64,000 nucleotides of DNA from positions 3,388,501 to 3,452,500 of the forward strand of contig NZ_FMHZ01000002.1 in assembly GCF_900090315.1 (NCBI RefSeq), given 5' to 3'. Source of the stretch: Micromonospora citrea (GTDB lineage Bacteria; Actinomycetota; Actinomycetes; Mycobacteriales; Micromonosporaceae). The position numbers were made by a program, and so were the translations under genes. This document shows, piece by piece, positions 1-64,000 of the stretch. Numbering within the stretch: position 1 is the first letter of the stretch; each line of letters begins with the position of its first letter. Below the pieces are notes generated by a model that worked only from the letters and a program-made list of their open reading frames with translations, was not told the origin of the DNA and did not search any database.

Positions 1-109
1 CGCCTCCTCGGCTGTCCCTGGCGTCTGCCTCCGCCGCGGCCATCGGTGAGGTTGCGGCATCCATCGACTTACCCAGGCGCTCTGATCGTCAATCGGGCAA
101 GCTGGGGAC

Positions 110-646
110 ATGACGGACGCTCACGCCGAGGAACGGACACTGGTGCTGCTCCGGCACGCCAAGGCGGAGCCGCCGGGGGATGTGCTGGATGTGCAGCGCC
201 CGCTGGCCACCCGGGGCCACGCGGACGCGGCGGCGGCCGGCGCCTGGCTGGCCAAGCACGAGTTGCTGCCCGACGTGGTGATCTGCTCGGCCGCCCGACG
301 CACGCGGGAGACCTGGCACGGCGTGGCGATGGGCATGACAGGGTCACCGGCCGAGGGCGGCTCGGCCGGCCCCGCCCCCGTCGTGCACTACGAGGCGGAC
401 GCGTACGAGGCCCGTCCCGAGGACCTGTTGGCGCTGGTCAACAGGGCCGACCCGGCTGCCCGCACCGTGCTGCTGATCGCCCACAACCCGGGCATCTCGC
501 TGCTCTCCGCCCTGCTCGACCCACTGCGGGCGGACCAGGACGGGCTGCGCACCAGCGACGTCGTGGTACACCGATCCGTGGGCGACTGGGCCGGCCTGGG
601 CCGGGGAGGGGCACCGATCGCCGCTCGGCACACCGCACGCGGCTGA
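110..646 (+). CDS. SixA-like histidine phosphatase
   Basis: The 178-residue protein belongs to the histidine phosphatase superfamily, close to SixA phosphohistidine phosphatases. The phosphate-binding motif LLRHAKAE lies near residues 13-20, with the nucleophilic His in RHA, and the second catalytic His is in LIAHNPG near residue 125. SARRTRET matches the conserved SPARRTR-type segment of SixA. The length fits SixA enzymes (about 160-180 residues). The ATG is preceded by a short GGGG stretch. The protein is soluble and presumably cytoplasmic. The physiological substrate is unknown; in Enterobacteria SixA acts on phosphorelay His domains, which is knowledge of the family and not shown here. 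The C-terminal 30 residues are low in complexity and run into the downstream repeat. Confidence 0.85.
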   Translation: MTDAHAEERTLVLLRHAKAEPPGDVLDVQRPLATRGHADAAAAGAWLAKHELLPDVVICSAARRTRETWHGVAMGMTGSPAEGGSAGPAPVVHYEADAYEARPEDLLALVNRADPAARTVLLIAHNPGISLLSALLDPLRADQDGLRTSDVVVHRSVGDWAGLGRGGAPIAARHTARG

Positions 647-765
647 GCCATCCGCACGGCATCCGGTTGCGGCACCGGGCCGGCCGACTGCCCGCGGCTG
701 AGCCACCCGTACGCCATCCGGTTGCGGCACCGGGCCGGCCGACTGCACGCAGCTGAGCCATCCGC
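641..765. repeat. 55-bp tandem repeat
   Basis: Two nearly identical 55-bp units start at 641 and 696, and a third partial unit starts at 751. Each begins with GGCTGAGCCAYCCG or a close variant and carries CATCCGGTTGCGGCACCGGG in the middle. The array starts at the stop codon of the SixA-like gene. The last copy runs directly into an inverted repeat. Confidence 0.85.
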
Positions 766-789
766 CCGGTGCTCGGCGGATGGCTCAGC
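752..789. terminator. Hairpin between convergent genes
   Basis: GCTGAGCCATCCGC (752-765) and its exact reverse complement (776-789) form a 14-bp perfect stem with a 10-nt loop. It sits between the convergent SixA-like and DUF6458 genes, so it can serve as a bidirectional intrinsic terminator. There is no U tract, as is common in high-GC actinobacteria. Confidence 0.65.
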
Positions 790-883
790 GGCCACGTACC
801 GTCGGCCCGCCGCCGGCCCCGGGTGCGGGGGCGGTGAGGCGCGGCTCAGCGGCCGCAAATCGTCGGCCGGCCGGCTCAGCGAC

Positions 884-1153
884 TCAGGACGGTGGCGCCG
901 TCGGCGGCGGCGGGTCGGGCGGTGGCGGCATCATCGCCGTGGGATGCGAGAGCCGGTTCTCCTCCACGATCAGTGTCCGTGCCCGCTTGCGGCGGTCCTG
1001 CCAGAACCAGAGCGTGGTCAGGAGCACCGCGAGCCCGGCCAGGATGAACACCCAGCCGACCGCGCGCAGGTCGACCCACCAGACGTTGGCCCGGATGGCG
1101 AAGGTGAGGATCGCGCCGATCGCGATCAGGAAGATCCCGCTACCAATGCCCAT
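884..1153 (-). CDS. DUF6458-type small membrane protein
   Basis: The protein has 89 residues with two predicted membrane helices, near residues 4-21 (IFLIAIGAILTFAI) and 32-50 (VGWVFILAGLAVLLTTLWFW). The sequence between them (NVWWVDLRAVGW) and the basic segment after helix two (QDRRKRAR) match the small actinobacterial membrane proteins labelled DUF6458. The C-terminal tail is Pro/Thr-rich and presumably cytoplasmic. Function is unknown for the family. The ATG at 1153 is well defined because the conserved MGIGSGIFL start is intact. No operon partner is evident: the neighbour upstream is a long non-coding stretch. Confidence 0.8.
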   Translation of the reverse strand: MGIGSGIFLIAIGAILTFAIRANVWWVDLRAVGWVFILAGLAVLLTTLWFWQDRRKRARTLIVEENRLSHPTAMMPPPPDPPPPTAPPS

Positions 1154-1466
1154 GTGCGCTGCACTCCCCCGTGCGGTGGCTCTGGGCGTTCTCTGACGTG
1201 GTCCCGCGACGGTTACCCGCCACGCCGCCCGGCTACCCGGACGGGGTCCCCGAATAGCGGCCCGAGCCTCGTCCGCCCCGGCAGGCCGGCGGCCGTCCTT
1301 CCGGAGCCGCTAGGACGCCTCCACGACCACGCAAAGTGACACCATTGAAGGATCGGGCGAAACTACCTACGGTCACCGGGGACCGGCGCCACCTAAGAGG
1401 GCTAATCGGTCAGAAATGCTCTTACCGCCCATAACTAGCCGCTTGGCGCTCCGCCACCGACACCTG

Positions 1467-1553
1467 CTCCGGACGCTTTGCTCTGCAGCCATGGACGCAC
1501 CGGGCACCCGGAGTCACTGGCGCCTCCGTGGGTGCAGAGCAAAGCGTCCGGAG
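1467..1553. repeat. 87-bp fold-back element
   Basis: The 21-bp arm at 1467-1487 (it contains ACGCTTTGCTCTGCA) is repeated exactly as its reverse complement at 1533-1553. The 45-bp interior can pair further through CACC/GGTG segments. The perfect arms make this a strong fold-back structure, like a REP or MITE-type element. No open frame lies inside. Confidence 0.8.
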
Positions 1554-1680
1554 AGGTATGGGCCGAGCAGTCGCATGACATGACGCTCGGTGAGCAAACC
1601 TGCCGAGTTCGCCGACGAGTCCCACGTGCACCGAGGAGCTTCCGCAGGGATTCCCGACGCCGGACACCGTTGGCAGACCG

Positions 1681-1795
1681 GCGAACCAGCGAACCAGCCG
1701 GCAGGCGGACCAGCCGGGCCGGGCGGACCAGCCGGCAGGCGGACCAGCCGGCAGGCGGACCAGCGGACCAGCGGGGCCGCGCGGACCAGCGGGGC
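1681..1795. repeat. Short tandem repeat, GGCAGGCGGACCAGCC units
   Basis: Degenerate copies of a 16-bp unit (GGCAGGCGGACCAGCC) and shortened forms (GCGGACCAGC) run head to tail. The copies are adjacent without spacers. Slipped-strand expansion is the simplest origin. Confidence 0.75.
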
Positions 1796-1864
1796 GCCGG
1801 ACCGGCGCGTGGCGAGGGCGGATCGTGGCGTGGACGAACGGCGTCGGGTTCAGCGGATGGACGA

Positions 1865-1900
1865 ACGACGGCCGGCGGGCTGTCGCCCGCCGGCCGTCGT
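1865..1900 (-). terminator. Terminator of acyl-CoA dehydrogenase gene
   Basis: ACGACGGCCGGCGGGC (1865-1880), loop TGTC, and the exact complementary arm (1885-1900) form a 16-bp perfect stem. It lies 75 bp downstream of the acyl-CoA dehydrogenase stop codon. Confidence 0.75.
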
Positions 1901-1974
1901 CGTCGGATCACCGTCGTGTCAGCGCCGGGTCGCCCCCGGCTCCGCCGCCGCGCCGTGGCGCGCTACGGCGTGTC

Positions 1975-3831
1975 TCAGAAGGCCTCCTCCGGGAGGTCCA
2001 TGATGTCCAGGTCGGTGCCCTCGATGATCCGCCGGTCGGCGCCGATGCGGGGCAGCACCTCGCGGGCGAAGAACCGGGCGGCGGCCACCTTGCCGGTGTA
2101 GAACGCCTTGTCGGCCGCGGAGACCTCGCCGGCCAGGGCCTTGAGGGCCACGTCGGCCTGCTTCTGGAGCAGCCAGGCCACGACCAGGTCGCCGATCGCC
2201 AGCAGGAACCGGCGGCTGCTCAGGCCGACCTTGTAGAGCGCCCGAGTGTCGCCGCCCTGCGCCTCGCCCAGCCAGCCGGTCATCACGCCGAGGATGTTCT
2301 GGATCTCGGCGAGCGCCTTGCCGAGCGCCTGCCGCTCCTCCTTGAGCTGGCCGTTGCCGCCCTCGGTGGCGATGAACTCCTGGATCTCGGCGGCGACCAC
2401 CATCAGGGCCTTGCCGTTGTCCCGGACGATCTTCCGGAAGATCAGGTCGAGGCTCTGGATCGCGGTGGTGCCCTCGTACAGGGTGTCGATCTTGGCGTCC
2501 CGGACGTACTGCTCGAGCGGGTAGTCCTGCAGGAAGCCGGAGCCGCCGAAGGTCTGCAGCGACTCGTGGCCGAGCAGCTCGTACGCCCGCTCCGAGCCGA
2601 CGCCCTTGACCAGCGGGAGGAGCAGGTCGTTGACCCGCTTGGCGAGCTTGGTGGCCTTCTCGTCGCCCGCCGCCTCGGCGATGGCGACCTTGTCCTGCCA
2701 GGTGGCGGTGTAGCAGACCAGGGCGCGCAGGCCCTCGGCGTACGACTTCTGCAGCATCAGCGAGCGGCGCACGTCCGGGTGGTGGGTGATCGTGACGCGC
2801 GGCGCGGTCTTGTCCGCCATCTGGGTCAGGTCGGCGCCCTGCACCCGGCTCTTGGCGTACTCGAGGGCGTTCAGGTAGCCGGTCGAGAGGGTGGCGATGG
2901 CCTTGGTGCCGACCATCATCCGGGCGCTCTCGATGATCATGAACATCTGCCGGATGCCCTCGTGCTTCTCGCCCAGCAGCCAGCCCTTGGCCGGTACGCC
3001 GTGCTCGCCGAAGGTCAGCTCGCAGGTGTTGGAGACCTTCAGGCCCATCTTGTGCTCGACGTTGGTGGCGAAGACGCCGTTGCGCTCGCCCAGCTCGCCG
3101 GTGTTCTCGTCGAAGTGGTACTTCGGCACCACGAAGAGGGACAGGCCCTTGGTGCCCGGCCCGCCGACACCCTCGACGCCGACCGGGCGGGCCAGCACGT
3201 AGTGGATGATGTTGTCGGTCAGGTCGTGCTCGGCGGACGTGATGAAGCGCTTCACGCCCTCGATGTGCCACGAGCCGTCGGGCTGCGGGATGGCGCGGGC
3301 CCGCCCGGCGCCCACGTCCGAGCCGGCGTCCGGCTCGGTGAGCACCATCGTGGAGCCCCACTGCTTGTCGACGAAGAGCTTCGCCCACTTCTTCTGCTGC
3401 TCGGTGCCCTCGACCTGGAGCACGTGCGCGAAGGACGGGCCGGAGGCGTACATCCAGATGGCGGCGTTGGAACCGACGATCAGCTCGGCGAGGGACCAGA
3501 CCAGCGCCCGGGGCGCGTTGCTGCCCTCCAGCTCGGCCGGGAGCTCCAGCCGCCAGAACTCGGAGTTCATGTACGCGCGGTAGGACTTCTTGAACGACTC
3601 CGGCAGCGGCGCGGTGTGCGTGGCCGGGTCGAAGACCGGCGGGTTGCGGTCGCTGTCCGTGTAGCTGGCGGCCAGATCCTCGCGGGCGAGGCGGTCGACC
3701 TCGGCGAGGATGTCGCGCGCGGTGTCGACGTCCAGGTCCGTGTACGGCGCCTGGCTGAACGCCTGGTCCGCCCCGAAGACCTCGAAGAGGTTGAACTCGA
3801 GGTCCCGAAGGTTGCTCTTGTAGTGGGTCAT
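1975..3831 (-). CDS. Acyl-CoA dehydrogenase, FadE5-like
   Basis: The 618-residue protein is a flavin-dependent acyl-CoA dehydrogenase that oxidises acyl-CoA to the trans-2-enoyl form in beta-oxidation. The N terminus ([20 protein letters not shown]) closely resembles mycobacterial FadE5, as do the overall length of over 600 residues and the extra C-terminal region. The FAD/substrate-binding stretch [12 protein letters not shown] lies near residue 180, and the typical C-terminal segment [21 protein letters not shown] near 420. An in-frame extension upstream exists, but the conserved start and the two operator-like palindromes just before it favour the ATG at 3831. The gene appears monocistronic with its own terminator. 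Electrons probably go to ETF and then to a membrane acceptor such as the Fe-S protein at 34685-36904. Confidence 0.9.
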
Positions 3832-3858
3832 GCTCGCTGGCCCCGCTTCCGGACAGGT

Positions 3859-3874
3859 GTTACCGATCAGTAAC
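3859..3874. promoter_or_regulatory. Palindromic operator, site 1 (fadE5-like gene)
   Basis: GTTACCGATCAGTAAC has 5-bp perfect arms (GTTAC/GTAAC) and sits 28 bp upstream of the acyl-CoA dehydrogenase start. It has the same 16-bp architecture as the palindrome at 37056-37071. TetR-type repressor binding is inferred. Confidence 0.6.
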
Positions 3875-3884
3875 CCCGACTGTA

Positions 3885-3898
3885 TTACCGAGGGGTAG
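3885..3898. promoter_or_regulatory. Operator-like site 2 (fadE5-like gene)
   Basis: TTACCGAGGGGTAG matches the core of site 1 (TTACCGATCAGTAA) and of the site at 37057-37070 (TTACCCAGCGGTAA), with only the final base breaking the inner palindrome. Its centre is 25 bp from the centre of site 1. Confidence 0.45.
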
Positions 3899-3995
3899 GC
3901 AGCGACAAGCCGATCACCGAAGTGACGGCGATTACACACTTCCCGTTCAGGTTGCGATGGGTCGTCCCGCACCCGCATGAACGGCCCGGGTCGGC

Positions 3996-5123
3996 TCAGC
4001 TCTCGGCCGCGCCGACCTCCCAGCTCGGGACGACGGCGGTCACGCCTTCGCGCGAGCCCGTGTACTCCATCAGGACCAGGGCGATGTCGTCGTCGAGGCG
4101 GCCGTGCACCCACTCGACTAGAGCGGTCTCCAGCGAGGCGAGCCCGTCGGCGACGGTGCCGTGACCGAGCAGCCGCCAGGCCCGGTCGGCGGTCGGGAAG
4201 AACTCACCCTCACGCCGCGCCTCGCCGAGCCCGTCGGTGAAGAGCAGCAACCGGTCGCCGGGCTCCAGCCGCTCGACCCGCGGGCGGACCACCGGCATGA
4301 AGCCCAGCGGCGGGGCGGGCGCCGGCGGCTCCAGCGGGATGACGGCGCCCCGGCGCAGCAGCAGCGGCGGCGGGTGGCCGCAGTTGACGATCGTCAGCGT
4401 CCCGCCCCGCTCCTCGACCAGCGCTGCGGTGACGAAGTCCTCGTCGCCCACGTTGCGGGCCACCGCCCGGTCCAGGTCGGTCACGATCGCCCGCAGGTCG
4501 GCCCGCTCGTACGCCACGTGCCGGTAGGAGCCCAGCACGATGCTGGCCAGCCGGACCGCGTCCAGCCCCTTGCCCCGCACGTCACCGATGATCATGCGTA
4601 CCCCGTACGGCGTGTCGATCGCCTCGTACAGGTCACCGCCGATCTCGGCCGTGGCGGTGGAGGAGATGTAGCGGGCCGCCACCGAGAGACTGCCGACCTG
4701 GGGCCCGAGCGGCCGCAGCACGGCCTGCTGCGCCACCGCCGCGAGCCGGGACAGCTCCGCGATCCGTTCGGCCTGCCGCTGCCGTACACCCGCGGTGACC
4801 GCCGCGATCCCGGCGCCCAACGCGATGCACGTGACGGCGATCGCGGTGGAGAGCGACACGGACCGCTCGCCGAGGGCGAAGCCCGCCCCGAGCGCGGTGG
4901 CGGTGGCACCCACCCCGAGGACGATCCGCCACGACGCCAGCGCGGCGGCCAGGAAGGGCGCGGCGACCATGAGCGCGATGTAGTTCGCCGGCCGCCCGTC
5001 GGCCAGTTCCACGGCCGAGACGAGCGCGAGCAGGACGACGGCCGCGCCGAGGCCGGCGCGGGATCCGGGGCTCAGCGGGCCGTGGCCCGACTGGAAGGGT
5101 TTCGTGCGTACGAGGGACAGCAT
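3996..5123 (-). CDS. Membrane PP2C (SpoIIE-type) phosphatase
   Basis: The 375-residue protein has an N-terminal membrane region with about four to five hydrophobic segments (residues 20-130) and a C-terminal SpoIIE/RsbU-like PP2C serine phosphatase domain from about residue 155. Metal-binding and catalytic motifs visible in order are [41 protein letters not shown] and DDDIALVLM. Such enzymes dephosphorylate anti-anti-sigma factors in partner-switching stress pathways; no partner gene is adjacent, so the target is unknown. The ATG at 5123 gives a short cytoplasmic leader before the first helix; longer in-frame extensions are Arg-rich and look non-coding. Confidence 0.85.
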
Positions 5124-5224
5124 GCCTGATGGACGTGAACGGGTGAATGAACCTGGCCCGTCGTCCGAGGATGTTCTGACCGCGCGGATCGTCCGGCCGC
5201 CCCGATCGCCGGCCGGAGCAGGGC

Positions 5225-5854
5225 TCAGCCGAGCACCTCGTAGCGGACCTCGACGTGCCCGGCGTCGAGGGAGGCGATCTCGGCGAACGCGGCGCGGGAC
5301 AGGTCCAGGCAGCGTCCCTCGATGAACGGGCCGCGGTCGTTGATCCGCACCGTCACGGACTTGCCGGTCGCCGGGTTGGTCACTCGGACCTTCGTGTCGA
5401 ACGGCAGGGTCTTGTGGGCGGCGGTCAGCTCGGACGGGTCGAAGTACTCGCCGTTGGCGGTGAGCTGCCCCTCCGAGTAGAACGAGGCGCCGCACGAGCC
5501 GCTGTCCACCACGGGGCGGGCGGTGCTGGTCTTCTTCGTGGCGGTGGGCTTCGGCGTGGCGGTGCGCGGCTTGCTCCGGGAGGGCGCCTGGGTGGACCGG
5601 CTGGCCCTGGGGCTGGCGGTCGCGCTCGGCGACGCGCTGGCGCTGGGCGAGGCGGCCGGTGAGCTGGGGGCCGCGCTGCTCGGCGTGCCGGCGGGCGAGA
5701 GGTCCACGGCTACCGGCCGGGCGGCATCCGAGCCGGAGGTCAGCCGGACGGCTCCGACGGTGCCGCCGACGGCGAGGGCGACCCCGACCGCAGCGGCGGC
5801 CGCGATGCCGGCCGGCGAGGAGAACATGCGGGTACGGGAGTGCCTGCCAGCCAC
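5225..5854 (-). CDS. Secreted RlpA-like double-psi beta-barrel protein
   Basis: The gene encodes 209 residues with an N-terminal signal or anchor helix (AGIAAAAAVGVALAVGGTVGA), a Ser/Pro/Lys/Thr-rich linker and a C-terminal RlpA-like domain of about 90 residues. CGASFYSEGQLTANGEYFDP, LPFDTKVRVTNPATGKSV and VRINDRGPF are the family hallmarks, including the catalytic-type Asp in NDRGPF. RlpA proteins bind or cleave peptidoglycan at septa. I chose GTG at 5854 because GAAAGGA lies 8 nt before it; an ATG at 5932 in the same frame would add 26 residues before the signal sequence without an obvious ribosome site. Confidence 0.85.
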   Translation of the reverse strand: MAGRHSRTRMFSSPAGIAAAAAVGVALAVGGTVGAVRLTSGSDAARPVAVDLSPAGTPSSAAPSSPAASPSASASPSATASPRASRSTQAPSRSKPRTATPKPTATKKTSTARPVVDSGSCGASFYSEGQLTANGEYFDPSELTAAHKTLPFDTKVRVTNPATGKSVTVRINDRGPFIEGRCLDLSRAAFAEIASLDAGHVEVRYEVLG

Positions 5855-5930
5855 CGAACCGGTCCTTTCGTCATCTGAACAAACCGGGTCGGACCGTAAC
5901 GAGAGAAGCACTTCCGAAGTCAACGTGATC

Positions 5931-5961
5931 ATGGTGGTATGCCCGTAATTATGGTGATACG
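5931..5961. promoter_or_regulatory. 20-bp-phased direct repeat upstream of rlpA-like gene
   Basis: ATGGTGGTATG (5931-5941) and ATGGTGATACG (5951-5961) are direct repeats whose starts are exactly 20 bp apart, about two helical turns. They lie in an AT-richer island between the divergent RlpA-like and phosphoribosyltransferase genes. Direct repeats on one helix face are typical of response-regulator dimers; the identity of the regulator is unknown. Confidence 0.4.
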
Positions 5962-6118
5962 TGTAGCCGATCATCCGACCCGGCGTCGGCCGGGCGGCCC
6001 GGGTGCGCGGCCGGTCGGGAGCACGGCGCGCCGAGTGAGCGGCGCCGGTCACGGCCGACGGGGTCGCGCGATGGCGGGCGGGTCGCGCGGGCGCGCCCGC
6101 TGGCGCAGGATGGTCCGC

Positions 6119-6667
6119 ATGCCCTCCGAGCTGAGCGGACGCCTGGCCGAGCTGGTCCGGTGGATGGATCCCGGCCCCGGCGCCAGCCACCTGGTCAGCG
6201 ATGTCTCCGGCTGGTGGCGGGACCCGCAGGTGCTCGCCCGGCTGGGGCCGGCCCTGGTGGAGCCGTTCCGGGCGGCCCGGCCGACGGTCGTCGTCTCGCC
6301 CGCGGTGACGGGGTTCCTGCTCGGGCCGCTCGCCGCGACGGCGCTCGGGGTGGGCTTCGTCCCGGCGCACAAGCCGGGCGACGGCCGGTTGCCCGCCGGG
6401 CCGCTGACCTGGGCGCAGAGCCCGCCCGACTTCCGCGGGCGACGGGTAGACCTGGCCGTCCGGGAACACGGCCTCGACCGGGGCGACCGGGTGCTGGTGG
6501 TGGACGACTGGGTCGCCACGGGAGCCCAGGTCCGCGCGCTCTACGAGATCTGCGCCGCGCGGGGCGCCGAACCCGTCGGCACCGCCACCGTGGTGCTCGA
6601 CTGCCCGCCGGCGGTCGCCACCGAGCTGCGGATCCGAGGGCTGGTCGACGGCGACGCCCTGGCGTGA
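6119..6667 (+). CDS. Phosphoribosyltransferase, adenine-PRT-like
   Basis: The protein has 182 residues. The PRPP-binding loop VLVVDDWVATGAQV near residues 124-137 is the defining motif of type I phosphoribosyltransferases, and VVSPAVTGFLLGPLAA near residue 58 resembles the purine-PRT ground-loop region. It is most like apt-type enzymes but lacks a clear full-length match to canonical apt, so the base used is uncertain. The ATG at 6119 has AGGA eight nucleotides upstream; an in-frame ATG at 6110 would add three residues. The gene is transcribed in the same direction as the ASCH gene that follows after about 100 bp. Confidence 0.75.
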   Translation: MPSELSGRLAELVRWMDPGPGASHLVSDVSGWWRDPQVLARLGPALVEPFRAARPTVVVSPAVTGFLLGPLAATALGVGFVPAHKPGDGRLPAGPLTWAQSPPDFRGRRVDLAVREHGLDRGDRVLVVDDWVATGAQVRALYEICAARGAEPVGTATVVLDCPPAVATELRIRGLVDGDALA

Positions 6668-6769
6668 CCTGGACGAACTCCTCGACGGCCGTGCAGACCC
6701 GGACGAGCGCCTCCGCGGAGCGGCCGAATGCGCGAGCGCGAGATCGACGCCGGCGGTAGCGTCGGCAGG

Positions 6770-7201
6770 ATGTGGCCTCGGATCGGCGGACTGCGCACCC
6801 TCGCCCTCGGCACCCCCGGTGAGCTGCGGACGCGACTGAACACCCTGGTGCTCGCCGGGGTGAAGACTGCGACCGCGGGCCTGACCGTCGAGTACGCCCA
6901 GGAGGGCGAGGAGCTGGAGCACGTCGGCGAGCGGCTGGTCCTCGTCGACGACGAGGACTCGCTGGTCGGCGTCGTCGAGGTGACCGGCGTCGAGGCGGTC
7001 CGCCTCGCCGACGTGCCGTGGGACTTCGCCCGCGCCGAGGGGGAGGGCGACCGCTCGATCGAGGAGTGGCGCGAGGGGCACGCGGCGTACTGGGCGCGGG
7101 TCGGCACCCCCGTCACCGACGACAGCGAGGTGGTCTGCGTCCGGTTCCGGCTGGTCTCCGCGGGCGACGGCGGCATCACCACCGGGGACCTCAGCACCTG
7201 A
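6770..7201 (+). CDS. ASCH-domain protein
   Basis: The gene encodes 143 residues made up almost wholly of an ASCH domain, a PUA-like beta-barrel thought to bind RNA or modified nucleosides. The family signature GVKTATAGL near residues 34-42 and the late segment SEVVCVRFRLV are present. The start MWPRIGGLRTLALGTPGE is typical of actinobacterial members, so I prefer ATG 6770 to the in-frame ATG at 6728. Function in the cell is unknown; some ASCH proteins are nucleoside hydrolases or translation-linked factors. The stop codon lies inside a terminator shared with the convergent LLM gene. Confidence 0.8.
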   Translation: MWPRIGGLRTLALGTPGELRTRLNTLVLAGVKTATAGLTVEYAQEGEELEHVGERLVLVDDEDSLVGVVEVTGVEAVRLADVPWDFARAEGEGDRSIEEWREGHAAYWARVGTPVTDDSEVVCVRFRLVSAGDGGITTGDLST

Positions 7202-7226
7202 GCGTCCCGGCGGGTGGCTCAGGTGC
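7194..7226. terminator. Shared terminator overlapping two stop codons
   Basis: GCACCTGAG (7194-7202) and CTCAGGTGC (7218-7226) are exact inverted copies. Each arm contains the stop codon of one of the two convergent genes (TGA 7199-7201 on the plus strand; TCA 7219-7221 for the minus strand). Confidence 0.6.
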
Positions 7227-8100
7227 GGCGCAGCTCCGGCAGCAGGCGGGTCGCCACGTCCACCAGGACGGACTCGTCGCCGGCGTACCAGCTGCTGGCC
7301 CGGGGCCAGTGCGTCACCACGTCGGTGAAGCCGAGGGCGGCCGCCCGGCCGACCTGGTCGGCGAAGAACTGGGCGCTGCGCAGCGAGAAGGCCGGCGCCG
7401 AGTCCAGCGAGAGGTAGCGGTCGAGGGTGCCCGGGTCGCGGCCGGCGGCGGCGAGCGTCTTGTCCATCCGGGCGGACAGCTCGGCCACCCCGTCCCACCA
7501 GCTCTCCAGGTCGTCGCCGCCGGGCCCGGTGGTGACCCAGCCCTGGCCGAACCGCACGACCAGCCGCATGGACCGGGGCCCGTTGGCGGCCATCACGAAC
7601 GGCACCCGGGGCGTCTGGACGCAGCCCGGGTTGTTCCGCGCGTCCACCGCCGCGAACCAGTCGCCCCGCCAGGTCGTGCCGTCCTCGCGCAGGATCAGGT
7701 CGAGCAGTTCGGTGAACTCGGCGTAGCGGTCCACCCGCTGGCGCGGCGGCAGCGTCTCCCCGCCGAGCACGGCCGCGTCGAAGCCGATGCCGCCCGCGCC
7801 GAGGCCGAGCAGCAGCCGCCCGTCGGAGACGTCGTCGAGCGCGGTGACCTGCCGGGCGAACGCCGCCGGGTGGCGGAAGTTGGGCGAGGCGACCAGCGTC
7901 CCGAGGCGGATGCGGGAGGTCACCGTCGCGGCGGCGGTCAGCGTGGTCACCGAGTCGAACCACGGCCCGTCGACCAGGTCGCGCCAGCCCAGGTGGTCGT
8001 ACGTCCAGGCGTGGTCGAAGCCCCACTCCTCCGCCTGCCGCCACCGGCGACGCGAGTCTGACCAGCGCTGGTCGGGGAGGATCACGATGCCAATCCGCAT
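7219..8100 (-). CDS. LLM-class flavin-dependent oxidoreductase
   Basis: The 293-residue protein is a luciferase-like TIM-barrel oxidoreductase that in actinobacteria usually uses F420 or FMN. The N terminus MRIGIVILPDQRW, the segment FDHAWTYDHLGWRDL with the conserved acid/His pattern, RIRLGTLVASPNFRHPAAFARQ and LLLGLGAGG are standard family motifs. I use the ATG at 8100; a longer in-frame start at 8151 adds residues without similarity. The substrate cannot be told from sequence. The gene is divergent from the PadR regulator about 100 bp away. Confidence 0.85.
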   Translation of the reverse strand: MRIGIVILPDQRWSDSRRRWRQAEEWGFDHAWTYDHLGWRDLVDGPWFDSVTTLTAAATVTSRIRLGTLVASPNFRHPAAFARQVTALDDVSDGRLLLGLGAGGIGFDAAVLGGETLPPRQRVDRYAEFTELLDLILREDGTTWRGDWFAAVDARNNPGCVQTPRVPFVMAANGPRSMRLVVRFGQGWVTTGPGGDDLESWWDGVAELSARMDKTLAAAGRDPGTLDRYLSLDSAPAFSLRSAQFFADQVGRAAALGFTDVVTHWPRASSWYAGDESVLVDVATRLLPELRRT

Positions 8101-8198
8101 GATCGCCAGCCTAGCGGCCAGCACCGGCCCCGACGCCGACCCACGCGACACCCCTTGCCATGCATCGATGATCTGAATATCTTGACACGGTGGCCGCG

Positions 8199-8519
8199 AT
8201 GCGCGAACCGACGTTCCTGATCCTCACCGCGCTCGCCGGCGGTCCCCGGCACGGTTACGGCATCGTCCAGGACGTCACCGCCCTCTCCGCGCAGCGCGTC
8301 TCGCTCCTGCCGGGCACCCTCTACGCCGCCCTGGACCGGCTGCACGCGCAGGGGCTCGTCGCGCCCGACCGGGAGGAGACCGTCGACGGCCGGCTGCGCC
8401 GCTACTACCGCCTCACCCCCGACGGCGTCCGCGCCCTGGACGCCGAGACCGCCCGGCTGCGACAGCTCGCCAGCGCCGCCGAGACGCGGCTGCGCGCCCT
8501 GCGCCCCGGGCTCGCCTGA
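8199..8519 (+). CDS. PadR-family transcriptional regulator
   Basis: The 106-residue protein is a small PadR winged-helix regulator. The core FLILTALAGGPRHGYGIVQDV, the recognition region LLPGTLYAALDRLHAQGLV and the wing GRLRRYYRLTPDG match the family closely. A GTG at 8190 in frame would add three residues. PadR proteins of this short class normally repress a neighbouring membrane-protein operon together with their own gene. The AT-rich stretch at 8166-8186 immediately upstream is the likely promoter/operator. The downstream membrane protein, 62 bp away, is the expected partner. Confidence 0.88.
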   Translation: MREPTFLILTALAGGPRHGYGIVQDVTALSAQRVSLLPGTLYAALDRLHAQGLVAPDREETVDGRLRRYYRLTPDGVRALDAETARLRQLASAAETRLRALRPGLA

Positions 8520-8581
8520 CCCGCCCGCAAGCCCGCGACGCACGCTCCGCGGCGGGCGCGCGTACCGACGAGAGGACGGCC

Positions 8582-9679
8582 ATGCCGACGAACGGCGACC
8601 CGCTCGCCCGCCGCTACCGGCGGCTGCTGTTCTGCCATCCGCGCGAATACCGGCGGGCCCGGGCCGACGAGATGGTCGGCGTGCTACTGGACGCGGCGCC
8701 GGCCGGCCGCACGCGGCCGACCGTGCGGGAGGCCGCGAACCTGGTCCGGCACGGCCTGCGCTGCCGGCTGGGGCGACCGGCCAGCCGCACGGTCGGGGTC
8801 TGGGCGGCCCTCACCGCCGTCGTCTGCGGCCTGTTCACCGCCGCCCTCGCCACCCGGGCCGCCTGGGAGACCTCCCGGCCGATGCCGGACCGGGCCGAGA
8901 CCGCCGCCGTCGTCGCCGCCGTGCTGCCCGGGCACGACCTCGGCGAGGTCGACCTGTCGCCCGCGCTCTTCACCTTCTACACCCAGCCGCTCACCGTGTG
9001 GCACATCGACAACCTGATCCTCGGGGACGGCGGCGAATACGAGCAGAGCGAGGTCACGGCCGAGGTGGTCGGCGCGCCCACGGCGTCCGCCGAGGAGGCG
9101 CTCGCGCTGGCGCAGCGGCGTTTGCGCGAGACCGGCTGGCAGGTGTACGAGCCGACGGTCGGCCGATACTCCGGCTGCGCCGACAAGTTCTGCTCGCGAG
9201 TCACGGACACCACCGAGACCACGCTCCCCGCCCGACGTGGGGACACCGAGGTCGCCCTCCACGTCCGCGCCGAGACGCCCGGCGACACCGTCGGACTCCG
9301 GCTGGAGCTGCGCCGGACGACCCCGCCGGCCGTGTTTCCGGCCGGCGTCGCCAGCGGCTTGCTCGGCGCGGGCCTCGGCTGGCTGGTCTTCGGCTGGGCG
9401 AGCCGCCGCACCGAGGCGGCGCACCCCGCCCGGGGCGCGGTCACCGTCCTGTATGCCATCACCATGTTCCTGTGGTGGACGCCCGTCCTGCTGGCCGCTC
9501 CCGCCCTGGTCGGGCACCACGTCGACGAGCCGCACCCGACGTGGCACCCGCTGTGGGAGTGGCTCGGCCAACCGGTCGCCTCGCTCCTGTTCGTGGTGGG
9601 CGCGGCGACCGCGCTGCTCGGGCTGGGCCTGGCCACCGTGCCGCGCCGGGACCCGCTGCCCAGCACGGCCGCCGGCTGA
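8582..9679 (+). CDS. PadR-associated membrane protein
   Basis: The 365-residue membrane protein begins with a basic cytoplasmic segment (RRYRRLLFCHPREYRRARADEM) that recurs in actinobacterial membrane proteins paired with PadR regulators. Predicted helices lie near residues 72-94, 246-268, 288-310 and 335-355. The region between helices one and two is about 150 residues, mixed in composition and probably extracytoplasmic; it has two Cys in SGCADKFCS. No transport or enzyme motif is visible. The role is unknown, but control by the adjacent PadR protein is likely from context. Confidence 0.75.
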   Translation: MPTNGDPLARRYRRLLFCHPREYRRARADEMVGVLLDAAPAGRTRPTVREAANLVRHGLRCRLGRPASRTVGVWAALTAVVCGLFTAALATRAAWETSRPMPDRAETAAVVAAVLPGHDLGEVDLSPALFTFYTQPLTVWHIDNLILGDGGEYEQSEVTAEVVGAPTASAEEALALAQRRLRETGWQVYEPTVGRYSGCADKFCSRVTDTTETTLPARRGDTEVALHVRAETPGDTVGLRLELRRTTPPAVFPAGVASGLLGAGLGWLVFGWASRRTEAAHPARGAVTVLYAITMFLWWTPVLLAAPALVGHHVDEPHPTWHPLWEWLGQPVASLLFVVGAATALLGLGLATVPRRDPLPSTAAG

Positions 9680-9780
9680 CCGCCCCGGAGATCCCGCGTC
9701 GGGGCACCGTCGCCGCCGCCGACGGCCAGCCGGGCGGAAAGGCGGTGGGCGACGGACGACGGCCGCGTACGCTGCCCCGC

Positions 9781-10581
9781 GTGGATCAGCCGGCGCCGCA
9801 CACTGTCGAATCCCTCGCCGCCGACCTGCGCGATCTCGGCCTCTCGGCCGGGGACGTCGTGCTGGCACACGCGTCGGTGCGGAGCCTCGGCTTCGTCGCC
9901 GGTGGGGCGCACGCGCTCGTGGCGGCTCTGCTGGAGGTGCTCGGTCCGGCCGGCACCCTGGTGGTGCCCACCCACACCCCCGACAACACCGACCCGGCCG
10001 GCTGGAACTCCCCGCCCGTACCCGAGGCGTGGTGGCCGGTGATCCGCGACCACACGCCCGGCTTCGACCCGGCGCGCACCCCCAGCCGGTACGTGGGAAT
10101 CCTGCCGGAACTGGTCCGCACCTGGCCCGGCGCGCTGCGCAGCGACCACCCGCAGGTCTCCTTCGCCGCCCTCGGCGCGCGGGCCGGGGAGGTCGTGCAC
10201 GGGCACCGCCTGGACGACGCGCTGGGCGAGCGGTCGCCGCTCGGCGCGGTGTACCGCCTCGACGGCAAGGTGCTCCTGCTCGGCTGCGGCCACGACGCGA
10301 ACACGTCGCTGCACCTCGCCGAGTGGCGGCAGGCGTCCCCGCCCCGCGCCGAGCACGGGGCCTCGGTCCGCGGGTCCGACGGCGGCAGCCACTGGCTGAC
10401 CTGGGTCGACGTCCTGACCGACGAGGACGACTTCGAACGGCTGGGCGCCGACTTCGAGGCGACCGGCGCGGTCGCCGAGGGCCGGGTCGGCCAGGCCACC
10501 GCGCGGTTGATGGCGCAGCGTGCGGTGGTCGACTTCGCCACCGACTGGATGGCCGTCCACCGCCGGCGCGCCGGCTCGTAG
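9781..10581 (+). CDS. AAC(3)-family aminoglycoside N-acetyltransferase
   Basis: The 266-residue protein belongs to the Antibiotic_NAT family, which transfers acetyl from acetyl-CoA to the 3-amino group of the deoxystreptamine ring of aminoglycosides. Motifs in order: VVLAHASVRSLGFVAGG near 27-43, LGPAGTLVVPTHTPDN near 55-70, SRYVGILPELVR, SDHPQVSFAALGA with the conserved His, and VLLLGCGHDANTSLHLAE. GTG at 9781 is the only start that leaves the conserved N terminus without a low-complexity extension. Members occur in aminoglycoside producers, including Micromonospora, but also as cryptic chromosomal genes. No other antibiotic genes are adjacent, so resistance is not assured; other amines may be the substrate. 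Confidence 0.85.
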   Translation: MDQPAPHTVESLAADLRDLGLSAGDVVLAHASVRSLGFVAGGAHALVAALLEVLGPAGTLVVPTHTPDNTDPAGWNSPPVPEAWWPVIRDHTPGFDPARTPSRYVGILPELVRTWPGALRSDHPQVSFAALGARAGEVVHGHRLDDALGERSPLGAVYRLDGKVLLLGCGHDANTSLHLAEWRQASPPRAEHGASVRGSDGGSHWLTWVDVLTDEDDFERLGADFEATGAVAEGRVGQATARLMAQRAVVDFATDWMAVHRRRAGS

Positions 10582-10711
10582 GCCGGCACCCGCGCCCCGC
10601 TGACGTGGCGTCCGGGCGCCGCGACGGTCCTTCCAGGACGATCTCCGGTGCTCGCGGCGCCGGCGCCGGCTGCTAAGATCCGGCAACTCGGCTGGGGCCT
10701 CCACGCGGGTC

Positions 10712-10747
10712 GCCGGTTCACGACCGGCCACCGTGCGGCGTGCCGCA
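10712..10747 (+). other. Structured 5' leader of secreted-protein gene
   Basis: Two hairpins stand in tandem about 75-110 bp before the GTG at 10822: GCCGGT/ACCGGC (10712-10728) and TGCGGC/GCCGCA (10734-10747). They could belong to a structured leader RNA. No known riboswitch consensus was recognised. Confidence 0.3.
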
Positions 10748-10821
10748 GGAACAGCCTGCCAGCGAGACGCGTCCGGCCCCGGGCCGGAGCCTTCACCTTC
10801 TGTCCCGCAGGGAGGACGAGC

Positions 10822-13167
10822 GTGGTCCGAGGCTCGCTCAGCCGCGCCGGCATCGCCGGTGCCGTGTCGTTCGCACTCGCCGTGGGCCTGGTCCCGGTGA
10901 CGACGGGTACGGCGCGCGCCGAACCGGTCCCGGGCGAGGTGGTCGTCCCCGCCGCGTACGTCCTGTCCCCCCAGACGCGGCTGCTGAGCGCCGGCCCCTC
11001 GGGGTTCCTCCGGCACGAGCCCACGCACGAGTACCTGTGGACGAGCTACGCCGGTGTCGACACCAGGCTCGCCATGTCCAGCACGGACGCGGTCACGGTC
11101 CCGGACTTCGGCGCCGGCTCGGACGTCGTCGCGAGCCCGAAGCTCGCCGACCGGACCGTCACGCTGCGGGACGTGACGACCGGCCGATCGCGTACGGTCG
11201 CGGTCCCCCTCGGTCACACGTACGTCAGCACCCTGGGGTCGACCGTCGTGACGACGGCGCAGGACCCGGCGGACGGCGACCACACGTGGCGTCTCCTAGA
11301 TTCCCACGACGACGGTTCCGTCACCCCGCGCGCCGTGGCGGGCGTCCCCGACGGGGTCACGGCGGTGTTCGACATCTCGGGCCCGATCGGCGACGCGCGC
11401 GGCCAGGTGGTGCAGTACCGGGTGGGCGGCACGCCGCGCACCGGTTTCCTCGACGTCGAGCGCGGCCGGCTGGTCCCGCTTCCGTACGCCACCTACGGGA
11501 GCACCGGCACCGTCGTGCTCACCTCCACCCACCTGCTGTGGTGGCACGACGGCACCGTCGCCGTCCACGCGCGCGCCGACCTCACCGCCACCCCGCGCAC
11601 CGTGCCGCTGACCGGGGACTCGCAGGTGCTGGGCATGGTCGGCGAGACGCTCGTGGTGGGCCGGCACGACCCCGCGACGGGCCCCCTGAATTACCTGGAC
11701 CCGGTCTGGCGGGTCGAGGCCGTCGACCTCGGCGGGCGCACGGTGCGGACGCTGCTGGCCAGGTCGGCGGGCCTGCCCATGCCGACCCCGGACGGCCGGC
11801 TCCTGCTGCAGGGCGGCCCCGACGTGGAACGCTGGGGGATCTCCGTCGTCGAGGCCGTGGACGGCGGCGACGTGACGATCCGCAGGGTGGCCGAGGCGTA
11901 CCCGCGCAAGCTCCAGGCGGTGTCGGGGCTGACCCTCACCCAGGGGCGGCTCAACACCCTGGAGCGGAGGAACGCCTGGCAGGAGCGTCGCCACCTGCAC
12001 ACCCGCGAGATCGGCGTGACGGGCTCCCTCGCGATCGGTGCGCGTACCGACCGGGGCCCCGGGCCCGCGAGCTGCGACACCACGGCGTGTCCCGAGCTCC
12101 ACGACACCGGCGACGGCCGGACGGTCGTCTCGGGCCTCAGCTACGGCCGCACCGACGACGACCGGCAGCCCCGCCTCCTGGAGCCGACCGCGTCCATGCC
12201 CGGCCTCCGGATCGACGGCACCCGCACCTACCAGTCGGTGGCCGCCGTCGGCGGCCGCTTCGCGGCCCTGACCCTGCCGTACGCCGGCACGGCGGCGGAG
12301 ACCCGCGTCGTCGACCTCGGCACCGGGGGCACCGTGTTCACGACCACGGCCCAGGTCGAGGCGTTGTGGGGCACCACCCTGTGGGTGCGGGACGGCAACG
12401 ACGCCGTGTCCCCGGTCGACGTGCTGACCGGGCAGCGGGGCACCCAGGTGTGGTTCGGCCGGGGCTGCCTCCTGGAGGACCTGCAGGCCGTCGGGCGCTG
12501 GCTGCTGTGGACCTGCGTGGGCTCGGCACCCGGCCAGGGCGTCTACGACACCGTCAAGCGGACGAACCTGACCCTCGTCACCGGCACCGACTGGTCGTCG
12601 GCGAAGCTCGGCGACGGCTTCGTCGCGTCCGAGGTGGACGGGCAGCTGAAGATCACCGACGTCCGTGGCGGCACGGCGGTGTCGCGCGCCGCCGGGGCGT
12701 TCGCGTCGTGGCGCCCCTGGGACGTCGACCCGCACACCGGGGTCGTCGCCCACCTCGGCGCCGACGGCGGCATCCACCTGGTGCCCAGCGGCATCCCGGT
12801 CTCGCCGCTGGTCCGGCTCGACGCGGTCGTCCCCACGGCGGCCCACGTCAAGAACGGCACGGGGCACTGGAGCCCGAGGTGGTGGCTGTCCAAGCCGACC
12901 GCCTCCTGGCAGCTCGTGATCAGGGCCCAGAGCGGCGCGGTCGTCCGTACCCTCTCCGGCGGCCAGACGCGCGGCCTGGTCGCTCCGGTGTGGAACGGCG
13001 AGGACGACCGCCGCCGGCAGACGCCCAACGGCGACTACGCGTGGACGCTGACCGCCACGCCTGCCGACGGCCAGGGCGAGGCCCTGACCGCGTCGGGGAC
13101 CCTGCGCTTCAGCAACGGGTGTCAGATCGGGGACCGCCCGCAGTTGGTCACGATCAGGTGCAGGTGA
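10822..13167 (+). CDS. Secreted propeller-like protein with FlgD-type Ig domain
   Basis: The 781-residue protein has a Sec-type signal peptide (hydrophobic core near residues 10-27, cleavage expected after TARA). The body consists of repeated beta-strand-rich segments such as VDLGTGGTVFTT, VTLRDVTTGRSRTVAVP and VVDLGGRTVRTLL, which suggest a beta-propeller-like fold. The last 100 residues carry a FlgD Ig-like domain (GAVVRTLSGGQTRGLVAPVW followed by DDRRRQTPNGDYAWTLTA). Two C-terminal Cys (GCQIGD and IRCR) probably form a disulfide. GTG 10822 has GGGAGG seven nucleotides upstream. Function is unknown; it is exported and may bind the wall or glycans. A strong terminator follows. Confidence 0.75.
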   Translation: MVRGSLSRAGIAGAVSFALAVGLVPVTTGTARAEPVPGEVVVPAAYVLSPQTRLLSAGPSGFLRHEPTHEYLWTSYAGVDTRLAMSSTDAVTVPDFGAGSDVVASPKLADRTVTLRDVTTGRSRTVAVPLGHTYVSTLGSTVVTTAQDPADGDHTWRLLDSHDDGSVTPRAVAGVPDGVTAVFDISGPIGDARGQVVQYRVGGTPRTGFLDVERGRLVPLPYATYGSTGTVVLTSTHLLWWHDGTVAVHARADLTATPRTVPLTGDSQVLGMVGETLVVGRHDPATGPLNYLDPVWRVEAVDLGGRTVRTLLARSAGLPMPTPDGRLLLQGGPDVERWGISVVEAVDGGDVTIRRVAEAYPRKLQAVSGLTLTQGRLNTLERRNAWQERRHLHTREIGVTGSLAIGARTDRGPGPASCDTTACPELHDTGDGRTVVSGLSYGRTDDDRQPRLLEPTASMPGLRIDGTRTYQSVAAVGGRFAALTLPYAGTAAETRVVDLGTGGTVFTTTAQVEALWGTTLWVRDGNDAVSPVDVLTGQRGTQVWFGRGCLLEDLQAVGRWLLWTCVGSAPGQGVYDTVKRTNLTLVTGTDWSSAKLGDGFVASEVDGQLKITDVRGGTAVSRAAGAFASWRPWDVDPHTGVVAHLGADGGIHLVPSGIPVSPLVRLDAVVPTAAHVKNGTGHWSPRWWLSKPTASWQLVIRAQSGAVVRTLSGGQTRGLVAPVWNGEDDRRRQTPNGDYAWTLTATPADGQGEALTASGTLRFSNGCQIGDRPQLVTIRCR

Positions 13168-13273
13168 CCCGGCCGGCCGCCCGGAACGGTTCACGAGCGA
13201 CCCGCGTACTTCCCGGCCGTCGCGCCCGGCGCCCCGGCCGACGCCGCCCAGGGAGAGTTGACCGCACGCGGCA

Positions 13274-13309
13274 CGACCACGCGTCCACCGGAGAGTGGAC
13301 GCGTGGTCG
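13274..13309. terminator. Terminator between convergent secreted-protein genes
   Basis: CGACCACGCGTCCAC and its exact reverse complement flank a 6-nt loop (CGGAGA), giving a 15-bp perfect stem. It lies 106 bp after the propeller-like gene and 68 bp from the end of the convergent subtilase gene, so it can act for both. Confidence 0.8.
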
Positions 13310-13377
13310 CCGCCGCGAACAGTCGTACGCCCCGCAGCGTCTCCGCCCACGGGCGGCAGGTGTCGGAAGCGGGTCCG

Positions 13378-16300
13378 TCAGTGTCGCCGTGCGGCGGCCT
13401 CTCCGCTTCCGAACCGGTAACCGCGGATGATGGTGTGCTCTGCGGCATTGCCCCTGCCGTCGCTCAGTTTGACGCGTAGCGAGGCGAAGCCGGCCCCTCC
13501 CGGATTGACGATCATGGCAGTGCGCTTTCCGCCCGTCGACAACACCGGCACGGTGCGCCACGTACGGCCGTCGTCGAATGAGACGGCGACGGTGACGCGT
13601 TCGACGTTGCCCGCGTCGGAGCCCGGTTGTGCCCCGACGACGACGGGGACCGCGACTGCGCCGGACGGCGCGCGGTTGTGCTCGTCGAGCCGGGGATTGA
13701 ACGTGGCCGAGAGGAGCGGCAGCCGTACGGGTACGTCGCCGGCCACGCGACCGGACCGGAACGTCCATGCCGCGTCGATCCTCGTGGACAGGTTGTCCGC
13801 GCCACGCTGGCTCCGGACCTCCAGCCGGTACGCGGCCTCCGCCTCCGGCACCTGGAATACCGTCTTGCCCCGAGGCGCGTCGGCCTCGCCGATCCTCACG
13901 CCGTCGCGGAACAGGGCGATCCGGATGTCCGCCGTGTCGTCCCAGCCGCTTCGGCCGTCGCCGTCGCTGTAGAGGGCGGGGGCCACCGTGACGGTGTCAC
14001 CCAGCCGGGTGACAAACTCGTCCGGAACGCCGTGCCGGGGCTGACCGAACGCGGGACCGAACACGCCCCGGTTCCATTCCTCGACATACGTCCGACCCGG
14101 CTCGTAGTGCAGCGGGAGCGACTGACTTCTTCCGGTGACGACCGGAAAGCCTTCGGCGTCGTGCGCCTGCTCGTGGTGGTCTCCGATCCATCGCACGCCC
14201 TCGCCGGTGTAGTACTCGGTGTTGGTGAAGGGCAGGTCGAACGGGATGTTGAACGCTAAGCCGCCGGCGCCCGGCCGCGTAGCGGAGACCGGGAACACCG
14301 TCTTGTTCCCCCGCGTCACCGCGCTCTGCCGGGCATAGCTGGAACGGACCGTCGCGAGGTCGCGTTCGGTGACTCGTCGTTCGAGTCCGTTGGCCATGCG
14401 GCCCGGGACGTACCAGGCCCCGCGATAGACGTGGGGACTGTTGAAGCTCGAGCCGTCGGGCCCGGGCGTGGCCCACATGGCCTGGATGCTGGTTTCGAAC
14501 CCGTCGACGACCTGGTCCGGGCCCAACTGCCCGGCGAAGACACCGCCGACCTGAGCGCCGAATACGCCGCTGCCGACGATCCCGACCCCGGTTCTGAATT
14601 CGGCGGCGACCGCCATGAACTGGCCGACGGCATCAGCTCGCGGCACGGTCAGCGACACCGGCCCGCCGCGCCGCGCATCCACCATGACCGTCCGGTCTCC
14701 CGACAGCTCCAGTCGCGGATGAGCCAGCAGGGTCGTCGTTGACGCGGCGGGATCGCCACCCGACACGTCGTCGACGGTGCTGGTGATGACGTATGACGCC
14801 TTGGGCAGCCGCAGGGTCACGGACCCGTCGGCGCCGTAGACCGACGCTTCGTCGGACGTGTCCGTTCGCCAGATCGTGGTCGAGTAGCTGTCGGCGGCCT
14901 GCCCGTTCCGGTTCGTGTGCACGAGTGTGAGGTCGTAGCTTTCCGGCTCGCGCTCCAGCCCGATCGGGACCGTGATCACGGTGTCGCCCTGCTCGGCGAC
15001 GAGCTGCCCGCCGTAGCGCCCGTCGAGGTTGTTGGCACGAACGTCGGCGGTGACGGTGACGTTCGCGCTGCCGCCGGCCGCCACGGTGACACTCGTCGCC
15101 GACGCCGAGAACATTCCCGCTGGCGCCGGATTGCCGTCCGGCGCGACGGCCTTCACCTTCAGCGACAGGGTGACGGCCGCCGATCCGTGGTTGTGGAGGC
15201 TGATCGTCTCGGTGACGGGGGTGGCGTCGTGATGGGGCCAGGCCTGCCGGCCGAAGTTGACGCTTGGCGGGTCGACGGTCACCGTGGTGTCGAGTGCCCG
15301 CCCGATGTCGAGGCGACCCGCGCCCTGGGCGAACACCGACAGCGCCGGGTTCGGCCTCGCCGAGCCCATCAGCGCAGCCTTCAGTCGGGCGGGCGGCCAG
15401 GCCGGGTGACGTTGTGCGAGGATCGCCGCCGCCCCCGCCACGTGCGGCGTCGACATCGAGGTGCCGCTCATCGCCACGTAGGGCTGGGTCGCTCCGCCGC
15501 CGCTGCGAGCAGCGGTGATGTCCACCCCCGGAGCGGTGATGTCGGGCTTGACGGCGGCGTCCCCGGCCCGAGGCCCGCGGTTGGAGAACTCGGCGAGGCC
15601 GTCGGCCTTGTTCACGGCGCCCACCGCCAGAGCGGCGTCCGCGCTGGCCGGGCTGTTGACCGACGCGTCGGCGCCGTCGTTGCCCGCCGCCGCGACGAAC
15701 AGGGTGCCGTACTGAGCCGTGAGCCTCTCGACGGCCTCCTCGACCGGGTCGAGGCCAGGCGCGTCACTCCCGCCGAGACTCATGTTGACCACATCGGCGC
15801 CCTGCTCGGCAGCCCACTGCATACCCGCCAGGATCCACGACTCCGAGCAGCCGAACTCCACACAGACCTTGCCGTTGAGCAGCCGCGCTCCCGGGGCCAC
15901 GCCGCGGTACCGCCCCCCGGAGGCCGCACCGGTGCCGGCGATCGTCGACGCCACGTGGGTGCCGTGTCCGGCGTGGTCCCGGTCGTCCTCGAACCCGTCC
16001 GTAAAGTTCGCGCTGGCGGCGACCCGACCCGAGAGGTCGGGATGAGCCACGTCCACGCCGGTGTCCAACACCGCCACGGTGACGCCCGAACCGTCGTAGC
16101 CGGCCTGCCACGCCGCCGGCGCGCCCACCTGCGGAACGCTCTCAGCCAGCAGTGGCTTGCGCACACCGTCGAGCCACACCTTCGAGACGCCCGGAACGAG
16201 GGCCCGCTTGCCGGCCCGCGCCTGGGTGATTTCGGCCCACAGGTCGCCGTTGCGGGCCGACCGCACCGCGAAACCGCGCGCCCCGGGCAGTTCCCGCGCC

Positions 16301-16737
16301 ACCCGTGCGTCCGCGGCTTTCACGGCACCGCGCGCCGACGCCGCGGATGCGCCCCCGTGACCGACGATGAGCGGAAGATCCTTGCGGCGGTCGTCGTACC
16401 CGAACTCCACCAGCGTCGTCACCTCGAACAGTCGAGGATCCAACCGGCCCGACGACACCAACGGCAGCGCGTCCGCCGGGATCACTCTCTGGCGTCCTCC
16501 GGCCGACTGCGTGACGAACCGCATCTTGTCCCGCCCGCGCCCGGGCTCGACCGTCACGCGTCCGCCCGCGACCGTGACCTTGTCGCCGGTCACGAGCGTC
16601 ACCACACGCACGTCGCCGGCCGGGCTCATCCGCGCAACCGGCGACGACGTGGCCGCCGCCGGTTGAGCCACCAGACTCAACGGAAGCCCGAGAGCGACCA
16701 CCGCGAGGCCGCCGCTCAGCCTTGTCCTGAATCGCAT
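13378..16737 (-). CDS. Large secreted S8 subtilisin-like protease
   Basis: The 1,119-residue protein has a signal peptide (RTRLSGGLAVVALGLPLSLV, cleavage near residue 30), an S8 propeptide region and a peptidase domain of about residues 210-480. The catalytic triad is complete: Asp225 in VAVLDTGVD, His258 in GHGTHVAS and Ser427 in GTSMSTPH; the oxyanion Asn is in AAAGNDG. The remaining 600 residues are beta-rich C-terminal domains, including a segment resembling Ig/Fn folds (VTVDPPSVNFGRQ). ATG 16737 is preceded by GGGAG at proper spacing. It is expected to be exported, self-activate and degrade external protein. The regulation is not visible. It lies directly next to the genomic island boundary. 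Confidence 0.9.
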   Translation of the reverse strand: MRFRTRLSGGLAVVALGLPLSLVAQPAAATSSPVARMSPAGDVRVVTLVTGDKVTVAGGRVTVEPGRGRDKMRFVTQSAGGRQRVIPADALPLVSSGRLDPRLFEVTTLVEFGYDDRRKDLPLIVGHGGASAASARGAVKAADARVARELPGARGFAVRSARNGDLWAEITQARAGKRALVPGVSKVWLDGVRKPLLAESVPQVGAPAAWQAGYDGSGVTVAVLDTGVDVAHPDLSGRVAASANFTDGFEDDRDHAGHGTHVASTIAGTGAASGGRYRGVAPGARLLNGKVCVEFGCSESWILAGMQWAAEQGADVVNMSLGGSDAPGLDPVEEAVERLTAQYGTLFVAAAGNDGADASVNSPASADAALAVGAVNKADGLAEFSNRGPRAGDAAVKPDITAPGVDITAARSGGGATQPYVAMSGTSMSTPHVAGAAAILAQRHPAWPPARLKAALMGSARPNPALSVFAQGAGRLDIGRALDTTVTVDPPSVNFGRQAWPHHDATPVTETISLHNHGSAAVTLSLKVKAVAPDGNPAPAGMFSASATSVTVAAGGSANVTVTADVRANNLDGRYGGQLVAEQGDTVITVPIGLEREPESYDLTLVHTNRNGQAADSYSTTIWRTDTSDEASVYGADGSVTLRLPKASYVITSTVDDVSGGDPAASTTTLLAHPRLELSGDRTVMVDARRGGPVSLTVPRADAVGQFMAVAAEFRTGVGIVGSGVFGAQVGGVFAGQLGPDQVVDGFETSIQAMWATPGPDGSSFNSPHVYRGAWYVPGRMANGLERRVTERDLATVRSSYARQSAVTRGNKTVFPVSATRPGAGGLAFNIPFDLPFTNTEYYTGEGVRWIGDHHEQAHDAEGFPVVTGRSQSLPLHYEPGRTYVEEWNRGVFGPAFGQPRHGVPDEFVTRLGDTVTVAPALYSDGDGRSGWDDTADIRIALFRDGVRIGEADAPRGKTVFQVPEAEAAYRLEVRSQRGADNLSTRIDAAWTFRSGRVAGDVPVRLPLLSATFNPRLDEHNRAPSGAVAVPVVVGAQPGSDAGNVERVTVAVSFDDGRTWRTVPVLSTGGKRTAMIVNPGGAGFASLRVKLSDGRGNAAEHTIIRGYRFGSGEAAARRH

Positions 16738-17017
16738 GCGTCTCCCACCTCTGGGTTTGGAATCCATCACCTCCACTGTGTCGTCGATCATGAAAACGTT
16801 ACCCACCTCGCGCCGCCGGTCTGTCCGAGCGATCAGCGGGCCCGGAGGGGACCGGGGCTTCCGGGACTGGTGGCACGCCAACGGCACGCGACATGATCGC
16901 TGGCCTGGAGCACCGATGGCGCCGACGCTGAAATGATCTTCAGCAGGAAGTACGCCGCGTGGTCGCGACAGTGGCCCGTGAATGGCCCCGCCGGGCGCTC
17001 GTGGCCCGGGCAAGCCG
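16738..17017. other. Upstream region of subtilase, no gene seen
   Basis: The stretch should hold the subtilase promoter; no clear -10/-35 pair or operator was recognised. It ends at the terminator that follows the truncated tRNA-Gly copy. Confidence 0.5.
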
Positions 17018-17055
17018 AAGGCCCTGGCTGGGACTTGCGTCCTGACCAGGGCCTT
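17018..17055 (-). terminator. Terminator left behind beside partial tRNA-Gly
   Basis: AAGGCCCTGG (17018-17027) pairs exactly with CCAGGGCCTT (17046-17055). It lies just beyond the 3' end of the partial tRNA-Gly copy on the minus strand, as does a different hairpin beyond the intact tRNA at 24585-24623. Confidence 0.65.
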
Positions 17056-17060
17056 TCGCA

Positions 17061-17104
17061 TGGAGCGGGTGACGGGAATCGAACCCGCAGTGTCAGCTTG
17101 GGAA
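17061..17104 (-). repeat. Partial tRNA-Gly copy (attachment site)
   Basis: These 44 bp match 24628-24671, the 3' half of the tRNA-Gly(CCC) gene (CCA end, acceptor strand, T arm, variable loop, anticodon-stem side), with one mismatch at 17090. The 5' half is absent. This is the classical att duplication left by a tRNA-targeting integrase. Confidence 0.85.
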
Positions 17105-17256
17105 TCGGATTGATTCACACGGTGGGTAGTCGCGCCGGCTGGTCGAGAAATGCGTAACGTTCGGGTTGAGGCCGTCGACGTGCCCAGCGTGAGCCGGTGT
17201 TGACCTCTGCATCGGGCACGCATCGGGCACGAGCTGCCAGAGCCGCTACTCGATCG

Positions 17257-18120
17257 TCATCCTGCCTGCCACGCAGACAGTGGGGTGAATCGTTCGGTGC
17301 CGGTGACGCGGAGCAGGTCGAGCGCCGAGCTTTCGGGTGTGCCGGGTGCGGCCGAGTAGACAATGAGAGTTTGATCGGCTTCCGGTACCAGGAGGGTGTC
17401 GCAGTCGAGGATGAGCGGCCCGAGTTCGGGGTGCTGGATGGTTGTTGTGGTGGCGCGCAACTGTCCCGAACGCCCGGCTCGCCACAGGTCGTCGAACCGG
17501 TTGCTGCCGGAGCGCAGATCGGCGATGAGGCGGTTGAGGTCGGGATCGCCGGGGTAGCGGGCCTGGGCGGTTCGCAGGCACCCGACGCAGTGGGCGGCCG
17601 TTGCCGCCTCCTCCTCCGGTGTCAGCGTTATTCGGTCCGGGTCGGTGCTCAGAAAGCGCTGCCGAATGAGATTGCGTTGCGCGGGTAGCCGTTCGGAGAA
17701 ATCGCCGAAGAGCGCGGCAGCAAGGGGATTCCAGGCGAGGATGTCGGACTTGGCCGACAACACCAGGGCGGGCAGGTCAGACATCCGATCCAGGAGCCGC
17801 AGCACGCTCGGACGTATCAGCATCGGGACGCGTCCGGCCTGCGGCGGCTCGGATCCGGCCAGCCGGAATACGAGGTCGCGGTCGCTGTCGCTGAGTCGCA
17901 ATGCCCTGGTCAGCGCGCCGAGTACCTGGCTGGAGGGTCTGGGGCCGCGTCCCTGCTCGAGCCGGACCACGTAGTCGACGCTGAGGCCCGCCAGCTGGGC
18001 GACCTCTTCGCGGCGCAGCCCCGGTACCTGTCTGCGCGGCCCGGCCGGAAGGCCGACGTCAACCGGTCTCACCCGTGCGCGTGCGGTACGCAGCACCGCC
18101 GCCAGTTCGGCTCTGTCCAC
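17257..18120 (-). CDS. XRE-family regulator with MmyB-like ligand domain
   Basis: The 287-residue protein has an N-terminal helix-turn-helix of the XRE type (PGLRREEVAQLAGLSVDYVV, residues 31-52) and a C-terminal MmyB-like ligand-binding domain (LSAKSDILAWNPLAAALFGDF near residues 125-145; SGQLRATTTTIQHPELGPL near 215). MmyB-type regulators commonly control a divergently transcribed short-chain dehydrogenase and are thought to respond to a small fatty-acid-like molecule. That arrangement is present: the SDR gene begins 100 bp away on the other strand. GTG at 18120 follows AGGATGG. The gene lies just inside the left end of the tRNA-Gly island. Confidence 0.88.
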   Translation of the reverse strand: MDRAELAAVLRTARARVRPVDVGLPAGPRRQVPGLRREEVAQLAGLSVDYVVRLEQGRGPRPSSQVLGALTRALRLSDSDRDLVFRLAGSEPPQAGRVPMLIRPSVLRLLDRMSDLPALVLSAKSDILAWNPLAAALFGDFSERLPAQRNLIRQRFLSTDPDRITLTPEEEAATAAHCVGCLRTAQARYPGDPDLNRLIADLRSGSNRFDDLWRAGRSGQLRATTTTIQHPELGPLILDCDTLLVPEADQTLIVYSAAPGTPESSALDLLRVTGTERFTPLSAWQAG

Positions 18121-18220
18121 GCATCCATCCTGCCGCAGCACTGATGCCTGGGGGTGGTACCGCGAGTCCCATGGCTGGGCAGCCCTGGCGGGCGGCAGAC
18201 GCGGCGGGGACGCTATCGGC

Positions 18221-18940
18221 ATGGCATCAACGACGATTGCTCTGGTTACCGGGGCAAACAAAGGGCTGGGACGCGAAACCGTACGTAGGCTCGCGGGGCT
18301 GGGCTGGCAGGTGTTCCTCGCCGCGCGGGACACGACGCGCGGCATGGCGGCGGCGGCCGAACTGGTCGAGGACGGGTTGAACGTGGAGTTCGTACCGCTC
18401 GATGTGACCTCGGATGAATCCGTCGCCGCTGCTGCCGGAACGGTGAAGGCGCGTGCCGGGCGGCTGGACGTATTGGTAAACAACGCCGGTATCGGTGGCA
18501 CGAACAGCGCTCCGGCCGATACCACGGCGTTCGATCTGCGGGAGGTGTTCGAGGTGAACGTGTTCGGCCCGGTCCGGGTGACACATGCGTTCCTGCCACT
18601 GCTACGCGCCGCCGAGCAACCCCGGATCGTGATGGTGTCCAGCGGAATGGGATCGGTCGCCACAATCACCGACCCGAACCTGAGCGGATTAGTTCCCCCC
18701 ACTCTCGCTTATCCGGCGTCGAAATCGGCACTTAATATGATCACCACTCAATACGCCAGCGCACTGAGTGATATCAAGGTAAATGCGGTCGATCCCGGCT
18801 ACACCGCCACCGACATGAACAACAATTCGGGTTTCCAAACTGTGACCGAGGGGACCGATGCAATCGTACGACTGGCCGATATCGGCCCCGACGGACCGAC
18901 CGGTGGGTTCTTCGACCGCACCGGCCCCGTTTCGTGGTGA
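18221..18940 (+). CDS. Short-chain dehydrogenase/reductase
   Basis: The 239-residue protein is a classical SDR. The NAD(P)-binding motif TGANKGLGRE lies near residues 10-19, NNAGIGG near 87-93, the catalytic Ser in MVSSGMGS near 140 and the YPASKSA Tyr/Lys pair near 165-171. The late segment VNAVDPGYTATDMN is also typical. The gene is divergent from an MmyB-type regulator and is probably its target. The second half is lower in GC and uses more A/T-ending codons (AAA, AAT, ATA) than the neighbours outside the island, which fits acquisition by transfer. The substrate is unknown. Confidence 0.88.
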   Translation: MASTTIALVTGANKGLGRETVRRLAGLGWQVFLAARDTTRGMAAAAELVEDGLNVEFVPLDVTSDESVAAAAGTVKARAGRLDVLVNNAGIGGTNSAPADTTAFDLREVFEVNVFGPVRVTHAFLPLLRAAEQPRIVMVSSGMGSVATITDPNLSGLVPPTLAYPASKSALNMITTQYASALSDIKVNAVDPGYTATDMNNNSGFQTVTEGTDAIVRLADIGPDGPTGGFFDRTGPVSW

Positions 18941-19064
18941 CCGTGGCCGTCCGCTCCGGTGCTGCGGGCCGCTGACGTCCGGATCAATGGGCGCGGGATC
19001 GGCACCGGCGTGTCCCCGCCACTGATCCTGTGCCTGATCGTGTGGTGTGGGATCGAGACAAGAA

Positions 19065-19493
19065 ATGGTGAGCACTATGGGAGACCGTGATTCGAGCAAG
19101 GGGAGCGATATCCTGTCGATCGGGTTGCATCCGAGCACCATCGACTACAGCCGGTACCCCGGACTGGACGAGGCGACTCTGGCCGCACGAATCGAGGCGG
19201 GCGAGGCTGCGCTGCGCGTGGCCGGATTCAATTTCATGTCGTGCCAGGTGCCTGCTGAGCCGGACGAGGCCGAGGCGAAGGTGCGCGAGTGTGCCGCCAC
19301 AGGGTCGCTTCGAGTCGCGATGATCGGGGCAGGTGTGCGGATGGCACCCGAGCACACCCTGCTGTTCGAACGGCTCGTAAATGTGCTCAATGAGATGCAG
19401 CCGGGTATCAGGTTCTGCTTCAACACGTCACCGGAAACCACGATCGACGCGCTGCGACGATGGGTTCAACCGACGCAGCGCGACAAGGGCTGA
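19065..19493 (+). CDS. Conserved actinobacterial protein of unknown function
   Basis: The protein has about 142 residues. After a short polar N terminus comes LSIGLHPSTIDYSRYPGLDE, then a helical segment LAARIEAGEAALRVAGFN, then VAMIGAGVRMAPEHTLLFERLVNVLNEMQPG and FCFNTSPETTIDALRRW. The alternating strand/helix pattern suggests a small alpha/beta fold, but I do not recognise a named family. No signal peptide or membrane helix is present. The start is uncertain: GTG 19047, ATG 19065 and ATG 19077 are all in frame and none has a strong ribosome site. It follows the SDR on the same strand after 124 bp and may share its regulation. Confidence 0.6.
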   Translation: MVSTMGDRDSSKGSDILSIGLHPSTIDYSRYPGLDEATLAARIEAGEAALRVAGFNFMSCQVPAEPDEAEAKVRECAATGSLRVAMIGAGVRMAPEHTLLFERLVNVLNEMQPGIRFCFNTSPETTIDALRRWVQPTQRDKG

Positions 19494-20054
19494 CAATCGG
19501 AACCTTTGACCAGAGCCCGCAGGTCTACTGCGATGAGGCCGTGGTGGGGTTGCGGCGCGTGTACCCGGGCAGGCCCCGGCCTGCCGGCAATAGCCGGCGC
19601 GAGGGGGTCGCAGAGGCTCCGGGGCCAAGGGCGGCCCGCAGGGCCGTCGCGAAGCGATGCGAAGCACCCTTGCTCGCCGAGACGCTTGCAGACGAAACAG
19701 CTTGCCGGGTCACTGCAACGCCGTGCCATCCCGATGCTGCCGCCGACCCGCCCTCCTGGGGAGCGGGCCGCCGCCCGGCCCGCCACGTCAGGCGGACCTT
19801 GACATAGGTTCGGACGCTGGCGGGTCGGGCGGTGGTCTGCTCGGCTTGCCCGGGTCGATGGCAGGCGGGATGGCCTACCGCAACCACCCACGGACCCGGC
19901 GGCTGCCGACGATCTTCGTCCATCCTGGAGCCGTTGCGCCCCCGCCGGAGGCGCTCTAAACCGCAACCCCGCGACCGTCGTCATCTCGCCGACGTGGCCG
20001 GCGTGCGCTCCCCTACGCCGCGCGGGCTTCTGGCCGCGCGGCCCGGCCTGCTGC
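19494..20054. other. Gene-poor stretch of the island
   Basis: No convincing gene is visible on either strand between the unknown protein and the Tn7-like element. Open frames are Arg/Pro/Gly-rich shadows. The short palindrome-like GGCCCGCAGGGCCGTCGC near 19632 could be a remnant of a replication or transfer region, but this is only a guess. Confidence 0.5.
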
Positions 20055-20059
20055 CGGCC
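20055..20059. repeat. Target-site duplication, left copy
   Basis: CGGCC immediately precedes the TGTCCCGTCCG end of the transposon and equals the five bases immediately after the other end (24087-24091). Five-bp duplications are the rule for Tn7-family transposition. Confidence 0.8.
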
Positions 20060-20070
20060 TGTCCCGTCCG
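20060..20070 (+). repeat. Terminal inverted repeat, tnsA-side end
   Basis: TGTCCCGTCCG is the exact reverse complement of 24076-24086. After six poorly matching positions the two ends agree again at TGGCAC (left 20079-20084). Confidence 0.8.
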
Positions 20071-20077
20071 CGTTGAG

Positions 20078-20135
20078 TTGGCACCGTCCGGTATGACTTG
20101 GCACGAGGTTGGCACTGTCCGGGTTGAGGTGGCAC
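20078..20135 (+). promoter_or_regulatory. Cluster of four TnsB-site-like repeats
   Basis: Cores TTGGCAC at 20078, 20098 and 20109 and GTGGCAC at 20129 share one orientation, three of them followed within two bases by GTCCGG. Spacing is 20, 11 and 20 bp. Dense same-direction repeats at the tnsA end resemble the Tn7 right end. Binding is inferred. Confidence 0.65.
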
Positions 20136-20149
20136 GTCCGGTACGGTGC
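20117..20149 (+). repeat. 33-bp direct repeat, copy 1
   Basis: These 33 bp, which include the fourth TnsB-like site, are identical to 20919-20951. The two copies bracket the methyltransferase gene. Confidence 0.9.
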
Positions 20150-20256
20150 TGTCCGGTCTCAGCGAGGTTAGCGGGTTCTCGGCGAGTTGACAGGCTTCCC
20201 GATGAGTGTGCGTGTACTTGGTCTCGACCGGCAGTCAGCTGTGTGCCGATCGGGCA

Positions 20257-20871
20257 CTACGGCGCGGCGACTGTTGCGGCAATGGCCGCGTACTTGCGGT
20301 CCGGGCGGTCCGGGGACTGCTGCTGCAAGCGCTGAAGTTCGGTGAAACCAGCCTTTGCCAGGCGGGCAGAGAATGTGTCTACGGGCCAGCGGTATGCCGT
20401 GTGGACCTTGTGGTCGAACGCGGCCACATCGTCGTCGCTGTCGAAGAAGCCGATCACCAGGTTCCCGGAAGGAGGCAGCATCCGGCGGAACTCGGCGAGT
20501 ACCGCATCCAGCTCCGATGGCGGTAGGTGGATGGTCGAGTACCAGGAGAGGATGCCGGCCACCGAGTGGTCGGGAAGGTCCAGGTCCGTCATTGATCCGA
20601 GCTGGAACGCCGGCCCGGGAAAGTGGGTCCGGGCGTAGCCGATGAACTCAGGTACCAAGTCGACGCCGGTCACGTTGGCGCCGAGCGAATGCAGGTAGGC
20701 GCTCCAATGCCCGGGGCCGCAACCGAGATCGAGCACGGCGCCGTCCAAGCCGACGAGGTGGTCTCGGACAAGGGCCCTGTCATCCACGTGGGCCTGCCAG
20801 TCACCATCGAACAGGGCGATGTACTGCTCGGACATGTGCGAGTAGGCGTCGCGGACCGGCTGGTTGCTCAC
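20257..20871 (-). CDS. Class I SAM-dependent methyltransferase (transposon cargo)
   Basis: The 204-residue protein has the Rossmann-type SAM-binding motif I VLDLGCGPGHWSAYLHSLG near residues 46-64, motif II acidic end VTGVDLVPEFI and the post-motif segment LDLPDHSVAGILSWYSTIHLPP, all typical of class I methyltransferases. No substrate-specific motif is recognisable. GTG at 20871 is used. The gene lies inside the Tn7-like element, in the opposite direction to tnsA, and is flanked by perfect 33-bp repeats. This placement marks it as cargo. Known cargo of this kind includes rRNA or antibiotic methyltransferases, but the type cannot be told here. Confidence 0.8.
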   Translation of the reverse strand: MSNQPVRDAYSHMSEQYIALFDGDWQAHVDDRALVRDHLVGLDGAVLDLGCGPGHWSAYLHSLGANVTGVDLVPEFIGYARTHFPGPAFQLGSMTDLDLPDHSVAGILSWYSTIHLPPSELDAVLAEFRRMLPPSGNLVIGFFDSDDDVAAFDHKVHTAYRWPVDTFSARLAKAGFTELQRLQQQSPDRPDRKYAAIAATVAAP

Positions 20872-20918
20872 GGCGCCACTCTAAAGTCTGCCCGCGTTCC
20901 ACCCCGAACCCAGTACGC

Positions 20919-20951
20919 GTCCGGGTTGAGGTGGCACGTCCGGTACGGTGC
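20919..20951 (+). repeat. 33-bp direct repeat, copy 2
   Basis: This stretch is identical to 20117-20149. It contains another GTGGCAC core (20931-20937), and the likely GTG start of tnsA lies within it. Confidence 0.9.
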
Positions 20952-21707
20952 CGGGTGCTGCGCGCGGTGCCGGGCCTGGGTGGGCCGCTGACGGCTGAGT
21001 TCGAGGTCGGCTACGTCGGCGCCGAGGGATCGGAGGTCCGCACCTCCTTGATCGACTCGGCGGGGGTGCCGTTCGAGCTGGTCAAGCCGGTACGCGGCTT
21101 CCCGTCGTACAAGCGGCAGCGCAACTTCCCGGGCTTGTGGTGGTCGTCGACGACCGGCGCTCACGTCGGGTACGAGTCGTGGCTGGAGCGCGATCACCTG
21201 ATGCTGCTCGACTTCGCCCCGGCGGTGGCCGGGATCGCGTCGCAGCCGTTCTGGCTGTTCTGGAACGACGAGGCTTCCGGCCGGCGCCGTTCGCACGCGC
21301 CGGACTACTTCGCCCGGCTGGCCGACGGGCGGGGCCTGGTGGTGGACTGCCGACCAGTCGACCGGATCAAACCGCGTGACGCCGCGGCGTTCGCCGTGAC
21401 TGGCCGGGCGTGTGAGCTGGTCGGATGGGAGTATCGGCTGGTCGGCGCGCCGGAGCTGGTGATGGTGCGCAATGTGCGCTGGCTGGCCGGTTACCGGCAT
21501 CCGCGGTACCGGCTGCCGGCGGTGGGCGCGGCGTTGCGGGAGGTGTTCGCCGAGCCCGCGCCGTTGATGGACGGTGCTGGCGCGGCGGGTGAGCCGATCG
21601 CGGTCCTGCCGGTGTTGTTCCACCTGCTGTGGTGCGGTGAGCTGGCCTGTGACCTCGGGGTACGGCTGCACGAGGCGACCATCGTGACCACGGCCGGGGC
21701 CTGCTGA
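20931..21707 (+). CDS. TnsA-like transposon endonuclease
   Basis: The protein of up to 258 residues matches TnsA-like heteromeric transposase endonuclease subunits, which cut the non-transferred strand so that the element moves by cut-and-paste. The N-terminal nuclease core shows GYESWLERDHLMLLDF near residue 80 (catalytic Glu), ASQPFWLFW, then HAPDYFARL near 125 (catalytic Asp) and LVVDCRP; the lysine of the PD-(D/E)XK pattern is not obvious. The start is uncertain: GTG 20931, which overlaps a TnsB-like site, GTG 20955 and GTG 20967 are all in frame. The stop TGA overlaps the ATG of the transposase gene (TGATG), indicating translational coupling. Confidence 0.8.
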   Translation: MARPVRCRVLRAVPGLGGPLTAEFEVGYVGAEGSEVRTSLIDSAGVPFELVKPVRGFPSYKRQRNFPGLWWSSTTGAHVGYESWLERDHLMLLDFAPAVAGIASQPFWLFWNDEASGRRRSHAPDYFARLADGRGLVVDCRPVDRIKPRDAAAFAVTGRACELVGWEYRLVGAPELVMVRNVRWLAGYRHPRYRLPAVGAALREVFAEPAPLMDGAGAAGEPIAVLPVLFHLLWCGELACDLGVRLHEATIVTTAGAC

Positions 21708-23632
21708 TGGGCGCGGGCAAGTTGCCGGTGCTGCGTGTCGGGGAGTGGGTGCGTTTCGACGGCGACGAGCACCAGGTGGTGGCGCTGGCCGGCACGTCGG
21801 TGCGGCTGCGCTCGCGGGGTGGGGTTGCGCAGGTGGTGCTGCTGGCGTTCCTGCTCGCCGCCGCGGACTTCGAGCTGCTCGACGAGCAGCAGGCGGTGCC
21901 GGCGGTGGAACCGCTGGGGCTGCTGGAGACCCTGCCGCACGAGGTGCTCGAGCGGGCCCGGCGCTGGGAGCGGCACCTCGTCGAGGTGGTCACCGGCCGG
22001 GCACCGGAAGCGCCGGAGGGCGCCGGGCCGCGGCCGGGTTACGACCCAGCGGCGAGCACGCTGAAGGACCGCGACGCGGCCAAGGCCGTCGAGCTGAGCG
22101 CCGCCGGGCAGCCGACCTCGGCGCGGACGGTGACGCGGATGCGGCTGCGCTACGCCGAGCAGGGCCTGTGAGGGCTGGTCGACCAGCGATACACCCGCGG
22201 CAGCGACCCGGTCGGCCGGGCCGACGAGCGGCTGGTCACGGCGATCCGCGCCGAACTGGACGCGCAGACGCACGCCTCGACGGGCACCCGCGGGCGCCTG
22301 ATGCGACGGGTGCGCACCGCGCTGGACGCCGAGCACGGGCCCGGGGTGGTGCCGATTCCGGGTCGCAGCGCGTTCTACGAGCTGGTCGGCGTGCTGGCCG
22401 GCGGGCGGCACTCGTTCGGCGCGGCGACCACGCGCCGGTCCCTGGCCAACCGGCCGGTTGCGCCGTTCACCCCGACGTTCGCCACCCGGCCCGGTGAGCT
22501 GGTGCAGATCGACTCCACGCCGCTGGACGTGATGGTGCTGCTGGACTCCGGCGTCCCCGGCCGCCCCGAGCTGACGATGGTCGTCGACGTGGCCACCCGC
22601 ACCATCGCTGCGGCGGTGCTGCGCCCGGCCGGCACCAAGGCCGTCGACGCCGCGTTGCTGCTGGCCCGCACGCTGGTCCCTGAGCCGATGCGGCCCGGCT
22701 GGTCGGCCGCGCTGCGCATGTCCGCCTCCCGGCTGCCGCACACGCGGCTGCTCGACATCGACGCCCGGCTGGAGACCGCCGCGGCCAAGCCGGTGATCGT
22801 CCCGGAGACGATCGTCATCGACCACGGCCGGGTGTTCGTCTCCGAGGTGTTCACCCGCGCTTGCGACCGGCTGGGCATCTCTAGCCAGCCGGCCCGCAAG
22901 GGCACCCCGACCGACAAGCCGCTGGTCGAGCGGCAGTTCTCCTCTATCGCCAGCCTGTTCTGCCAGCACGTCGCCGGCTACACCGGCGGCAACGTCACCC
23001 GCCGCGGCGACCGGATCACCGACGAGCCGCTCTGGAGCCTGCCCGAGCTGCAAGACCTGCTCGACGAGTGGATCGTCGCCGGGTGGCAGCACCGGCCCCA
23101 TGACGGGCTCCGCGACCCGCACGCGCCGCGCCGGGCGTTCAGCCCGAACGACGCCTACGCCGCGATGGTCGCCGTGTCTGGCTACCTGCCCCTGACGCTG
23201 TCGGGGACCGACTACCTGGAGCTGCTGCCGGTGCACTGGCGCCACGTCAACGAGTACGGCATCACCATCGACCACCGCACCTACGACGACGACGCCCTGC
23301 CCCACGGCGAACGCTCCACCGTCGCTGAGCAGGGCGGGCGCTGGGAAGTGCACTACGACCCCTACGACCTGTCCCACGTCTATGTCCGCACCCCGGCCGG
23401 CTGGATCACCGCGGCCTGGACGCACCTGCCGATGGTCAGCGCGCCGTTCGCCGACTTCACCTGGCGCCACGCCCGCCGGATGGCCGTTCCTCGCCGCGTT
23501 CTACCCCGAGATCGTCAACCTTGCGCGGCTGTTCTGCTCGCCTACCTGGCGGGCCGTTGCCCGCCGGGCGCTGACCTCCGCGGAGCACCGGCTCACCATC
23601 ACCGCCAAGATCAGCCGGCAGATCGGACCTGA
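21707..23632 (+). pseudogene. TnsB/Mu-type DDE transposase, stop-interrupted
   Basis: The frame starts at ATG 21707 and is broken by TGA at 22169-22171, then continues in the same frame for 486 more codons. The part after the stop holds the RNase H-like integrase core: first catalytic Asp in LVQIDSTPLD, second in IVIDHGRVF and Glu in KPLVERQFS, with 35 residues between the second Asp and the Glu (DD35E). A C-terminal Mu-transposase beta-barrel region follows (YEDLSHVYV-like: YDLSHVYVRTPAGW). The N-terminal part is a DNA-binding region (TSARTVTRMRLRYAEQGL). The TGA is probably a single change from TGG. The last 40 codons of the frame after about 23480 lose similarity. Confidence 0.8.
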
Positions 23633-23993
23633 GCCCGTCCCCCATGACTGGCCCGTCACCCAGGGGTGGACCGGGTACGAAACAGACCGTTGGCTGCGGG
23701 CGATGGCCGGCCTGCCGGATATCGTCGTGCCCAACCGCACGTTCCCGCAGACCCGCCGGGTCACCTTCGACGGCGTCCCGGTCAACCACGCCACCTCCGA
23801 CGAGACCCTCGCCAAGAAAGCCAACAAGGAGTTCAACAAGCACCGCCATGTTCCGAGCTGGGCGCTACCGAACTACGCCGACCGGCCCACCAACCACGAC
23901 CTGCCGCTCGACTACCAACCCGAGCCCGAACACCACCCACGCCTCAGCCTGTCGCAGCTGCTGGACGCACTCATCGCCGACAGTGCCAAGTAG
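23481..23993 (+). pseudogene. Remnant of a further transposon gene
   Basis: In the frame after that of tnsB, about 170 residues look genuinely coding from WPFLAAFYPEIVNLARLF onward. They continue through EHRLTITAKISRQIG, GWTGYETDRWL and RRVTFDGVPVNH to LSLSQLLDALIADSAK. No start codon or ribosome site precedes it, so it seems to be the C-terminal part of another protein fused out of frame to tnsB by a deletion, or a frameshift. I do not recognise the family. TnsC and TniQ would be expected at this place; neither Walker motifs nor TniQ zinc motifs are visible. Confidence 0.5.
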
Positions 23994-24068
23994 ATCCGGA
24001 CGACTAACCTGATCTTGTCCGCGCGGACCTGGCACAACCGCAGCTCAGGCACCCGACACCAGTGCCAC
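23983..24068 (-). promoter_or_regulatory. TnsB-site-like repeats of the distal end
   Basis: Inverted cores GTGCCAA (23983-23989) and GTGCCAC (24062-24068) read TTGGCACTGTC and GTGGCAC on the minus strand. They are about 79 bp apart. The first overlaps the stop codon region of the preceding remnant. Confidence 0.55.
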
Positions 24069-24075
24069 TTTCCGC

Positions 24076-24086
24076 CGGACGGGACA
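24076..24086 (-). repeat. Terminal inverted repeat, distal end
   Basis: CGGACGGGACA is the exact reverse complement of the first 11 bp of the element. Confidence 0.8.
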
Positions 24087-24091
24087 CGGCC
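24087..24091. repeat. Target-site duplication, right copy
   Basis: CGGCC directly follows the transposon end and equals 20055-20059. Confidence 0.8.
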
Positions 24092-24120
24092 CACCACACC
24101 CCGGTCAACGATCCTGTTGC

Positions 24121-24576
24121 TCAGACGGCAGCCTCACATTCGGACCACCCAAGACCGATGCCGGCATCCGTACCGTCACCGTTCCCGATGCGATCCGCCG
24201 CGACATTCGCGCAAACCTGGACGACTTTGTCGACGAGGACCAGGGCGCGCTCGTCTTCACCGGCGCGAAGGGTGCCGTCCTGCGCCGCTCCAACTTCCAG
24301 AGCGCCTGTAAGTGGCGCGAGTCGGTGGCGGCGGCCGGCCTGCCTGGCTTCCACTTCCACGACCTACGGCACACAGGCAACACCTTGGCCTCTCGGACCG
24401 GTGCCAGCCTGGCCGACCTGATGGCCCGGATGGGTCACGCCTCGACTCGGGCCGCAATGATCTACCAGCACACCGCCAAGGAGCGTGACGAGCACGTCGC
24501 TGACGGCCTCAGCGAGCAGATCAAGAAGGGCCGTGATCGGGCACGTAGCGGGCACGGCCAGCGCAGGAAGCGGTAG
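24121..24576 (+). pseudogene. Tyrosine recombinase (integrase) C-terminal fragment
   Basis: About 150 residues of a phage-type tyrosine recombinase remain. SLTFGPPKTDAGIRTVTVP, GALVFTGAKGAVLRRSNF, then FHFHDLRHTGNTLASRTG (second catalytic Arg), MARMGHAS (His) and AMIYQH (nucleophilic Tyr) are all present. The N-terminal two thirds, with the arm- and core-binding domains and the first catalytic Arg, are missing, and no start codon precedes the fragment. It ends 52 bp before the CCA end of tRNA-Gly, the usual place for the integrase of a tRNA-targeting element. The upstream break lies close to the transposon end but about 30 bp outside it. Confidence 0.85.
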
Positions 24577-24584
24577 CAACGATC

Positions 24585-24623
24585 GAGGCCCCAGCCAGGA
24601 AACCGGTCCTGAGCTGGGGCCTC
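24585..24623 (-). terminator. Terminator of tRNA-Gly
   Basis: GAGGCCCCAGC (24585-24595) pairs exactly with GCTGGGGCCTC (24613-24623). It lies 5 bp beyond the tRNA 3' end. Confidence 0.75.
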
Positions 24624-24627
24624 ACGT

Positions 24628-24701
24628 TGGAGCGGGTGACGGGAATCGAACCCGCACTGTCAGCTTGGGAAGCTGATGTTCTGCCATTGAACTACACCCG
24701 C
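24628..24701 (-). tRNA. tRNA-Gly (CCC anticodon)
   Basis: The 74-nt gene reads GCGGGTG at the 5' end, pairing with CACCCGC at the 3' end, followed by the discriminator base and an encoded CCA. The anticodon stem is TCAGC/GCTGA and the loop TTCCCAA gives anticodon CCC. The T arm is GCGGG-TTCGATT-CCCGT. Its 3' half is the integration site of the island on the left. Confidence 0.95.
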
Positions 24702-25102
24702 AGGCGGCACCACTGTACCTGAGTCGTCACGCCGGTGCACCCAGGTACCCCCTCCGGCGGCGCGTGCCCTCCTCCCGGCGGGCACCCCGGACCCTCGGCT
24801 CGCGCCGCCGAGGCGGGGGTGGGCGGCGGTGAGGCGCCGCCGAGGCGGCGGCGAGGTGGCGGCGAGGTGGCGGCCGGCACACCCGAAGACCGGCGCCGCA
24901 GAGGCCACGGGAGCGCTACCGGCACCGAGGGCCATCCGCCCATCACCCGATGTCGATCATTATTGACCCCCTGCCAGCAGAAAGTTCCGTCGCCGCAGCT
25001 CATGGACGTTCTCAAATCCGTCAATCGGTTGTAGCGTCTGCCCAACGTTCTCAGCCACGGCGTGACACACCCCCTGTCGCGCCGCCAGAAAGAGGTGGGC
25101 CC
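24702..25102. other. Intergenic region upstream of M43 protease
   Basis: No gene is seen. The left part is a low-complexity stretch of GGCGGCGAGGTGG-type repeats (about 24810-24880). The right part is less GC-rich and should hold the promoter; TTGACC near 24963 could be a -35 element. Confidence 0.5.
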
Positions 25103-26086
25103 ATGGGACTCCGTCCCAACCTGCTGACCCGGCGTACGGCCGGCGTCGCGTCGACGACCCTCGCGCTGCTGCTCAGCACCGCCGCGGTGGGCGTCGTCCC
25201 GGCCGCGTCGGCCTTCTCCGCCGCCCCGAGCGAGGTCTGCGTCGAGCCGGCCGACGTCCACTCGGACGCCCGGATCAAGCCCGGCGGCGGCGCCAGGCAC
25301 GAGCCGAACGAGCTGACCCTCGCGGAGACCCGCGAGCGTGAGGCCGACCTGGCCGCCGCCCTGCGCGAGCGGGCGCGGTTCCGCGCGGGCGCCGGCGCCT
25401 CCACGACGGCGACCGTGACCATCCCCGTGGTCGTACACGTGATCCAGGAGGACGGCACCCGGGCCGGCGGCAACATCCCGGACTCGATGGTCACGTCGCA
25501 GATCAACGTGCTGAACCAGTCCTTCAGCGGGGCGACCGGCGGGGCGGCCACCGCGTTCAGCTTCCAGCTCACGAAGATCAACCGGGTGACGAACCCGGCC
25601 TGGTATCCGATCGTGCAGGGCTCCTCCGCGGAGCGGTCGATGAAGACCTCCCTGCGCGAGGGCGGCAAGAACATGCTCAACATCTACCTGGGCGAGCTGA
25701 GCGACAGCCTGCTCGGCTGGGCCACCTTCCCGACCCGCAAGCTCAACAGCATGGACGGCGTCGTCGTGCTGAGCGAGTCGCTGCCGGGCGGCACGGCCAC
25801 CAACTACAACCAGGGCGACACCGGCACCCACGAGGTCGGCCACTGGCTGAACCTCTACCACACCTTCCAGGGCGGCTGCTCCGGCTCGGGCGACAGCGTC
25901 AGCGACACCGCCGCCGAGGCCTCCCCGGCCTACCAGTGCCCGACCGGGCGGGACACCTGCACCGCCCCGGGCGTCGACCCGATCACCAACTTCATGGACT
26001 ACACGTACGACTCGTGCATGTACCAGTTCACCGCCGGGCAGGCCAGCCGCATGCTGACCGCCTGGAACGCGTACCGCGCGGCGTAG
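25103..26086 (+). CDS. Secreted zinc metalloprotease, M43 (pappalysin-like)
   Basis: The 327-residue protein has a signal peptide (RTAGVASTTLALLLSTAAVG, cleavage near residue 33) and a metalloprotease domain with the extended zinc motif HEVGHWLNLYH (from residue 243). Downstream, FMDYTYDSCMYQFTAGQASRM supplies the Met-turn of metzincins. The Cys-rich segment GGCSGSGD...YQCP...DTCTAPG resembles M43B cytophagalysin-type enzymes. A charged pre-domain (residues 55-110) may be a propeptide. ATG 25103 has AGAAAGAGG upstream. It is expected to act outside the cell on protein substrates. Confidence 0.9.
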   Translation: MGLRPNLLTRRTAGVASTTLALLLSTAAVGVVPAASAFSAAPSEVCVEPADVHSDARIKPGGGARHEPNELTLAETREREADLAAALRERARFRAGAGASTTATVTIPVVVHVIQEDGTRAGGNIPDSMVTSQINVLNQSFSGATGGAATAFSFQLTKINRVTNPAWYPIVQGSSAERSMKTSLREGGKNMLNIYLGELSDSLLGWATFPTRKLNSMDGVVVLSESLPGGTATNYNQGDTGTHEVGHWLNLYHTFQGGCSGSGDSVSDTAAEASPAYQCPTGRDTCTAPGVDPITNFMDYTYDSCMYQFTAGQASRMLTAWNAYRAA

Positions 26087-26100
26087 TTCCACCGTACGGC

Positions 26101-26133
26101 CGGTGCCGGCCCCGTCGGACGGGGCCGGCACCG
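26101..26133. terminator. Terminator after M43 protease gene
   Basis: CGGTGCCGGCCCCG and its exact complement flank the 5-nt loop TCGGA, 15 bp after the stop codon; the next gene is convergent. Confidence 0.75.
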
Positions 26134-26192
26134 TCGTGTGCGGGGCGGTGTGGCGCGGCGGACGGGGACGGCCCGGCGCGCCACACCGCGTC

Positions 26193-26744
26193 TCAGGCAG
26201 CCGGGCGGTGGGCGGCGTGACCGCCGCCTGCCGGCCGCGTCGCGGGTGCCGCGGCGGCGCCGGAGGGGGCCGCGGCGGGGTCGAGCCAGACCTGGACGGC
26301 GGGCCGCCCGTGCCCCTCGCCCGCCCCACCGGCGACGCCCGGCTCGCGACGGGCGAGCATCGCCACGTCGACGGTGAACTCGAACAGCCGCCAGTCGACA
26401 AGCGGCGTGGCGCGGTGGGTGCGGGCCAGCCGGGCCACCCGGGCCGGGTCGGTCACCGGCCGGGCGTGGCCGGCCACGTAGGCCTCGTCGTCGCTCTCCT
26501 CCGGCGGGAACGAGTGCAGGGCGTAACGGCCGTCGCGCTCCAGGTCGCGCCGCTTCGGCGAGTCGACCACGAAGCAGAAGAGACCCTCGTCGGTGATCAC
26601 CGGGGAGACCGGGTGGACCCGGGGGCCGCCGTCGGCGCGGACGGTGGCCAGATAGCCGAAGCCCGGCCCGTACTGCTGCATGAGGGAGCGGATCCCGTCG
26701 GCGAGGCGGGGCTCGTCGGCGGCGAATTCGGACCAGGAAGCCAT
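26193..26744 (-). CDS. Pyridoxamine 5'-phosphate oxidase-like flavin/F420 protein
   Basis: The 183-residue protein has a split-barrel FMN/F420-binding fold. YLATVRADGGPRVHPVSPVI (residues 31-50) and LFCFVVDSPKRRDLERDGRYALHSFP are typical of the PNPOx-like family of small oxidoreductases common in actinobacteria. The last 40 residues are Ala/Gly/Pro-rich and lack similarity, so the true conserved domain ends near residue 140. The substrate is unknown. The gene is divergent from dcd with about 80 bp between, which must contain both promoters. Confidence 0.75.
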   Translation of the reverse strand: MASWSEFAADEPRLADGIRSLMQQYGPGFGYLATVRADGGPRVHPVSPVITDEGLFCFVVDSPKRRDLERDGRYALHSFPPEESDDEAYVAGHARPVTDPARVARLARTHRATPLVDWRLFEFTVDVAMLARREPGVAGGAGEGHGRPAVQVWLDPAAAPSGAAAAPATRPAGGGHAAHRPAA

Positions 26745-26822
26745 GCCGACATTCTATCGAACACGTGTACGAACAGGTAGTCCGACACGCAGGTCACGCA
26801 CATCGCTCGCTATGGTGTTCCG

Positions 26823-27401
26823 ATGCTGCTCTCCGACCGCGACCTGGTCTCCGAGATCAAGGCGGGCACGCTCGCGCTGGAGCCCTTCGAGCCGACCCTG
26901 GTGCAGCCGTCCAGCATCGACGTACGCCTCGACAAGCTCTTCCGGGTCTTCAACAACCATCTCTACACCCACATCGACCCGGCGATCCAGCAGGACGACC
27001 TGACGTCGATGGTCGAGGTGCCCGAGGGCGAGCCGTTCGTGCTGCACCCGGGCGAGTTCGTGCTCGCCTCGACGCTGGAGGTCATCTCCCTCGGCGACCA
27101 GCTCGCCGGGCGGCTGGAGGGCAAGTCGAGCCTGGGCCGGCTCGGCCTGCTGACCCACTCCACCGCGGGCTTCATCGACCCCGGCTTCTCCGGCCACGTG
27201 ACGCTCGAACTGTCCAACGTGGCCAACCTGCCCATCACCCTCTGGCCCGGCATGAAGATCGGCCAGCTCTGCATCTTCCGGCTCTCGTCGCCGGCCGAGC
27301 ACCCGTACGGCTCGGCGGTCTACGGCTCGCGCTACCAGGGGCAGCGCGGCCCGACGCCCAGCCGCTCCTGGCAGCACTGGCGCACCTGGCCGACCCGCTG
27401 A
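26823..27401 (+). CDS. dcd: dCTP deaminase
   Basis: The 192-residue protein is a dCTP deaminase of the trimeric dUTPase fold. [59 protein letters not shown] (with the catalytic Glu/Ser region) and [19 protein letters not shown] match the family along the whole length. The length and sequence are like the actinobacterial, dUMP-forming enzymes known from Mycobacterium, which deaminate dCTP and hydrolyse the product in one step; whether this one is bifunctional is inferred. It supplies dUMP for thymidylate synthesis. The gene is monocistronic. Confidence 0.93.
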
Positions 27402-27420
27402 CCCCACCCCTCGGGCACGG

Positions 27421-27453
27421 GCGGAGGGCCCCCGCCGGACGGGAGCCCTCCGC
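27421..27453. terminator. Bidirectional terminator, dcd / NlpC/P60 gene
   Basis: GCGGAGGGC (27421-27429) pairs with GCCCTCCGC (27445-27453), lying between two convergent stop codons. Confidence 0.7.
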
Positions 27454-27460
27454 GCGTACG

Positions 27461-28501
27461 TCAGGCGGGGCGGCCGTAGCTGTGGATCGGGCCGTCGTCG
27501 ACCTTCTTCATCTTCACCGGCACCCCGGCCCGGGAGGCGTGCACCACCCAGCCCCCGCCGACGTACATGCCGACGTGGTGCAGGTCGCTGTAGTAGAAGA
27601 CCAGGTCACCCGGGCGCAGCTCGCCCCGGCTGACGGTCGCGGTGACCCGGCGCTGCTGCGCGGCGTTGTGCGGCAGCGAGATCCCGGCCTTCGCCCAGGC
27701 GGCGAGCATCAGACCTGAGCAGTCGTACGAGTTCGGCCCCTCGGCGCCCCAGACGTAGGGCTTGCCGATCTGGGCGCAGGCGAACTTCACCGCCGTGCCG
27801 GCCCCGCCGCCCGGATAGCTGGCCGGGCAGGGGGCGGGGCGCAGCGGGCCGCCCCCGCCGCTGCCGTAGATCCGTAGCCGCAGCTTCTGCAACCGGTCGA
27901 TCTCGGCGTTGATCTGCTTCTTCTTCGCGGCGAGCTGGGCCTCGGTCCGGCCGAGCTGGGCGACCATCTCGTCCAGCGGCCCCTTCTTCGCGGCCAGCCG
28001 GTCGCGCAACTCGGCGACCTGCCGCACGTCCTGCTGCTGGTGCTGGGCGAACCGGTCGAGCAGTTCGAGCTGGCCGACCATCTGGTCCGGCGAGCGGCTG
28101 CCCAGCAGGGCGTTGACGGCGGAGACGTTCTCACCCTTGTAGGCGCGGACGGCCAGCGCGTTGACCTTCTCCATCGCCTGGTCGACCTGCTCCTGGAGCG
28201 GCGCGATCTGCCTGGCGAGCGCGTCGGCCTGCCGGCGCTTGGCGGCCAGGTCCTGACGGGTGGCGTTGTGCCGTTCGATGATCGGTTCGAGCTTGTTCCA
28301 GTCCTCGTCGATCTGGCGCTCGATCTCGGCGACCGTCGGTTCGGCGTGGGCCGCCGTGGCGCCGCCGGTCAGGACGACGGCGAACGCGGCCAGGGCGGCG
28401 AGGGCGGTGGTGCAGCGGTACCAGCGTGGGCGCGGCGCAGCCGTCGTCGGGCCGGCGAGGACCGACCGTGCCGACGGTGGCCGCGGGGCATGGTGTGCCA
28501 C
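27461..28501 (-). CDS. Secreted NlpC/P60 peptidoglycan hydrolase (RipA-like)
   Basis: The 346-residue protein has a long signal peptide (residues 26-50), a coiled-coil region of about 150 residues (EIERQIDEDWNKLEPIIERH to RLQKLRLRIY) and a C-terminal NlpC/P60 cysteine peptidase. The catalytic Cys lies in SYDCSGLMLAAW, the His in HHVGMYVGGGWVVHA. This layout matches mycobacterial RipA/RipC-type D,L-endopeptidases, in which the coiled coil restrains the enzyme. GTG 28501 has AAGGAG upstream. The 5' leader contains a c-di-AMP riboswitch, so expression probably depends on that signal. A paralogue lies at 31007-32014. Confidence 0.9.
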   Translation of the reverse strand: MAHHAPRPPSARSVLAGPTTAAPRPRWYRCTTALAALAAFAVVLTGGATAAHAEPTVAEIERQIDEDWNKLEPIIERHNATRQDLAAKRRQADALARQIAPLQEQVDQAMEKVNALAVRAYKGENVSAVNALLGSRSPDQMVGQLELLDRFAQHQQQDVRQVAELRDRLAAKKGPLDEMVAQLGRTEAQLAAKKKQINAEIDRLQKLRLRIYGSGGGGPLRPAPCPASYPGGGAGTAVKFACAQIGKPYVWGAEGPNSYDCSGLMLAAWAKAGISLPHNAAQQRRVTATVSRGELRPGDLVFYYSDLHHVGMYVGGGWVVHASRAGVPVKMKKVDDGPIHSYGRPA

Positions 28502-28519
28502 CGGGCTCCGTACTCCTTC

Positions 28520-28655
28520 TTCCCGTACCGCCTACCGGGTTAGCTGACGGGTTCGGGCGGGAAGGGGACGCCCTACCGCAGAGGCTGCGGATTCACCCCG
28601 GGGTACCTGGGTCCCCGGCTCGCTCGGGAGCGACTCGGCGGTGTCGGACCGTCAC
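28520..28655 (-). promoter_or_regulatory. c-di-AMP riboswitch (ydaO/yuaA type)
   Basis: On the minus strand, in RNA order, the hallmarks are GCCGGGGACCC (near 28619-28609), GGGGTGAAT (28599-28591), GTAGGGCG (28576-28569), CCGAACCCGTCAGCTAAC (28556-28539) and GGTAGGCGG (28536-28528). These are the conserved pieces of ydaO riboswitches, which in actinobacteria usually turn off cell-wall hydrolase genes when c-di-AMP is high. It sits directly before the ribosome site of the NlpC/P60 gene. Limits of the element are approximate. Confidence 0.92.
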
Positions 28656-28889
28656 CACCCCGGATGGGCGGACTGTCACCGGCCCGACGAATGACCAGAG
28701 TAGAGACGGCCGTTATCGATTCGCAACCCGTCGCGCCGTGACACACCGTATTCACATGGGCCGAGGGAGCGCGCAACCCCGGCGACGAAGATTTTCTTCT
28801 TTCTGAAGTGACAGATGGAAAGGTATTGACCAGAGGCGCCGGGCGGGGCGAAGGTGGCCCCACATTCGCCCGTCCGACCTGGGGGTCTG

Positions 28890-30911
28890 ATGCACCTGAC
28901 AGCGACATCGAGGAGCAGACGCGTCCTGCTGGCCGCCGCCGTCGCGGCCGCCCTGGCGGCGACGCCGCTCACCGCCGCCGGATCCGCCGCCGCCGCGCCG
29001 ACGACCGACCGGCAGCAGCAGTACGCCGCCGCCGCGGCCGAGTACGGCGTGCCGGAGAGCGTCCTGCTCGGAGTCTCCTACCTGCAGTCCCGCTGGGACA
29101 CCAACGCCGGCACGCCGAGCACCAGCGGCGGCTACGGACCGATGCACCTCACCGACGCGGAGCACGTCGCCGCCCAGTCCGGGGGCACCCACCACGACGA
29201 GGGCACCGAGGACCCGCGCGGCGACGACTCCCGCCCGTCCCTGGCCGAGGCGCACGAGCCGCCGGCCGATCCGCCTCCCGCCGAGGCCGCGCTGCGGACC
29301 CTCGACGCCGCCGCCGAGCTGACCGGCGCGAGCGAGGAGGCGCTGCGTACGGACGTCACGGCGAACATCCGGGGCGGGGCGGCGCTGCTGGCCGCGTACC
29401 AGAAGGAGATCGGCGCCCCGGTCGGCGCCGACACCGACCCGGCGGCCTGGTACGGCGCGGTGGCCCGCTACTCCGGCGCGGACAACGCCGACGCGGCGGC
29501 GGCCTTCGCCGACGAGGTCTACGGCACCATCAACACCGGCGACAGCCGGCTCACCGACGACGGGCAGCAGGTCAGCCTGCCCGCCCGCGTGGTGCAGCCG
29601 CAGCGCTCCTGGCTGGACCGGCTCAACCTGCGCAAGCTCGCCCGGCCCGACGGGCTGGAGTGCCCCGACACCATCTCCTGCGAGTGGATCCCGGCGCCCT
29701 ACCAGAAGTACGGCCCCGGCGCGGGGGACTACGGCAACCACGACCTCTCCGACCGGCCCAACCGGCAGAAGATCGAGTACATCGTCATCCACGACACCGA
29801 GGGCTACTTCGGGCCGAGCGTCAACCTGGTCAAGGACCCGCGGCGGGTGGGCTGGCACTACACCCTGCGCTCGGTGGACGGCCACATCGCCCAGCACATC
29901 AAGACCAAGGACGTCGGCTGGCACGCCGGCAACTGGTACGTCAACGCCAAGTCCATCGGCCTCGAGCACGAGGGCTTCGCCGGGCACGGCACCTGGTACA
30001 CCGAGGCGATGTACCGCACCTCGGCCAAACTGGTCCGCCACCTGGCGGCGCAGTACGACATCCCGCTGGACCGGCAGCACATCATCGGGCACGACAACGT
30101 CCCCGGCACCGTCGCCTCCACCGTGCGCGGCATGCACTGGGACCCGGGCCCGTACTGGGACTGGTCGCACTACTTCGACCTGCTCCGGGCGCCGTTCAAG
30201 TCGACCGGCACGCCGCGCACCGGGCTGGTCACCATCGACCCGGACTTCGCCACCAACCAACCGCAGTTCACCGGCTGCAACCGGCAGCCGCCGGGCGTGC
30301 CGAACCCGCCCCCGCCCACGGCGCCGTGCCCGCTGCGCGGCTCCTCCGCGGTGGTCCTGCACAGCGCGCCGAGCCACGACGCGCCGCTGGTCAACGACAT
30401 CGCGTTGCGGCCCGACGGCACCCCGAACACCATGTACGTCTCCGACCACGGGGCCCGGGCCTCGGCCGGCCAGACGTACGCCCTGGCCGGGGTGCAGGGG
30501 GACTGGACCGCGATCTGGTACCTCGGCCAGAAGGCGTGGTTCCACAACCCCGCCTCGAAGCCGACCGCGAAGTGGTCCGTCGGTTTCGTGGTGACCCCGA
30601 AGGCCGGCAAGGCCACCATCCCGGTGTACGGCCGGGCGTACCCGGAGCAGGCGGCCTACCCGGCCGGCGTGCCCTACCAGCCGATCTCGCCGCTGCAGTA
30701 CACCCTCTCCGCCGGCCAGCGGTACGCCGTCGGCACCGTGCTGCCCGGCGAGTACTACCGGGCCGTCACCTTCGACGGCTCCGCACCTGGTGACTGGACG
30801 GTGATCCGCGGCGACAACAGGTACGTGCAGATCCAGTTCGGACACCGGGTCATGTACGTCAACCTGGACGACGTGAACCTGCTGCCGTCCCCGGTGGGCG
30901 CGCCCCGCTGA
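28890..30911 (+). CDS. Secreted N-acetylmuramoyl-L-alanine amidase, multi-domain
   Basis: The 673-residue exported protein has a signal peptide (hydrophobic core about residues 12-35) and a lysozyme-like helical region (VPESVLLGVSYLQSRWD, then GGYGPMHLTD), where transglycosylases have Glu but this has Gln (YLQSRW). The amidase_2 domain (residues about 295-420) has zinc ligands in YIVIHDTEG, DVGWHAGNWY and IIGHDNVPGT. A C-terminal SH3-like region (about 480-670) includes GQTYALAGVQGDWTAIWYLG. Amidases of this type cleave the stem peptide from muramic acid. ATG 28890 precedes the signal peptide directly. The gene is divergent from the riboswitch-controlled NlpC/P60 gene. Confidence 0.88.
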   Translation: MHLTATSRSRRVLLAAAVAAALAATPLTAAGSAAAAPTTDRQQQYAAAAAEYGVPESVLLGVSYLQSRWDTNAGTPSTSGGYGPMHLTDAEHVAAQSGGTHHDEGTEDPRGDDSRPSLAEAHEPPADPPPAEAALRTLDAAAELTGASEEALRTDVTANIRGGAALLAAYQKEIGAPVGADTDPAAWYGAVARYSGADNADAAAAFADEVYGTINTGDSRLTDDGQQVSLPARVVQPQRSWLDRLNLRKLARPDGLECPDTISCEWIPAPYQKYGPGAGDYGNHDLSDRPNRQKIEYIVIHDTEGYFGPSVNLVKDPRRVGWHYTLRSVDGHIAQHIKTKDVGWHAGNWYVNAKSIGLEHEGFAGHGTWYTEAMYRTSAKLVRHLAAQYDIPLDRQHIIGHDNVPGTVASTVRGMHWDPGPYWDWSHYFDLLRAPFKSTGTPRTGLVTIDPDFATNQPQFTGCNRQPPGVPNPPPPTAPCPLRGSSAVVLHSAPSHDAPLVNDIALRPDGTPNTMYVSDHGARASAGQTYALAGVQGDWTAIWYLGQKAWFHNPASKPTAKWSVGFVVTPKAGKATIPVYGRAYPEQAAYPAGVPYQPISPLQYTLSAGQRYAVGTVLPGEYYRAVTFDGSAPGDWTVIRGDNRYVQIQFGHRVMYVNLDDVNLLPSPVGAPR

Positions 30912-30952
30912 CCCACCGCGGCGGTTCCGGCGCACGCCGGCCAGAGCACGAC

Positions 30953-30985
30953 GAGGGCCCCCGGTCGACTCGACCGGGGGCCCTC
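30953..30985. terminator. Bidirectional terminator, amidase / NlpC/P60
   Basis: A 16-bp perfect inverted repeat (GAGGGCCCCCGGTCGA and its complement) is separated by a single base; in RNA the stem will open by a few pairs to form a loop. It lies between convergent genes. Confidence 0.85.
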
Positions 30986-31006
30986 TCGCGCGGGCGGTGC
31001 GACGGA

Positions 31007-32014
31007 TCAGCCGGGCCTGCGGAACCCGGCCACCGGCATGGTGTTGATGCTGGAGACGTTGACCGGCTTGCCGGCCCGGGGCGCGTGCACCATCTTGTCG
31101 TTGCCGAGGTAGAGGCCGACGTGGTGCAGGTCGCTGAAGAAGAAGACCAGGTCACCCGGGCGCGCCTCGGAGCGTGGGATGGCCTTGCCCTCGTTCCACT
31201 GGGCGCCCGTGAAGTGCGTCAGGTGGATGCCCGCCGCCTTGTAGGCGAACTGGGTCAGACCGGAGCAGTCGAACGAGTTCGGGCCGGTCGCGCCCCACAC
31301 GTACGGGTCGCCGACCTGGGCGCACGCCGTCCGGATCGCGGTCCGGGCCGCGTCGCTGACCACACCGTTGATGGTCGGGCACTTCTCCGTCTTGACGGTC
31401 GTCACCGGCAGCGACGCCTCTAGCTTCTTGATGTCGGCGTCGATCTGCTTCTTCTTCGCCGCCAGGTCGTTCTGCTGCTTGGTCTGCGCGACGATCAGCG
31501 CGTCGAGCTTCTGCTTCTCGGCGTCGTACTTCTCGCGGACCTTGGTGACGCCCTCGAGCTGCCTGCGCTCGTTCGCGGCCAGCCGGTCCAGGAGGGTCAG
31601 CTGCTCGGTGAGCGTGTCCGGCTTGGCGCTCACCAGCAGCGCGCCGATCTCCTGCGACGGGCCCGAGATGTAGTAGCGGGAGGCGAGGTCACCGACCCGG
31701 TCCATCGCCAGCTCGGTCTCCAGCGCCAACGGCTGGATCTTCTTCTGCAGGTCCGCCGACTTCTTGCGGTTGACCTTCAGCTGCGCCCGCACCTTGTTGT
31801 ACTGCTCGATGGTGGGCTCCAACTGCTCCCACTTCTTGTCGATCGCCGCCTCGATCTCGTCGACCGAGGGCTCGGCGTACGCGGGCGCGGCGAGCGCGCC
31901 GGCGCCGACGACAGCCGCGGCGACCAGGGTGAGCAGACGGTGGGCGGCCCGGCGCAGGCCACCCGGACGAGCAGACCGTCCCGGTGCGTGACGATGAGGG
32001 GGCATGGTTGCCAC
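31007..32014 (-). CDS. Secreted NlpC/P60 peptidoglycan hydrolase, paralogue
   Basis: The 335-residue protein has the same plan as the product of 27461-28501: signal peptide (LLTLVAAAVVGAGALAAPAYA), coiled coil (SVDEIEAAIDKKWEQLEPTIEQY to IKKLEASLP) and NlpC/P60 domain with Cys in SFDCSGLTQFAY and His in HHVGLYLGNDKMVHA. The C terminus ends in VSSINTMPVAGFRRPG. I chose GTG 32014 because AAAGGAG lies nine nucleotides before it; the ATG at 32005 is 18 nt away and GTG 32020 is too close. No c-di-AMP riboswitch consensus is visible in its leader, unlike the paralogue. Confidence 0.9.
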   Translation of the reverse strand: MATMPPHRHAPGRSARPGGLRRAAHRLLTLVAAAVVGAGALAAPAYAEPSVDEIEAAIDKKWEQLEPTIEQYNKVRAQLKVNRKKSADLQKKIQPLALETELAMDRVGDLASRYYISGPSQEIGALLVSAKPDTLTEQLTLLDRLAANERRQLEGVTKVREKYDAEKQKLDALIVAQTKQQNDLAAKKKQIDADIKKLEASLPVTTVKTEKCPTINGVVSDAARTAIRTACAQVGDPYVWGATGPNSFDCSGLTQFAYKAAGIHLTHFTGAQWNEGKAIPRSEARPGDLVFFFSDLHHVGLYLGNDKMVHAPRAGKPVNVSSINTMPVAGFRRPG

Positions 32015-32149
32015 CGGCACCGACTCCTTTTGCAACCCGGCCGCCGGGCGCCTCGCGCGGAGGAAGAGGGGCGAGACAGACGACCCACAGCGGCCGGTGC
32101 CCAACCTTAGGGAAGGCACGGAGCGGAATCAAGGCGACCATCGTCCACA

Positions 32150-33193
32150 TCACGGCTGCGCGATCGCTTGCGTACCAAGGGTGTCGGCCCGGCCGCCGAC
32201 GATCGCGGTCAATACGTCGTCCAACGTCACCACGCCGAGCGGCCGACGACCGTCGCTGACCAGCACCATGTGCCGCCGCTCGCGACGCATCGACAGCAGC
32301 AGGTCGGCGAGCGTACGGTCCGGCGGCACCACCGCCAGCGGCCGGTGGACCTCCGCCGGCACGGGGGCGCGCCGGCTCACCCCGGCGTACCCGAGCACGT
32401 CCTTGACGTGCACGAAGCCGAGCACCCGGCGGGTGGACCGCTGCACCACCGGAATGCGCGACCGGCCCGTCCGGGTCGCCAGCACCTCCAGCGAGGCGGG
32501 CGAGACGTCCTCGGCGACGGTGGTCACCGTCGACCAGGGTTGCAGGGCGTCGGCGGCCGTACGCGTGTGCAGGGCGAGCGCGCCCGTGATCCGGGCGTGC
32601 TCCTCGGCGTCGAGCAACCCCTCCGTACGCGCCTGCGACACCAGCCCGGCCAGCTCCTCGGCGGTGAACACCGTCTTCACCGCCTCGGTGGCCTCGATCC
32701 GCCACAGCCCCAGCACCCGGCGGGCCGCCCACTTCATCGCCAGCAGCAGCGGCTTGGCGGCCAGGCAGAACGCCAGCATCGCCGGCCCCAGCCAGAGCGC
32801 CGACGGCTCCGGCCCGGCCAGGGTGATGTTCTTCGGCACCATCTCGCCGACGACCGTGTGCAGGAAGACCACCACGCCGAGGGCGAGCAGGAACGCCACC
32901 GGGTGGACCACCCGGTCGGGCAGGCCGACGGCGTGGAACGCCGGTTCCAGCAGGTGCGCCAGGGCCGGCTCGGCGATCGCGCCCAGCCCCAGCGAGCAGA
33001 CGGTGATGCCGAGCTGCGCCCCGGCGATCATCAGTGGGATCTGGTTCATCGCCGACAGCGCCCAGCGGGCCCGCTTCGAGGTGGCCGCCAGCGGCTCCAC
33101 CACGGTGCGCCGGGACGCGATCAGCGCGAACTCGCTACCCACGAAGAACGCGTTGCCGAGCAGCAGCGCCACCGTGAGCAGCAACTCAGGCAT
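32150..33193 (-). CDS. CNNM/CorC-type membrane protein with CBS domains
   Basis: The 347-residue protein has an N-terminal DUF21 (CNNM) membrane domain with four helices (residues 1-155; NAFFVGSEFALIASRR and VVGEMVPKNITLA are signatures) and two CBS domains (about 205-335; TGRSRIPVVQRSTRRVLGFV and RRHMVLVSDGRRPLGVVTLDD). It lacks the C-terminal CorC/HlyC domain found in its upstream partner. CNNM proteins are linked to magnesium export or cobalt/magnesium resistance. It overlaps the 3' end of the preceding gene by 8 bp, so the two are surely co-transcribed and may work as a pair. Confidence 0.88.
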   Translation of the reverse strand: MPELLLTVALLLGNAFFVGSEFALIASRRTVVEPLAATSKRARWALSAMNQIPLMIAGAQLGITVCSLGLGAIAEPALAHLLEPAFHAVGLPDRVVHPVAFLLALGVVVFLHTVVGEMVPKNITLAGPEPSALWLGPAMLAFCLAAKPLLLAMKWAARRVLGLWRIEATEAVKTVFTAEELAGLVSQARTEGLLDAEEHARITGALALHTRTAADALQPWSTVTTVAEDVSPASLEVLATRTGRSRIPVVQRSTRRVLGFVHVKDVLGYAGVSRRAPVPAEVHRPLAVVPPDRTLADLLLSMRRERRHMVLVSDGRRPLGVVTLDDVLTAIVGGRADTLGTQAIAQP

Positions 33194-34556
33194 CGTCGCC
33201 CGGCTCCTCGGGGCGGACCACCCGGACCTGCTCGATCCGGTGCCGCTCCACCTCGACGACGGTGAACTCGTAGCCGGACTCCCCGACCGTCTCGCCGGCC
33301 ACCGGGATGTGCCCGAGCCGGGCCATCAGGAAGCCGGCCAGCGTCTCGTACGGCCCCTCCGGCAGCCGGAACCCCGTCTGCTCGGCCAGCTCGTCGGAGC
33401 GCAGCACCCCGTCGACGAGGACGGTGGGCTCCCCGCCCGGCACCGTCAGCTCGACCGGACCGGCGTCGTCCACGGCCGCCGGGTCGAACTCGTCCGCGAT
33501 CTCACCGACCAGCTCCTCCACCAGGTCCTCGGTCGTGACCACCCCGTCCGTGCCGCCGTACTCGTCGACGACGATGGCGAGGTCCGCACCGGCGGCCCGC
33601 AGCGCCGCCAGCACCCCGTCGAGATCCAGGCTCTCCGGCACGTACACCGGCTCGCGGGCCACCGACCCCACGGTGGTGTGTTCCCGGCGGGCCGGCGGCA
33701 CGCCCAGCGCGTCGGGCACCCCGGCGACGCCGGTCACCACGTCGAGGGTCTCCTCGTACACCGGGAACCGGGTCCGCCCCGTCCGCCGGGACAGCGCCAG
33801 CAGCTCGGCGACGGTGGCCGTGGCCCGCAGCGCGACGACGTCCACCCGCGGGGTCATCGCCTCGGCGGCCCGCTTGTCCCCGAAGCGGATGGTCCGGCGC
33901 AGCAGCATGGCGGTGTCCGGTGGCAGGGCGCCGGCCCGGGCCGAGATGGCGGCCAACAGCCCCAGCTCCTCCGGCGAGCGGGCGCTGGCCAGTTCCTCCT
34001 GCGGCTCGACGCCCAGCAGCCGGACCAGGCGGTTCGCCGAGTCGTTCAGCCCCCGGATCAGCCAGCCGAAGGCGCGGGAGAAGCCGCGCATGGGGCCGGC
34101 GGCGGCGAGCGCGGTGGGCATCGGCCGGGCAAGCGCCAGGTTCTTCGGCACCAGCTCGCCGAAGAGCATGGAGATCAGGGTGGCCAGGGCCAGGGCGAGG
34201 AACGGGGTGAACCGGCCGGCGGTGTCCCCGGCGACCGGGCGCAGCAGCGGGGTGAACAGCCGGGCCAGGGCGGGCTCGGCCAGATAGCCGGTGAGCAGGG
34301 CGGTGAGGGTGATGCCGAGCTGTGCCCCGGAGAGCTGGAACGACAGCTCGCGCAGCGCCCGGCGTACGGTCGCGGCCCGGCCGTCGCCCGCGGCGGCACG
34401 CCGCTCGATCTCCGGCCGGTCCACCGTGACCAGGGCGAATTCGGCCGCGACGAAGAACGCGTTGCCGCTGGTCAGCAGCACGAAGCCGACCAGGGGCAGC
34501 AGCGTGGTCAGCAGCAGCCCGTCGATGCTCGCCTCACCTCGGCGCGATTCTCGCAC
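33186..34556 (-). CDS. CorC/HlyC-family membrane protein (CNNM, CBS, CorC_HlyC)
   Basis: The 456-residue protein has a DUF21/CNNM membrane domain (NAFFVAAEFALVTVDR, GELVPKNLALARP), two CBS domains (around 215-345; GRTRFPVYEE, LAIVVDEYGGTDGVVTTEDLVEE) and the C-terminal CorC_HlyC transporter-associated domain (about 365-445; FRLPEGPYETLAGFLMARLG). Known relatives act in magnesium/cobalt handling. The start GTG 34556 is the first in frame; a start nearer the first helix (residue about 10) cannot be excluded, as no ribosome site is clear. First gene of a two-gene operon. Confidence 0.88.
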   Translation of the reverse strand: MRESRRGEASIDGLLLTTLLPLVGFVLLTSGNAFFVAAEFALVTVDRPEIERRAAAGDGRAATVRRALRELSFQLSGAQLGITLTALLTGYLAEPALARLFTPLLRPVAGDTAGRFTPFLALALATLISMLFGELVPKNLALARPMPTALAAAGPMRGFSRAFGWLIRGLNDSANRLVRLLGVEPQEELASARSPEELGLLAAISARAGALPPDTAMLLRRTIRFGDKRAAEAMTPRVDVVALRATATVAELLALSRRTGRTRFPVYEETLDVVTGVAGVPDALGVPPARREHTTVGSVAREPVYVPESLDLDGVLAALRAAGADLAIVVDEYGGTDGVVTTEDLVEELVGEIADEFDPAAVDDAGPVELTVPGGEPTVLVDGVLRSDELAEQTGFRLPEGPYETLAGFLMARLGHIPVAGETVGESGYEFTVVEVERHRIEQVRVVRPEEPGDDA

Positions 34557-34633
34557 GCCGCGGCGGCCGGGGCACGACCGAGAATCCGGGGCGCCCCGCC
34601 GGGGTTCCGGCCACCGCCGGTGCCCGGAAACGA

Positions 34634-34669
34634 CGACGGCGGCGGCACCGTCGGGTGCCGCCGCCGTCG
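34634..34669 (-). terminator. Terminator of Fe-S oxidoreductase gene
   Basis: CGACGGCGGCGGCACC and its exact complement flank the loop GTCG, a 16-bp perfect stem 15 bp after the stop codon. Confidence 0.8.
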
Positions 34670-34684
34670 CTCAGGCGGTACGCG

Positions 34685-36904
34685 TCAGCCCGCGACCGGC
34701 GCCGTCTCCTCGGCGCCCGACGCCTGCTCGGGCTTCACCGAGCGGAGCAGCACGCTGGCCACGTCGACGACCTCGACCTGCTCGCCGGCGCCCTTGCCGT
34801 TCACGCCGTCGTTGAGCATCGTCGAGCAGAACGGGCAGCCGACGGCGACCGTCCTCGCCCCCGTGGACATGGCCTCCTCGACCCGGTCCACGTTGATCCG
34901 CTTGCCGATCTTCTCCTCCATCCACATCCGGGCACCGCCGGCGCCGCAGCAGAAGGAGCGCTCGCTGTTGCGCGGCATCTCGATGAGGCCGCCGTCGCCG
35001 CCCGCGCCGTCCCCGCCGGCGATGGCGCTGCCGAGCACCTCGCGCGGCGGGGCGAAGACCCGGTTGTGCCGGCCCAGGTAGCAGGGGTCGTGGTAGGTGA
35101 CGCCGCCGTCGACCGGCTGCACGGGGGTGAGCTTGCCGGTGGCGACCAGGTGGGCCAGGAGCTGGGTGTGGTGGACCACCTCGAACTCGCCGCCGAGCTG
35201 GCCGTACTCGTTGCCGAGGGTGTTGAAGCAGTGCGGGCAGGTGGCGACGATCTTCCGCTTGCTCTTCTCCCGGCCCTCGAACGCCTCGTTGAGGGTCTCG
35301 ACGTTCTGCTGGGCGAGCATCTGGAAGACGAACTCGTTGCCGATCCGGCGGGCCGGGTCGCCGGAGCAGGTCTCGCCCTCGCCGAGGATGGCGAACTTCA
35401 CGCCCGCCTCGTTGAGCAGCGTGGCGACCGCCCGGGTGGTCTTCTTGGCCCGGTCCTCGAACGCGCCGGCGCAGCCGACCCAGAAGAGGTACTCGAAGTC
35501 GTCGACCTCGCCGACCCGCGGCACCTCGAAGTCCAGGCCCTTGGTCCAGTCCTCGCGGGTGTTCTGCGGGGCGCCCCACGGGTTGCCCTTGTTCTCCAGG
35601 TTGCGCAGCATCACGCCGGCCTCGGAGGGGAAGCTCGACTCGATCAGCACCTGGTAGCGGCGCATGTCGACGATGTGGTCGACGTGCTCGATGTCGACCG
35701 GGCACTGCTCGACGCACGCGCCACAGGTGGTGCAGGACCAGAGCACGTCCGGGTCGATGACGCCGCCTTCCTCGGCGGTGCCGATCAGCGGCTTGTCGCC
35801 CTCGGCCAGGGCCAGCACGTCGACGTGGGCGAGCTGGGCGGCGGTGGCCTTCTCCTCGCCGGTCAGGTCCTTGCCGCCGCCGGCCAGCAGGTACGGCGCC
35901 TTGGCGTACGCGTGGTCGCGCAGGCTCAGCACCAGCAGCTTCGGCGACAGCGGCTTGCCCGTGTTCCAGGCCGGGCACTGCGACTGGCAGCGACCGCACT
36001 CGGTACAGGTGCTGAAGTCCAGCAGGCCCTTCCAGCTGAACTGCTCGACCTGGGCGACGCCGAACTGGTCGGACTCCGGGTCGGCCTCCTCGAAGTCGAG
36101 CGGCTTGCCCTGGCTCGTCATCGGGCGCAGCGCGCCGAGGCCGGAGCCCGCGCGGCCCGGGTCACGCTTGAAGAAGATGTTCGGGAACGCCAGGAAGCGG
36201 TGCCAGGCGACGCCCATGGTGACGTTCAGCGAGATGACGATGAGCCAGGTCATCGAAATGATGATCTTGATGACGGCGGCGACGCTGACGCCCGCCTCCC
36301 AGTTCGGCAGCGCCGCGCCCACCGCGTGGCTGAGCGGGGTGGCCCAGACCGGGTACTCGAAGTGGTCGGTGGCGACCTTGAAGCCCCGGATCAGGAAGCC
36401 GAAGATCAGGACCAGCAGCACGATCCACTCGACGAAGTAGCCCTGCCACATGGTGGAGCCGGTGAACCGGGAACGGCCACCCGGCCGGGTCGGCCGGTTC
36501 CGCAGGCGGATCGCCATCAGCACCACGATGCCGACGATGCCCAGGATGCCGATCAGCTCGGTCACGCCGCCGTAGACCGCCCAGCCGCCGATCAGCGGCA
36601 GCCCGCCGGTCGGTGAGACGACCTCGAAGTACGCCTCCAGCACCAGCAGCGACAGCACGATGAAGCCGACCATCACGAACCAGTGCGCCGCGCCCACCAC
36701 GCTCCAGCGGAGCATCCGGGTGTGGCCTGCGGTCTCCGCCAGCATGGTCTTCGTGCGGGTGCCCTTGTCGCCGAACCGGGTCGGGTCGGGCTGACCCAGC
36801 CGGATGACGGCCACCATCTTCATGACCGCGCGTACCGCAAGCCACACCGCCACGGCGGTGATGGCGAACGCGAGGATCGTGGTGACGATCTGGACGCTGC
36901 CCAT
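34685..36904 (-). CDS. Membrane Fe-S oxidoreductase, FadF/IspQ-like
   Basis: The 739-residue protein has an N-terminal membrane domain with about five to six helices (residues 5-270), two ferredoxin-type 4Fe-4S motifs CTECGRCQSQCP (near 315) and CTTCGACVEQCP (near 410), and a C-terminal heterodisulfide-reductase-like part with two CCG domains (VGCAGAFEDR, CPHCFNTLGNEYG, SFCCGAGGARMW). This plan is shared with Bacillus FadF and mycobacterial Rv0338c, thought to pass electrons from electron-transfer flavoprotein to the quinone pool in fatty-acid oxidation. ATG 36904 follows GGGAGG at seven nucleotides. A palindrome like that of the acyl-CoA dehydrogenase gene lies 152 bp upstream. Confidence 0.88.
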   Translation of the reverse strand: MGSVQIVTTILAFAITAVAVWLAVRAVMKMVAVIRLGQPDPTRFGDKGTRTKTMLAETAGHTRMLRWSVVGAAHWFVMVGFIVLSLLVLEAYFEVVSPTGGLPLIGGWAVYGGVTELIGILGIVGIVVLMAIRLRNRPTRPGGRSRFTGSTMWQGYFVEWIVLLVLIFGFLIRGFKVATDHFEYPVWATPLSHAVGAALPNWEAGVSVAAVIKIIISMTWLIVISLNVTMGVAWHRFLAFPNIFFKRDPGRAGSGLGALRPMTSQGKPLDFEEADPESDQFGVAQVEQFSWKGLLDFSTCTECGRCQSQCPAWNTGKPLSPKLLVLSLRDHAYAKAPYLLAGGGKDLTGEEKATAAQLAHVDVLALAEGDKPLIGTAEEGGVIDPDVLWSCTTCGACVEQCPVDIEHVDHIVDMRRYQVLIESSFPSEAGVMLRNLENKGNPWGAPQNTREDWTKGLDFEVPRVGEVDDFEYLFWVGCAGAFEDRAKKTTRAVATLLNEAGVKFAILGEGETCSGDPARRIGNEFVFQMLAQQNVETLNEAFEGREKSKRKIVATCPHCFNTLGNEYGQLGGEFEVVHHTQLLAHLVATGKLTPVQPVDGGVTYHDPCYLGRHNRVFAPPREVLGSAIAGGDGAGGDGGLIEMPRNSERSFCCGAGGARMWMEEKIGKRINVDRVEEAMSTGARTVAVGCPFCSTMLNDGVNGKGAGEQVEVVDVASVLLRSVKPEQASGAEETAPVAG

Positions 36905-37055
36905 CGAGTTGGCCTCCCGGTCTGCTGCCTGTCGAGCGGCTCGGCGACCGGGGCCGGGGTCAGGGGGCGGTCGGCGAGCCGCCTCCACCGCACCCTCGAC
37001 CGGACCGGTCGATGACCTCGCTCCGCTCGGTCATGCAGTGCAGCCTACGCGCAAG

Positions 37056-37071
37056 GTTACCCAGCGGTAAC
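37056..37071. promoter_or_regulatory. Palindromic operator upstream of Fe-S oxidoreductase
   Basis: GTTACCCAGCGGTAAC has perfect 6-bp arms (GTTACC/GGTAAC) around CAGC. It equals the 16-bp operator-like site 1 at 3859-3874 in arm length and spacing. A shared TetR-type regulator of acyl-CoA oxidation is inferred. Confidence 0.6.
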
Positions 37072-37322
37072 GTGAGTTATCCCGCACTCCGGCCGCGCCG
37101 CCCTGCGCACACCTTAGGTGCCCCGGCCCGAAACCGCCGGGCAGGGGCTCCGCGCAGTGACCTGATCCTCCGGATGCCGCCGGGCGACCGCGCGGGAGCG
37201 CCCGGGCTCGGCTCGGGACGGCGACGCGGACGCTCCCGCGCCGGTGACGCCGGGCGGCAGGTCCGAGCGCCGGTTCGGCGACGCGGACGCCCGGCGCCGG
37301 TGACGCCGCCGGGCGGCGGGAC

Positions 37323-37586
37323 TCAGCGCCAGCGGGAGAGCAGGATCAGGGAGGCGACCATCGCGCCGAAGCCCACCGCGAGGTTCCAGTAGCCCCACGA
37401 CATGACCGGGTATTCCTGCTCGGAGAGGTAGTAGACCACCAGCCAGCCGATGCCGAAGACGATGAGGGCGACCGCCGAGATCGGCAGCCACACCGGGCTA
37501 GGCTTGCGCGTCGCCGCCGTCGCCGTCGGACGAACGTCCGTCGGCGGGGTGTACACCTTCTTCTTGCGGACCTGAGACTTGGGCAC
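37323..37586 (-). CDS. crgA: Cell division protein CrgA
   Basis: The 87-residue protein has two membrane helices (about residues 32-51 WLPISAVALIVFGIGWLVVY and 65-83) and the start PKSQVRKKKVYTPP, both diagnostic of CrgA, a small actinobacterial division protein that binds FtsZ- and PBP-containing complexes. The segment SEQEYPVMSWGYWNLAVGF matches the conserved loop/helix. GTG 37586 follows GGAG. Its place next to the DUF881 gene and close to pabA and pknB is the same as in Mycobacterium and Streptomyces. Confidence 0.93.
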   Translation of the reverse strand: MPKSQVRKKKVYTPPTDVRPTATAATRKPSPVWLPISAVALIVFGIGWLVVYYLSEQEYPVMSWGYWNLAVGFGAMVASLILLSRWR

Positions 37587-37814
37587 GACGCTCTCCAGAG
37601 GGGGTGACGACCTCGTCCGGCCTGACAACCGGGCGCGGGGGCGACGGTCCATGGCCAATAATGTTCGACAGCTAGCGTAGTCCCGAAGACCCGTCCAAGC
37701 CACGAATGGGGTCAGGCCGGTGCTCGGAGTGACCGAAAAAGGCGGGACTGTTCGGGTCGCCGCACCGGCCCGCGCCTCGGCGGGCTGAACCAGACGACGG
37801 GGAAGGAACGCTCG

Positions 37815-38621
37815 GTGGAGTACACATCCGGCGCGGCCTCCTGGCAGAAGGTCCTCCGGCGGGCGATCGCCGGCCTCCTGCCACGGCGCCCACGGCAGCG
37901 ACGGCCGGGCTGGTCGATCGGGGTGCCGCTGATCGCCGCCGCGGCAGGGTTGCTCTTCACCACCACGGCCACCACGGCCGGCGGCACGGCCCTGCGGGAG
38001 GACCGACGGCCCCAGCTCAACCAGTTGATCGAGGACCGCCGGGCGGAGGTGGCCGCCAACGAGCAGCGCGCCGCCGCGCTGCGCGGGGAGGTCGAGGACC
38101 GCACCACCGCGCTGGCCAGCGCGGGCGGCCCGATCAAGGAGCAGCAGGACCGGGCGGCCGCCAGCCGGGAGGCCGCCGGGTTCACGGCGCTCACCGGCCC
38201 CGGGGTGACGGTGGAACTCAACGACGCCCCCCGCAGCAACGACGGCTCCCTGCCCGCCGGGGCCACCAACGACGACCTGGTCGTCCACCAGGGGGACGTG
38301 CAGGCGGTGGTGAACGCGCTCTGGGCGGGTGGCGCCGAGGCCATGTCCATCATGAACGTCCGCGTGCTGTCGACCAGCGCGGTACGCTGCGTGGGTAACA
38401 CCCTGCTGCTACACGGCCGGGTGTACTCCCCACCATTCAAGATCGTAGCAATCGGCGATCCCGCCGCCCTCCAGCGGGCCCTCGCCGACTCCGAGGGAGT
38501 CCGGTTGTTCAGGGACCTGGTCGACGACTACAAGCTCGGTTACAAGGAGACCGTCTCCAACGTGACCGTGCCGGCGTTCGAGGATTCGACCACACTGCGG
38601 TCGGCGACGGTGCCACGGTGA
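37815..38621 (+). CDS. DUF881 membrane-anchored protein
   Basis: The 268-residue protein has one N-terminal membrane helix ([22 protein letters not shown], about residues 35-56), a coiled coil ([28 protein letters not shown] range) and the DUF881 domain ([67 protein letters not shown]). The family is exported and lies beside crgA in many actinobacteria, as Rv0012 does in M. tuberculosis; its role is unknown but may be in division. The stop overlaps the GTG start of the sortase gene (GTGA). Confidence 0.9.
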
Positions 38622-40630
38622 ACCGCGTGCCCGACGACTGGTCGGATGAGCGCGACGGCCGTCACCGCGACCAGGGTGACGGCCCCACGGCGTTCCTGCC
38701 CAGGGTCGACCGGCCCGCCCCGACGCGCCCCGCCCCGGCCGGAGCCTGGCCGGAGCCGGTGCTGCCCCGTCCGCACGGTCCCGGCCCGTCGACCGACGAC
38801 GGTCGCCCGCCCGCCGGTTGGCCGCACGCGGCGCCCGACCCGACCCGCCATGCCGACGCCGCCCGATTCGCCGACCCGGCGCGCGAGCCGGGTCGGCCGG
38901 CGAACCCCGGCCGCTTCGCTCCCGGCCCGGAGCAGGCCCGACCCGCCACCAACCCGCCCCGGCCCGCCGATCCGGGCCGCCCAGGCACCGGCCGCCCCGG
39001 TCCCACCGGCTTCGGCCCGCCCACGGGCCACGTCGACAGCCGGCCGGCGACCGGCCCCACGGACCTCGGGCCGCCCGCCGGCCGCAGCGACCACCGTCCG
39101 TTCGCCGGGCGCACCGACCATGCCGACGACCGCCCGACCACCGGCCGCATGGACTTCGGGCACGCCGACCTCGGCCCACCCGGCGGCCACGCCGACCACC
39201 GGCCGACCACCGGCCGCACAGACTTCGGGCGCACGGACTTCGGGCGCACGGACTCTGGGCGCGCCGACTTCGGGCGCGCCGACTTCGAGCCGCCCAGCGG
39301 GCACGCCGACGACCGGCCGACCACCGGGCGCACGGACTTCGGGCGCGCCGACTTCGACCCGCTCAGCGGCCACGCCCAGCACCGTCCGGGCACCGGCCCC
39401 GCCGACTTCGGGCCGCCCGCCGGCCGGGAGGCCGGCGGGCCGCCGTCCTGGCCGGGTGGCGGCCCGGTCCGGCCGGCCACCCCACCGCAGCCGGCGTCGC
39501 CGGCCGACGCCGTCCGGCAACCGGACCCCGCCGGGGGCGCCGGCCAGGGCGGCGGACACCCCCACCGCCCGTCCGTCGACCGCCCCGCCGCCCAGGCCGG
39601 CCCGCCGACCACCGACGGGCCCACCGCCTTCATCCCGCCGGCCGGCGCGCGGCCCGCCGGGCCGTCCGCCCCCGTGTCGCCGGCCGCGTCCGACCGCTCC
39701 GCCGACCCCGGGGCCACCGCCGTGATCCCGGCGGTCTCCGGGCGTACGCCGGGCGGCGGTCAGGCCGCCCTCGTCGAGTCGACCGCCCTGATGGGGGCCG
39801 TGCCGCGCCCCCCGAAGACCGACGAGCCGGGCACCTCGAACGCTCCTGCCGAGCAGCCTCGGCCGCGCCGGGGCGAGCGGGTCGTCCAGCTCCGCCCCGA
39901 GCAGACCGGCGAGGGCTACAAGAGCGTCTACTCCGAGCTCACCCGGCCCACGCTGGGCTCGCGGCTGCGCACCGGCATCCGCGTCACCGGCGAGGTGCTG
40001 ATCACCTTCGGCATGGTGGTGCTGCTCTTCGCCGGCTACGAGGTGTGGGGCAAGTCGGCGATCGTCGACGCGCACCAGAACGACCTCAGCCAGCAGTTGG
40101 CGCAGGCGTGGGGCCCGGAGGGCGACCCGACTGTCGCGCCGTCGGCCAGCGCGTCCACCAAGCCGAAGCCCCCGGTGCAGGGCAAGCCGATCGCGGGGCT
40201 CTACATCCCCAAGCTGGACAAGAACTGGGTGGTGGTCGAGGGCGTCACCCAGAAGGACATCCGGTACGCGCCCGGCCACTACCCGTCCAGCGCGCTGCCG
40301 GGTCAGGTGGGCAACTTCTCCGTCGCCGGGCACCGCAACCGGGCCACCTTCTGGCGGCTCGACGAGCTCGCCGACGGCGACGCCATCGTGGTGGAGAGCA
40401 AGACCGAGTGGTACGTCTACACCGTGACCCAGAGCCGGATCGTCCGGCCCACGCAGGTCGAGGTGGTGGCGCCCGTGCCGGGCAAGCCCGGGCAGAAGGC
40501 GACCAAGCGGATGCTCACCCTGACCACCTGCAACCCGAAGTTCGACAACTACCAGCGCCTGATCATCCACGCCGAACTGGCGCGTACCCAGCCCAAGTCG
40601 GCGGGCCGGCCGACGGAACTGGGAGGCTAG
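38618..40630 (+). CDS. Class E sortase with long Pro-rich N-terminal region
   Basis: The 670-residue protein has about 450 cytoplasmic residues rich in Pro, Gly, Arg and Asp, with repeated DFGRxDFG and [16 protein letters not shown] units, then one membrane helix (about residues 457-477, [18 protein letters not shown]) and a sortase domain (about 515-655). The catalytic residues are His572 (AGHRNR), Cys638 (TLTTCNP) and Arg647 (QRLIIHA). Class E sortases in high-GC actinobacteria attach proteins with LAXTG signals to the wall or pili; no substrate gene is adjacent. The start GTG overlaps the DUF881 stop. The N-terminal tail is unusual in length and repeats. Confidence 0.88.
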
Positions 40631-40633
40631 GCG

Positions 40634-40915
40634 GTGTACGGCTGGATCTGGCGCAAGCTCCCCTTCGGGCTGCCCGGCAAGCTCGTCGGCAGCCTCCTCA
40701 TCGCCAGCGCGATGATGGCCCTGCTCTGGTACGTGGTCTTCCCGTGGGCCGAGCCCCTGCTGCCCTTCGACGACGTGCAGGTGACCCAGGACTCCGGCGA
40801 TCCCGCCGGTGACGTGGTGCCGGGCGGCGACGGGGAGTCCGAGCCCGGCGACGGGCACGACCTGCCGTACGACACCGAGCGGAACAACACCCCGCCCCCA
40901 TCGCCGAACGAGTGA
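40634..40915 (+). CDS. Small membrane protein after sortase
   Basis: The protein has 93 residues, one membrane helix (KLVGSLLIASAMMALLWYVVFPW, about 16-38) and an acidic, Pro-rich extracytoplasmic tail. GTG 40634 has GGAGG seven nucleotides upstream, inside the end of the sortase gene. Small proteins of this type occur between the sortase/DUF881 genes and pabA in Micromonosporaceae and Streptomyces-like genomes, as far as I recall; no function is known. It is in one operon with DUF881, sortase and pabA. Confidence 0.75.
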   Translation: MYGWIWRKLPFGLPGKLVGSLLIASAMMALLWYVVFPWAEPLLPFDDVQVTQDSGDPAGDVVPGGDGESEPGDGHDLPYDTERNNTPPPSPNE

Positions 40916-40922
40916 GCCCCTG

Positions 40923-41573
40923 ATGCGTGTCCTGGTGATCGACAACTACGACTCGTTCGTGTTCAACCTGGTGCAGTACCTGGGCCAGCTCGGCGTGGAA
41001 TGCGAGGTCCGGCGCAACGACGAGATCGACGTCGCCGAGGTGGGCGGGGTCGGCGCGGCCGGCGTACTGCTGTCGCCCGGTCCGGGCAGCCCCGACCGGG
41101 CCGGCGTCTGCCTCGACGTCATCCGCCGGTACGCGGGCGAGCTGCCGATCTTCGGTGTCTGCCTCGGGCACCAGGCCATCGGCGAGGCGTTCGGCGCCAC
41201 GGTGACCCGCGCCCCGGAGCTGCTGCACGGCAAGACCTCGGAGGTCCACCACCAAGGGGTCGGGGTGCTCGCCGGTCTGCCGGACCCGTTCACCGCGACC
41301 CGCTACCACTCGCTCGCGGTGCTGCCCGAGACGCTGCCCGAGGAGCTGGAGGTCACCGGCTGGACCGGCTCCGGGGTGGTGATGGCGATGCGCCACCGGA
41401 CCCTGCCGATCGAGGGCGTCCAGTTCCACCCGGAGTCCGTGCTGACCGAGGGCGGTCACCTCATGCTGGCCAACTGGCTCGCCGCCTGCGGCCACCCGGA
41501 GGCGCTGGAGCGCGCCCCGGAGCTGGCCGCCGAGGTGGACGCGCGCCGCCGCGCCGCCTTCGCCGCCGGCTGA
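40923..41573 (+). CDS. pabA: Aminodeoxychorismate/anthranilate synthase component II
   Basis: The 216-residue protein is a class I glutamine amidotransferase that gives ammonia to chorismate-using synthases for p-aminobenzoate (folate) or anthranilate (tryptophan). LVIDNYDSFVFNLVQYLGQLG opens the protein; the catalytic Cys is in IFGVCLGHQAIGE (about residue 81), the His and Glu in GVQFHPESVLTEGG (about 172-174). ATG 40923 is seven bases after the previous stop. In actinobacteria the gene at this locus (Rv0013) serves as pabA or trpG; no pabB or trpE is in the window, so the choice is open. Confidence 0.9.
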   Translation: MRVLVIDNYDSFVFNLVQYLGQLGVECEVRRNDEIDVAEVGGVGAAGVLLSPGPGSPDRAGVCLDVIRRYAGELPIFGVCLGHQAIGEAFGATVTRAPELLHGKTSEVHHQGVGVLAGLPDPFTATRYHSLAVLPETLPEELEVTGWTGSGVVMAMRHRTLPIEGVQFHPESVLTEGGHLMLANWLAACGHPEALERAPELAAEVDARRRAAFAAG

Positions 41574-41671
41574 GGCTGCTCCGCGCCCCCTCCGCCGCCC
41601 TGCCGAGGCTGCCGCGCCCTCTGCCGTCCGACTGAAACTGCCGCGCGGCCGGTCCGTCCGGGCCGGTTCGG

Positions 41672-42376
41672 TCAGCCCTTCAGCGCCTCCCGGACCGCCG
41701 GGTCGGCCGGTGAGCTGACGGCGGGCGGCCGGCGACGAACCGCGTCCCACGCCGCCTTGCCGCTGGCGAAGTAGTCGCGGGCGGCCTTCCCGACGAGCAG
41801 GACGGGCCCGCAGCCGGTGCAGCGGGCGGTCACCCCCTCGGCGTCGACGCCGAGGTGCCGACACAGCGTCACCGCCCGGGACAGGTGGTAGGACTGGGTC
41901 ACGACCAGGGCCCGCTCGACCCCGTACACGTCGCGCGCCCGGGCGCAGCTGTCGTAGGTGTCCAGGCCGTACGGGTCGGCCACGACGCGCCGCGGATCGA
42001 CGCCCAGCCGCTCGGTCAGGTAGGCGGTCATCACCGTCGGTTCGTCGCCGGACGTGCCGCCCCCGTCGCCCGACACGAGGACCACCCGGGCCCGCCCGCT
42101 GTGCACCAGCTCGGCGGCGGTCTCCAGCCGCCCGGTGAGCCGGTCCCCGGGTTGGCTACGGTCCGCCGCCACCGCCGTGCCGAGGACGATCACCACATCG
42201 GCGGCCGGTGCGTCGGCCTCGTCGTGCAGGTGGCCGCGGGCGGCGACAGTCGTCCACAGCCAGGGCAGGCTGGCGAGCAGCAGCGCGGCCAGACCGATGA
42301 CCGCGACGCGGATCAGGCGTCGCCGCCGGCGGGGCGACCGGCCCTCCGGCCCCGCTGCCCCCGTCACGGGCGGCAC
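41672..42376 (-). CDS. SanA/YdcF-like DUF218 membrane protein
   Basis: The 234-residue protein has a basic N terminus, one membrane helix (VIGLAALLLASLPWLW, about 27-45) and a DUF218 domain: ADVVIVLGTAVAAD, RLETAAELVHSGRARVVLVSGDG, EPTVMTAYLTERLGVDPRRVVAD, ALVVTQSYHLSRAVTLCRHLG. These match SanA (vancomycin high-temperature exclusion) and YdcF, thought to act on envelope or nucleotide-sugar substrates. GTG 42376 is first in frame; GTG 42367 is also possible. It stands alone between pabA and pknB. Confidence 0.82.
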   Translation of the reverse strand: MPPVTGAAGPEGRSPRRRRRLIRVAVIGLAALLLASLPWLWTTVAARGHLHDEADAPAADVVIVLGTAVAADRSQPGDRLTGRLETAAELVHSGRARVVLVSGDGGGTSGDEPTVMTAYLTERLGVDPRRVVADPYGLDTYDSCARARDVYGVERALVVTQSYHLSRAVTLCRHLGVDAEGVTARCTGCGPVLLVGKAARDYFASGKAAWDAVRRRPPAVSSPADPAVREALKG

Positions 42377-42538
42377 CGGGCGGTCGTCCCGTTCGTCACC
42401 GTCGTACCCAGCCCCGCAGCGTCCCGGCCGGCGGTCGCCCGGTCAGTCACCACGCGAGGAGCCCCGGCCGACCCCGCGCGGTCCGCACGCCGGCCGGCAC
42501 CGCCCGCCGACGGGACCGCACGGCGGTGCCCGCCGGGG

Positions 42539-44341
42539 TCACCGCTCGGGAAGCCGGATCGGTGGGGTGGTCGGCAGCGGGAAACCACCGCCGCCCCCGG
42601 TGCCCGGGGTGGAGGGCGAGCTGCTCGGCGAACCGCTCGGTGAGTTGGTCGGCGACGGATCGGCCGCCGGGACGCTGACCGTGATGGTCACGGTCCTGCC
42701 CTTCGCGAGGTTCGAGCCGGGCCGCGGGTTCTGCGAGAGGACCCGGCCGGCCTCGGCCTCCGGCACCTCCCGGCCCTGCTCGACGTCGACGTCGTAGCCG
42801 GCGTCCTCCAGCTCCTCCTTGGCGTCCTCCTCGGTGGAGCCCACCACGTTCGGCACCCGGCCGACGTTGCCCTTGGAGACGGTGAGGGTCACGACGGTCT
42901 TCTCGGCGACCGGCTTGCCCTCCTCGGGCGACACCTCCAGGACGATGCCCTCCTGCTGGGCGCTGTCCTTCGACTCCTTCTTGACCTGGAAGCCCGCCGC
43001 CTCGAGCCGCTGCTTCGCGTTCTCGTAGGTGGCGCCCTTCAGGCCGATCGGGATGGCCACCGTGGCCGGGCCGCCGCAGACCTGGACGACGACCTCCTGG
43101 TTGGGCTCCAGGGAGGAGTTGCCGGTCGGCGTCTGGTTGACCACCTCGCCCCTCTTGCAGGTGGCGTTGAAGACCTGCTCGCCCGCCCTGGGCACCAGGG
43201 TGGCCTGCTCGATCCGGGCGAACGCCTCCTGCTGGGTCAGGCCGGTCACCGTCGGGACGGTGACCCGGTCCTCGCCCTGGTTCAGCAGGGCGGCGGCGAG
43301 GGCGATCACGGCGAGCACGCCCACCGCGGCGAACGTCGCGATCAGCCAGGACGACGCCCTGCGGCGGCGCGGGTCGCCGACCCGGGCCGGCATCTGCCGG
43401 GTCTGCGGGGCGCCGGGCGCGCCCGCGTAGCCACCGGCGGCCGGGGCGAGCTGCGTCGTCTCGTCCTGCGGCAGGACCGGGGTCGCCATCACCGGGCGGC
43501 CGGCGGCCGCGCGGAGCAGGTCGGCCCGCATCTCGCCGGCGCTCTGGTAGCGGTTGAGCGGGTTCTTCGACAGCGCCTTGAGCACGATCGCGTCGACCGC
43601 GGGGTTCACGTCGGGGTTGATGTCGCTGGGGGTCGGCGGGGCCTCCCGCACGTGCTGGTAGGCCACGCTGACCGGGCTGTCCCCGACGAACGGCGGATGC
43701 CCGCAGAGCAGCTCGAAGAGCACGCAGCCGGCGGCGTAGACGTCGGAGCGGGCGTCGACGGCCTCGCCCCGCGCCTGCTCCGGCGAAAGATACTGTGCCG
43801 TGCCGATCACCGCGCTGGTCTGGGTCATCGTGGTGGCACCGCTGGCCAGCGCCCGGGCGATGCCGAAGTCCATCACCTTGACCTGGCCGGTCTGGGTGAG
43901 CATCACGTTGCCGGGCTTGATGTCGCGGTGGATGATGCCGTGCCGGTGGCTGAACTCCAGCGCCGCGCACATGTCCGCGCAGATCTCCAGCGCCCGGCGC
44001 GGCTGGAGCCGCCCCTCGACGCCGAGGACCTCCTTAAGGGTCCGCCCGTTGACGAACTCCATCACGATGAACGGCAGCGTCTCGCCGGTCGGCGCGGTCT
44101 CCTCGCCGGTGTCGTAGACGGCGACGATCGCCGGGTGGTTGAGGGACGCGGCGTTCTGCGCCTCGCGGCGGAACCGCATCTGGAAGGTGGCGTCCCGGGC
44201 GAGGTCGGTCCGGAGCATCTTGATCGCGACGTCCCGACCGAGCCGGAGATCGCGACCGCGGTGCACCTCGGCCATGCCGCCGTAGCCGAGGAGCTCGCCG
44301 ACCTGGTACCTGCCACCGAGCAGGCGGGCCTGCGCTGTCAT
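42539..44341 (-). CDS. pknB: Serine/threonine protein kinase PknB with PASTA domains
   Basis: The 600-residue kinase has an N-terminal kinase domain (about residues 10-275: GYGGMAEVHRG, VAIKMLR, IIHRDIKPGN, VMDFGIA, activation loop TTMTQTSAVIGTAQYLSPEQ with phosphorylatable Thr), a linker, a membrane helix (ATFAAVGVLAVIALAAALL, about 340-360) and three PASTA repeats outside (VTVPTVTGLTQ, AIPIGLKGATY, RVPNVVGSTEE), then a Ser/Pro/Gly-rich tail. PASTA repeats bind lipid II or muropeptides and set the kinase to wall synthesis. Mycobacterial PknB has four PASTA repeats; here I see three. The ATG overlaps the pknA stop by four bases. Confidence 0.95.
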   Translation of the reverse strand: MTAQARLLGGRYQVGELLGYGGMAEVHRGRDLRLGRDVAIKMLRTDLARDATFQMRFRREAQNAASLNHPAIVAVYDTGEETAPTGETLPFIVMEFVNGRTLKEVLGVEGRLQPRRALEICADMCAALEFSHRHGIIHRDIKPGNVMLTQTGQVKVMDFGIARALASGATTMTQTSAVIGTAQYLSPEQARGEAVDARSDVYAAGCVLFELLCGHPPFVGDSPVSVAYQHVREAPPTPSDINPDVNPAVDAIVLKALSKNPLNRYQSAGEMRADLLRAAAGRPVMATPVLPQDETTQLAPAAGGYAGAPGAPQTRQMPARVGDPRRRRASSWLIATFAAVGVLAVIALAAALLNQGEDRVTVPTVTGLTQQEAFARIEQATLVPRAGEQVFNATCKRGEVVNQTPTGNSSLEPNQEVVVQVCGGPATVAIPIGLKGATYENAKQRLEAAGFQVKKESKDSAQQEGIVLEVSPEEGKPVAEKTVVTLTVSKGNVGRVPNVVGSTEEDAKEELEDAGYDVDVEQGREVPEAEAGRVLSQNPRPGSNLAKGRTVTITVSVPAADPSPTNSPSGSPSSSPSTPGTGGGGGFPLPTTPPIRLPER

Positions 44342-45735
44342 CGCGTCTGTCGTCCTTCGCTCGTCGTCTCGTCGCCGCCCGGCCGGGGCAGTTCCTGTCG
44401 ACGGTACGACGTTCCGGCCGGATCGTCGCGTCCGTCGGGCCGCAGCGCGCCGGACGTCACCGTCTGCGGGGCGACCGGGCCGGACTGCTGCGACTGCTCC
44501 CGCAGCTTGTAGGAAATCACGCCGGAGCAGACCAGGACCAGTACGGCCAGGAGGATGGCGAGCAACACCATCCCGGGCCGGGACCGCTGCCCGCCCGGCG
44601 GGGGCGCCGGAGGCGCGGCCTGCCCCGCGTACGCCATCGGACGGGCCGGCGGCACGGGCGCGGCGCCGCGCGGATAGCCGGGCGGGGCGACGGGCGGGCG
44701 GGACACCGGCGCGGCGGGCGCGACCACCGTGGGGCGGTGCGGCGCGACGGCCGGGCGGGGCGCCGCCGCCAGCGGGCGCGGCGGCTGCGGAACGGCGGGC
44801 GGCGGCCGGTGCGGGGACACCGGCGGGCGGGCCGTCGGCACCTGGGCGCGGCCGGGCGGGGCGGCCGGCGACGCGGGGGCCCCGGAGACCGGACGACCAC
44901 CGGCGCGGGCCTGCTGGGAGAGCTGCGCCTTCAACTGCCGAGCCACCCCGGCCAGCGCCGCGGCGCTGGGCCAGCGGGCGGCCGGATCCTTCGCGAGCGC
45001 CCGCTCCACCACGGCGCGCACCGGCGGCGGGATGTCGGCGGGCAGCGGTCGGGGGGTCTCCCGGACGTGCCGCATGGCGATCTCGAGGGGATTCTCGCCC
45101 TCGAACGGGCGCCGGCCGGCAAGGCACTGGTAGGCCACCACGCCGAGCGCGTAGACGTCGGAGGCGGGTGTGGCGACGCCGCCGGTGGCCTGCTCGGGGG
45201 AGATGTACGAGGCGGTGCCGAGCACCGAGCCGGCAGCGGTGAGCTGGGCGACCAGCTCCGACCGGGCGATGCCGAAGTCGGTCAGCACCAGGGTGCCGTT
45301 GGGCCGGACCAGCAGGTTGCCCGGCTTCACGTCCCGGTGCACGATGCCCTTCACGTGGGCCGCGTGCAGCGCGTCGGCGGCCTGGGCGACCAGCGCCATC
45401 GTCCGGGCCGGGGTGAGCCGGCCGACCCGGGCCAGGGTGGCCGACAGCGCGTCGCCCTCGACGTACTCCATCACCAGGAAGGCGATCTGCTGGTCGTTGC
45501 CGAAGTCGTAGACGTCGACCACGCCGGGGTGGTTGATCGTGGCCATCGTGCGGGCCTCGCCGCGGAACCGCTCGGCGAAGTCGGGGTCGTCGAGCAACGC
45601 GGGGAGCAGGCTCTTGACCGCGACCGTCCGGCCGAGCACCTGGTCGGTGCCGCGCCAGACGTCGCCCATGCCACCGCTGGCGATCCGCTCGTCGAGGCGG
45701 TAGCGGTTGCCGAGCTGCACCCCGGGACTGAGCAT
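44338..45735 (-). CDS. pknA: Serine/threonine protein kinase PknA
   Basis: The 465-residue kinase has an N-terminal catalytic domain (about 10-270: ASGGMGDVWRG, VAVKSLLP, IVHRDVKPGNLL, LTDFGIAR, LGTASYISPEQATGG) and a Pro/Ala-rich linker of about 110 residues. A single membrane helix follows (MVLLAILLAVLVLVCSGVISY, about 395-415), with a short tail outside. It lacks PASTA repeats, as PknA does. With PknB it controls division and wall synthesis. It is joined by a 4-bp overlap to pknB and separated by one base from pbpA, so the block is one operon running from fhaA or fhaB to pknB. Confidence 0.95.
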   Translation of the reverse strand: MLSPGVQLGNRYRLDERIASGGMGDVWRGTDQVLGRTVAVKSLLPALLDDPDFAERFRGEARTMATINHPGVVDVYDFGNDQQIAFLVMEYVEGDALSATLARVGRLTPARTMALVAQAADALHAAHVKGIVHRDVKPGNLLVRPNGTLVLTDFGIARSELVAQLTAAGSVLGTASYISPEQATGGVATPASDVYALGVVAYQCLAGRRPFEGENPLEIAMRHVRETPRPLPADIPPPVRAVVERALAKDPAARWPSAAALAGVARQLKAQLSQQARAGGRPVSGAPASPAAPPGRAQVPTARPPVSPHRPPPAVPQPPRPLAAAPRPAVAPHRPTVVAPAAPVSRPPVAPPGYPRGAAPVPPARPMAYAGQAAPPAPPPGGQRSRPGMVLLAILLAVLVLVCSGVISYKLREQSQQSGPVAPQTVTSGALRPDGRDDPAGTSYRRQELPRPGGDETTSEGRQTR

Positions 45736-45736
45736 G

Positions 45737-47242
45737 TCAGCGGCCCCCGGGGTCGGCGATGGCGGCCCGCATGATCTGCCCGGCGATCCGGGCCGCCTCG
45801 GCGCTGCCACCCTGCCCCGCCTGCTCCAGCACCACGCAGACCGCGGAGACCGGATTGCCGTTCTTGTCGAGGGCGAAGCCGATGAACCAGCCGTGGTCGG
45901 GCCGGTCCGGGGCGGACTGGGCGGTGCCGGTCTTGCCCCCGACGGTGTAGCCGTCGATCTGCGCGTTCGTGCCGGACCCGCGTTCGACGACGCTGACCAT
46001 CATCTCCCGCAGGTCGTCGGCGACCTGACCGTTGACCGGCTGCCGCAGCTCCTTGGGCTTGGCGGTGTAGTAGCTGGTGGTGCGGTCGGGGGCGAGCAGC
46101 TGGCGGACCACGTACGGCCGCATCTGGCTGCCGTCGTTGGCGACGGCCGCGGCGATCATGGCGCCCTGGAGCGGGGTCATCCGCACGTTGTTCTGGCCGA
46201 TCGAGGACTGCGCCAACGCGGCCGGGTCGGTGCTGCCGTCCGGGTTCTGCATGTCGCCGGTCCGGCTAGCCGCCACCGGGTGACCGCCCTCGCCGAGCTG
46301 GCCGACGGTGAGGTCCTCCTGCTCGAAGCCGAACTGCCGGGCCTTTTCCTTGATCTTGTCGGCGCCGAGCTTGACACCGAGCTTCGCGAAACCGGTGTTG
46401 CACGAGTAGGTCACGGCCGTCTTGAGGCTGACCTCGTCCTGCGGGCAGATCGACGCCGCCGCGTTGCGGATCGGGGTGCCCGAGGTCGGCGGGGTCCAGC
46501 TCGACCCGGCCGGAATGCTGGTCTCCTGGCCGATGCCGCTCTCGAGCGCCGCGGCGGCCACCACGATCTTGAAGGTGGAGCCCGGCGGCAGCACCTCGCC
46601 GATCGCCCGGTTCTTCAGCGGGCCGGCCGGGTCACCCTCCAGCTTGTTGTACGCGGCCGTCGCCTCTTCGGTGTCGTGGCTGGCCAGCGGGTTGGGATCG
46701 TAGCTCGGGATGGAGACGAGCGCCTGCACCGCCCCGGTACGCGGGTCGACGGCGACCGCCGCGCCCCTCGGCACGTCGAGCCGGTTGTTCCGCAACTGCT
46801 CGTACGCGACGTCCTGCGCCCGCTTCGAGAGGGTGAGCAGCACGTTGCCGCCGCCCGTGTCGTTGCCGGTGAACATGTCCTTGACCCGGTTGGCGATCAG
46901 CGCGTCGCTGGTGCCCGCCAGGAAGTCGTTCTCGAACTTCTCGATGCCGGTGTCGGCGAGGTTGACCGGCTTGTAGCCGAGGACGTGCGCGTACTTCGCC
47001 CCGGCCGGGTAGGTGCGGCGGTACTTCAGTTCGCCGTTGGTCTCCTTGCTGGTGGCGAGCGCGGTGCCGCCGGCCTCGATGTTGCCGCGCTTGCGCTCGT
47101 ACTCGGCGACCTGGACCCGGCCGTTGTAGTCGCTGGTGCGGTATTCGTCAGCCTTGTAGGCCTGGATCCAGTTGAGGTTGGCGAAGAGCAACCCGAAGAG
47201 GACCATCACGACGACGCCGACGCGGCGCAGGGGTGCGTTCAC
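45737..47242 (-). CDS. pbpA: Penicillin-binding protein PbpA (class B transpeptidase)
   Basis: The 501-residue protein has an N-terminal membrane helix (RVGVVVMVLFGLLFANLNWI) and a periplasmic-side PBP2-like transpeptidase. Active-site motifs are SxxK in LPPGSTFKIVV (about residue 220), SxN in TYSCNTGFA (about 280) and KTG in GGKTGTAQS (about 440). It is the transpeptidase partner of the RodA glycosyltransferase and matches the mycobacterial pbpA at this locus. GTG 47242 overlaps the rodA stop by four bases. Confidence 0.95.
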   Translation of the reverse strand: MNAPLRRVGVVVMVLFGLLFANLNWIQAYKADEYRTSDYNGRVQVAEYERKRGNIEAGGTALATSKETNGELKYRRTYPAGAKYAHVLGYKPVNLADTGIEKFENDFLAGTSDALIANRVKDMFTGNDTGGGNVLLTLSKRAQDVAYEQLRNNRLDVPRGAAVAVDPRTGAVQALVSIPSYDPNPLASHDTEEATAAYNKLEGDPAGPLKNRAIGEVLPPGSTFKIVVAAAALESGIGQETSIPAGSSWTPPTSGTPIRNAAASICPQDEVSLKTAVTYSCNTGFAKLGVKLGADKIKEKARQFGFEQEDLTVGQLGEGGHPVAASRTGDMQNPDGSTDPAALAQSSIGQNNVRMTPLQGAMIAAAVANDGSQMRPYVVRQLLAPDRTTSYYTAKPKELRQPVNGQVADDLREMMVSVVERGSGTNAQIDGYTVGGKTGTAQSAPDRPDHGWFIGFALDKNGNPVSAVCVVLEQAGQGGSAEAARIAGQIMRAAIADPGGR

Positions 47243-48732
47243 GGCCTGATCACCTCCGTGGGGGCACCGTGCAGCTGCTCCGGCGGGCCGCCGGACGGTC
47301 GGGCCGCCTTGCCGCCACCGCCGCCGACCGGCCGGCGGGCCCCGTCGGAGATCCGGAGCAGCACCGCGATGAGCAGCCAGTTGGCCATCAGCGACGAGCC
47401 GCCGGCGGAGAGGAACGGGGTGGTCTGGCCGGTGAGCGGGATGAGCTTGCTGATCCCGCCGACGATCACGAAGACCTGGAGCCCGAGGGTGAAGGCCAGG
47501 CCGCCGGCGAGCAGCTTGCCGAAGGAGTCGCGGACCGCCAGGGCCGCCCGCAGCCCCCGCTCGACGATCAGCAGATAGACGACGAGCAGCGCGGAGAGGC
47601 CGAACAGCCCGATCTCCTCGCCGATGCCGGCGAAGATGAAGTCGTTCTGCACCTCGGGCAGTTTGCCCGGCTGGCCGCCGCCCGGCCCGGCGCCGAACAT
47701 GCCGCCGGTGCCGAGCGCGAGCAGGCCCTGCACCAGCTGGTAGCCGTCCTCGTAGGGGTCCGCGAACGGGTCCAGCCAGATCTGCGCCCGCAGGTAGAAG
47801 TTCGCGAACGGCCCGCCGACGAGGTCGCCGAGGACGTACGCCAGGTAGGCGCCGCCGAAGAAGAGCACCAGGCCGATGAGCAGCCAGCTGACCCGTTCGG
47901 TGGCGATGTAGAGCGTCACCACGAACATGCCGAAGTAGAGCAGCGAGGTGCCCAGGTCCTTCTCGAAGACGAGGACCAGGACGCTGACCAGCCAGACCGC
48001 GACCACCGGGCCGAGGTCGCGCCCGCGCGGGAAGTCGATGCCGAGGAAGCGGCGGCTCGCCAGCGACAGCACCTCACGCTTGCGCACGAGGTAGTAGGCG
48101 AAGAAGACCAGCAGCGCCAGCTTGGCGAACTCACCGGGCTGGATCGAGAAGCTGTCGCCGAACTTGATCCACAGCTTCGCGCCGTTGATCTCGGAGAACC
48201 GGCTCGGCAGCACCGCCGGGATCATCACCAGCACGATGCCGGCCAGCCCCAGGGTGTAGGCGTAGCGGGAGATCGAACGGTGGTCGCGCATCACGACGAG
48301 CAGCCCCGCCGCGAGGATCACCGACAGGAGCGTCCAGGCCAGTTGTCGGCCACCGTTGCCGGCGAAGACGGCCAGGTCCGCCCGCTCGGCGGGGGTGGCG
48401 TCGCCCAGGTCGAGCCGGCGCAGGAAGCCCACCCCGATGCCGTTGAGCAGGGCGACGGCCGGCAGCAGGGCCGGGTCGGCGAAGGGCGCCAGGAACCGGA
48501 TCACCAGGTGCAGGCCGAGGAAGACGGCGGTGAGCGCGGCGGCCGGCAGCCAGAAGTCGGCGGTGACCGTGTCGAGCACGTTCGCCTCGACCATCGCCCC
48601 GTACGCCGCCACCAGCACCATTGCCAGCAGCAGGAGCGAGAGCTCCGCGTTACGCCGGGACCGGGCCAGGCGCACGCCGGGCTGCTCGCCCGTGGTGGCG
48701 GGCGAGGGTGCCGGGATGGCCGCTGCGGTCAC
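47239..48732 (-). CDS. rodA: FtsW/RodA/SpoVE-family peptidoglycan polymerase
   Basis: The 497-residue membrane protein has about 12 predicted helices. The SEDS-family signature is clear: INGAKLWIKFGDSFSIQPGEFAK, VFEKDLGTSLLYFG, and VQNDFIFAGIGEEIGLFG with PFLSAGGSSLMANW near the end. The catalytic Asp of SEDS proteins is expected in the external loop after FEKD. It polymerises lipid II into glycan strands together with PbpA. The start GTG lies 27 bp after the pstP stop. Confidence 0.95.
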   Translation of the reverse strand: MTAAAIPAPSPATTGEQPGVRLARSRRNAELSLLLLAMVLVAAYGAMVEANVLDTVTADFWLPAAALTAVFLGLHLVIRFLAPFADPALLPAVALLNGIGVGFLRRLDLGDATPAERADLAVFAGNGGRQLAWTLLSVILAAGLLVVMRDHRSISRYAYTLGLAGIVLVMIPAVLPSRFSEINGAKLWIKFGDSFSIQPGEFAKLALLVFFAYYLVRKREVLSLASRRFLGIDFPRGRDLGPVVAVWLVSVLVLVFEKDLGTSLLYFGMFVVTLYIATERVSWLLIGLVLFFGGAYLAYVLGDLVGGPFANFYLRAQIWLDPFADPYEDGYQLVQGLLALGTGGMFGAGPGGGQPGKLPEVQNDFIFAGIGEEIGLFGLSALLVVYLLIVERGLRAALAVRDSFGKLLAGGLAFTLGLQVFVIVGGISKLIPLTGQTTPFLSAGGSSLMANWLLIAVLLRISDGARRPVGGGGGKAARPSGGPPEQLHGAPTEVIRP

Positions 48733-48759
48733 GGATCGTCCTCCGATTCGAACCGACGC

Positions 48760-50184
48760 TCACTCCGGCGACCGGCAGGCGGCCGGATCGAGCGTCGGCG
48801 AGACGGCGTCGGAGGGCGTGGCGTCGGGCGTGGTGGTCGGCGCGACCGGCTTCGCCGAACGGCTGCCGGCCGCCGGGCTCTTGCTGGTCGTCGGCGTGGG
48901 CGTCGCCGCGCCGGCGGTCGGCGTCGGGGTGGTGACGGCCACCGCGCTCGGGCTGGGCGGGCAGACCGGCTTCAGGTTCGGGTTGGTCGGGCTGTCGCTG
49001 GTCAGCTCGGCCAGCCGACGCTCGGCGTCCGGCTCGCTCTTGGCCGGGATGCCCTGCTTGACCTGCTCCTGCGCGGCCAGCGTGAGGTCGTCCAGGTCGG
49101 CCGGGCTGGTGGAGTGCACGGTGGAGAGGTCCATGCCGGCGATCTCGCCCTGGATCCCCCGGAACACCGCGACCTGGCCGTCCTCGGTCGCGCCGACGTA
49201 GTACTGCCGCTGGGTGTAGCTCCAGCCGCCGAAGACGGCCCCGCCGAGGAGCACGAGCAGCGCCAGCGTCGCCGCGGCGGCGCGCATCGGGCGGTGCTTG
49301 GGGCGGTCCGGCTCGTCGTCGCCGGCGGCGGGCTCCTCGGGAGCGGGGGGCCGCGGGGCGTTGAGCGCGGACGCGCGGGCGGCGGGGGTGGAGACGTCGG
49401 CGGAGGTCGCCATGCCCCGGTCGCGGGCGGCGGCACCGCCGACGATCGGGCTCGCCTCGACGATGTCCTGGTCGCTGGCGTCGGCGATGATCACCGTGAT
49501 GTTGTCCGGCCCGCCGCCGCGCAGGGCGAGCTGCACCAGCCGCTCGACGCACTGCTGCGGGTCGGCGTACTCGCGCATGGTGTCGGCGATCGTGTCGGCG
49601 CTGACCACACCCGAGAGGCCGTCGCTGCAGATCAGGTAGCGGTCGCCCGGGAGCACCTGGCGGACGCTGTATTCCGGGTCGATGTCGCGGCCGTCCAGCG
49701 CCCGGGTGAGCAGCGACCGCTGCGGGTGGCTGCTCGCCTCCTCGGCGCTGATCCGACCCTCGTCGACGAGCATCTGGACGTACGTGTCGTCCTTGGTGAT
49801 CTGCGCGAACTCACCGTTGCGCAGGAGGTAGGCCCGCGAGTCGCCGATGTGGACCATGCCCAGCTTGCTGCCGGAGAAGAGGGTGGCGGTGAGCGTGGTG
49901 CCCATGCCCTCCAGCTGGGGGTTGGCGTCCACGGTGTCGCGGAGCTGCTGGTTGGCGGTGCCCACGGCCGATCGCAACGCGTCGACGAGGGCGTCACCCG
50001 GGACGTCCTCGTCGAGCGGCGCCATGGCACCGATGACGATGTTGCTGGCGACGTCACCGGCGGCCATGCCGCCCATGCCGTCGGCGACGGCGAGTAGCCG
50101 CGGCCCGGCGTAGACGGAGTCCTGGTTACCGTCTCGGATCAGACCGCGGTCGCTGTGGGCCGCATAGCGCAGGGTCAGAGTCAT
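48760..50184 (-). CDS. pstP: PP2C-type Ser/Thr phosphatase PstP
   Basis: The 474-residue protein has a PP2C domain (residues 1-240) with metal-binding motifs RDGNQDSVYAG, VADGMGGMAAGD, VHIGDSRAYLLRNG, ICSDGLSGVV and GGPDNITVI. A membrane helix lies near 302-322 (AAAATLALLVLLGGAVFGGW) and an outside region of about 150 residues is Thr/Pro/Ala-rich. PstP reverses phosphorylation by PknA and PknB. Its ATG overlaps the fhaB stop by four bases, so it is coupled to the FHA protein. Confidence 0.95.
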   Translation of the reverse strand: MTLTLRYAAHSDRGLIRDGNQDSVYAGPRLLAVADGMGGMAAGDVASNIVIGAMAPLDEDVPGDALVDALRSAVGTANQQLRDTVDANPQLEGMGTTLTATLFSGSKLGMVHIGDSRAYLLRNGEFAQITKDDTYVQMLVDEGRISAEEASSHPQRSLLTRALDGRDIDPEYSVRQVLPGDRYLICSDGLSGVVSADTIADTMREYADPQQCVERLVQLALRGGGPDNITVIIADASDQDIVEASPIVGGAAARDRGMATSADVSTPAARASALNAPRPPAPEEPAAGDDEPDRPKHRPMRAAAATLALLVLLGGAVFGGWSYTQRQYYVGATEDGQVAVFRGIQGEIAGMDLSTVHSTSPADLDDLTLAAQEQVKQGIPAKSEPDAERRLAELTSDSPTNPNLKPVCPPSPSAVAVTTPTPTAGAATPTPTTSKSPAAGSRSAKPVAPTTTPDATPSDAVSPTLDPAACRSPE

Positions 50185-50666
50185 GGCCGTAATTCGAGAG
50201 AAGTGCGGCCGATCCGGATCGGCACGCCGAGGGGGACGGGGGTTGGTCCGGTGACCTTAGCGCGATCCAGGTAGGTGCCGTTAGTCGAGCCGAGATCCTC
50301 GACGAACCACTGCCCGTCGCGCGGCACCAGCCGGGCGTGCCGCGCCGAGGCGTAGTCGTCGGTGATGACGAGGGTGGAATCCTCGGCCCGACCGATGGTG
50401 ATCTGCGCTTCCCCGAGGGTGATCCGGGTGCCCGCCAGCTGGCCGGCGGTGACCACGAGCTGGTGCGCCGCCCTGCCCCGCTTCGCCTTCGCCGGCTTCC
50501 CCGCCTGACCGAGCGAGGCGCCGACCGCCCGTGGGGCGGCCACCAGCCGGCCCGACCGGGCGCCCGCGAACAGGTCCCGGCGGATCACCCCGACCACCGT
50601 GAACACGAAGATCCACAGCAGGATCAGGAACCCGAACCGGGCGACGGTGATGACGAGTTCCGGCAA
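50181..50666 (-). CDS. fhaB: FHA-domain protein FhaB (FipA)
   Basis: The 161-residue protein has an N-terminal membrane helix (FLILLWIFVFTVVGVI) and a C-terminal FHA domain (about residues 88-155: ITIGRAEDSTLVITDDYASARHARLVPRDGQW, VEDLGSTNGTYLDR). The domain binds phospho-Thr of kinase targets. Mycobacterial FhaB/FipA links the kinases with FtsZ/FtsQ and division under stress. It lies between fhaA and pstP, with 4- to 6-bp junctions. Confidence 0.93.
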   Translation of the reverse strand: MPELVITVARFGFLILLWIFVFTVVGVIRRDLFAGARSGRLVAAPRAVGASLGQAGKPAKAKRGRAAHQLVVTAGQLAGTRITLGEAQITIGRAEDSTLVITDDYASARHARLVPRDGQWFVEDLGSTNGTYLDRAKVTGPTPVPLGVPIRIGRTSLELRP

Positions 50667-50672
50667 GGCGGG

Positions 50673-51434
50673 TCAGCCGTCCACGCGGAAGGTCAGCGTC
50701 GTGGTGCCGAGCTGGATCATGTCGCCGGGGTTGAGCGCGACGGCGGAGACCCGCTGGCCGTTGACCATCGTGCCGTTGGTCGACCCGAGATCGGTGAGCA
50801 CGACCTGGCCGCCGTCGAAGTCCAGCCGGGCGTGTCGCCGCGAGATGCCGACGTCGGGCAGGCGCAGGTTGGCCTGGTCGCCGCGGCCGATCACGGTCGA
50901 GCCCATCTGGAGGGGGTAGGTGCGCCCGTCGCCGGAGACCAGCCGCACGTTGCGGCTGCCGCCGTGGCCGGGCGGGGGACCGTAGCCGCCGCCCTGGTCG
51001 TACGCGGGGTAGGCGGGCGGGCCGGCGTCGTAGCCCGGCGCCGAGACCGGGGCCACCTCGCCACCGGTGTAGACCTCGGCGGTGACCCGGAACATGCCGG
51101 TGTCCAGCCCCTCGCCGCGCTCGATCTCGACGATCACGTCGCCGTAGACCGTCCAGGCCTGCTCGCCGATGAACTCCGCCTGCGACTGGGCCAGCTCCTG
51201 GGCCAGCGCGGCGGCGTACGGCGCCAGCCGACTGTGGTCGTAGGGCGAGAGATCGATCACGTAGCGGTTGGGCACCAACGTGCGCCCACCGGCCAGGATC
51301 GCCTTGTGCGCCTCGGCCTCCCGCTGCATGGCGTTGAGGATCTCCACGGGGTGGACCACCCCTTTGAAGACCTTGGCGAAGGCTCCCTCGACCAGGCCTT
51401 CCAGACGCTTCTCGAAGCGTTGCAGCACGCTCAC
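50673..51434 (-). CDS. fhaA: FHA-domain protein FhaA (DUF3662)
   Basis: The 253-residue protein has an N-terminal DUF3662 domain (VLQRFEKRLEGLVEGAFAKV, about 1-120), a Gly/Pro/Tyr-rich linker and a C-terminal FHA domain (STVIGRGDQANLRLPDVGIS, RRHARLDFDGGQVVLTDLGS). In mycobacteria FhaA binds phosphorylated MviN/MurJ and PknB. The start is GTG 51434, which has GAGGAG at correct spacing and gives the usual VSVLQRF beginning; the in-frame ATG 51461 would add nine residues over the ribosome site. It is the first gene of the kinase operon. Confidence 0.93.
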   Translation of the reverse strand: MSVLQRFEKRLEGLVEGAFAKVFKGVVHPVEILNAMQREAEAHKAILAGGRTLVPNRYVIDLSPYDHSRLAPYAAALAQELAQSQAEFIGEQAWTVYGDVIVEIERGEGLDTGMFRVTAEVYTGGEVAPVSAPGYDAGPPAYPAYDQGGGYGPPPGHGGSRNVRLVSGDGRTYPLQMGSTVIGRGDQANLRLPDVGISRRHARLDFDGGQVVLTDLGSTNGTMVNGQRVSAVALNPGDMIQLGTTTLTFRVDG

Positions 51435-51686
51435 CGGCTCCTCCTCGGGTCCCGAGGACATGATGGTATCCGGCCGGCGCGCGCGCAGCTCACACGCCGC
51501 TCGGCCGTCTGACGGCGGCCCGTTCGGAAGGGCCCGTGTTGTCGTGCTACTCTTTCGTCCGCCACGAACGGTACCGCCTCACGGAGGGTAATCGATCGGG
51601 GCAACGACCACGGACCGCGTACGATGTCCGGGGCCCGCTGGAGACAGCAGGACCGGCACAGACTACAGTGTTCGAGGTCAGGCCAC

Positions 51687-51772
51687 GGGGAAGTGGCGGA
51701 ATGGCAGACGCGCACGGTTCAGGTCCGTGTGCCCGAAAGGGCGTGGGGGTTCAACTCCCCCCTTCCCCACCA
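51687..51772 (+). tRNA. tRNA-Leu (CAG anticodon)
   Basis: The 86-nt class II tRNA starts GGGGAAG and ends CTTCCCC-A-CCA with encoded CCA. The D arm contains GGCGGAATGGCAGACGC, the anticodon loop TTCAGGT gives CAG, and the long variable arm TGCCCGAAAGGGCG is typical of Leu. A tRNA-Leu also lies just before fhaA in M. tuberculosis. Confidence 0.96.
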
Positions 51773-51775
51773 AAG

Positions 51776-51809
51776 AGCGAGGGCTCCGCAGCGATGCGGG
51801 GCCCTCGCT
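51776..51809 (+). terminator. Terminator of tRNA-Leu
   Basis: AGCGAGGGC-TCCGCA pairs with TGCGG-GGCCCTCGCT around a GCGA loop, starting 4 bp after the tRNA CCA. Confidence 0.75.
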
Positions 51810-51880
51810 GCATGTCGGGGCGTGCCGTACGTCACGCTATGCTCCGATGGTTTCTGCCTCCGAAGGACCAGGAGTGGCGT

Positions 51881-52954
51881 GTGAGTGTCGCATTCGTGAC
51901 CGGGTCGGGCGGGCTGATCGGCTCCGAGGCGGTCCGGCACTTCGCCGGCCTCGGTCTCCACGTCGTCGGCATCGACAACGACATGCGGCAGGAGTTCTTC
52001 GGCGAGGAGGCCTCGACAGCCTGGAACGTCCGGCGGCTGACCGACGAGCTGGGGGCCGCGTACTCGCACCACAGCATCGACATCCGGGACCGTGCCGCGC
52101 TCGGCAAGCTCTTCAGGCGGTACGCCGGTGACGTCGCCGTGGTGATCCACACCGCCGCCCAGCCGTCGCACGACTGGGCGGTGCGCGACCCGTTCACCGA
52201 CTTCGACGTGAACGCCGCCGGCACCCTGAACGTCCTGCAGAACGTGCGCGAGCACTGCATCGAGGCGCCAGTGATCCACTGCTCCACCAACAAGGTCTAC
52301 GGCGACCGGCCGAACAGCCTGCCCCTGGTCGAGCTGGAGACCCGGTGGGAGATCGAGCCGGGGCACCCGTACGAGCAGGGCATCCGCGAGGACATGTCCA
52401 TCGACGCCTGCCTGCACTCCGTCTTCGGCGCCTCGAAGGTCGCGGCCGACGTGATGGTGCAGGAGTACGGCCGCTACTTCGGCATGCGGACGGCCTGCTT
52501 CCGGGGCGGGACACTCACCGGGCCGGCGCACTCGGCGACGGAGCTGCACGGCTTCCTCGGCTACGTGATGCGCGCCAACATGGAGCGCCGGACGTACAAG
52601 ATCTTCGGCTACCAGGGCAAGCAGGTCCGCGACGCGATCCACAGCTCGGACGTGGTCTCGGCGTTCGAGGCGTTCTTCCGCAACCCGCGCTCGGCCGCGG
52701 TCTACAACCTCGGCGGCGGCCGGCACTCCAACACCTCCAACCGGGAGGCGTTCGCGCTGGCCGAGCAGATCACCGGCCAGGAGATGATCACCGAGTACGT
52801 CGAGGCCAACCGGATCGGCGACCACAAGTGGTGGATCGGCTCGAACGAGGCGTTCCAGGCCGACTACCCGGAGTGGAAGCAGGTCTACGACGTACCCATG
52901 ATCATGCGTGAGATCTACGAGGCCAACGTGGACAAGTGGGTGCCGGCGTCATGA
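51881..52954 (+). CDS. NAD-dependent epimerase, CDP-paratose 2-epimerase-like
   Basis: The 357-residue protein is an extended SDR. The NAD-binding motif [15 protein letters not shown] begins near residue 7, [11 protein letters not shown] follows near 88, [11 protein letters not shown] near 132, and the active-site region [19 protein letters not shown] near 184-200, where the usual Tyr of YxxxK is replaced by Phe (FGASK). This last feature and the general sequence are like CDP-paratose 2-epimerases (tyvelose epimerases), though some of those have Tyr. GTG 51881 has AGGAG six nucleotides upstream. The stop overlaps the next gene's ATG, so the pair makes or moves an unusual sugar. Confidence 0.82.
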
Positions 52955-53757
52955 CCGCCAGGGGCAAGCGGAACGTCCTCGGCGTGCTGGTCGACGCCAC
53001 CGACTACGCCGCCGCGACGGAGCAGGTGGTGGCGGCCGCGCAGGAGCGGCGCCCGCTGGCGCTCACCGCGCTGGCCGTGCACGGGGTGATGACCGGGGTG
53101 CTCGACCCGGCCCACAACGCCCGGCTGAACTCCTTCGACGTGGTCACCCCCGACGGCCAGCCGGTGCGCTGGGCGCTCAACCTGCTGCACGGCGCCGGGC
53201 TCACCGACCGGGTCTACGGCCCGACGCTGACCCTGCACGTGCTCTCCCGCTTCGCCGACGAGGGCCTGCCGGTCTACCTCTACGGCTCGACCGAGGAGAC
53301 CCTGGCGAAGCTGATCCCGGCGCTGGAGCGGATGTTCCCCGCGCTCAAGATCGCCGGTGTGGAGCCGTCCAAGTTCCGGGCGGTGCAGCCGGGCGAGGAC
53401 GTCGAGATCGCCGACCGGATCAGGGCCAGCGGCGCCCGGCTCGTGCTGGTCGGGCTGGGCTGCCCGCGCCAGGAGGTCTTCACGTACGCCATGCGGCCGC
53501 TGCTGGACATGCCGCTGATGGCGGTCGGGGCGGCCTTCGACTACCACGCCGGGCTGCTGCGCCAGCCGCCGCCGTGGATGCAGCGGGCGGGCCTGGAGTG
53601 GTTCTGGCGCCTCGGCCTGGAGCCGAAGCGGCTGTGGCGGCGGTACGTGATCCTCAACCCGGCCTACCTGGCCCGGCTGGCCGCGCAGAAGACGGGCCTG
53701 TGGAAGGCGCGACCGCCGGCCCCGGCCACCGAACGCCCCACCAGCTTCGCGGTCTGA
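52951..53757 (+). CDS. WecG/TagA/CpsF-family glycosyltransferase
   Basis: The 268-residue protein matches the WecG/TagA/CpsF family (GT26), which moves ManNAc or ManNAcA to undecaprenyl-linked GlcNAc in wall teichoic acid or exopolysaccharide synthesis. Family motifs: [74 protein letters not shown] and [30 protein letters not shown] 52951 overlaps the epimerase stop (ATGA). The substrate here is unknown. A strong terminator follows, so the operon has two genes only. Confidence 0.9.
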
Positions 53758-53776
53758 CCCGGCCCGACAGCAGACG

Positions 53777-53812
53777 GTGCGGCCCCACCCGGAACACCGG
53801 GCGGGGCCGCAC
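53777..53812. terminator. Terminator, glycan operon / subtilase
   Basis: GTGCGGCCCCACCCGG and its near-complement CCGGGCGGGGCCGCAC flank the loop AACA; one A-C mispair breaks a 16-bp stem. It lies between convergent genes. Confidence 0.75.
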
Positions 53813-53824
53813 CCTGTCGGGGAC

Positions 53825-55690
<1,866 letters not shown>

Positions 55691-55775
55691 CTTCTACTCC
55701 CTCCGACCGGCACCCGGCGTCCGACGTCCATGGCGAGAATCGATGGCTGCCGATCAAGCAGAGGGTAGAGCGGGG

Positions 55776-55798
55776 CGACATGCAATTCAAACATGTCG
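55776..55798. promoter_or_regulatory. Inverted repeat in divergent promoter region
   Basis: CGACATG (55776-55782) and CATGTCG (55792-55798) are perfect 7-bp arms around an AT-rich 9-nt spacer, 86 bp upstream of the subtilase start. An operator is inferred. Confidence 0.4.
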
Positions 55799-55891
55799 AC
55801 TTGTCTATACCATCGACGAGATGACCCCTACGGGACGCCGTTACGGGACGAACGGGGCCCACCCCGGATTCACGCCCGTCGAGAACGGGCA

Positions 55892-56503
55892 ATGCTCTGC
55901 GTCATGGAGAGTCACCTCACCGTCCTGGCCCCGCTGGCCGCCGTCTGGCTGGCCGCCGGGTGGCTCGCGGACGGCATGCCGAGGCTGGACCTCGCCGACG
56001 ACCTGCGCCGACGTGCCGGACGGGTGCTCGCCCTGACCCTGACCGCCCTGGGCCTGACGGCCGCCGTGCTGGGCGTCGGGCTCTCCAGCGGCGGCGCGAC
56101 CCCGGTGGACCGGGCCGCCGCCGGCCTCACGCTCGCCGCCGCCCCGGCACTCGTGGTCGCGACCTGCACCGTGCGCCGGGTGCGCCGGCTCCGGGCGGGC
56201 GCGGGAGCGTTCGCCGCGGCACCCGGCACGCCCGCCCCGCACGGCCTGCGGGCCGCCGCCGCGCACCCGCTGGTGGGGCTCCCGCTCCAGGTCACCGGCC
56301 TGGCGGTGCTGCCCGCGGTGGTGGCGGCCGGCGCCCCCGGCCTGCTGTTCGGGCCCGGCGTGACCGGGCCTGCGATCACCGGCGGCGTGCTGGGCGTCGC
56401 CGCCATCGGCGTACGCCACGCGCTGCGACACAGCCGCCTCGCCGAGCGGGCCACACCGCCCCGGCCGGCGTCATCGCGAGCGGCCGGGCCCCTGCACGTA
56501 TAG
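55892..56503 (+). CDS. Hypothetical multi-pass membrane protein
   Basis: The protein of about 203 residues has five or so hydrophobic segments (near 12-30, 45-70, 80-100, 130-160 and 165-185) with basic loops such as TCTVRRVRRLRAG. Composition is Ala/Leu/Val/Gly-rich with no known motif. The start is ATG 55892, or ATG 55904 four codons later; neither has a strong ribosome site. The 3' end overlaps the convergent neighbour by about 30 bp. Without a search I cannot place it in a family; codon pattern and hydrophobic periodicity support coding. Confidence 0.55.
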   Translation: MLCVMESHLTVLAPLAAVWLAAGWLADGMPRLDLADDLRRRAGRVLALTLTALGLTAAVLGVGLSSGGATPVDRAAAGLTLAAAPALVVATCTVRRVRRLRAGAGAFAAAPGTPAPHGLRAAAAHPLVGLPLQVTGLAVLPAVVAAGAPGLLFGPGVTGPAITGGVLGVAAIGVRHALRHSRLAERATPPRPASSRAAGPLHV

Positions 56504-56878
56504 CAGCTCCAGGATCGCCCGGGTCGCCTCGAACCAGCGGTCCAGCCAGCCGGGCGGCGGCACGCTCCCCTTCGGCGGCAACTCCATCAGCAGCCCGCGC
56601 AGCAGCGGGTGGTCGACCAGCGACTCCGTCGGCTCCGTCGACCAGCCGCCCGGCGGGAACGACGGCTCGGTCAGCGGGTTCGGATCCAGCGACGGCAGGG
56701 TGAGCGGCGGGCCGCCCTGCTCCGGCGCGGTCGTCGCCGACTCCCGGCCGCCGACCTCCGTGTCGGTCGACACCACCTCGGTCAGGACGGTGTCCCGGCG
56801 CGCGCCGCGGTACTTGCCCCCGAAGCGCTCCGGCTTGCCCGGCCCGTTGGTGAGGTTGTCTGACCCGATCGTCGTCAT
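56471..56878 (-). CDS. Hypothetical protein, conserved C-terminal motif
   Basis: The 135-residue protein is polar and probably disordered in the first 95 residues (GGKYRGARRDTVLTEVVSTD, then Pro-rich). The last 40 residues (LLMELPPKGSVPPPGWLDRW and FEATRAILELLYVQG) look like a small conserved helical motif. No signal peptide or membrane helix. The start ATG 56878 is the first plausible one. I do not recognise the family. It lies downstream of the XRE/DUF397 pair in the same direction, with about 190 bp between, and may or may not be part of that unit. Confidence 0.55.
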   Translation of the reverse strand: MTTIGSDNLTNGPGKPERFGGKYRGARRDTVLTEVVSTDTEVGGRESATTAPEQGGPPLTLPSLDPNPLTEPSFPPGGWSTEPTESLVDHPLLRGLLMELPPKGSVPPPGWLDRWFEATRAILELLYVQGPGRSR

Positions 56879-57070
56879 CCGTCTCGCCTGCCTCGTTCGG
56901 TCGCGACTCGTGCGGCGGGTCGTCGACCAGCGCCGTATCGAGGGGTACAACGACACGGGCCCGATGTGGCGACGGGATGTCCGGGCTTCTTCGCCCGGCG
57001 CCGGGACGCGGGCACGGCAGTGTCCCCGCCCGGCCCGCGCGCCGGACGGGGACACCCCGTCACCTCCCGG

Positions 57071-57298
57071 TCAGTCCCGGCCGAACGCACCACCCCTGGC
57101 GCCGGCGACGAAGGCGTGCCACTCGCCCGGGGCGAAGACCAGGGCCGGACCCGTCTTGTCCTTCGAGTCCCGCACGCCGACAGCCCCCGTCACGTACGCC
57201 ACCTCCACGCAGTTGTCACAGTTCGGCCCGCTCTTCGAGCTCTTGAACCACGCTGCCTGCGTCAGGTCCACGGGGAACCCCTTGGTCGCCATTTCCAC
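57071..57298 (-). CDS. DUF397 domain protein
   Basis: The 75-residue protein is nearly all DUF397: AAWFKSSKSGPNCDNCVEVAY, VGVRDSKDKTGPALVFAPGEWHAFVAGARGG. DUF397 proteins form pairs with DUF5753-type XRE regulators in Streptomyces and Micromonospora (BldB/WhiJ-like loci) and are thought to bind and modulate them. Start GTG 57298, with ATG 57292 two codons later. It overlaps the 3' end of the upstream XRE gene by 37 bp, which indicates tight translational coupling. Confidence 0.92.
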   Translation of the reverse strand: MEMATKGFPVDLTQAAWFKSSKSGPNCDNCVEVAYVTGAVGVRDSKDKTGPALVFAPGEWHAFVAGARGGAFGRD

Positions 57299-58143
57299 AA
57301 CGGCTCCTCTGCCAGTTTCGCGATGTGTGCGATGGACTCCTCCGGACGCATGGCAGCCGATCGGATGTGATCGAAGATGAAGCTGTACTTCTGCAGTTCG
57401 TCGCTCTTCTCCAGGAAGAGCCCACCCGTGGCGTTCTCCGCGTACACGACATCCGGATCACCGGGCTCGGGGAAGCTGAGGATCGTGAAGGTCCCGTCCA
57501 TGCCGGCGTGCGCCCCCACCTCGAAGGGCAGGACCTGCACCGTCACGTTCGGCAGCTCGGCCACCTCGACCAGCCGTTTGAGCTGGCCACGCATCACTTC
57601 GTCCCCGCCCACCGGCCGGCTCACCACCGCCTCATCGAGCACCACCCACAGATCGACCGGATCTTCCTGAGTCAGCAACGACTGACGGCCGAGCCGGACA
57701 CGGACACGTTGTGCGACCTGGTCGGCCGTGAAGTCCGGGCGGGCGGCGCGGATCATCGCGCTCGCGTACTCCTCCGTCTCCAGCAGGCCGGGCACCACCT
57801 GCTGCTCGTACGCCCGGATCGAGCTGGCCGCCGCCTCGAGCCCGACGTAGGCCCCGACCAGGACGGTGCTGTACGGGTGCCACCAGCCCTTCTGCCGCGC
57901 CTCCCGGGCGATCTGCACCAGCTCGTCGCTCTCGGCACCCACCACGCCGTAGATCCGGAGCATGTCCCGCACGTCGCGCGGGGTCGCCGTGGTGTGCCCG
58001 GTCTCGATCCGCGAGATCTTCGACGCCGAGCACTCCAGCTGCTCGGCGACGACCTCGATCGTGATCCCGGCCGCCTCCCGCTGCCGGCGCAGTTCCGCGC
58101 CCAGGCGGCGGCGCCGGATGGTCGGGCTGCGCCGCTCACTCAC
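57262..58143 (-). CDS. XRE-family regulator with DUF5753 domain
   Basis: The 293-residue protein has an N-terminal HTH (LGAELRRQREAAGITIEVVA then CSASKISRIETGHTT, residues 14-52) and a C-terminal DUF5753 region (LVGAYVGLEAAASSIRAYEQ, VPGLLETEEYASAMIRAA, NVTVQVLPFEVGAHAGMDG, DVVYAENATGGLFLEK). It is of the WhiJ-like type often found with a DUF397 gene and controlling development or antibiotic genes. GTG 58143 is the start. The C-terminal end overlaps the DUF397 gene. A palindrome with TGCAACTTGCA at its centre lies about 250 bp upstream. Confidence 0.92.
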   Translation of the reverse strand: MSERRSPTIRRRRLGAELRRQREAAGITIEVVAEQLECSASKISRIETGHTTATPRDVRDMLRIYGVVGAESDELVQIAREARQKGWWHPYSTVLVGAYVGLEAAASSIRAYEQQVVPGLLETEEYASAMIRAARPDFTADQVAQRVRVRLGRQSLLTQEDPVDLWVVLDEAVVSRPVGGDEVMRGQLKRLVEVAELPNVTVQVLPFEVGAHAGMDGTFTILSFPEPGDPDVVYAENATGGLFLEKSDELQKYSFIFDHIRSAAMRPEESIAHIAKLAEEPLWKWRPRGSPWT

Positions 58144-58774
58144 GGCCGTGCCCCCCGCCCGCTGGTCGGGACCCCCGGCTGTCGGCCCTCACCGGTCCAC
58201 CTCCGCCTCGCGCGCGCCGCTGTCGTCGTCCCCGCCGGGGCGCGACCGTCTGTTCGGCGGGCGAATCGTCCGCGGCGTGGGGTGGTGCCGGTCATCGGCC
58301 GGCCGCGACGGCGAAACCGGCCCCCAGTGTGCCGCCCATACGTGAACCGCTTCAAGCGCCGCTTCGCGCGAGCCGCTCACGTATCGGCAAAAGTCGACGT
58401 GCAACTTGCATGAAGCACGTCGCTGATGCAGTCTGTGCGTATGGCACGGGTTACTCACCGTCTCCGTCCGCTTCCCCGCCGTGGTGACCCCACGGGCTCC
58501 GGGACGCGGGCCGGTGGGATCGCCCGTCCTCCGACAACCAGACGTGCCCCGGGTTGATGACCCCGCCGCTGCACGCCAGTCGGCTGCGGCGGCGGGAGCG
58601 GTTACCCGGAGCAGCCGGGTGATGGTCGGGTGGCGGCTCGCCACCAGCGGTACGGCCCGACCACCACCGCCCGCACCACCGGTTCACGAGGCACGACCCC
58701 GTCGCCGGCACCGAGACGTCCCCCGACCCGCTCACGCCGGCCCGTCCGCCGGCCGATCCCTACCAGGAGCCCAT
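58144..58774. other. Gene-free region between XRE regulator and small gene
   Basis: No coding sequence can be supported; open frames are Arg/Pro/Gly-rich. Part of the region (58370-58445) is AT-richer and holds the palindrome 58395-58422; the rest shows nothing clear. Confidence 0.55.
58395..58422. promoter_or_regulatory. Palindrome, possible XRE operator
   Basis: CGACGTGC (58395-58402) and GCACGTCG (58415-58422) are perfect 8-bp arms; between and overlapping them is the second palindrome TGCAACTTGCA (58400-58410). The site lies in the AT-richer part upstream of the XRE/DUF397 genes. Confidence 0.4.
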
Positions 58775-59062
58775 GTGCTTCCCCGCTCTGGTGACGTACT
58801 GCACGTGACTCGCGCGGCGAGTGTCCAGTTCCTCAGACCCATCATGTTCCGGGTGATCCGGGTGCTCGACTGGCCCACCTACGACGGGTGGGTCTGGCTC
58901 GACGGCTACGAGTTGAACGCATCGGGGGACGCGGTCAGCCGGCGGTCGATCTTCGTCCAGCGGGAAGGGCTGCGCCAACTGCGGGCGGCCCCCGAGCCCC
59001 GCCCGCACACGGTGCGCGCGCCGCGTCGGCCGGTCGCCCGCACCCCGGTCCGCGTGGGCTGA
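58775..59062 (+). CDS. Small conserved protein, Micromonosporaceae type
   Basis: The 95-residue protein has a core that looks well conserved: MFRVIRVLDWPTYDGWVWLD, GYELNASGDAVSRRSIFVQR, EGLRQLR. The core is small and beta-rich with aromatic residues; the tail is Arg/Pro-rich. The start is uncertain: GTG 58775 has AGGAG five nucleotides before it. An overlapping ATG 58773 in another frame encodes only 11 codons and ends at the TGA of GTGA (58805-58808), where GTG 58805 would restart the main frame. No function is known. Confidence 0.65.
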   Translation: MLPRSGDVLHVTRAASVQFLRPIMFRVIRVLDWPTYDGWVWLDGYELNASGDAVSRRSIFVQREGLRQLRAAPEPRPHTVRAPRRPVARTPVRVG

Positions 59063-59160
59063 GCCGCGCGATCGGCAGTCGGAGGGCGTGCCGCGCCATA
59101 GAATGAGGTACGCCCACCCCGGCAGGTTCCACCCCGCGCGTCCAGGACCCCGAACCTGGG

Positions 59161-59604
59161 ATGGCCATGGTCAATCAGCCCGCCGCGCGGCGGCACCACC
59201 GCTCCCGTATCGCCTACGCCTTCGGAGTCCTGGCGCTGATCGGCGCCGCCACGACACTTGTGGTCGTGGTCCGCGACCCCGCCCTGTCGTCCACCACCCG
59301 GCTGACCGCCCCGGTCCCCGCACCGGAGATCACCGTGGTCGACGACGACCCGTCGGACGACGAGTGGCAGGACCCTTTCGACTCCCCCTACCCGGGGGAC
59401 GGCGACGACGCGTTCGGCGCCGCCGACGAGCCCGGCACCACGGCCGACATCGACTCGTCGACCGGATCGTCGGGCGGGACGACGGAGGCCGCCGGCCACT
59501 CGCCGGACGACGCCCGCCGCTCCCTCTTCTGGTCCGGCATCTTCGGCCTGGCCATCTCGCTGGCCGGGCTCGGCCTGGTCGGGACCAGACGCCGGATGTG
59601 GTGA
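59161..59604 (+). CDS. Hypothetical protein with two membrane helices
   Basis: The 147-residue protein has a helix near residues 16-38 (RIAYAFGVLALIGAATTLVVVV) and another near 123-141 (IFGLAISLAGLGLV), with an acidic Asp/Pro/Gly/Ser-rich region of about 80 residues between, probably extracytoplasmic. ATG 59161 or ATG 59167 may be used. No family is recognised. A terminator follows at once. Confidence 0.6.
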   Translation: MAMVNQPAARRHHRSRIAYAFGVLALIGAATTLVVVVRDPALSSTTRLTAPVPAPEITVVDDDPSDDEWQDPFDSPYPGDGDDAFGAADEPGTTADIDSSTGSSGGTTEAAGHSPDDARRSLFWSGIFGLAISLAGLGLVGTRRRMW

Positions 59605-59611
59605 CCCGGGG

Positions 59612-59645
59612 CCAGCTGCCGGCAGCGAGGGGGGTCGGCAGCTGG
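59612..59645. terminator. Terminator between convergent genes
   Basis: CCAGCTGCCG (59612-59621) pairs exactly with CGGCAGCTGG (59636-59645), 8 bp after the stop codon of the two-helix protein gene. Confidence 0.7.
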
Positions 59646-59673
59646 TCGTCCGGGCGGGGCCGTCAGCGGCGGC

Positions 59674-60456
59674 TCACCGGGTGGGGGTCGGCGCGGCGGT
59701 CGGCGTGGGCTCGCCGCCGGTCGGCGACGGCGCGCCGCGGGACACCACCAGGGTGACCTCCTCCCCCTCGGGAACCGGTTCCCCCGCCTCCGGCTCGGTG
59801 CGGATCACCGTGCCCTCGGGCCGATCGGATTCGCGGTACTCGACCCGGTGCTCCAGCCCGAGATCGTCCAGGATCGCTCGCGCCGTCGCCAACGGCAGAT
59901 TCACCACCGGCGGCATCGGCACCCCCGCCGCCGTGGTCGTCGGCGTCGCCGAGGGCGACGGGGTGGTCGGGGCGGCCGAGGTCGGCGCGGGGGTCGTCGG
60001 CGACGCCCGGGTCACCGAAGGAGACGGGTCCGGGCCGGGTGGATCGTCGTCCGCCGACTCGAGCGCCAGCCAGAGCCCGACGCCGAACAGGCCGAGCAGC
60101 AGCAGCGCGACCACACCCCACAGGATCGGCAGCCACCAGCGTCGGCCGCCGGCCTCCTCGGCGTACCACTCGGTGCCGGCCTCGCGCGGGTCGGCCGGCC
60201 GGGGCGGCGGCACCTCGGCGCGGCCCGACCAGGCCGGCGGGCCGGAGCGCCCGGGCGGCACGGCGGCCGTACGGTCCATCGGGGCGGTGCGGTCGGCGGG
60301 CATCGGCCGGGTCGCGTCGCCTGCGGCCGGCGCCCCGCCCTCGGGGCCGGGCAGGCGCCGGGTGCGGTCCGTCGGCTCCGACCCGCCCGGCGGAGGCAGC
60401 GGCCGGGTCCGGTCGTCGCCCTCCCCGGCGGGTGGCTCCGCGCGGTCGTCACTCAT
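59674..60456 (-). CDS. Membrane-anchored single-PASTA protein
   Basis: The 260-residue protein has a cytoplasmic, Pro/Arg-rich N-terminal half with repeated RTRxLP/DRTA-like units, a membrane helix (LPILWGVVALLLLGLFGVGLWLAL, about 108-131), a Ser/Thr/Pro linker and one PASTA domain (VPMPPVVNLPLATARAILDD, HRVEYRESDRPEGTVIRTEP, PVPEGEEVTLVVS). There is no kinase domain. A separate PASTA protein could sense or bind peptidoglycan and influence PknB-like kinases, which is inference. The start is ATG 60456. It follows another PASTA gene (60636-61298) on the same strand. Confidence 0.8.
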   Translation of the reverse strand: MSDDRAEPPAGEGDDRTRPLPPPGGSEPTDRTRRLPGPEGGAPAAGDATRPMPADRTAPMDRTAAVPPGRSGPPAWSGRAEVPPPRPADPREAGTEWYAEEAGGRRWWLPILWGVVALLLLGLFGVGLWLALESADDDPPGPDPSPSVTRASPTTPAPTSAAPTTPSPSATPTTTAAGVPMPPVVNLPLATARAILDDLGLEHRVEYRESDRPEGTVIRTEPEAGEPVPEGEEVTLVVSRGAPSPTGGEPTPTAAPTPTR

Positions 60457-60635
60457 GCCGGCACTCCGCTCCGCCGCGCGCCGACACGAGGCACCACCGC
60501 GCCGTGCCGACGATTCGCTCGCTGGCGCCCCCTCATGGCACGTCCTCTCCCGAGCCGGGCGGGCATCGCGGCCCCTGACCGTCAACCTAACGGCCCGGGC
60601 GGCCATCGGCCGGGATCAACATGCCGGAGGTCCCG

Positions 60636-61298
60636 TCAGGGTGTCGGGGCTGCCGATTCCGGGGTGGCCGACACCTCGCCGCACCAGATCGACACCTGGT
60701 CGTTCCACCTGCCCGTGTTGTCGCCGGTCGGATCCTGGCGGGTGACCGGGCCGGTCCGGCCCGAGCGGTAGCGGGGGTAGAAGCCCTCGTCGACGAGGTC
60801 GTCCGCCGCCTCGTCGCAGTCGTCACCCACCACGTCCGGCACGGTCGCGGCCGGGGCCGGCCCGCTCACGTACAGCGTCACCGTGCGCCCCGGGCGCACC
60901 GGCGTCCCGACCGTCGGGGAGGCGCGCTCCACCGTCCTTCCCGTACCGCCCAGGAAGACGAGCCGCCAGCCCAGCCTCCGCTCGCGCAGCTCGTCGCGGG
61001 CCTCGGCGAAGTCCTCCCCGACCACCTCGGGCACCGTGAGCCCGGTCGGCGACGCCGTCCTGCGCGGCGGCGACGGCGTCGACCGCGCCGGCGTCGAGCG
61101 GGTCGGACCCGGTGTGCCGGCGGGCGCCGCGTCCGCCGCCGTGGCCGGCGCGGTCGGTCCGTCCTCACCGGCCAGGAGCCAACCGCCGGTCGCCCCGACG
61201 GCGGCGAGCAGCACGAGGGCCAGCCCGCCGCCGAGCAGCACGGTCGACCGGCCCGGACCGCCGCCGTTCCGCGCGTCGCCCACGTTCCCGTCCGTCAT
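60636..61298 (-). CDS. Membrane-anchored protein with two PASTA domains
   Basis: The 220-residue protein has a short cytoplasmic N terminus, a membrane helix (TVLLGGGLALVLLAAVGATGGWLLA, about 19-43), a Thr/Pro/Ala-rich linker and two PASTA-like repeats (LTVPEVVGEDFAEARDELRE and ATVPDVVGDDCDEAADDLVD). The second contains two Cys (DDCDE and SIWCG), which could form a disulfide outside the cell. No kinase domain is present. Start ATG 61298. With the neighbouring single-PASTA gene it may form a two-gene unit; 180 bp separate them. Confidence 0.8.
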   Translation of the reverse strand: MTDGNVGDARNGGGPGRSTVLLGGGLALVLLAAVGATGGWLLAGEDGPTAPATAADAAPAGTPGPTRSTPARSTPSPPRRTASPTGLTVPEVVGEDFAEARDELRERRLGWRLVFLGGTGRTVERASPTVGTPVRPGRTVTLYVSGPAPAATVPDVVGDDCDEAADDLVDEGFYPRYRSGRTGPVTRQDPTGDNTGRWNDQVSIWCGEVSATPESAAPTP

Positions 61299-61419
61299 GC
61301 TCCACCCACCTCGATCACCGGCGACCGTATCCGCCGCGGCCAAGCCCGGCATCGTCCCGGTCACCCGGTGGAGACCTCACGACTCGCCGCGCCGAGCACG
61401 GGACGTTACGCTGCCCGGC

Positions 61420-63003
61420 ATGGCCAGACGGGGCTGGGGAGGATCGATCGCCACCGCGGTCGGCGTCGCTGCCGGCACGGGCGCGGCCCAACTGGGCTTC
61501 GGTTACGGGCTGGGCGTCATCGACTGGGCTCCGGCGGACGCCACCGCCGGCACGACCGCCTGGGTGGCCGGCCTGATCTGGGCCAGCTGGATCGCGGCCA
61601 CCTCGACCGTGGCCGGCGCGGTGTGCGCGCAGCGGCTGCGCGACCGCGCGCCGACGCCCCACGCCGGGCCCGGTGACACCACCGTCGCCGAGCCCGACGA
61701 CCGGACCGCCAACGCGCCGCGGCCAGTGGCCGACGACACGACCGCGACCGGGTCGGGCGACGGCGTCCTCCGGCACGTCGCGCTCGCAGTGGCCGCCGGG
61801 CTGGGCGCGCTGGTGACCGTGCTGCTGGTGGCCGTGCCGGCGCGGACGGCGGTGGCGGCCGACACCGACTCGCCCCGGAACGTCGCGGCCGTGTACGCGG
61901 CGGTCGGCGTCCTGGTCGGGGTGCTGACGGCCGTCTGGGCGCTGCGCTCACGGGCCGCCGCGAACAACGTGATCGCCACCGTGGGCTGGCTCTGGCTGCT
62001 CGCCGGGGTCGCGGTGGTCGACGGGGTGCTGGCCGGACGCGGGCTGACCAGCGCCCAGCTCGGCATCTGGCAGCTCAGCGCCGACGATGGGCAGTTCTGG
62101 ATCCGGGACCACCTCTACTGGCCCGGGGCGCTGCTGTCGCTCGGTTCCGCGCTGCTGATCGGCGCCCTGGCCGCCCGGGGCGGGGCCCGCCACGCCGACC
62201 GCCGGGTCGGGGCGGCCGCCTCCGGCGCGGCCGGCCCGCTGCTCGTCGCGACCGCGTACTTCCTTGCGGTGCCGCGGCTGACCGCGATCAGTCCGGAGCA
62301 GCTGTCGGCGCACCTGATCGCGCCGTACGCGGTGATCGTCGGGGTCGGCGGTTCCGTCCTGGTCGCCGCGCTCGCCCAGCGGGCCGCCCGCCGCGCCGCG
62401 TCCCACGGCTCGGTGCGGGTGCCCCGGCAGCGCACCGGCGAGCCGGCCGACCTCCCCGGCGACCCGTCGCCGGCGGGGCAGCACGACGCGGCCGAAACGG
62501 ACACCGGCGCCACCTCCACGGTCCCTGACCCGGCCGGACCGGACACCGGCGCCATCACCCCGACCTCCGACCCGGCCGGGGAACCGGACGCCGGTGGCGC
62601 CACGCCGGCCCGCGCCGCCGTCCGGGCCGGTGCCCGGACGGCGGCCGCCACCGGGAGACCGTCGAGGTCCCGGAAGCCGGCGGCCGACGCCGGCAGCCCG
62701 CCTACCGGGTCGGGACCGGCGGGGCCGGGACCGGCCGGGGCTGCGGGACGGCCGGCGGCAGCGGGGCCGGGGGGAACGGGATCCGCCGGGGCCCCGGCCC
62801 GGGTGGCGGCGCCGGTCGGCGATCCCGCCGCGCCCCCGCCCGGGGAAGCTCCGACGACCGTGTCCGGGGACGGTCCGACGACGGTGCCCGGGGACGGTCC
62901 GGCGTCGGCGTCCGTCCCCGGCGGGCAGGCGGCCACGGACGCCGATCCGGAGCAGCCGCCGCCCGGCGGTCGCCGGCCCCGGTCCGGCCGCCGCACCCGC
63001 TGA
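61420..63003 (+). CDS. Hypothetical membrane protein with long Pro/Ala-rich tail
   Basis: The 527-residue protein has eight or so membrane helices in the first 320 residues (for example near 10-34, 43-66, 117-138, 152-172, 184-202, 228-248, 262-280, 290-312) and a cytoplasmic or external tail of about 200 residues rich in Ala, Gly, Pro, Thr and Asp. Small repeats such as TVSGDGPTTVPGDGP lie near the end. The N terminus MARRGWGGSIATAVGVAAGTGAAQLGFGYG is typical of actinobacterial membrane proteins of unknown role. No transporter or enzyme motif is seen. Start ATG 61420. Confidence 0.65.
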   Translation: MARRGWGGSIATAVGVAAGTGAAQLGFGYGLGVIDWAPADATAGTTAWVAGLIWASWIAATSTVAGAVCAQRLRDRAPTPHAGPGDTTVAEPDDRTANAPRPVADDTTATGSGDGVLRHVALAVAAGLGALVTVLLVAVPARTAVAADTDSPRNVAAVYAAVGVLVGVLTAVWALRSRAAANNVIATVGWLWLLAGVAVVDGVLAGRGLTSAQLGIWQLSADDGQFWIRDHLYWPGALLSLGSALLIGALAARGGARHADRRVGAAASGAAGPLLVATAYFLAVPRLTAISPEQLSAHLIAPYAVIVGVGGSVLVAALAQRAARRAASHGSVRVPRQRTGEPADLPGDPSPAGQHDAAETDTGATSTVPDPAGPDTGAITPTSDPAGEPDAGGATPARAAVRAGARTAAATGRPSRSRKPAADAGSPPTGSGPAGPGPAGAAGRPAAAGPGGTGSAGAPARVAAPVGDPAAPPPGEAPTTVSGDGPTTVPGDGPASASVPGGQAATDADPEQPPPGGRRPRSGRRTR

Positions 63004-63048
63004 TCGCGCTCGCCGGCCGGACGCCGCTCGACCATCGCCTGCGGGTTT

Positions 63049-63121
63049 GTTCCGTCCGCAGGCGCCGTGGTGCCGTTCCGCCTCCGGTCAGCACGGGGCC
63101 GTTCCGTCCGCAGGCGCCGTG
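63049..63121. repeat. 52-bp-period direct repeat
   Basis: A 21-bp sequence containing GTTCCGTCCGCAGGCGCCGT begins at 63049 and again at 63101. A shorter CCGTTGCGCCC-type variant follows near 63150. The stretch lies between convergent genes and has no coding signal. Confidence 0.65.
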
Positions 63122-63245
63122 TGCCGTTGCGCTCCCCGGGCAGTGCGGGCCGTTGCGCCCGCGCTGCCCGCCCTTCGACACGCTGCCTTGTGGCTCCGCG
63201 CCGCACGCGAGGGCCGGCCCGCGACTCCCGCCCGGGGTCGAGGGG

Positions 63246-64000
63246 TCAGTCGACCGGCCAGGTGTGCACGGGCTCGTTGGTGCGTTGCAGCTCCGCGTAG
63301 CGCTGCAGCATGTGGTGCAGGGCGGCGTCCCGGTCCATGCCCCGGTGCCGCTCGGCCGACCAGACGGCCTCCGTCTGCCAGACCGCGCCGTTACGGCCGG
63401 TACGGCAGCGCTGCTCGATGATGCCGAGCAGTCGGTCGCGTTCGGCCGGGGCCACCCCGAACCGGTCGAGGCCGGCGGCGGCCCTGGGCAGCAGGACGTC
63501 GAGGACCAGCTTGGTCACCGGCACCTCGCCGAGGCGGGGCCAGTGCAGGACGGCATCCATGCCGCGACGGGCGGCGGCGTGGAAGTTCTCCTCGGCCGAG
63601 CTGAAGGTGAGCTGGCTCCAGATGGGCCGGTCGGCCTCGGCCAGCCCCCGGGCCAGGCCGAAGTAGAAGGCGGCGTTGGCCAGCATGTCGACCACGGTCG
63701 GGCCGGCCGGCAGCACGCGATTCTCCACCCTCAGGTGCGGGCGGCCGTTCATGATGTCGTAGACCGGCCGGTTCCACCGGTAGACGGTGCCGTTGTGCAG
63801 GCGCAGCTCGCCCAGTTCCGGTACGCCGCCGGCGTGCAGCACCTCGACCGGGTCCTCGTCCTCGCAGATCGGCAGCAGCGGCGGGAAGTAGCGGACGTTC
63901 TCCTCGAACAGGTCGAAGATCGAGGTGATCCAGCGTTCCCCGAACCAGACCCGGGGGCGTACGCCCTGTGCCTTGAGCTCGTCCGGCCTGGTGTCGGTGG
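63246..64000 (-). CDS. GCS2-family glutamate-cysteine ligase-like protein (partial)
   Basis: The visible 251 codons are the C-terminal part of a protein whose start lies beyond the window. Reading back from the edge, VWFGERWITSIFDLFEENVR, LPICEDEDPVEVLHAGG, ELRLHNGTVYRWNRPVYD, GRPHLRVENRVLPAGPTVVD and AENFHAAARRGMDAVLHW match the glutamate-cysteine ligase family 2 / carboxylate-amine ligase fold. These ATP-dependent enzymes join an amino acid to glutamate; in actinobacteria relatives include EgtA (gamma-Glu-Cys for ergothioneine) and enzymes of unknown product. Which of these it is cannot be said from the part seen. Confidence 0.85.
   Translation of the reverse strand, partial: TDTRPDELKAQGVRPRVWFGERWITSIFDLFEENVRYFPPLLPICEDEDPVEVLHAGGVPELGELRLHNGTVYRWNRPVYDIMNGRPHLRVENRVLPAGPTVVDMLANAAFYFGLARGLAEADRPIWSQLTFSSAEENFHAAARRGMDAVLHWPRLGEVPVTKLVLDVLLPRAAAGLDRFGVAPAERDRLLGIIEQRCRTGRNGAVWQTEAVWSAERHRGMDRDAALHHMLQRYAELQRTNEPVHTWPVD

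Follow-up and report, generated by a model that had tools for sequence, protein, structure and literature searches.

A probable non-autonomous deletion derivative of a Tn7-like transposon in Micromonospora citrea, with complete and miniature relatives

Positions 20060-24086 of the window, by which we mean the whole 64-kb stretch of Micromonospora citrea DNA analysed here, hold a cargo gene, tnsA, an interrupted tnsB and the remnant of a tniQ between two perfect 11-bp terminal inverted repeats, and CGGCC lies directly outside both of them (Table 1). An earlier sequence-only reading had pointed out the inverted repeats and the flanking CGGCC, and both are in place. TGTCCCGTCCG occurs exactly twice in the window, once at each end of the element, and this end pair is the sole one in the 64 kb, at either zero or one mismatch per 11 nt, in a screen that required TGT...ACA termini, a spacing of 1.5-15 kb and an exact 5-bp duplication. 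Such termini with a 5-bp target duplication are Tn7-like features, as are the arrays of repeated sites at both ends, whose TGGCAC motifs are, by analogy with Tn7-like ends, putative TnsB binding sites. The repeats had been described as pointing inward, which holds for most of them and not for the site at 24030, which faces outward. The reported cargo gene encodes a predicted class I SAM-dependent methyltransferase on the minus strand, and has DNA matches of 82-85% in four genomes of the genus. A 33-bp direct repeat, perfect in both copies, brackets it. By eye, position 20150 also suggested a second Tn7-like end (TGTCCGGTCTCAGCG), which stays unproven, as a relative in genome G250 matches only from 20167.

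Table 1. Features of the element and its insertion site (window coordinates)
Feature	Position	Strand	Basis
Target, left part: dispersed repeat of the genus, into which the transposon has inserted	19725..20059	+	sequence comparison
Target duplication CGGCC, left copy, 5 bp	20055..20059	.	read from sequence
Left (tnsA-side) terminal inverted repeat	20060..20070	+	homology of the 99% copy begins here
Left-end array of four TGGCAC sites (20079, 20099, 20110, 20130), proposed TnsB binding sites	20071..20149	+	Tn7-like ends
Perfect 33-bp direct repeat, outer copy	20117..20149	+	sequence comparison
Cargo: class I SAM-dependent methyltransferase, 204 aa	20257..20871	-	Pfam Methyltransf_25, 69.5 bits
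Perfect 33-bp direct repeat, inner copy, with TGGCAC at 20932	20919..20951	+	sequence comparison
Inner TGGCAC site, inside inner 33-bp repeat copy	20932	+	
tnsA, endonuclease subunit	20955..21707	+	NF033179 profile; alignment
tnsB, 5' part, ending at in-frame TGA	21707..22171	+	sequence comparison
tnsB, catalytic part and Mu C-terminal domain; final part of protein missing	22172..23486	+	profile, alignment
Internal deletion junction; about 2.03 kb of the 99% copy missing	23486..23487	.	comparison with L186
tniQ remnant, 3' part only	23487..23993	+	homology to other TniQ
Right-end TGGCAC sites	23983..24067	- at 23983 and 24062; + at 24030	motif positions
Right terminal inverted repeat	24076..24086	-	exact match
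Target duplication CGGCC, right copy, 5 bp	24087..24091	.	read from sequence
Target repeat continuation, right side, this copy cut short	24092..24133	+	sequence comparison

The proposed TnsA-like nuclease is well supported. The start of tnsA at 20955 was chosen from relatives (the listed open frame begins at 20931), and its product scores 319 bits against NCBIfam NF033179 (cut-off 110), whereas with Pfam PF08722, the TnsA profile named by the sequence-only reading, 19.1 bits fall under the cut-off of 26.5. A search of solved-structure sequences with TnsA returned no TnsA chain, just unrelated weak matches. The tnsB gene is broken by an in-frame TGA (22169-22171), a sense codon in close relatives, and by the loss of its tail; its product is nevertheless recognisable as a TnsB-type DDE transposase. 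The residues D114, D217 and E253 are invariant in seven of seven aligned sequences, with 35 residues separating the last two, the Mu C-terminal domain (PF09299) scores 28.4 bits (cut-off 21.7), and the best solved chains are TnsB of Tn6677 and PseTnsAB, so that the DD35E assignment stands; the rve domain, with 25.8 bits, stays under its cut-off. The best NCBIfam match of the transposase piece is IS481, again below cut-off (46.9 versus 224 bits), and one could imagine chance inverted repeats flanking unrelated IS481-like genes. We consider this hardly credible: it is contradicted by the uniqueness of ends and duplication in the 64 kb and by a 99% identical copy elsewhere that bears the same ends. 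The TnsA and TnsB matches, the ends and the duplication rather support an actinobacterial branch of the Tn7 family, as had been proposed.

Copies about 99% identical to the window element occur in two other species of the genus (L186 and L187). The L186 copy is 6,056 bp long, occupies a different site with its own 5-bp duplication, CCTTA, and carries tnsC and tniQ. Its homology to the window begins at 20060 and stops at 24086/24087, which confirms the limits of the element, and is broken only at 23486 (99.4% and 99.2% identity, the comparison beyond the junction resting on BLAST pieces). The extra DNA of L186 encodes the front of TniQ (32.3 bits for the whole TniQ, cut-off 27) and TnsC (61.5 bits against the TniB profile, cut-off 22.4). 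Compared with L186, a single internal deletion of about 2.03 kb has cost the window copy tnsC, the tail of TnsB and the greater part of tniQ. The tniQ remnant is 98.8% identical to tniQ of L186, and 70% identical over 50 aa to a Paractinoplanes TniQ. The earlier statement that TnsC and TniQ are not visible is therefore right for TnsC and somewhat inaccurate for TniQ, of which this 3' part alone survives. Because TnsC is absent here and present in L186, we class the window copy among deletion derivatives and not among complete members. A functional minimal transposon requiring TnsA and TnsB alone would fit the open tnsA and the conserved TnsB catalytic core, but is very improbable, since in the window tnsB is interrupted by a stop and has lost its tail, and the near-identical 6,056-bp copy holds the tnsC and tniQ lost here. 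In L186 tnsB is split between frames; L187 likewise has a split tnsB and lacks the element's right part, so all three closest copies are incomplete. Full gene sets occur in elements less closely related to the window copy, for example the 5,398-bp L083, and L207 also holds a complete element.

The two sides of the deletion meet cleanly, overlapping by 1 bp, and the same junction is visible against a Paractinoplanes element. Of 160 genus genomes searched with a 141-nt query across it (junction at 71; five candidates scored per genome), the window's own was the sole one with a full match, and the deleted form was not found a second time; strong matches elsewhere were one-sided, ending at 60-83 from the left or, in G292, starting at 71. 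The restriction of the junction to one genome could point to an artefact of assembly or sequencing, which is improbable for a genome assembled in 2 contigs and a junction this clean. With intact ends and without the full set of transposition genes, 20060-24086 is, on sequence evidence, very probably non-autonomous and derived by deletion from a cut-and-paste Tn7-like transposon.

By homology with known Tn7-like proteins, TnsA and TnsB of the complete relatives would excise the element at its TGTCC...GGACA ends, TnsC would connect them to the target and TniQ would pick it, insertion giving rise to the 5-bp duplication. The window copy has entered a dispersed repeat and, earlier or later, acquired the internal deletion and the tnsB stop. 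That the flanks form continuous DNA once the element is removed, a check proposed earlier, is borne out: the joined target is a dispersed repeat that is uninterrupted in other genomes of the genus, which supports insertion. The idea that this repeat is a known RNA was dropped: no match came near a gathering score, and compensatory changes are absent from its inverted repeat (0 in 1,378 cells). Since the ends, arrays and methyltransferase are kept and genes are lost, the copy probably cannot move on its own, but a complete relative sharing its cell could in principle mobilise it. Such a helper does not appear to be encoded in the same genome, where a TniQ-profile search gave no match and a TnsA-family search returned the window TnsA as its single match; the window copy is accordingly disabled unless helped from outside. 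The TniB profile does match this genome, but in long frames and with a profile that matches 14 of 14 control genomes as well, so these matches say little.

The same kind of ends recurs in relatives. Under a strict search (at most one mismatch in 10, exact 5-bp duplication), 13 of 53 tnsA-tnsB loci, the window included, have TGT ends and a duplication, whereas 30 shifted controls averaged 0.77 and never exceeded 3; a looser search (two mismatches in 10) raised the 13 loci to 20 of 53, but was set aside as six shifted controls gave between 1 and 12. Across 160 genomes of the genus, a search for the end pattern yielded 13 facing end pairs, ten of which delimit mini-elements of 394-1,723 bp. The eight between 1.05 and 1.72 kb have one long cargo frame, and tnsA and tnsB as fragments at most. 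A 1,052-bp mini-element is present in two species (L193 and L194; 99.6% identical) at different sites and with different duplications, and a relative about 97.7% identical to it occupies a third site, which suggests that mini-elements are moved in trans by helpers. The window copy might likewise have arrived already deleted, as a member of a helper-dependent, non-autonomous class. Its two intact ends and the movement of similar-ended mini-elements as units favour this, but the deletion junction is matched in full in just one of 160 genomes, with no second deleted copy, and the tnsB stop equally fits simple decay; we regard prior deletion as possible though unlikely. The original choice between a decayed copy and a helper-dependent one thus resolves unevenly: decay is supported for this copy by the 2.03-kb deletion and the stop, and dependence on helpers is supported for the relatives by mini-elements at several sites.

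Ten elements from three genera lie in the same orientation 36-42 nt from a common motif upstream of a conserved gene, and TniQ may be the selector of this landing site. Reduced, single-passenger relatives, too, have often moved to one fixed site. TniQ similarity does not clearly account for use of the shared site, because the TniQ of L207, which sits there, is closer to the one in L186, an element located elsewhere. The L189 site beat 500 of 500 shuffles against the shared site, but the conserved gene is not beside it. The joined-query test of empty shared sites is weak, the upstream side not being conserved, and six sites were read directly. The window copy is absent from this site, which its own genome possesses without a recognisable element end. 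A resemblance of the window site to the shared site found no support (223 of 500 shuffles were equally good), nor did one to a 42-bp sequence beside the two 99% copies (925 and 798 of 1,000 shuffles).

Tn7 of E. coli encodes TnsA and TnsB, has TGT...ACA ends and a 5-bp duplication, and lands downstream of glmS. The TnsA/TnsB pair, the ends and the duplication are common to Tn7 and the window element, and Tn7 and the relatives described here both insert in one orientation, their tnsA ends turned towards a conserved gene; the relatives, however, insert upstream of a gene of unknown function, and the window copy differs from Tn7 in lacking tnsC and most of tniQ and in lying away from the shared site. 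Engineered mini-Tn7 vectors, bacterial MITEs and Tn3-derived TIMEs consist of two ends, with or without cargo and without a transposase, and are moved by helpers. Our mini-elements, by contrast, occur naturally, end in Tn7-like repeats and, at 1.05-1.72 kb, carry a gene; related literature includes PMC10969869, PMC4133298 and PMC4587759. The window TnsA is a clear member of NF033179 (TnsA-like heteromeric transposase endonuclease subunit). This family describes a single protein and does not cover the element as a whole, nor its ends, target and mini forms. A 2021 survey, which we take to be by Benler et al., covers Tn7-like transposons. The sections of it drawn on here (PMC8649781, mBio 2021) describe an Actinobacteria-dominated clade 2, none of whose members had been experimentally characterised, with a TnsB-type transposase, usually tnsC and tniQ/tnsD, arrays of TnsB sites at both ends, cargo and hosts in the Actinobacteria, much as seen here, and do not mention mini-elements; the window TnsB probably belongs to this clade. 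The elements delimited here measure 4.0-8.6 kb and the mini-elements 0.4-1.7 kb, against clade 2 median lengths of 14-29 kb in the same sections.

Taken together, the data somewhat favour a two-tier Tn7-like system in Micromonosporaceae, in which complete homing elements mobilise single-gene cassettes and the window element is a halfway stage between the two. Complete tnsA-tnsB-tnsC-tniQ elements would home, in one orientation, to a fixed point upstream of the conserved gene, for which the palindrome GATTAGAATGTATGTACTAATC is the mark; cassettes, made of two Tn7-like ends and one passenger, often a methyltransferase, would be moved in trans, could stack into islands at the shared site and could spread between species. 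The mini-elements would be natural counterparts of engineered mini-Tn7 vectors, probably within the clade called experimentally uncharacterised in the cited sections of the 2021 survey (PMC8649781), for which our analysis supplies a candidate landing site and complete elements for testing. If the two-tier reading is true, a Tn7-like family sheds light, single-gene cassettes, and it may offer a tool for site-specific integration in actinomycetes.

The terminal repeats and target duplication proposed by the sequence-only reading are real. The window contains exactly two copies of the 11-bp repeat TGTCCCGTCCG, one at 20060-20070 and an inverted one at 24076-24086. CGGCC flanks the element on both outer sides, and a search for TGT...ACA pairs at spacings of 1.5-15 kb that required an exact repeat of 5 bp in the flanks returned this element as the sole pair in 64 kb with no or one mismatch in 11. 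Also as described there, TGGCAC sites lie close to both ends, and the element encodes a TnsA-type protein (NF033179, 319 bits), a TnsB-type transposase and a cargo protein; the analysis identifies this cargo as a class I methyltransferase. The element occurs once in its own 7.2 Mb genome, where five further matches are short and weak (37-73 bp, 74-89% identity).

Features of the window element and its relatives (L, loci in relative genomes; G, genomes; unprefixed positions, window)
Feature	Location	Strand	Details
Cargo methyltransferase	20257-20871	minus	
Perfect 33-bp repeats of left-end sequence	20117-20149; 20919-20951		bracket the cargo
In-frame TGA in tnsB	22169-22171		
Target repeat	19725-20059 + 24092-24133		window copy cut short at 24133
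Tyrosine integrase fragment next to a tRNA-Gly gene	24325-24576; 24628-24701		probable remnant of an older integrated element
Complete relative	L083		5,398 bp; open frames 327, 686, 350, 310 aa; duplication GCTGG
Elements at shared site	L066, L068, L070, L190, L193, L205, L206, L207, L211, L212		
Conserved gene at shared site	L207 2656-3297	minus	214 aa; ~214-217 aa across elements
Row of Tn7-like ends by shared site (L212 and L191)	G285:C1:3931797-3946057		several with CATG at junction
42-bp sequence neighbourhood	L186 6470-6537; L187 6340-6405		
13 facing end pairs			394, 397, 1,052, 1,052, 1,138, 1,225, 1,300, 1,577, 1,719, 1,723, 4,027 (window), 6,056, 7,104 bp
Mini cargo: methyltransferase	L189, L193, L194, L206		
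Mini cargo: CehA/McbA-type metallohydrolase	L103, L190, L191		
Mini cargo: DUF998 protein	L205		

The insertion itself is supported by empty sites. The joined flanks (19781-20059 and 24092-24321) have matches in 153 of 160 Micromonospora genomes (best three candidates per genome scored, so that copy numbers from this search are not counts); many matches cross the junction at query position 279, reaching about 321, and 22 copies were aligned through it. The repeat that forms the target is dispersed and sharply bounded on the left, and measures about 510-540 nt in other species; its left end carries an inverted repeat of 150 nt, and it has no match near a gathering score in Rfam. Since the repeat is uninterrupted in other genomes, the empty site is shown. 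The integrase fragment further downstream is probably the remnant of an older integrated element.

Matches to NF033179 were found in 50 of 200 Micromonosporaceae genomes, 35 of them over the cut-off, and the search of the family for complete copies yielded relatives with the gene order tnsA, tnsB, tnsC, tniQ, such as L083. By homology, TnsA and TnsB would cut and join the element, TnsC would connect and TniQ would serve the selection step. TGT ends (at most one mismatch in 10) with an exact 5-bp duplication were present at 13 of 53 tnsA-tnsB loci, the window included, whereas 30 shifted controls averaged 0.77 and never exceeded 3. Among the best 12 matches, transposase relatives are also plasmid-borne, in Nocardia, Mycobacterium, Streptomyces and Rhodococcus. 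A 2021 survey (PMC8649781) describes a clade of Tn7-like transposons dominated by Actinobacteria, with no member characterised experimentally, and gives median lengths of 14-29 kb; the main text of a 2023 target-selector survey (PMC10293859) has no word beginning 'actino'.

Against these relatives the window copy is clearly damaged. Its tnsB contains an in-frame TGA where the two 99% copies, L186 (6,056 bp, in another species of the genus) and L187, and the relative L071 have a sense codon. L071 lies on the same contig as locus L144 in Paractinoplanes deccanensis NBRC 13994 (Micromonosporaceae). At 23486/23487 the window passes from tnsB straight into the 3′ part of tniQ, skipping about 2,021 bp relative to L071 (1-bp overlap) and 2,027 bp relative to L186 (9967-11993); the segment passed over codes for TnsC as well as for the tail of TnsB and the front part of TniQ. 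The earlier statement that neither TnsC nor TniQ is visible thus stands for TnsC, while part of tniQ survives. The match to L186 begins at 20060 and ends at 24086/24087, with identities of 99.4% and 99.2%; L186 has its own duplication (CCTTA) and flanks unlike the window's. L187 matches at 99.1% up to 23486 and on into tnsC before diverging, and its 18-kb stretch yielded no right end; both copies have tnsB divided over two frames. A 141-nt query spanning the junction (best five candidates per genome scored in 160 genus genomes) matched in full in the window's own genome only, and strong matches elsewhere cover one side only. By eye, the Paractinoplanes tniQ is itself interrupted after about codon 265 by an apparent IS3-type insertion (L071, oriented 14369-15000). 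The first reading, which offered either a decayed copy or one dependent on helpers, was sound; taken alone, the window copy is an unremarkable, decayed representative of a known type of element. Because it has its ends but an incomplete machinery, it would be expected to stay silent without proteins from a complete relative.

In the Paractinoplanes element, whose outer end was not located, the sites corresponding to the 33-bp repeats adjoin tnsA with no cargo insert. The cargo is present in both other 99% copies, so its acquisition probably predates their spread. A gene 82-85% identical to it occurs in four genus genomes, with no tnsA, tnsB, tnsC or tniQ beside it (16 kb examined for one, 3.6 kb for three). 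The cargo segment and inner 33-bp repeat recur at 98.9% identity in L188 (G250, oriented 7488-8285), a match that stops at window 20964, ahead of the tnsA body. Directly after the outer repeat, 20150-20190 (TGTCCGGTCTCAGCG...) resembles by eye the end of another Tn7-like subfamily.

The end pattern TGTCCSGTCCRSNNNNRNNTGGC has 46 matches in 30 of 160 genus genomes (two in a backwards control), of which 26 form 13 facing pairs; nine pairs, L103 among them, have exact 5-bp duplications, which are absent at L191, L204, L205 and L206. Pairs of 394-1,723 bp are here termed mini-elements. Eight, of 1,052-1,723 bp, hold a single long cargo frame each, and neither of the pair near 395 bp contains a frame longer than 76 aa. 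Cargo was assigned by direct scan in L189, L206, L205 and L103, and through 97-99% DNA identity to scanned relatives in L193, L194, L190 and L191, for L194 and L191 also by length of the longest frame. Pieces of tnsA (21-100 aa) persist in L103, L190, L191, L205 and L206, and a 109-aa piece of tnsB in L190 and L191; L189, L193, L194, L203 and L204 have no tnsA or tnsB remnants, and the only sign of tnsC or tniQ in the mini-elements is a weak 29-aa tnsC-like match in L204 (E 0.006). L206 looks like a deletion derivative of the 7,104-bp L207 type, since its sequence agrees with both end parts of L207, cargo included, at 99.2% and 96.7% identity. L193 and L194 share 99.6% identity and occupy different sites, where they are flanked by different duplications; L189, at about 97.7% identity, occupies a third site. 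The mini-elements show that such ends with cargo moved after the machinery was lost. Movement with the aid of a helper would be the most economical explanation, though short of proof. NF033179 matches were found in four of the ten mini-bearing genomes, and in the other six no TnsA-family helper was found today. Among best-ranked matches in the open-licence literature there was no report of non-autonomous or miniature Tn7-like elements, nor of such elements in these bacteria, which is weak evidence of novelty.

Ten elements, each in a different genome and together spanning three genera, have their tnsA end pointing at the start of one and the same gene. The motif GATTAGAATGTATGTACTAATC stands 36-42 nt away from the element end; its 20 scored nucleotides match exactly at seven of the ten loci, and L066, L068 and L211 have variants. 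The distance from the element end to the gene's nearest start codon is 83-89 nt (98 and 104 nt for L066 and L068 if other, extrapolated starts are taken). Neither Pfam nor NCBIfam has a match for the gene, and its region was matched in all 160 genus genomes. At six shared sites read directly (G000, G292, G298, G345, G222, G162), the 90 nt ahead of the motif contain nothing recognisable as an element end; at G000 a loose test picked up GGGACA, not preceded by the rest of an end. In G285 this site is occupied by a 7,604-bp element that has the four tns genes complete and the duplication GCATG; beyond it lie additional ends, several followed by CATG and one belonging to mini-element L191, which suggests repeated insertion at one spot. 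The gene was not seen in the sequence examined beside the window element, L186, L187, L189, L194, L203, L204 or L103. A 42-bp sequence that starts AATGGCCATATCTTGCTCC is common to L186 and L187, both of which lie 20 nt from it with the same orientation. L189 contains the core of this sequence as well, a long way from the element; the window flank does not resemble the 42-bp sequence. Taken with its relatives, the window element points to mini-Tn7-like cassettes that occur naturally with a single gene each, and to a candidate homing site.
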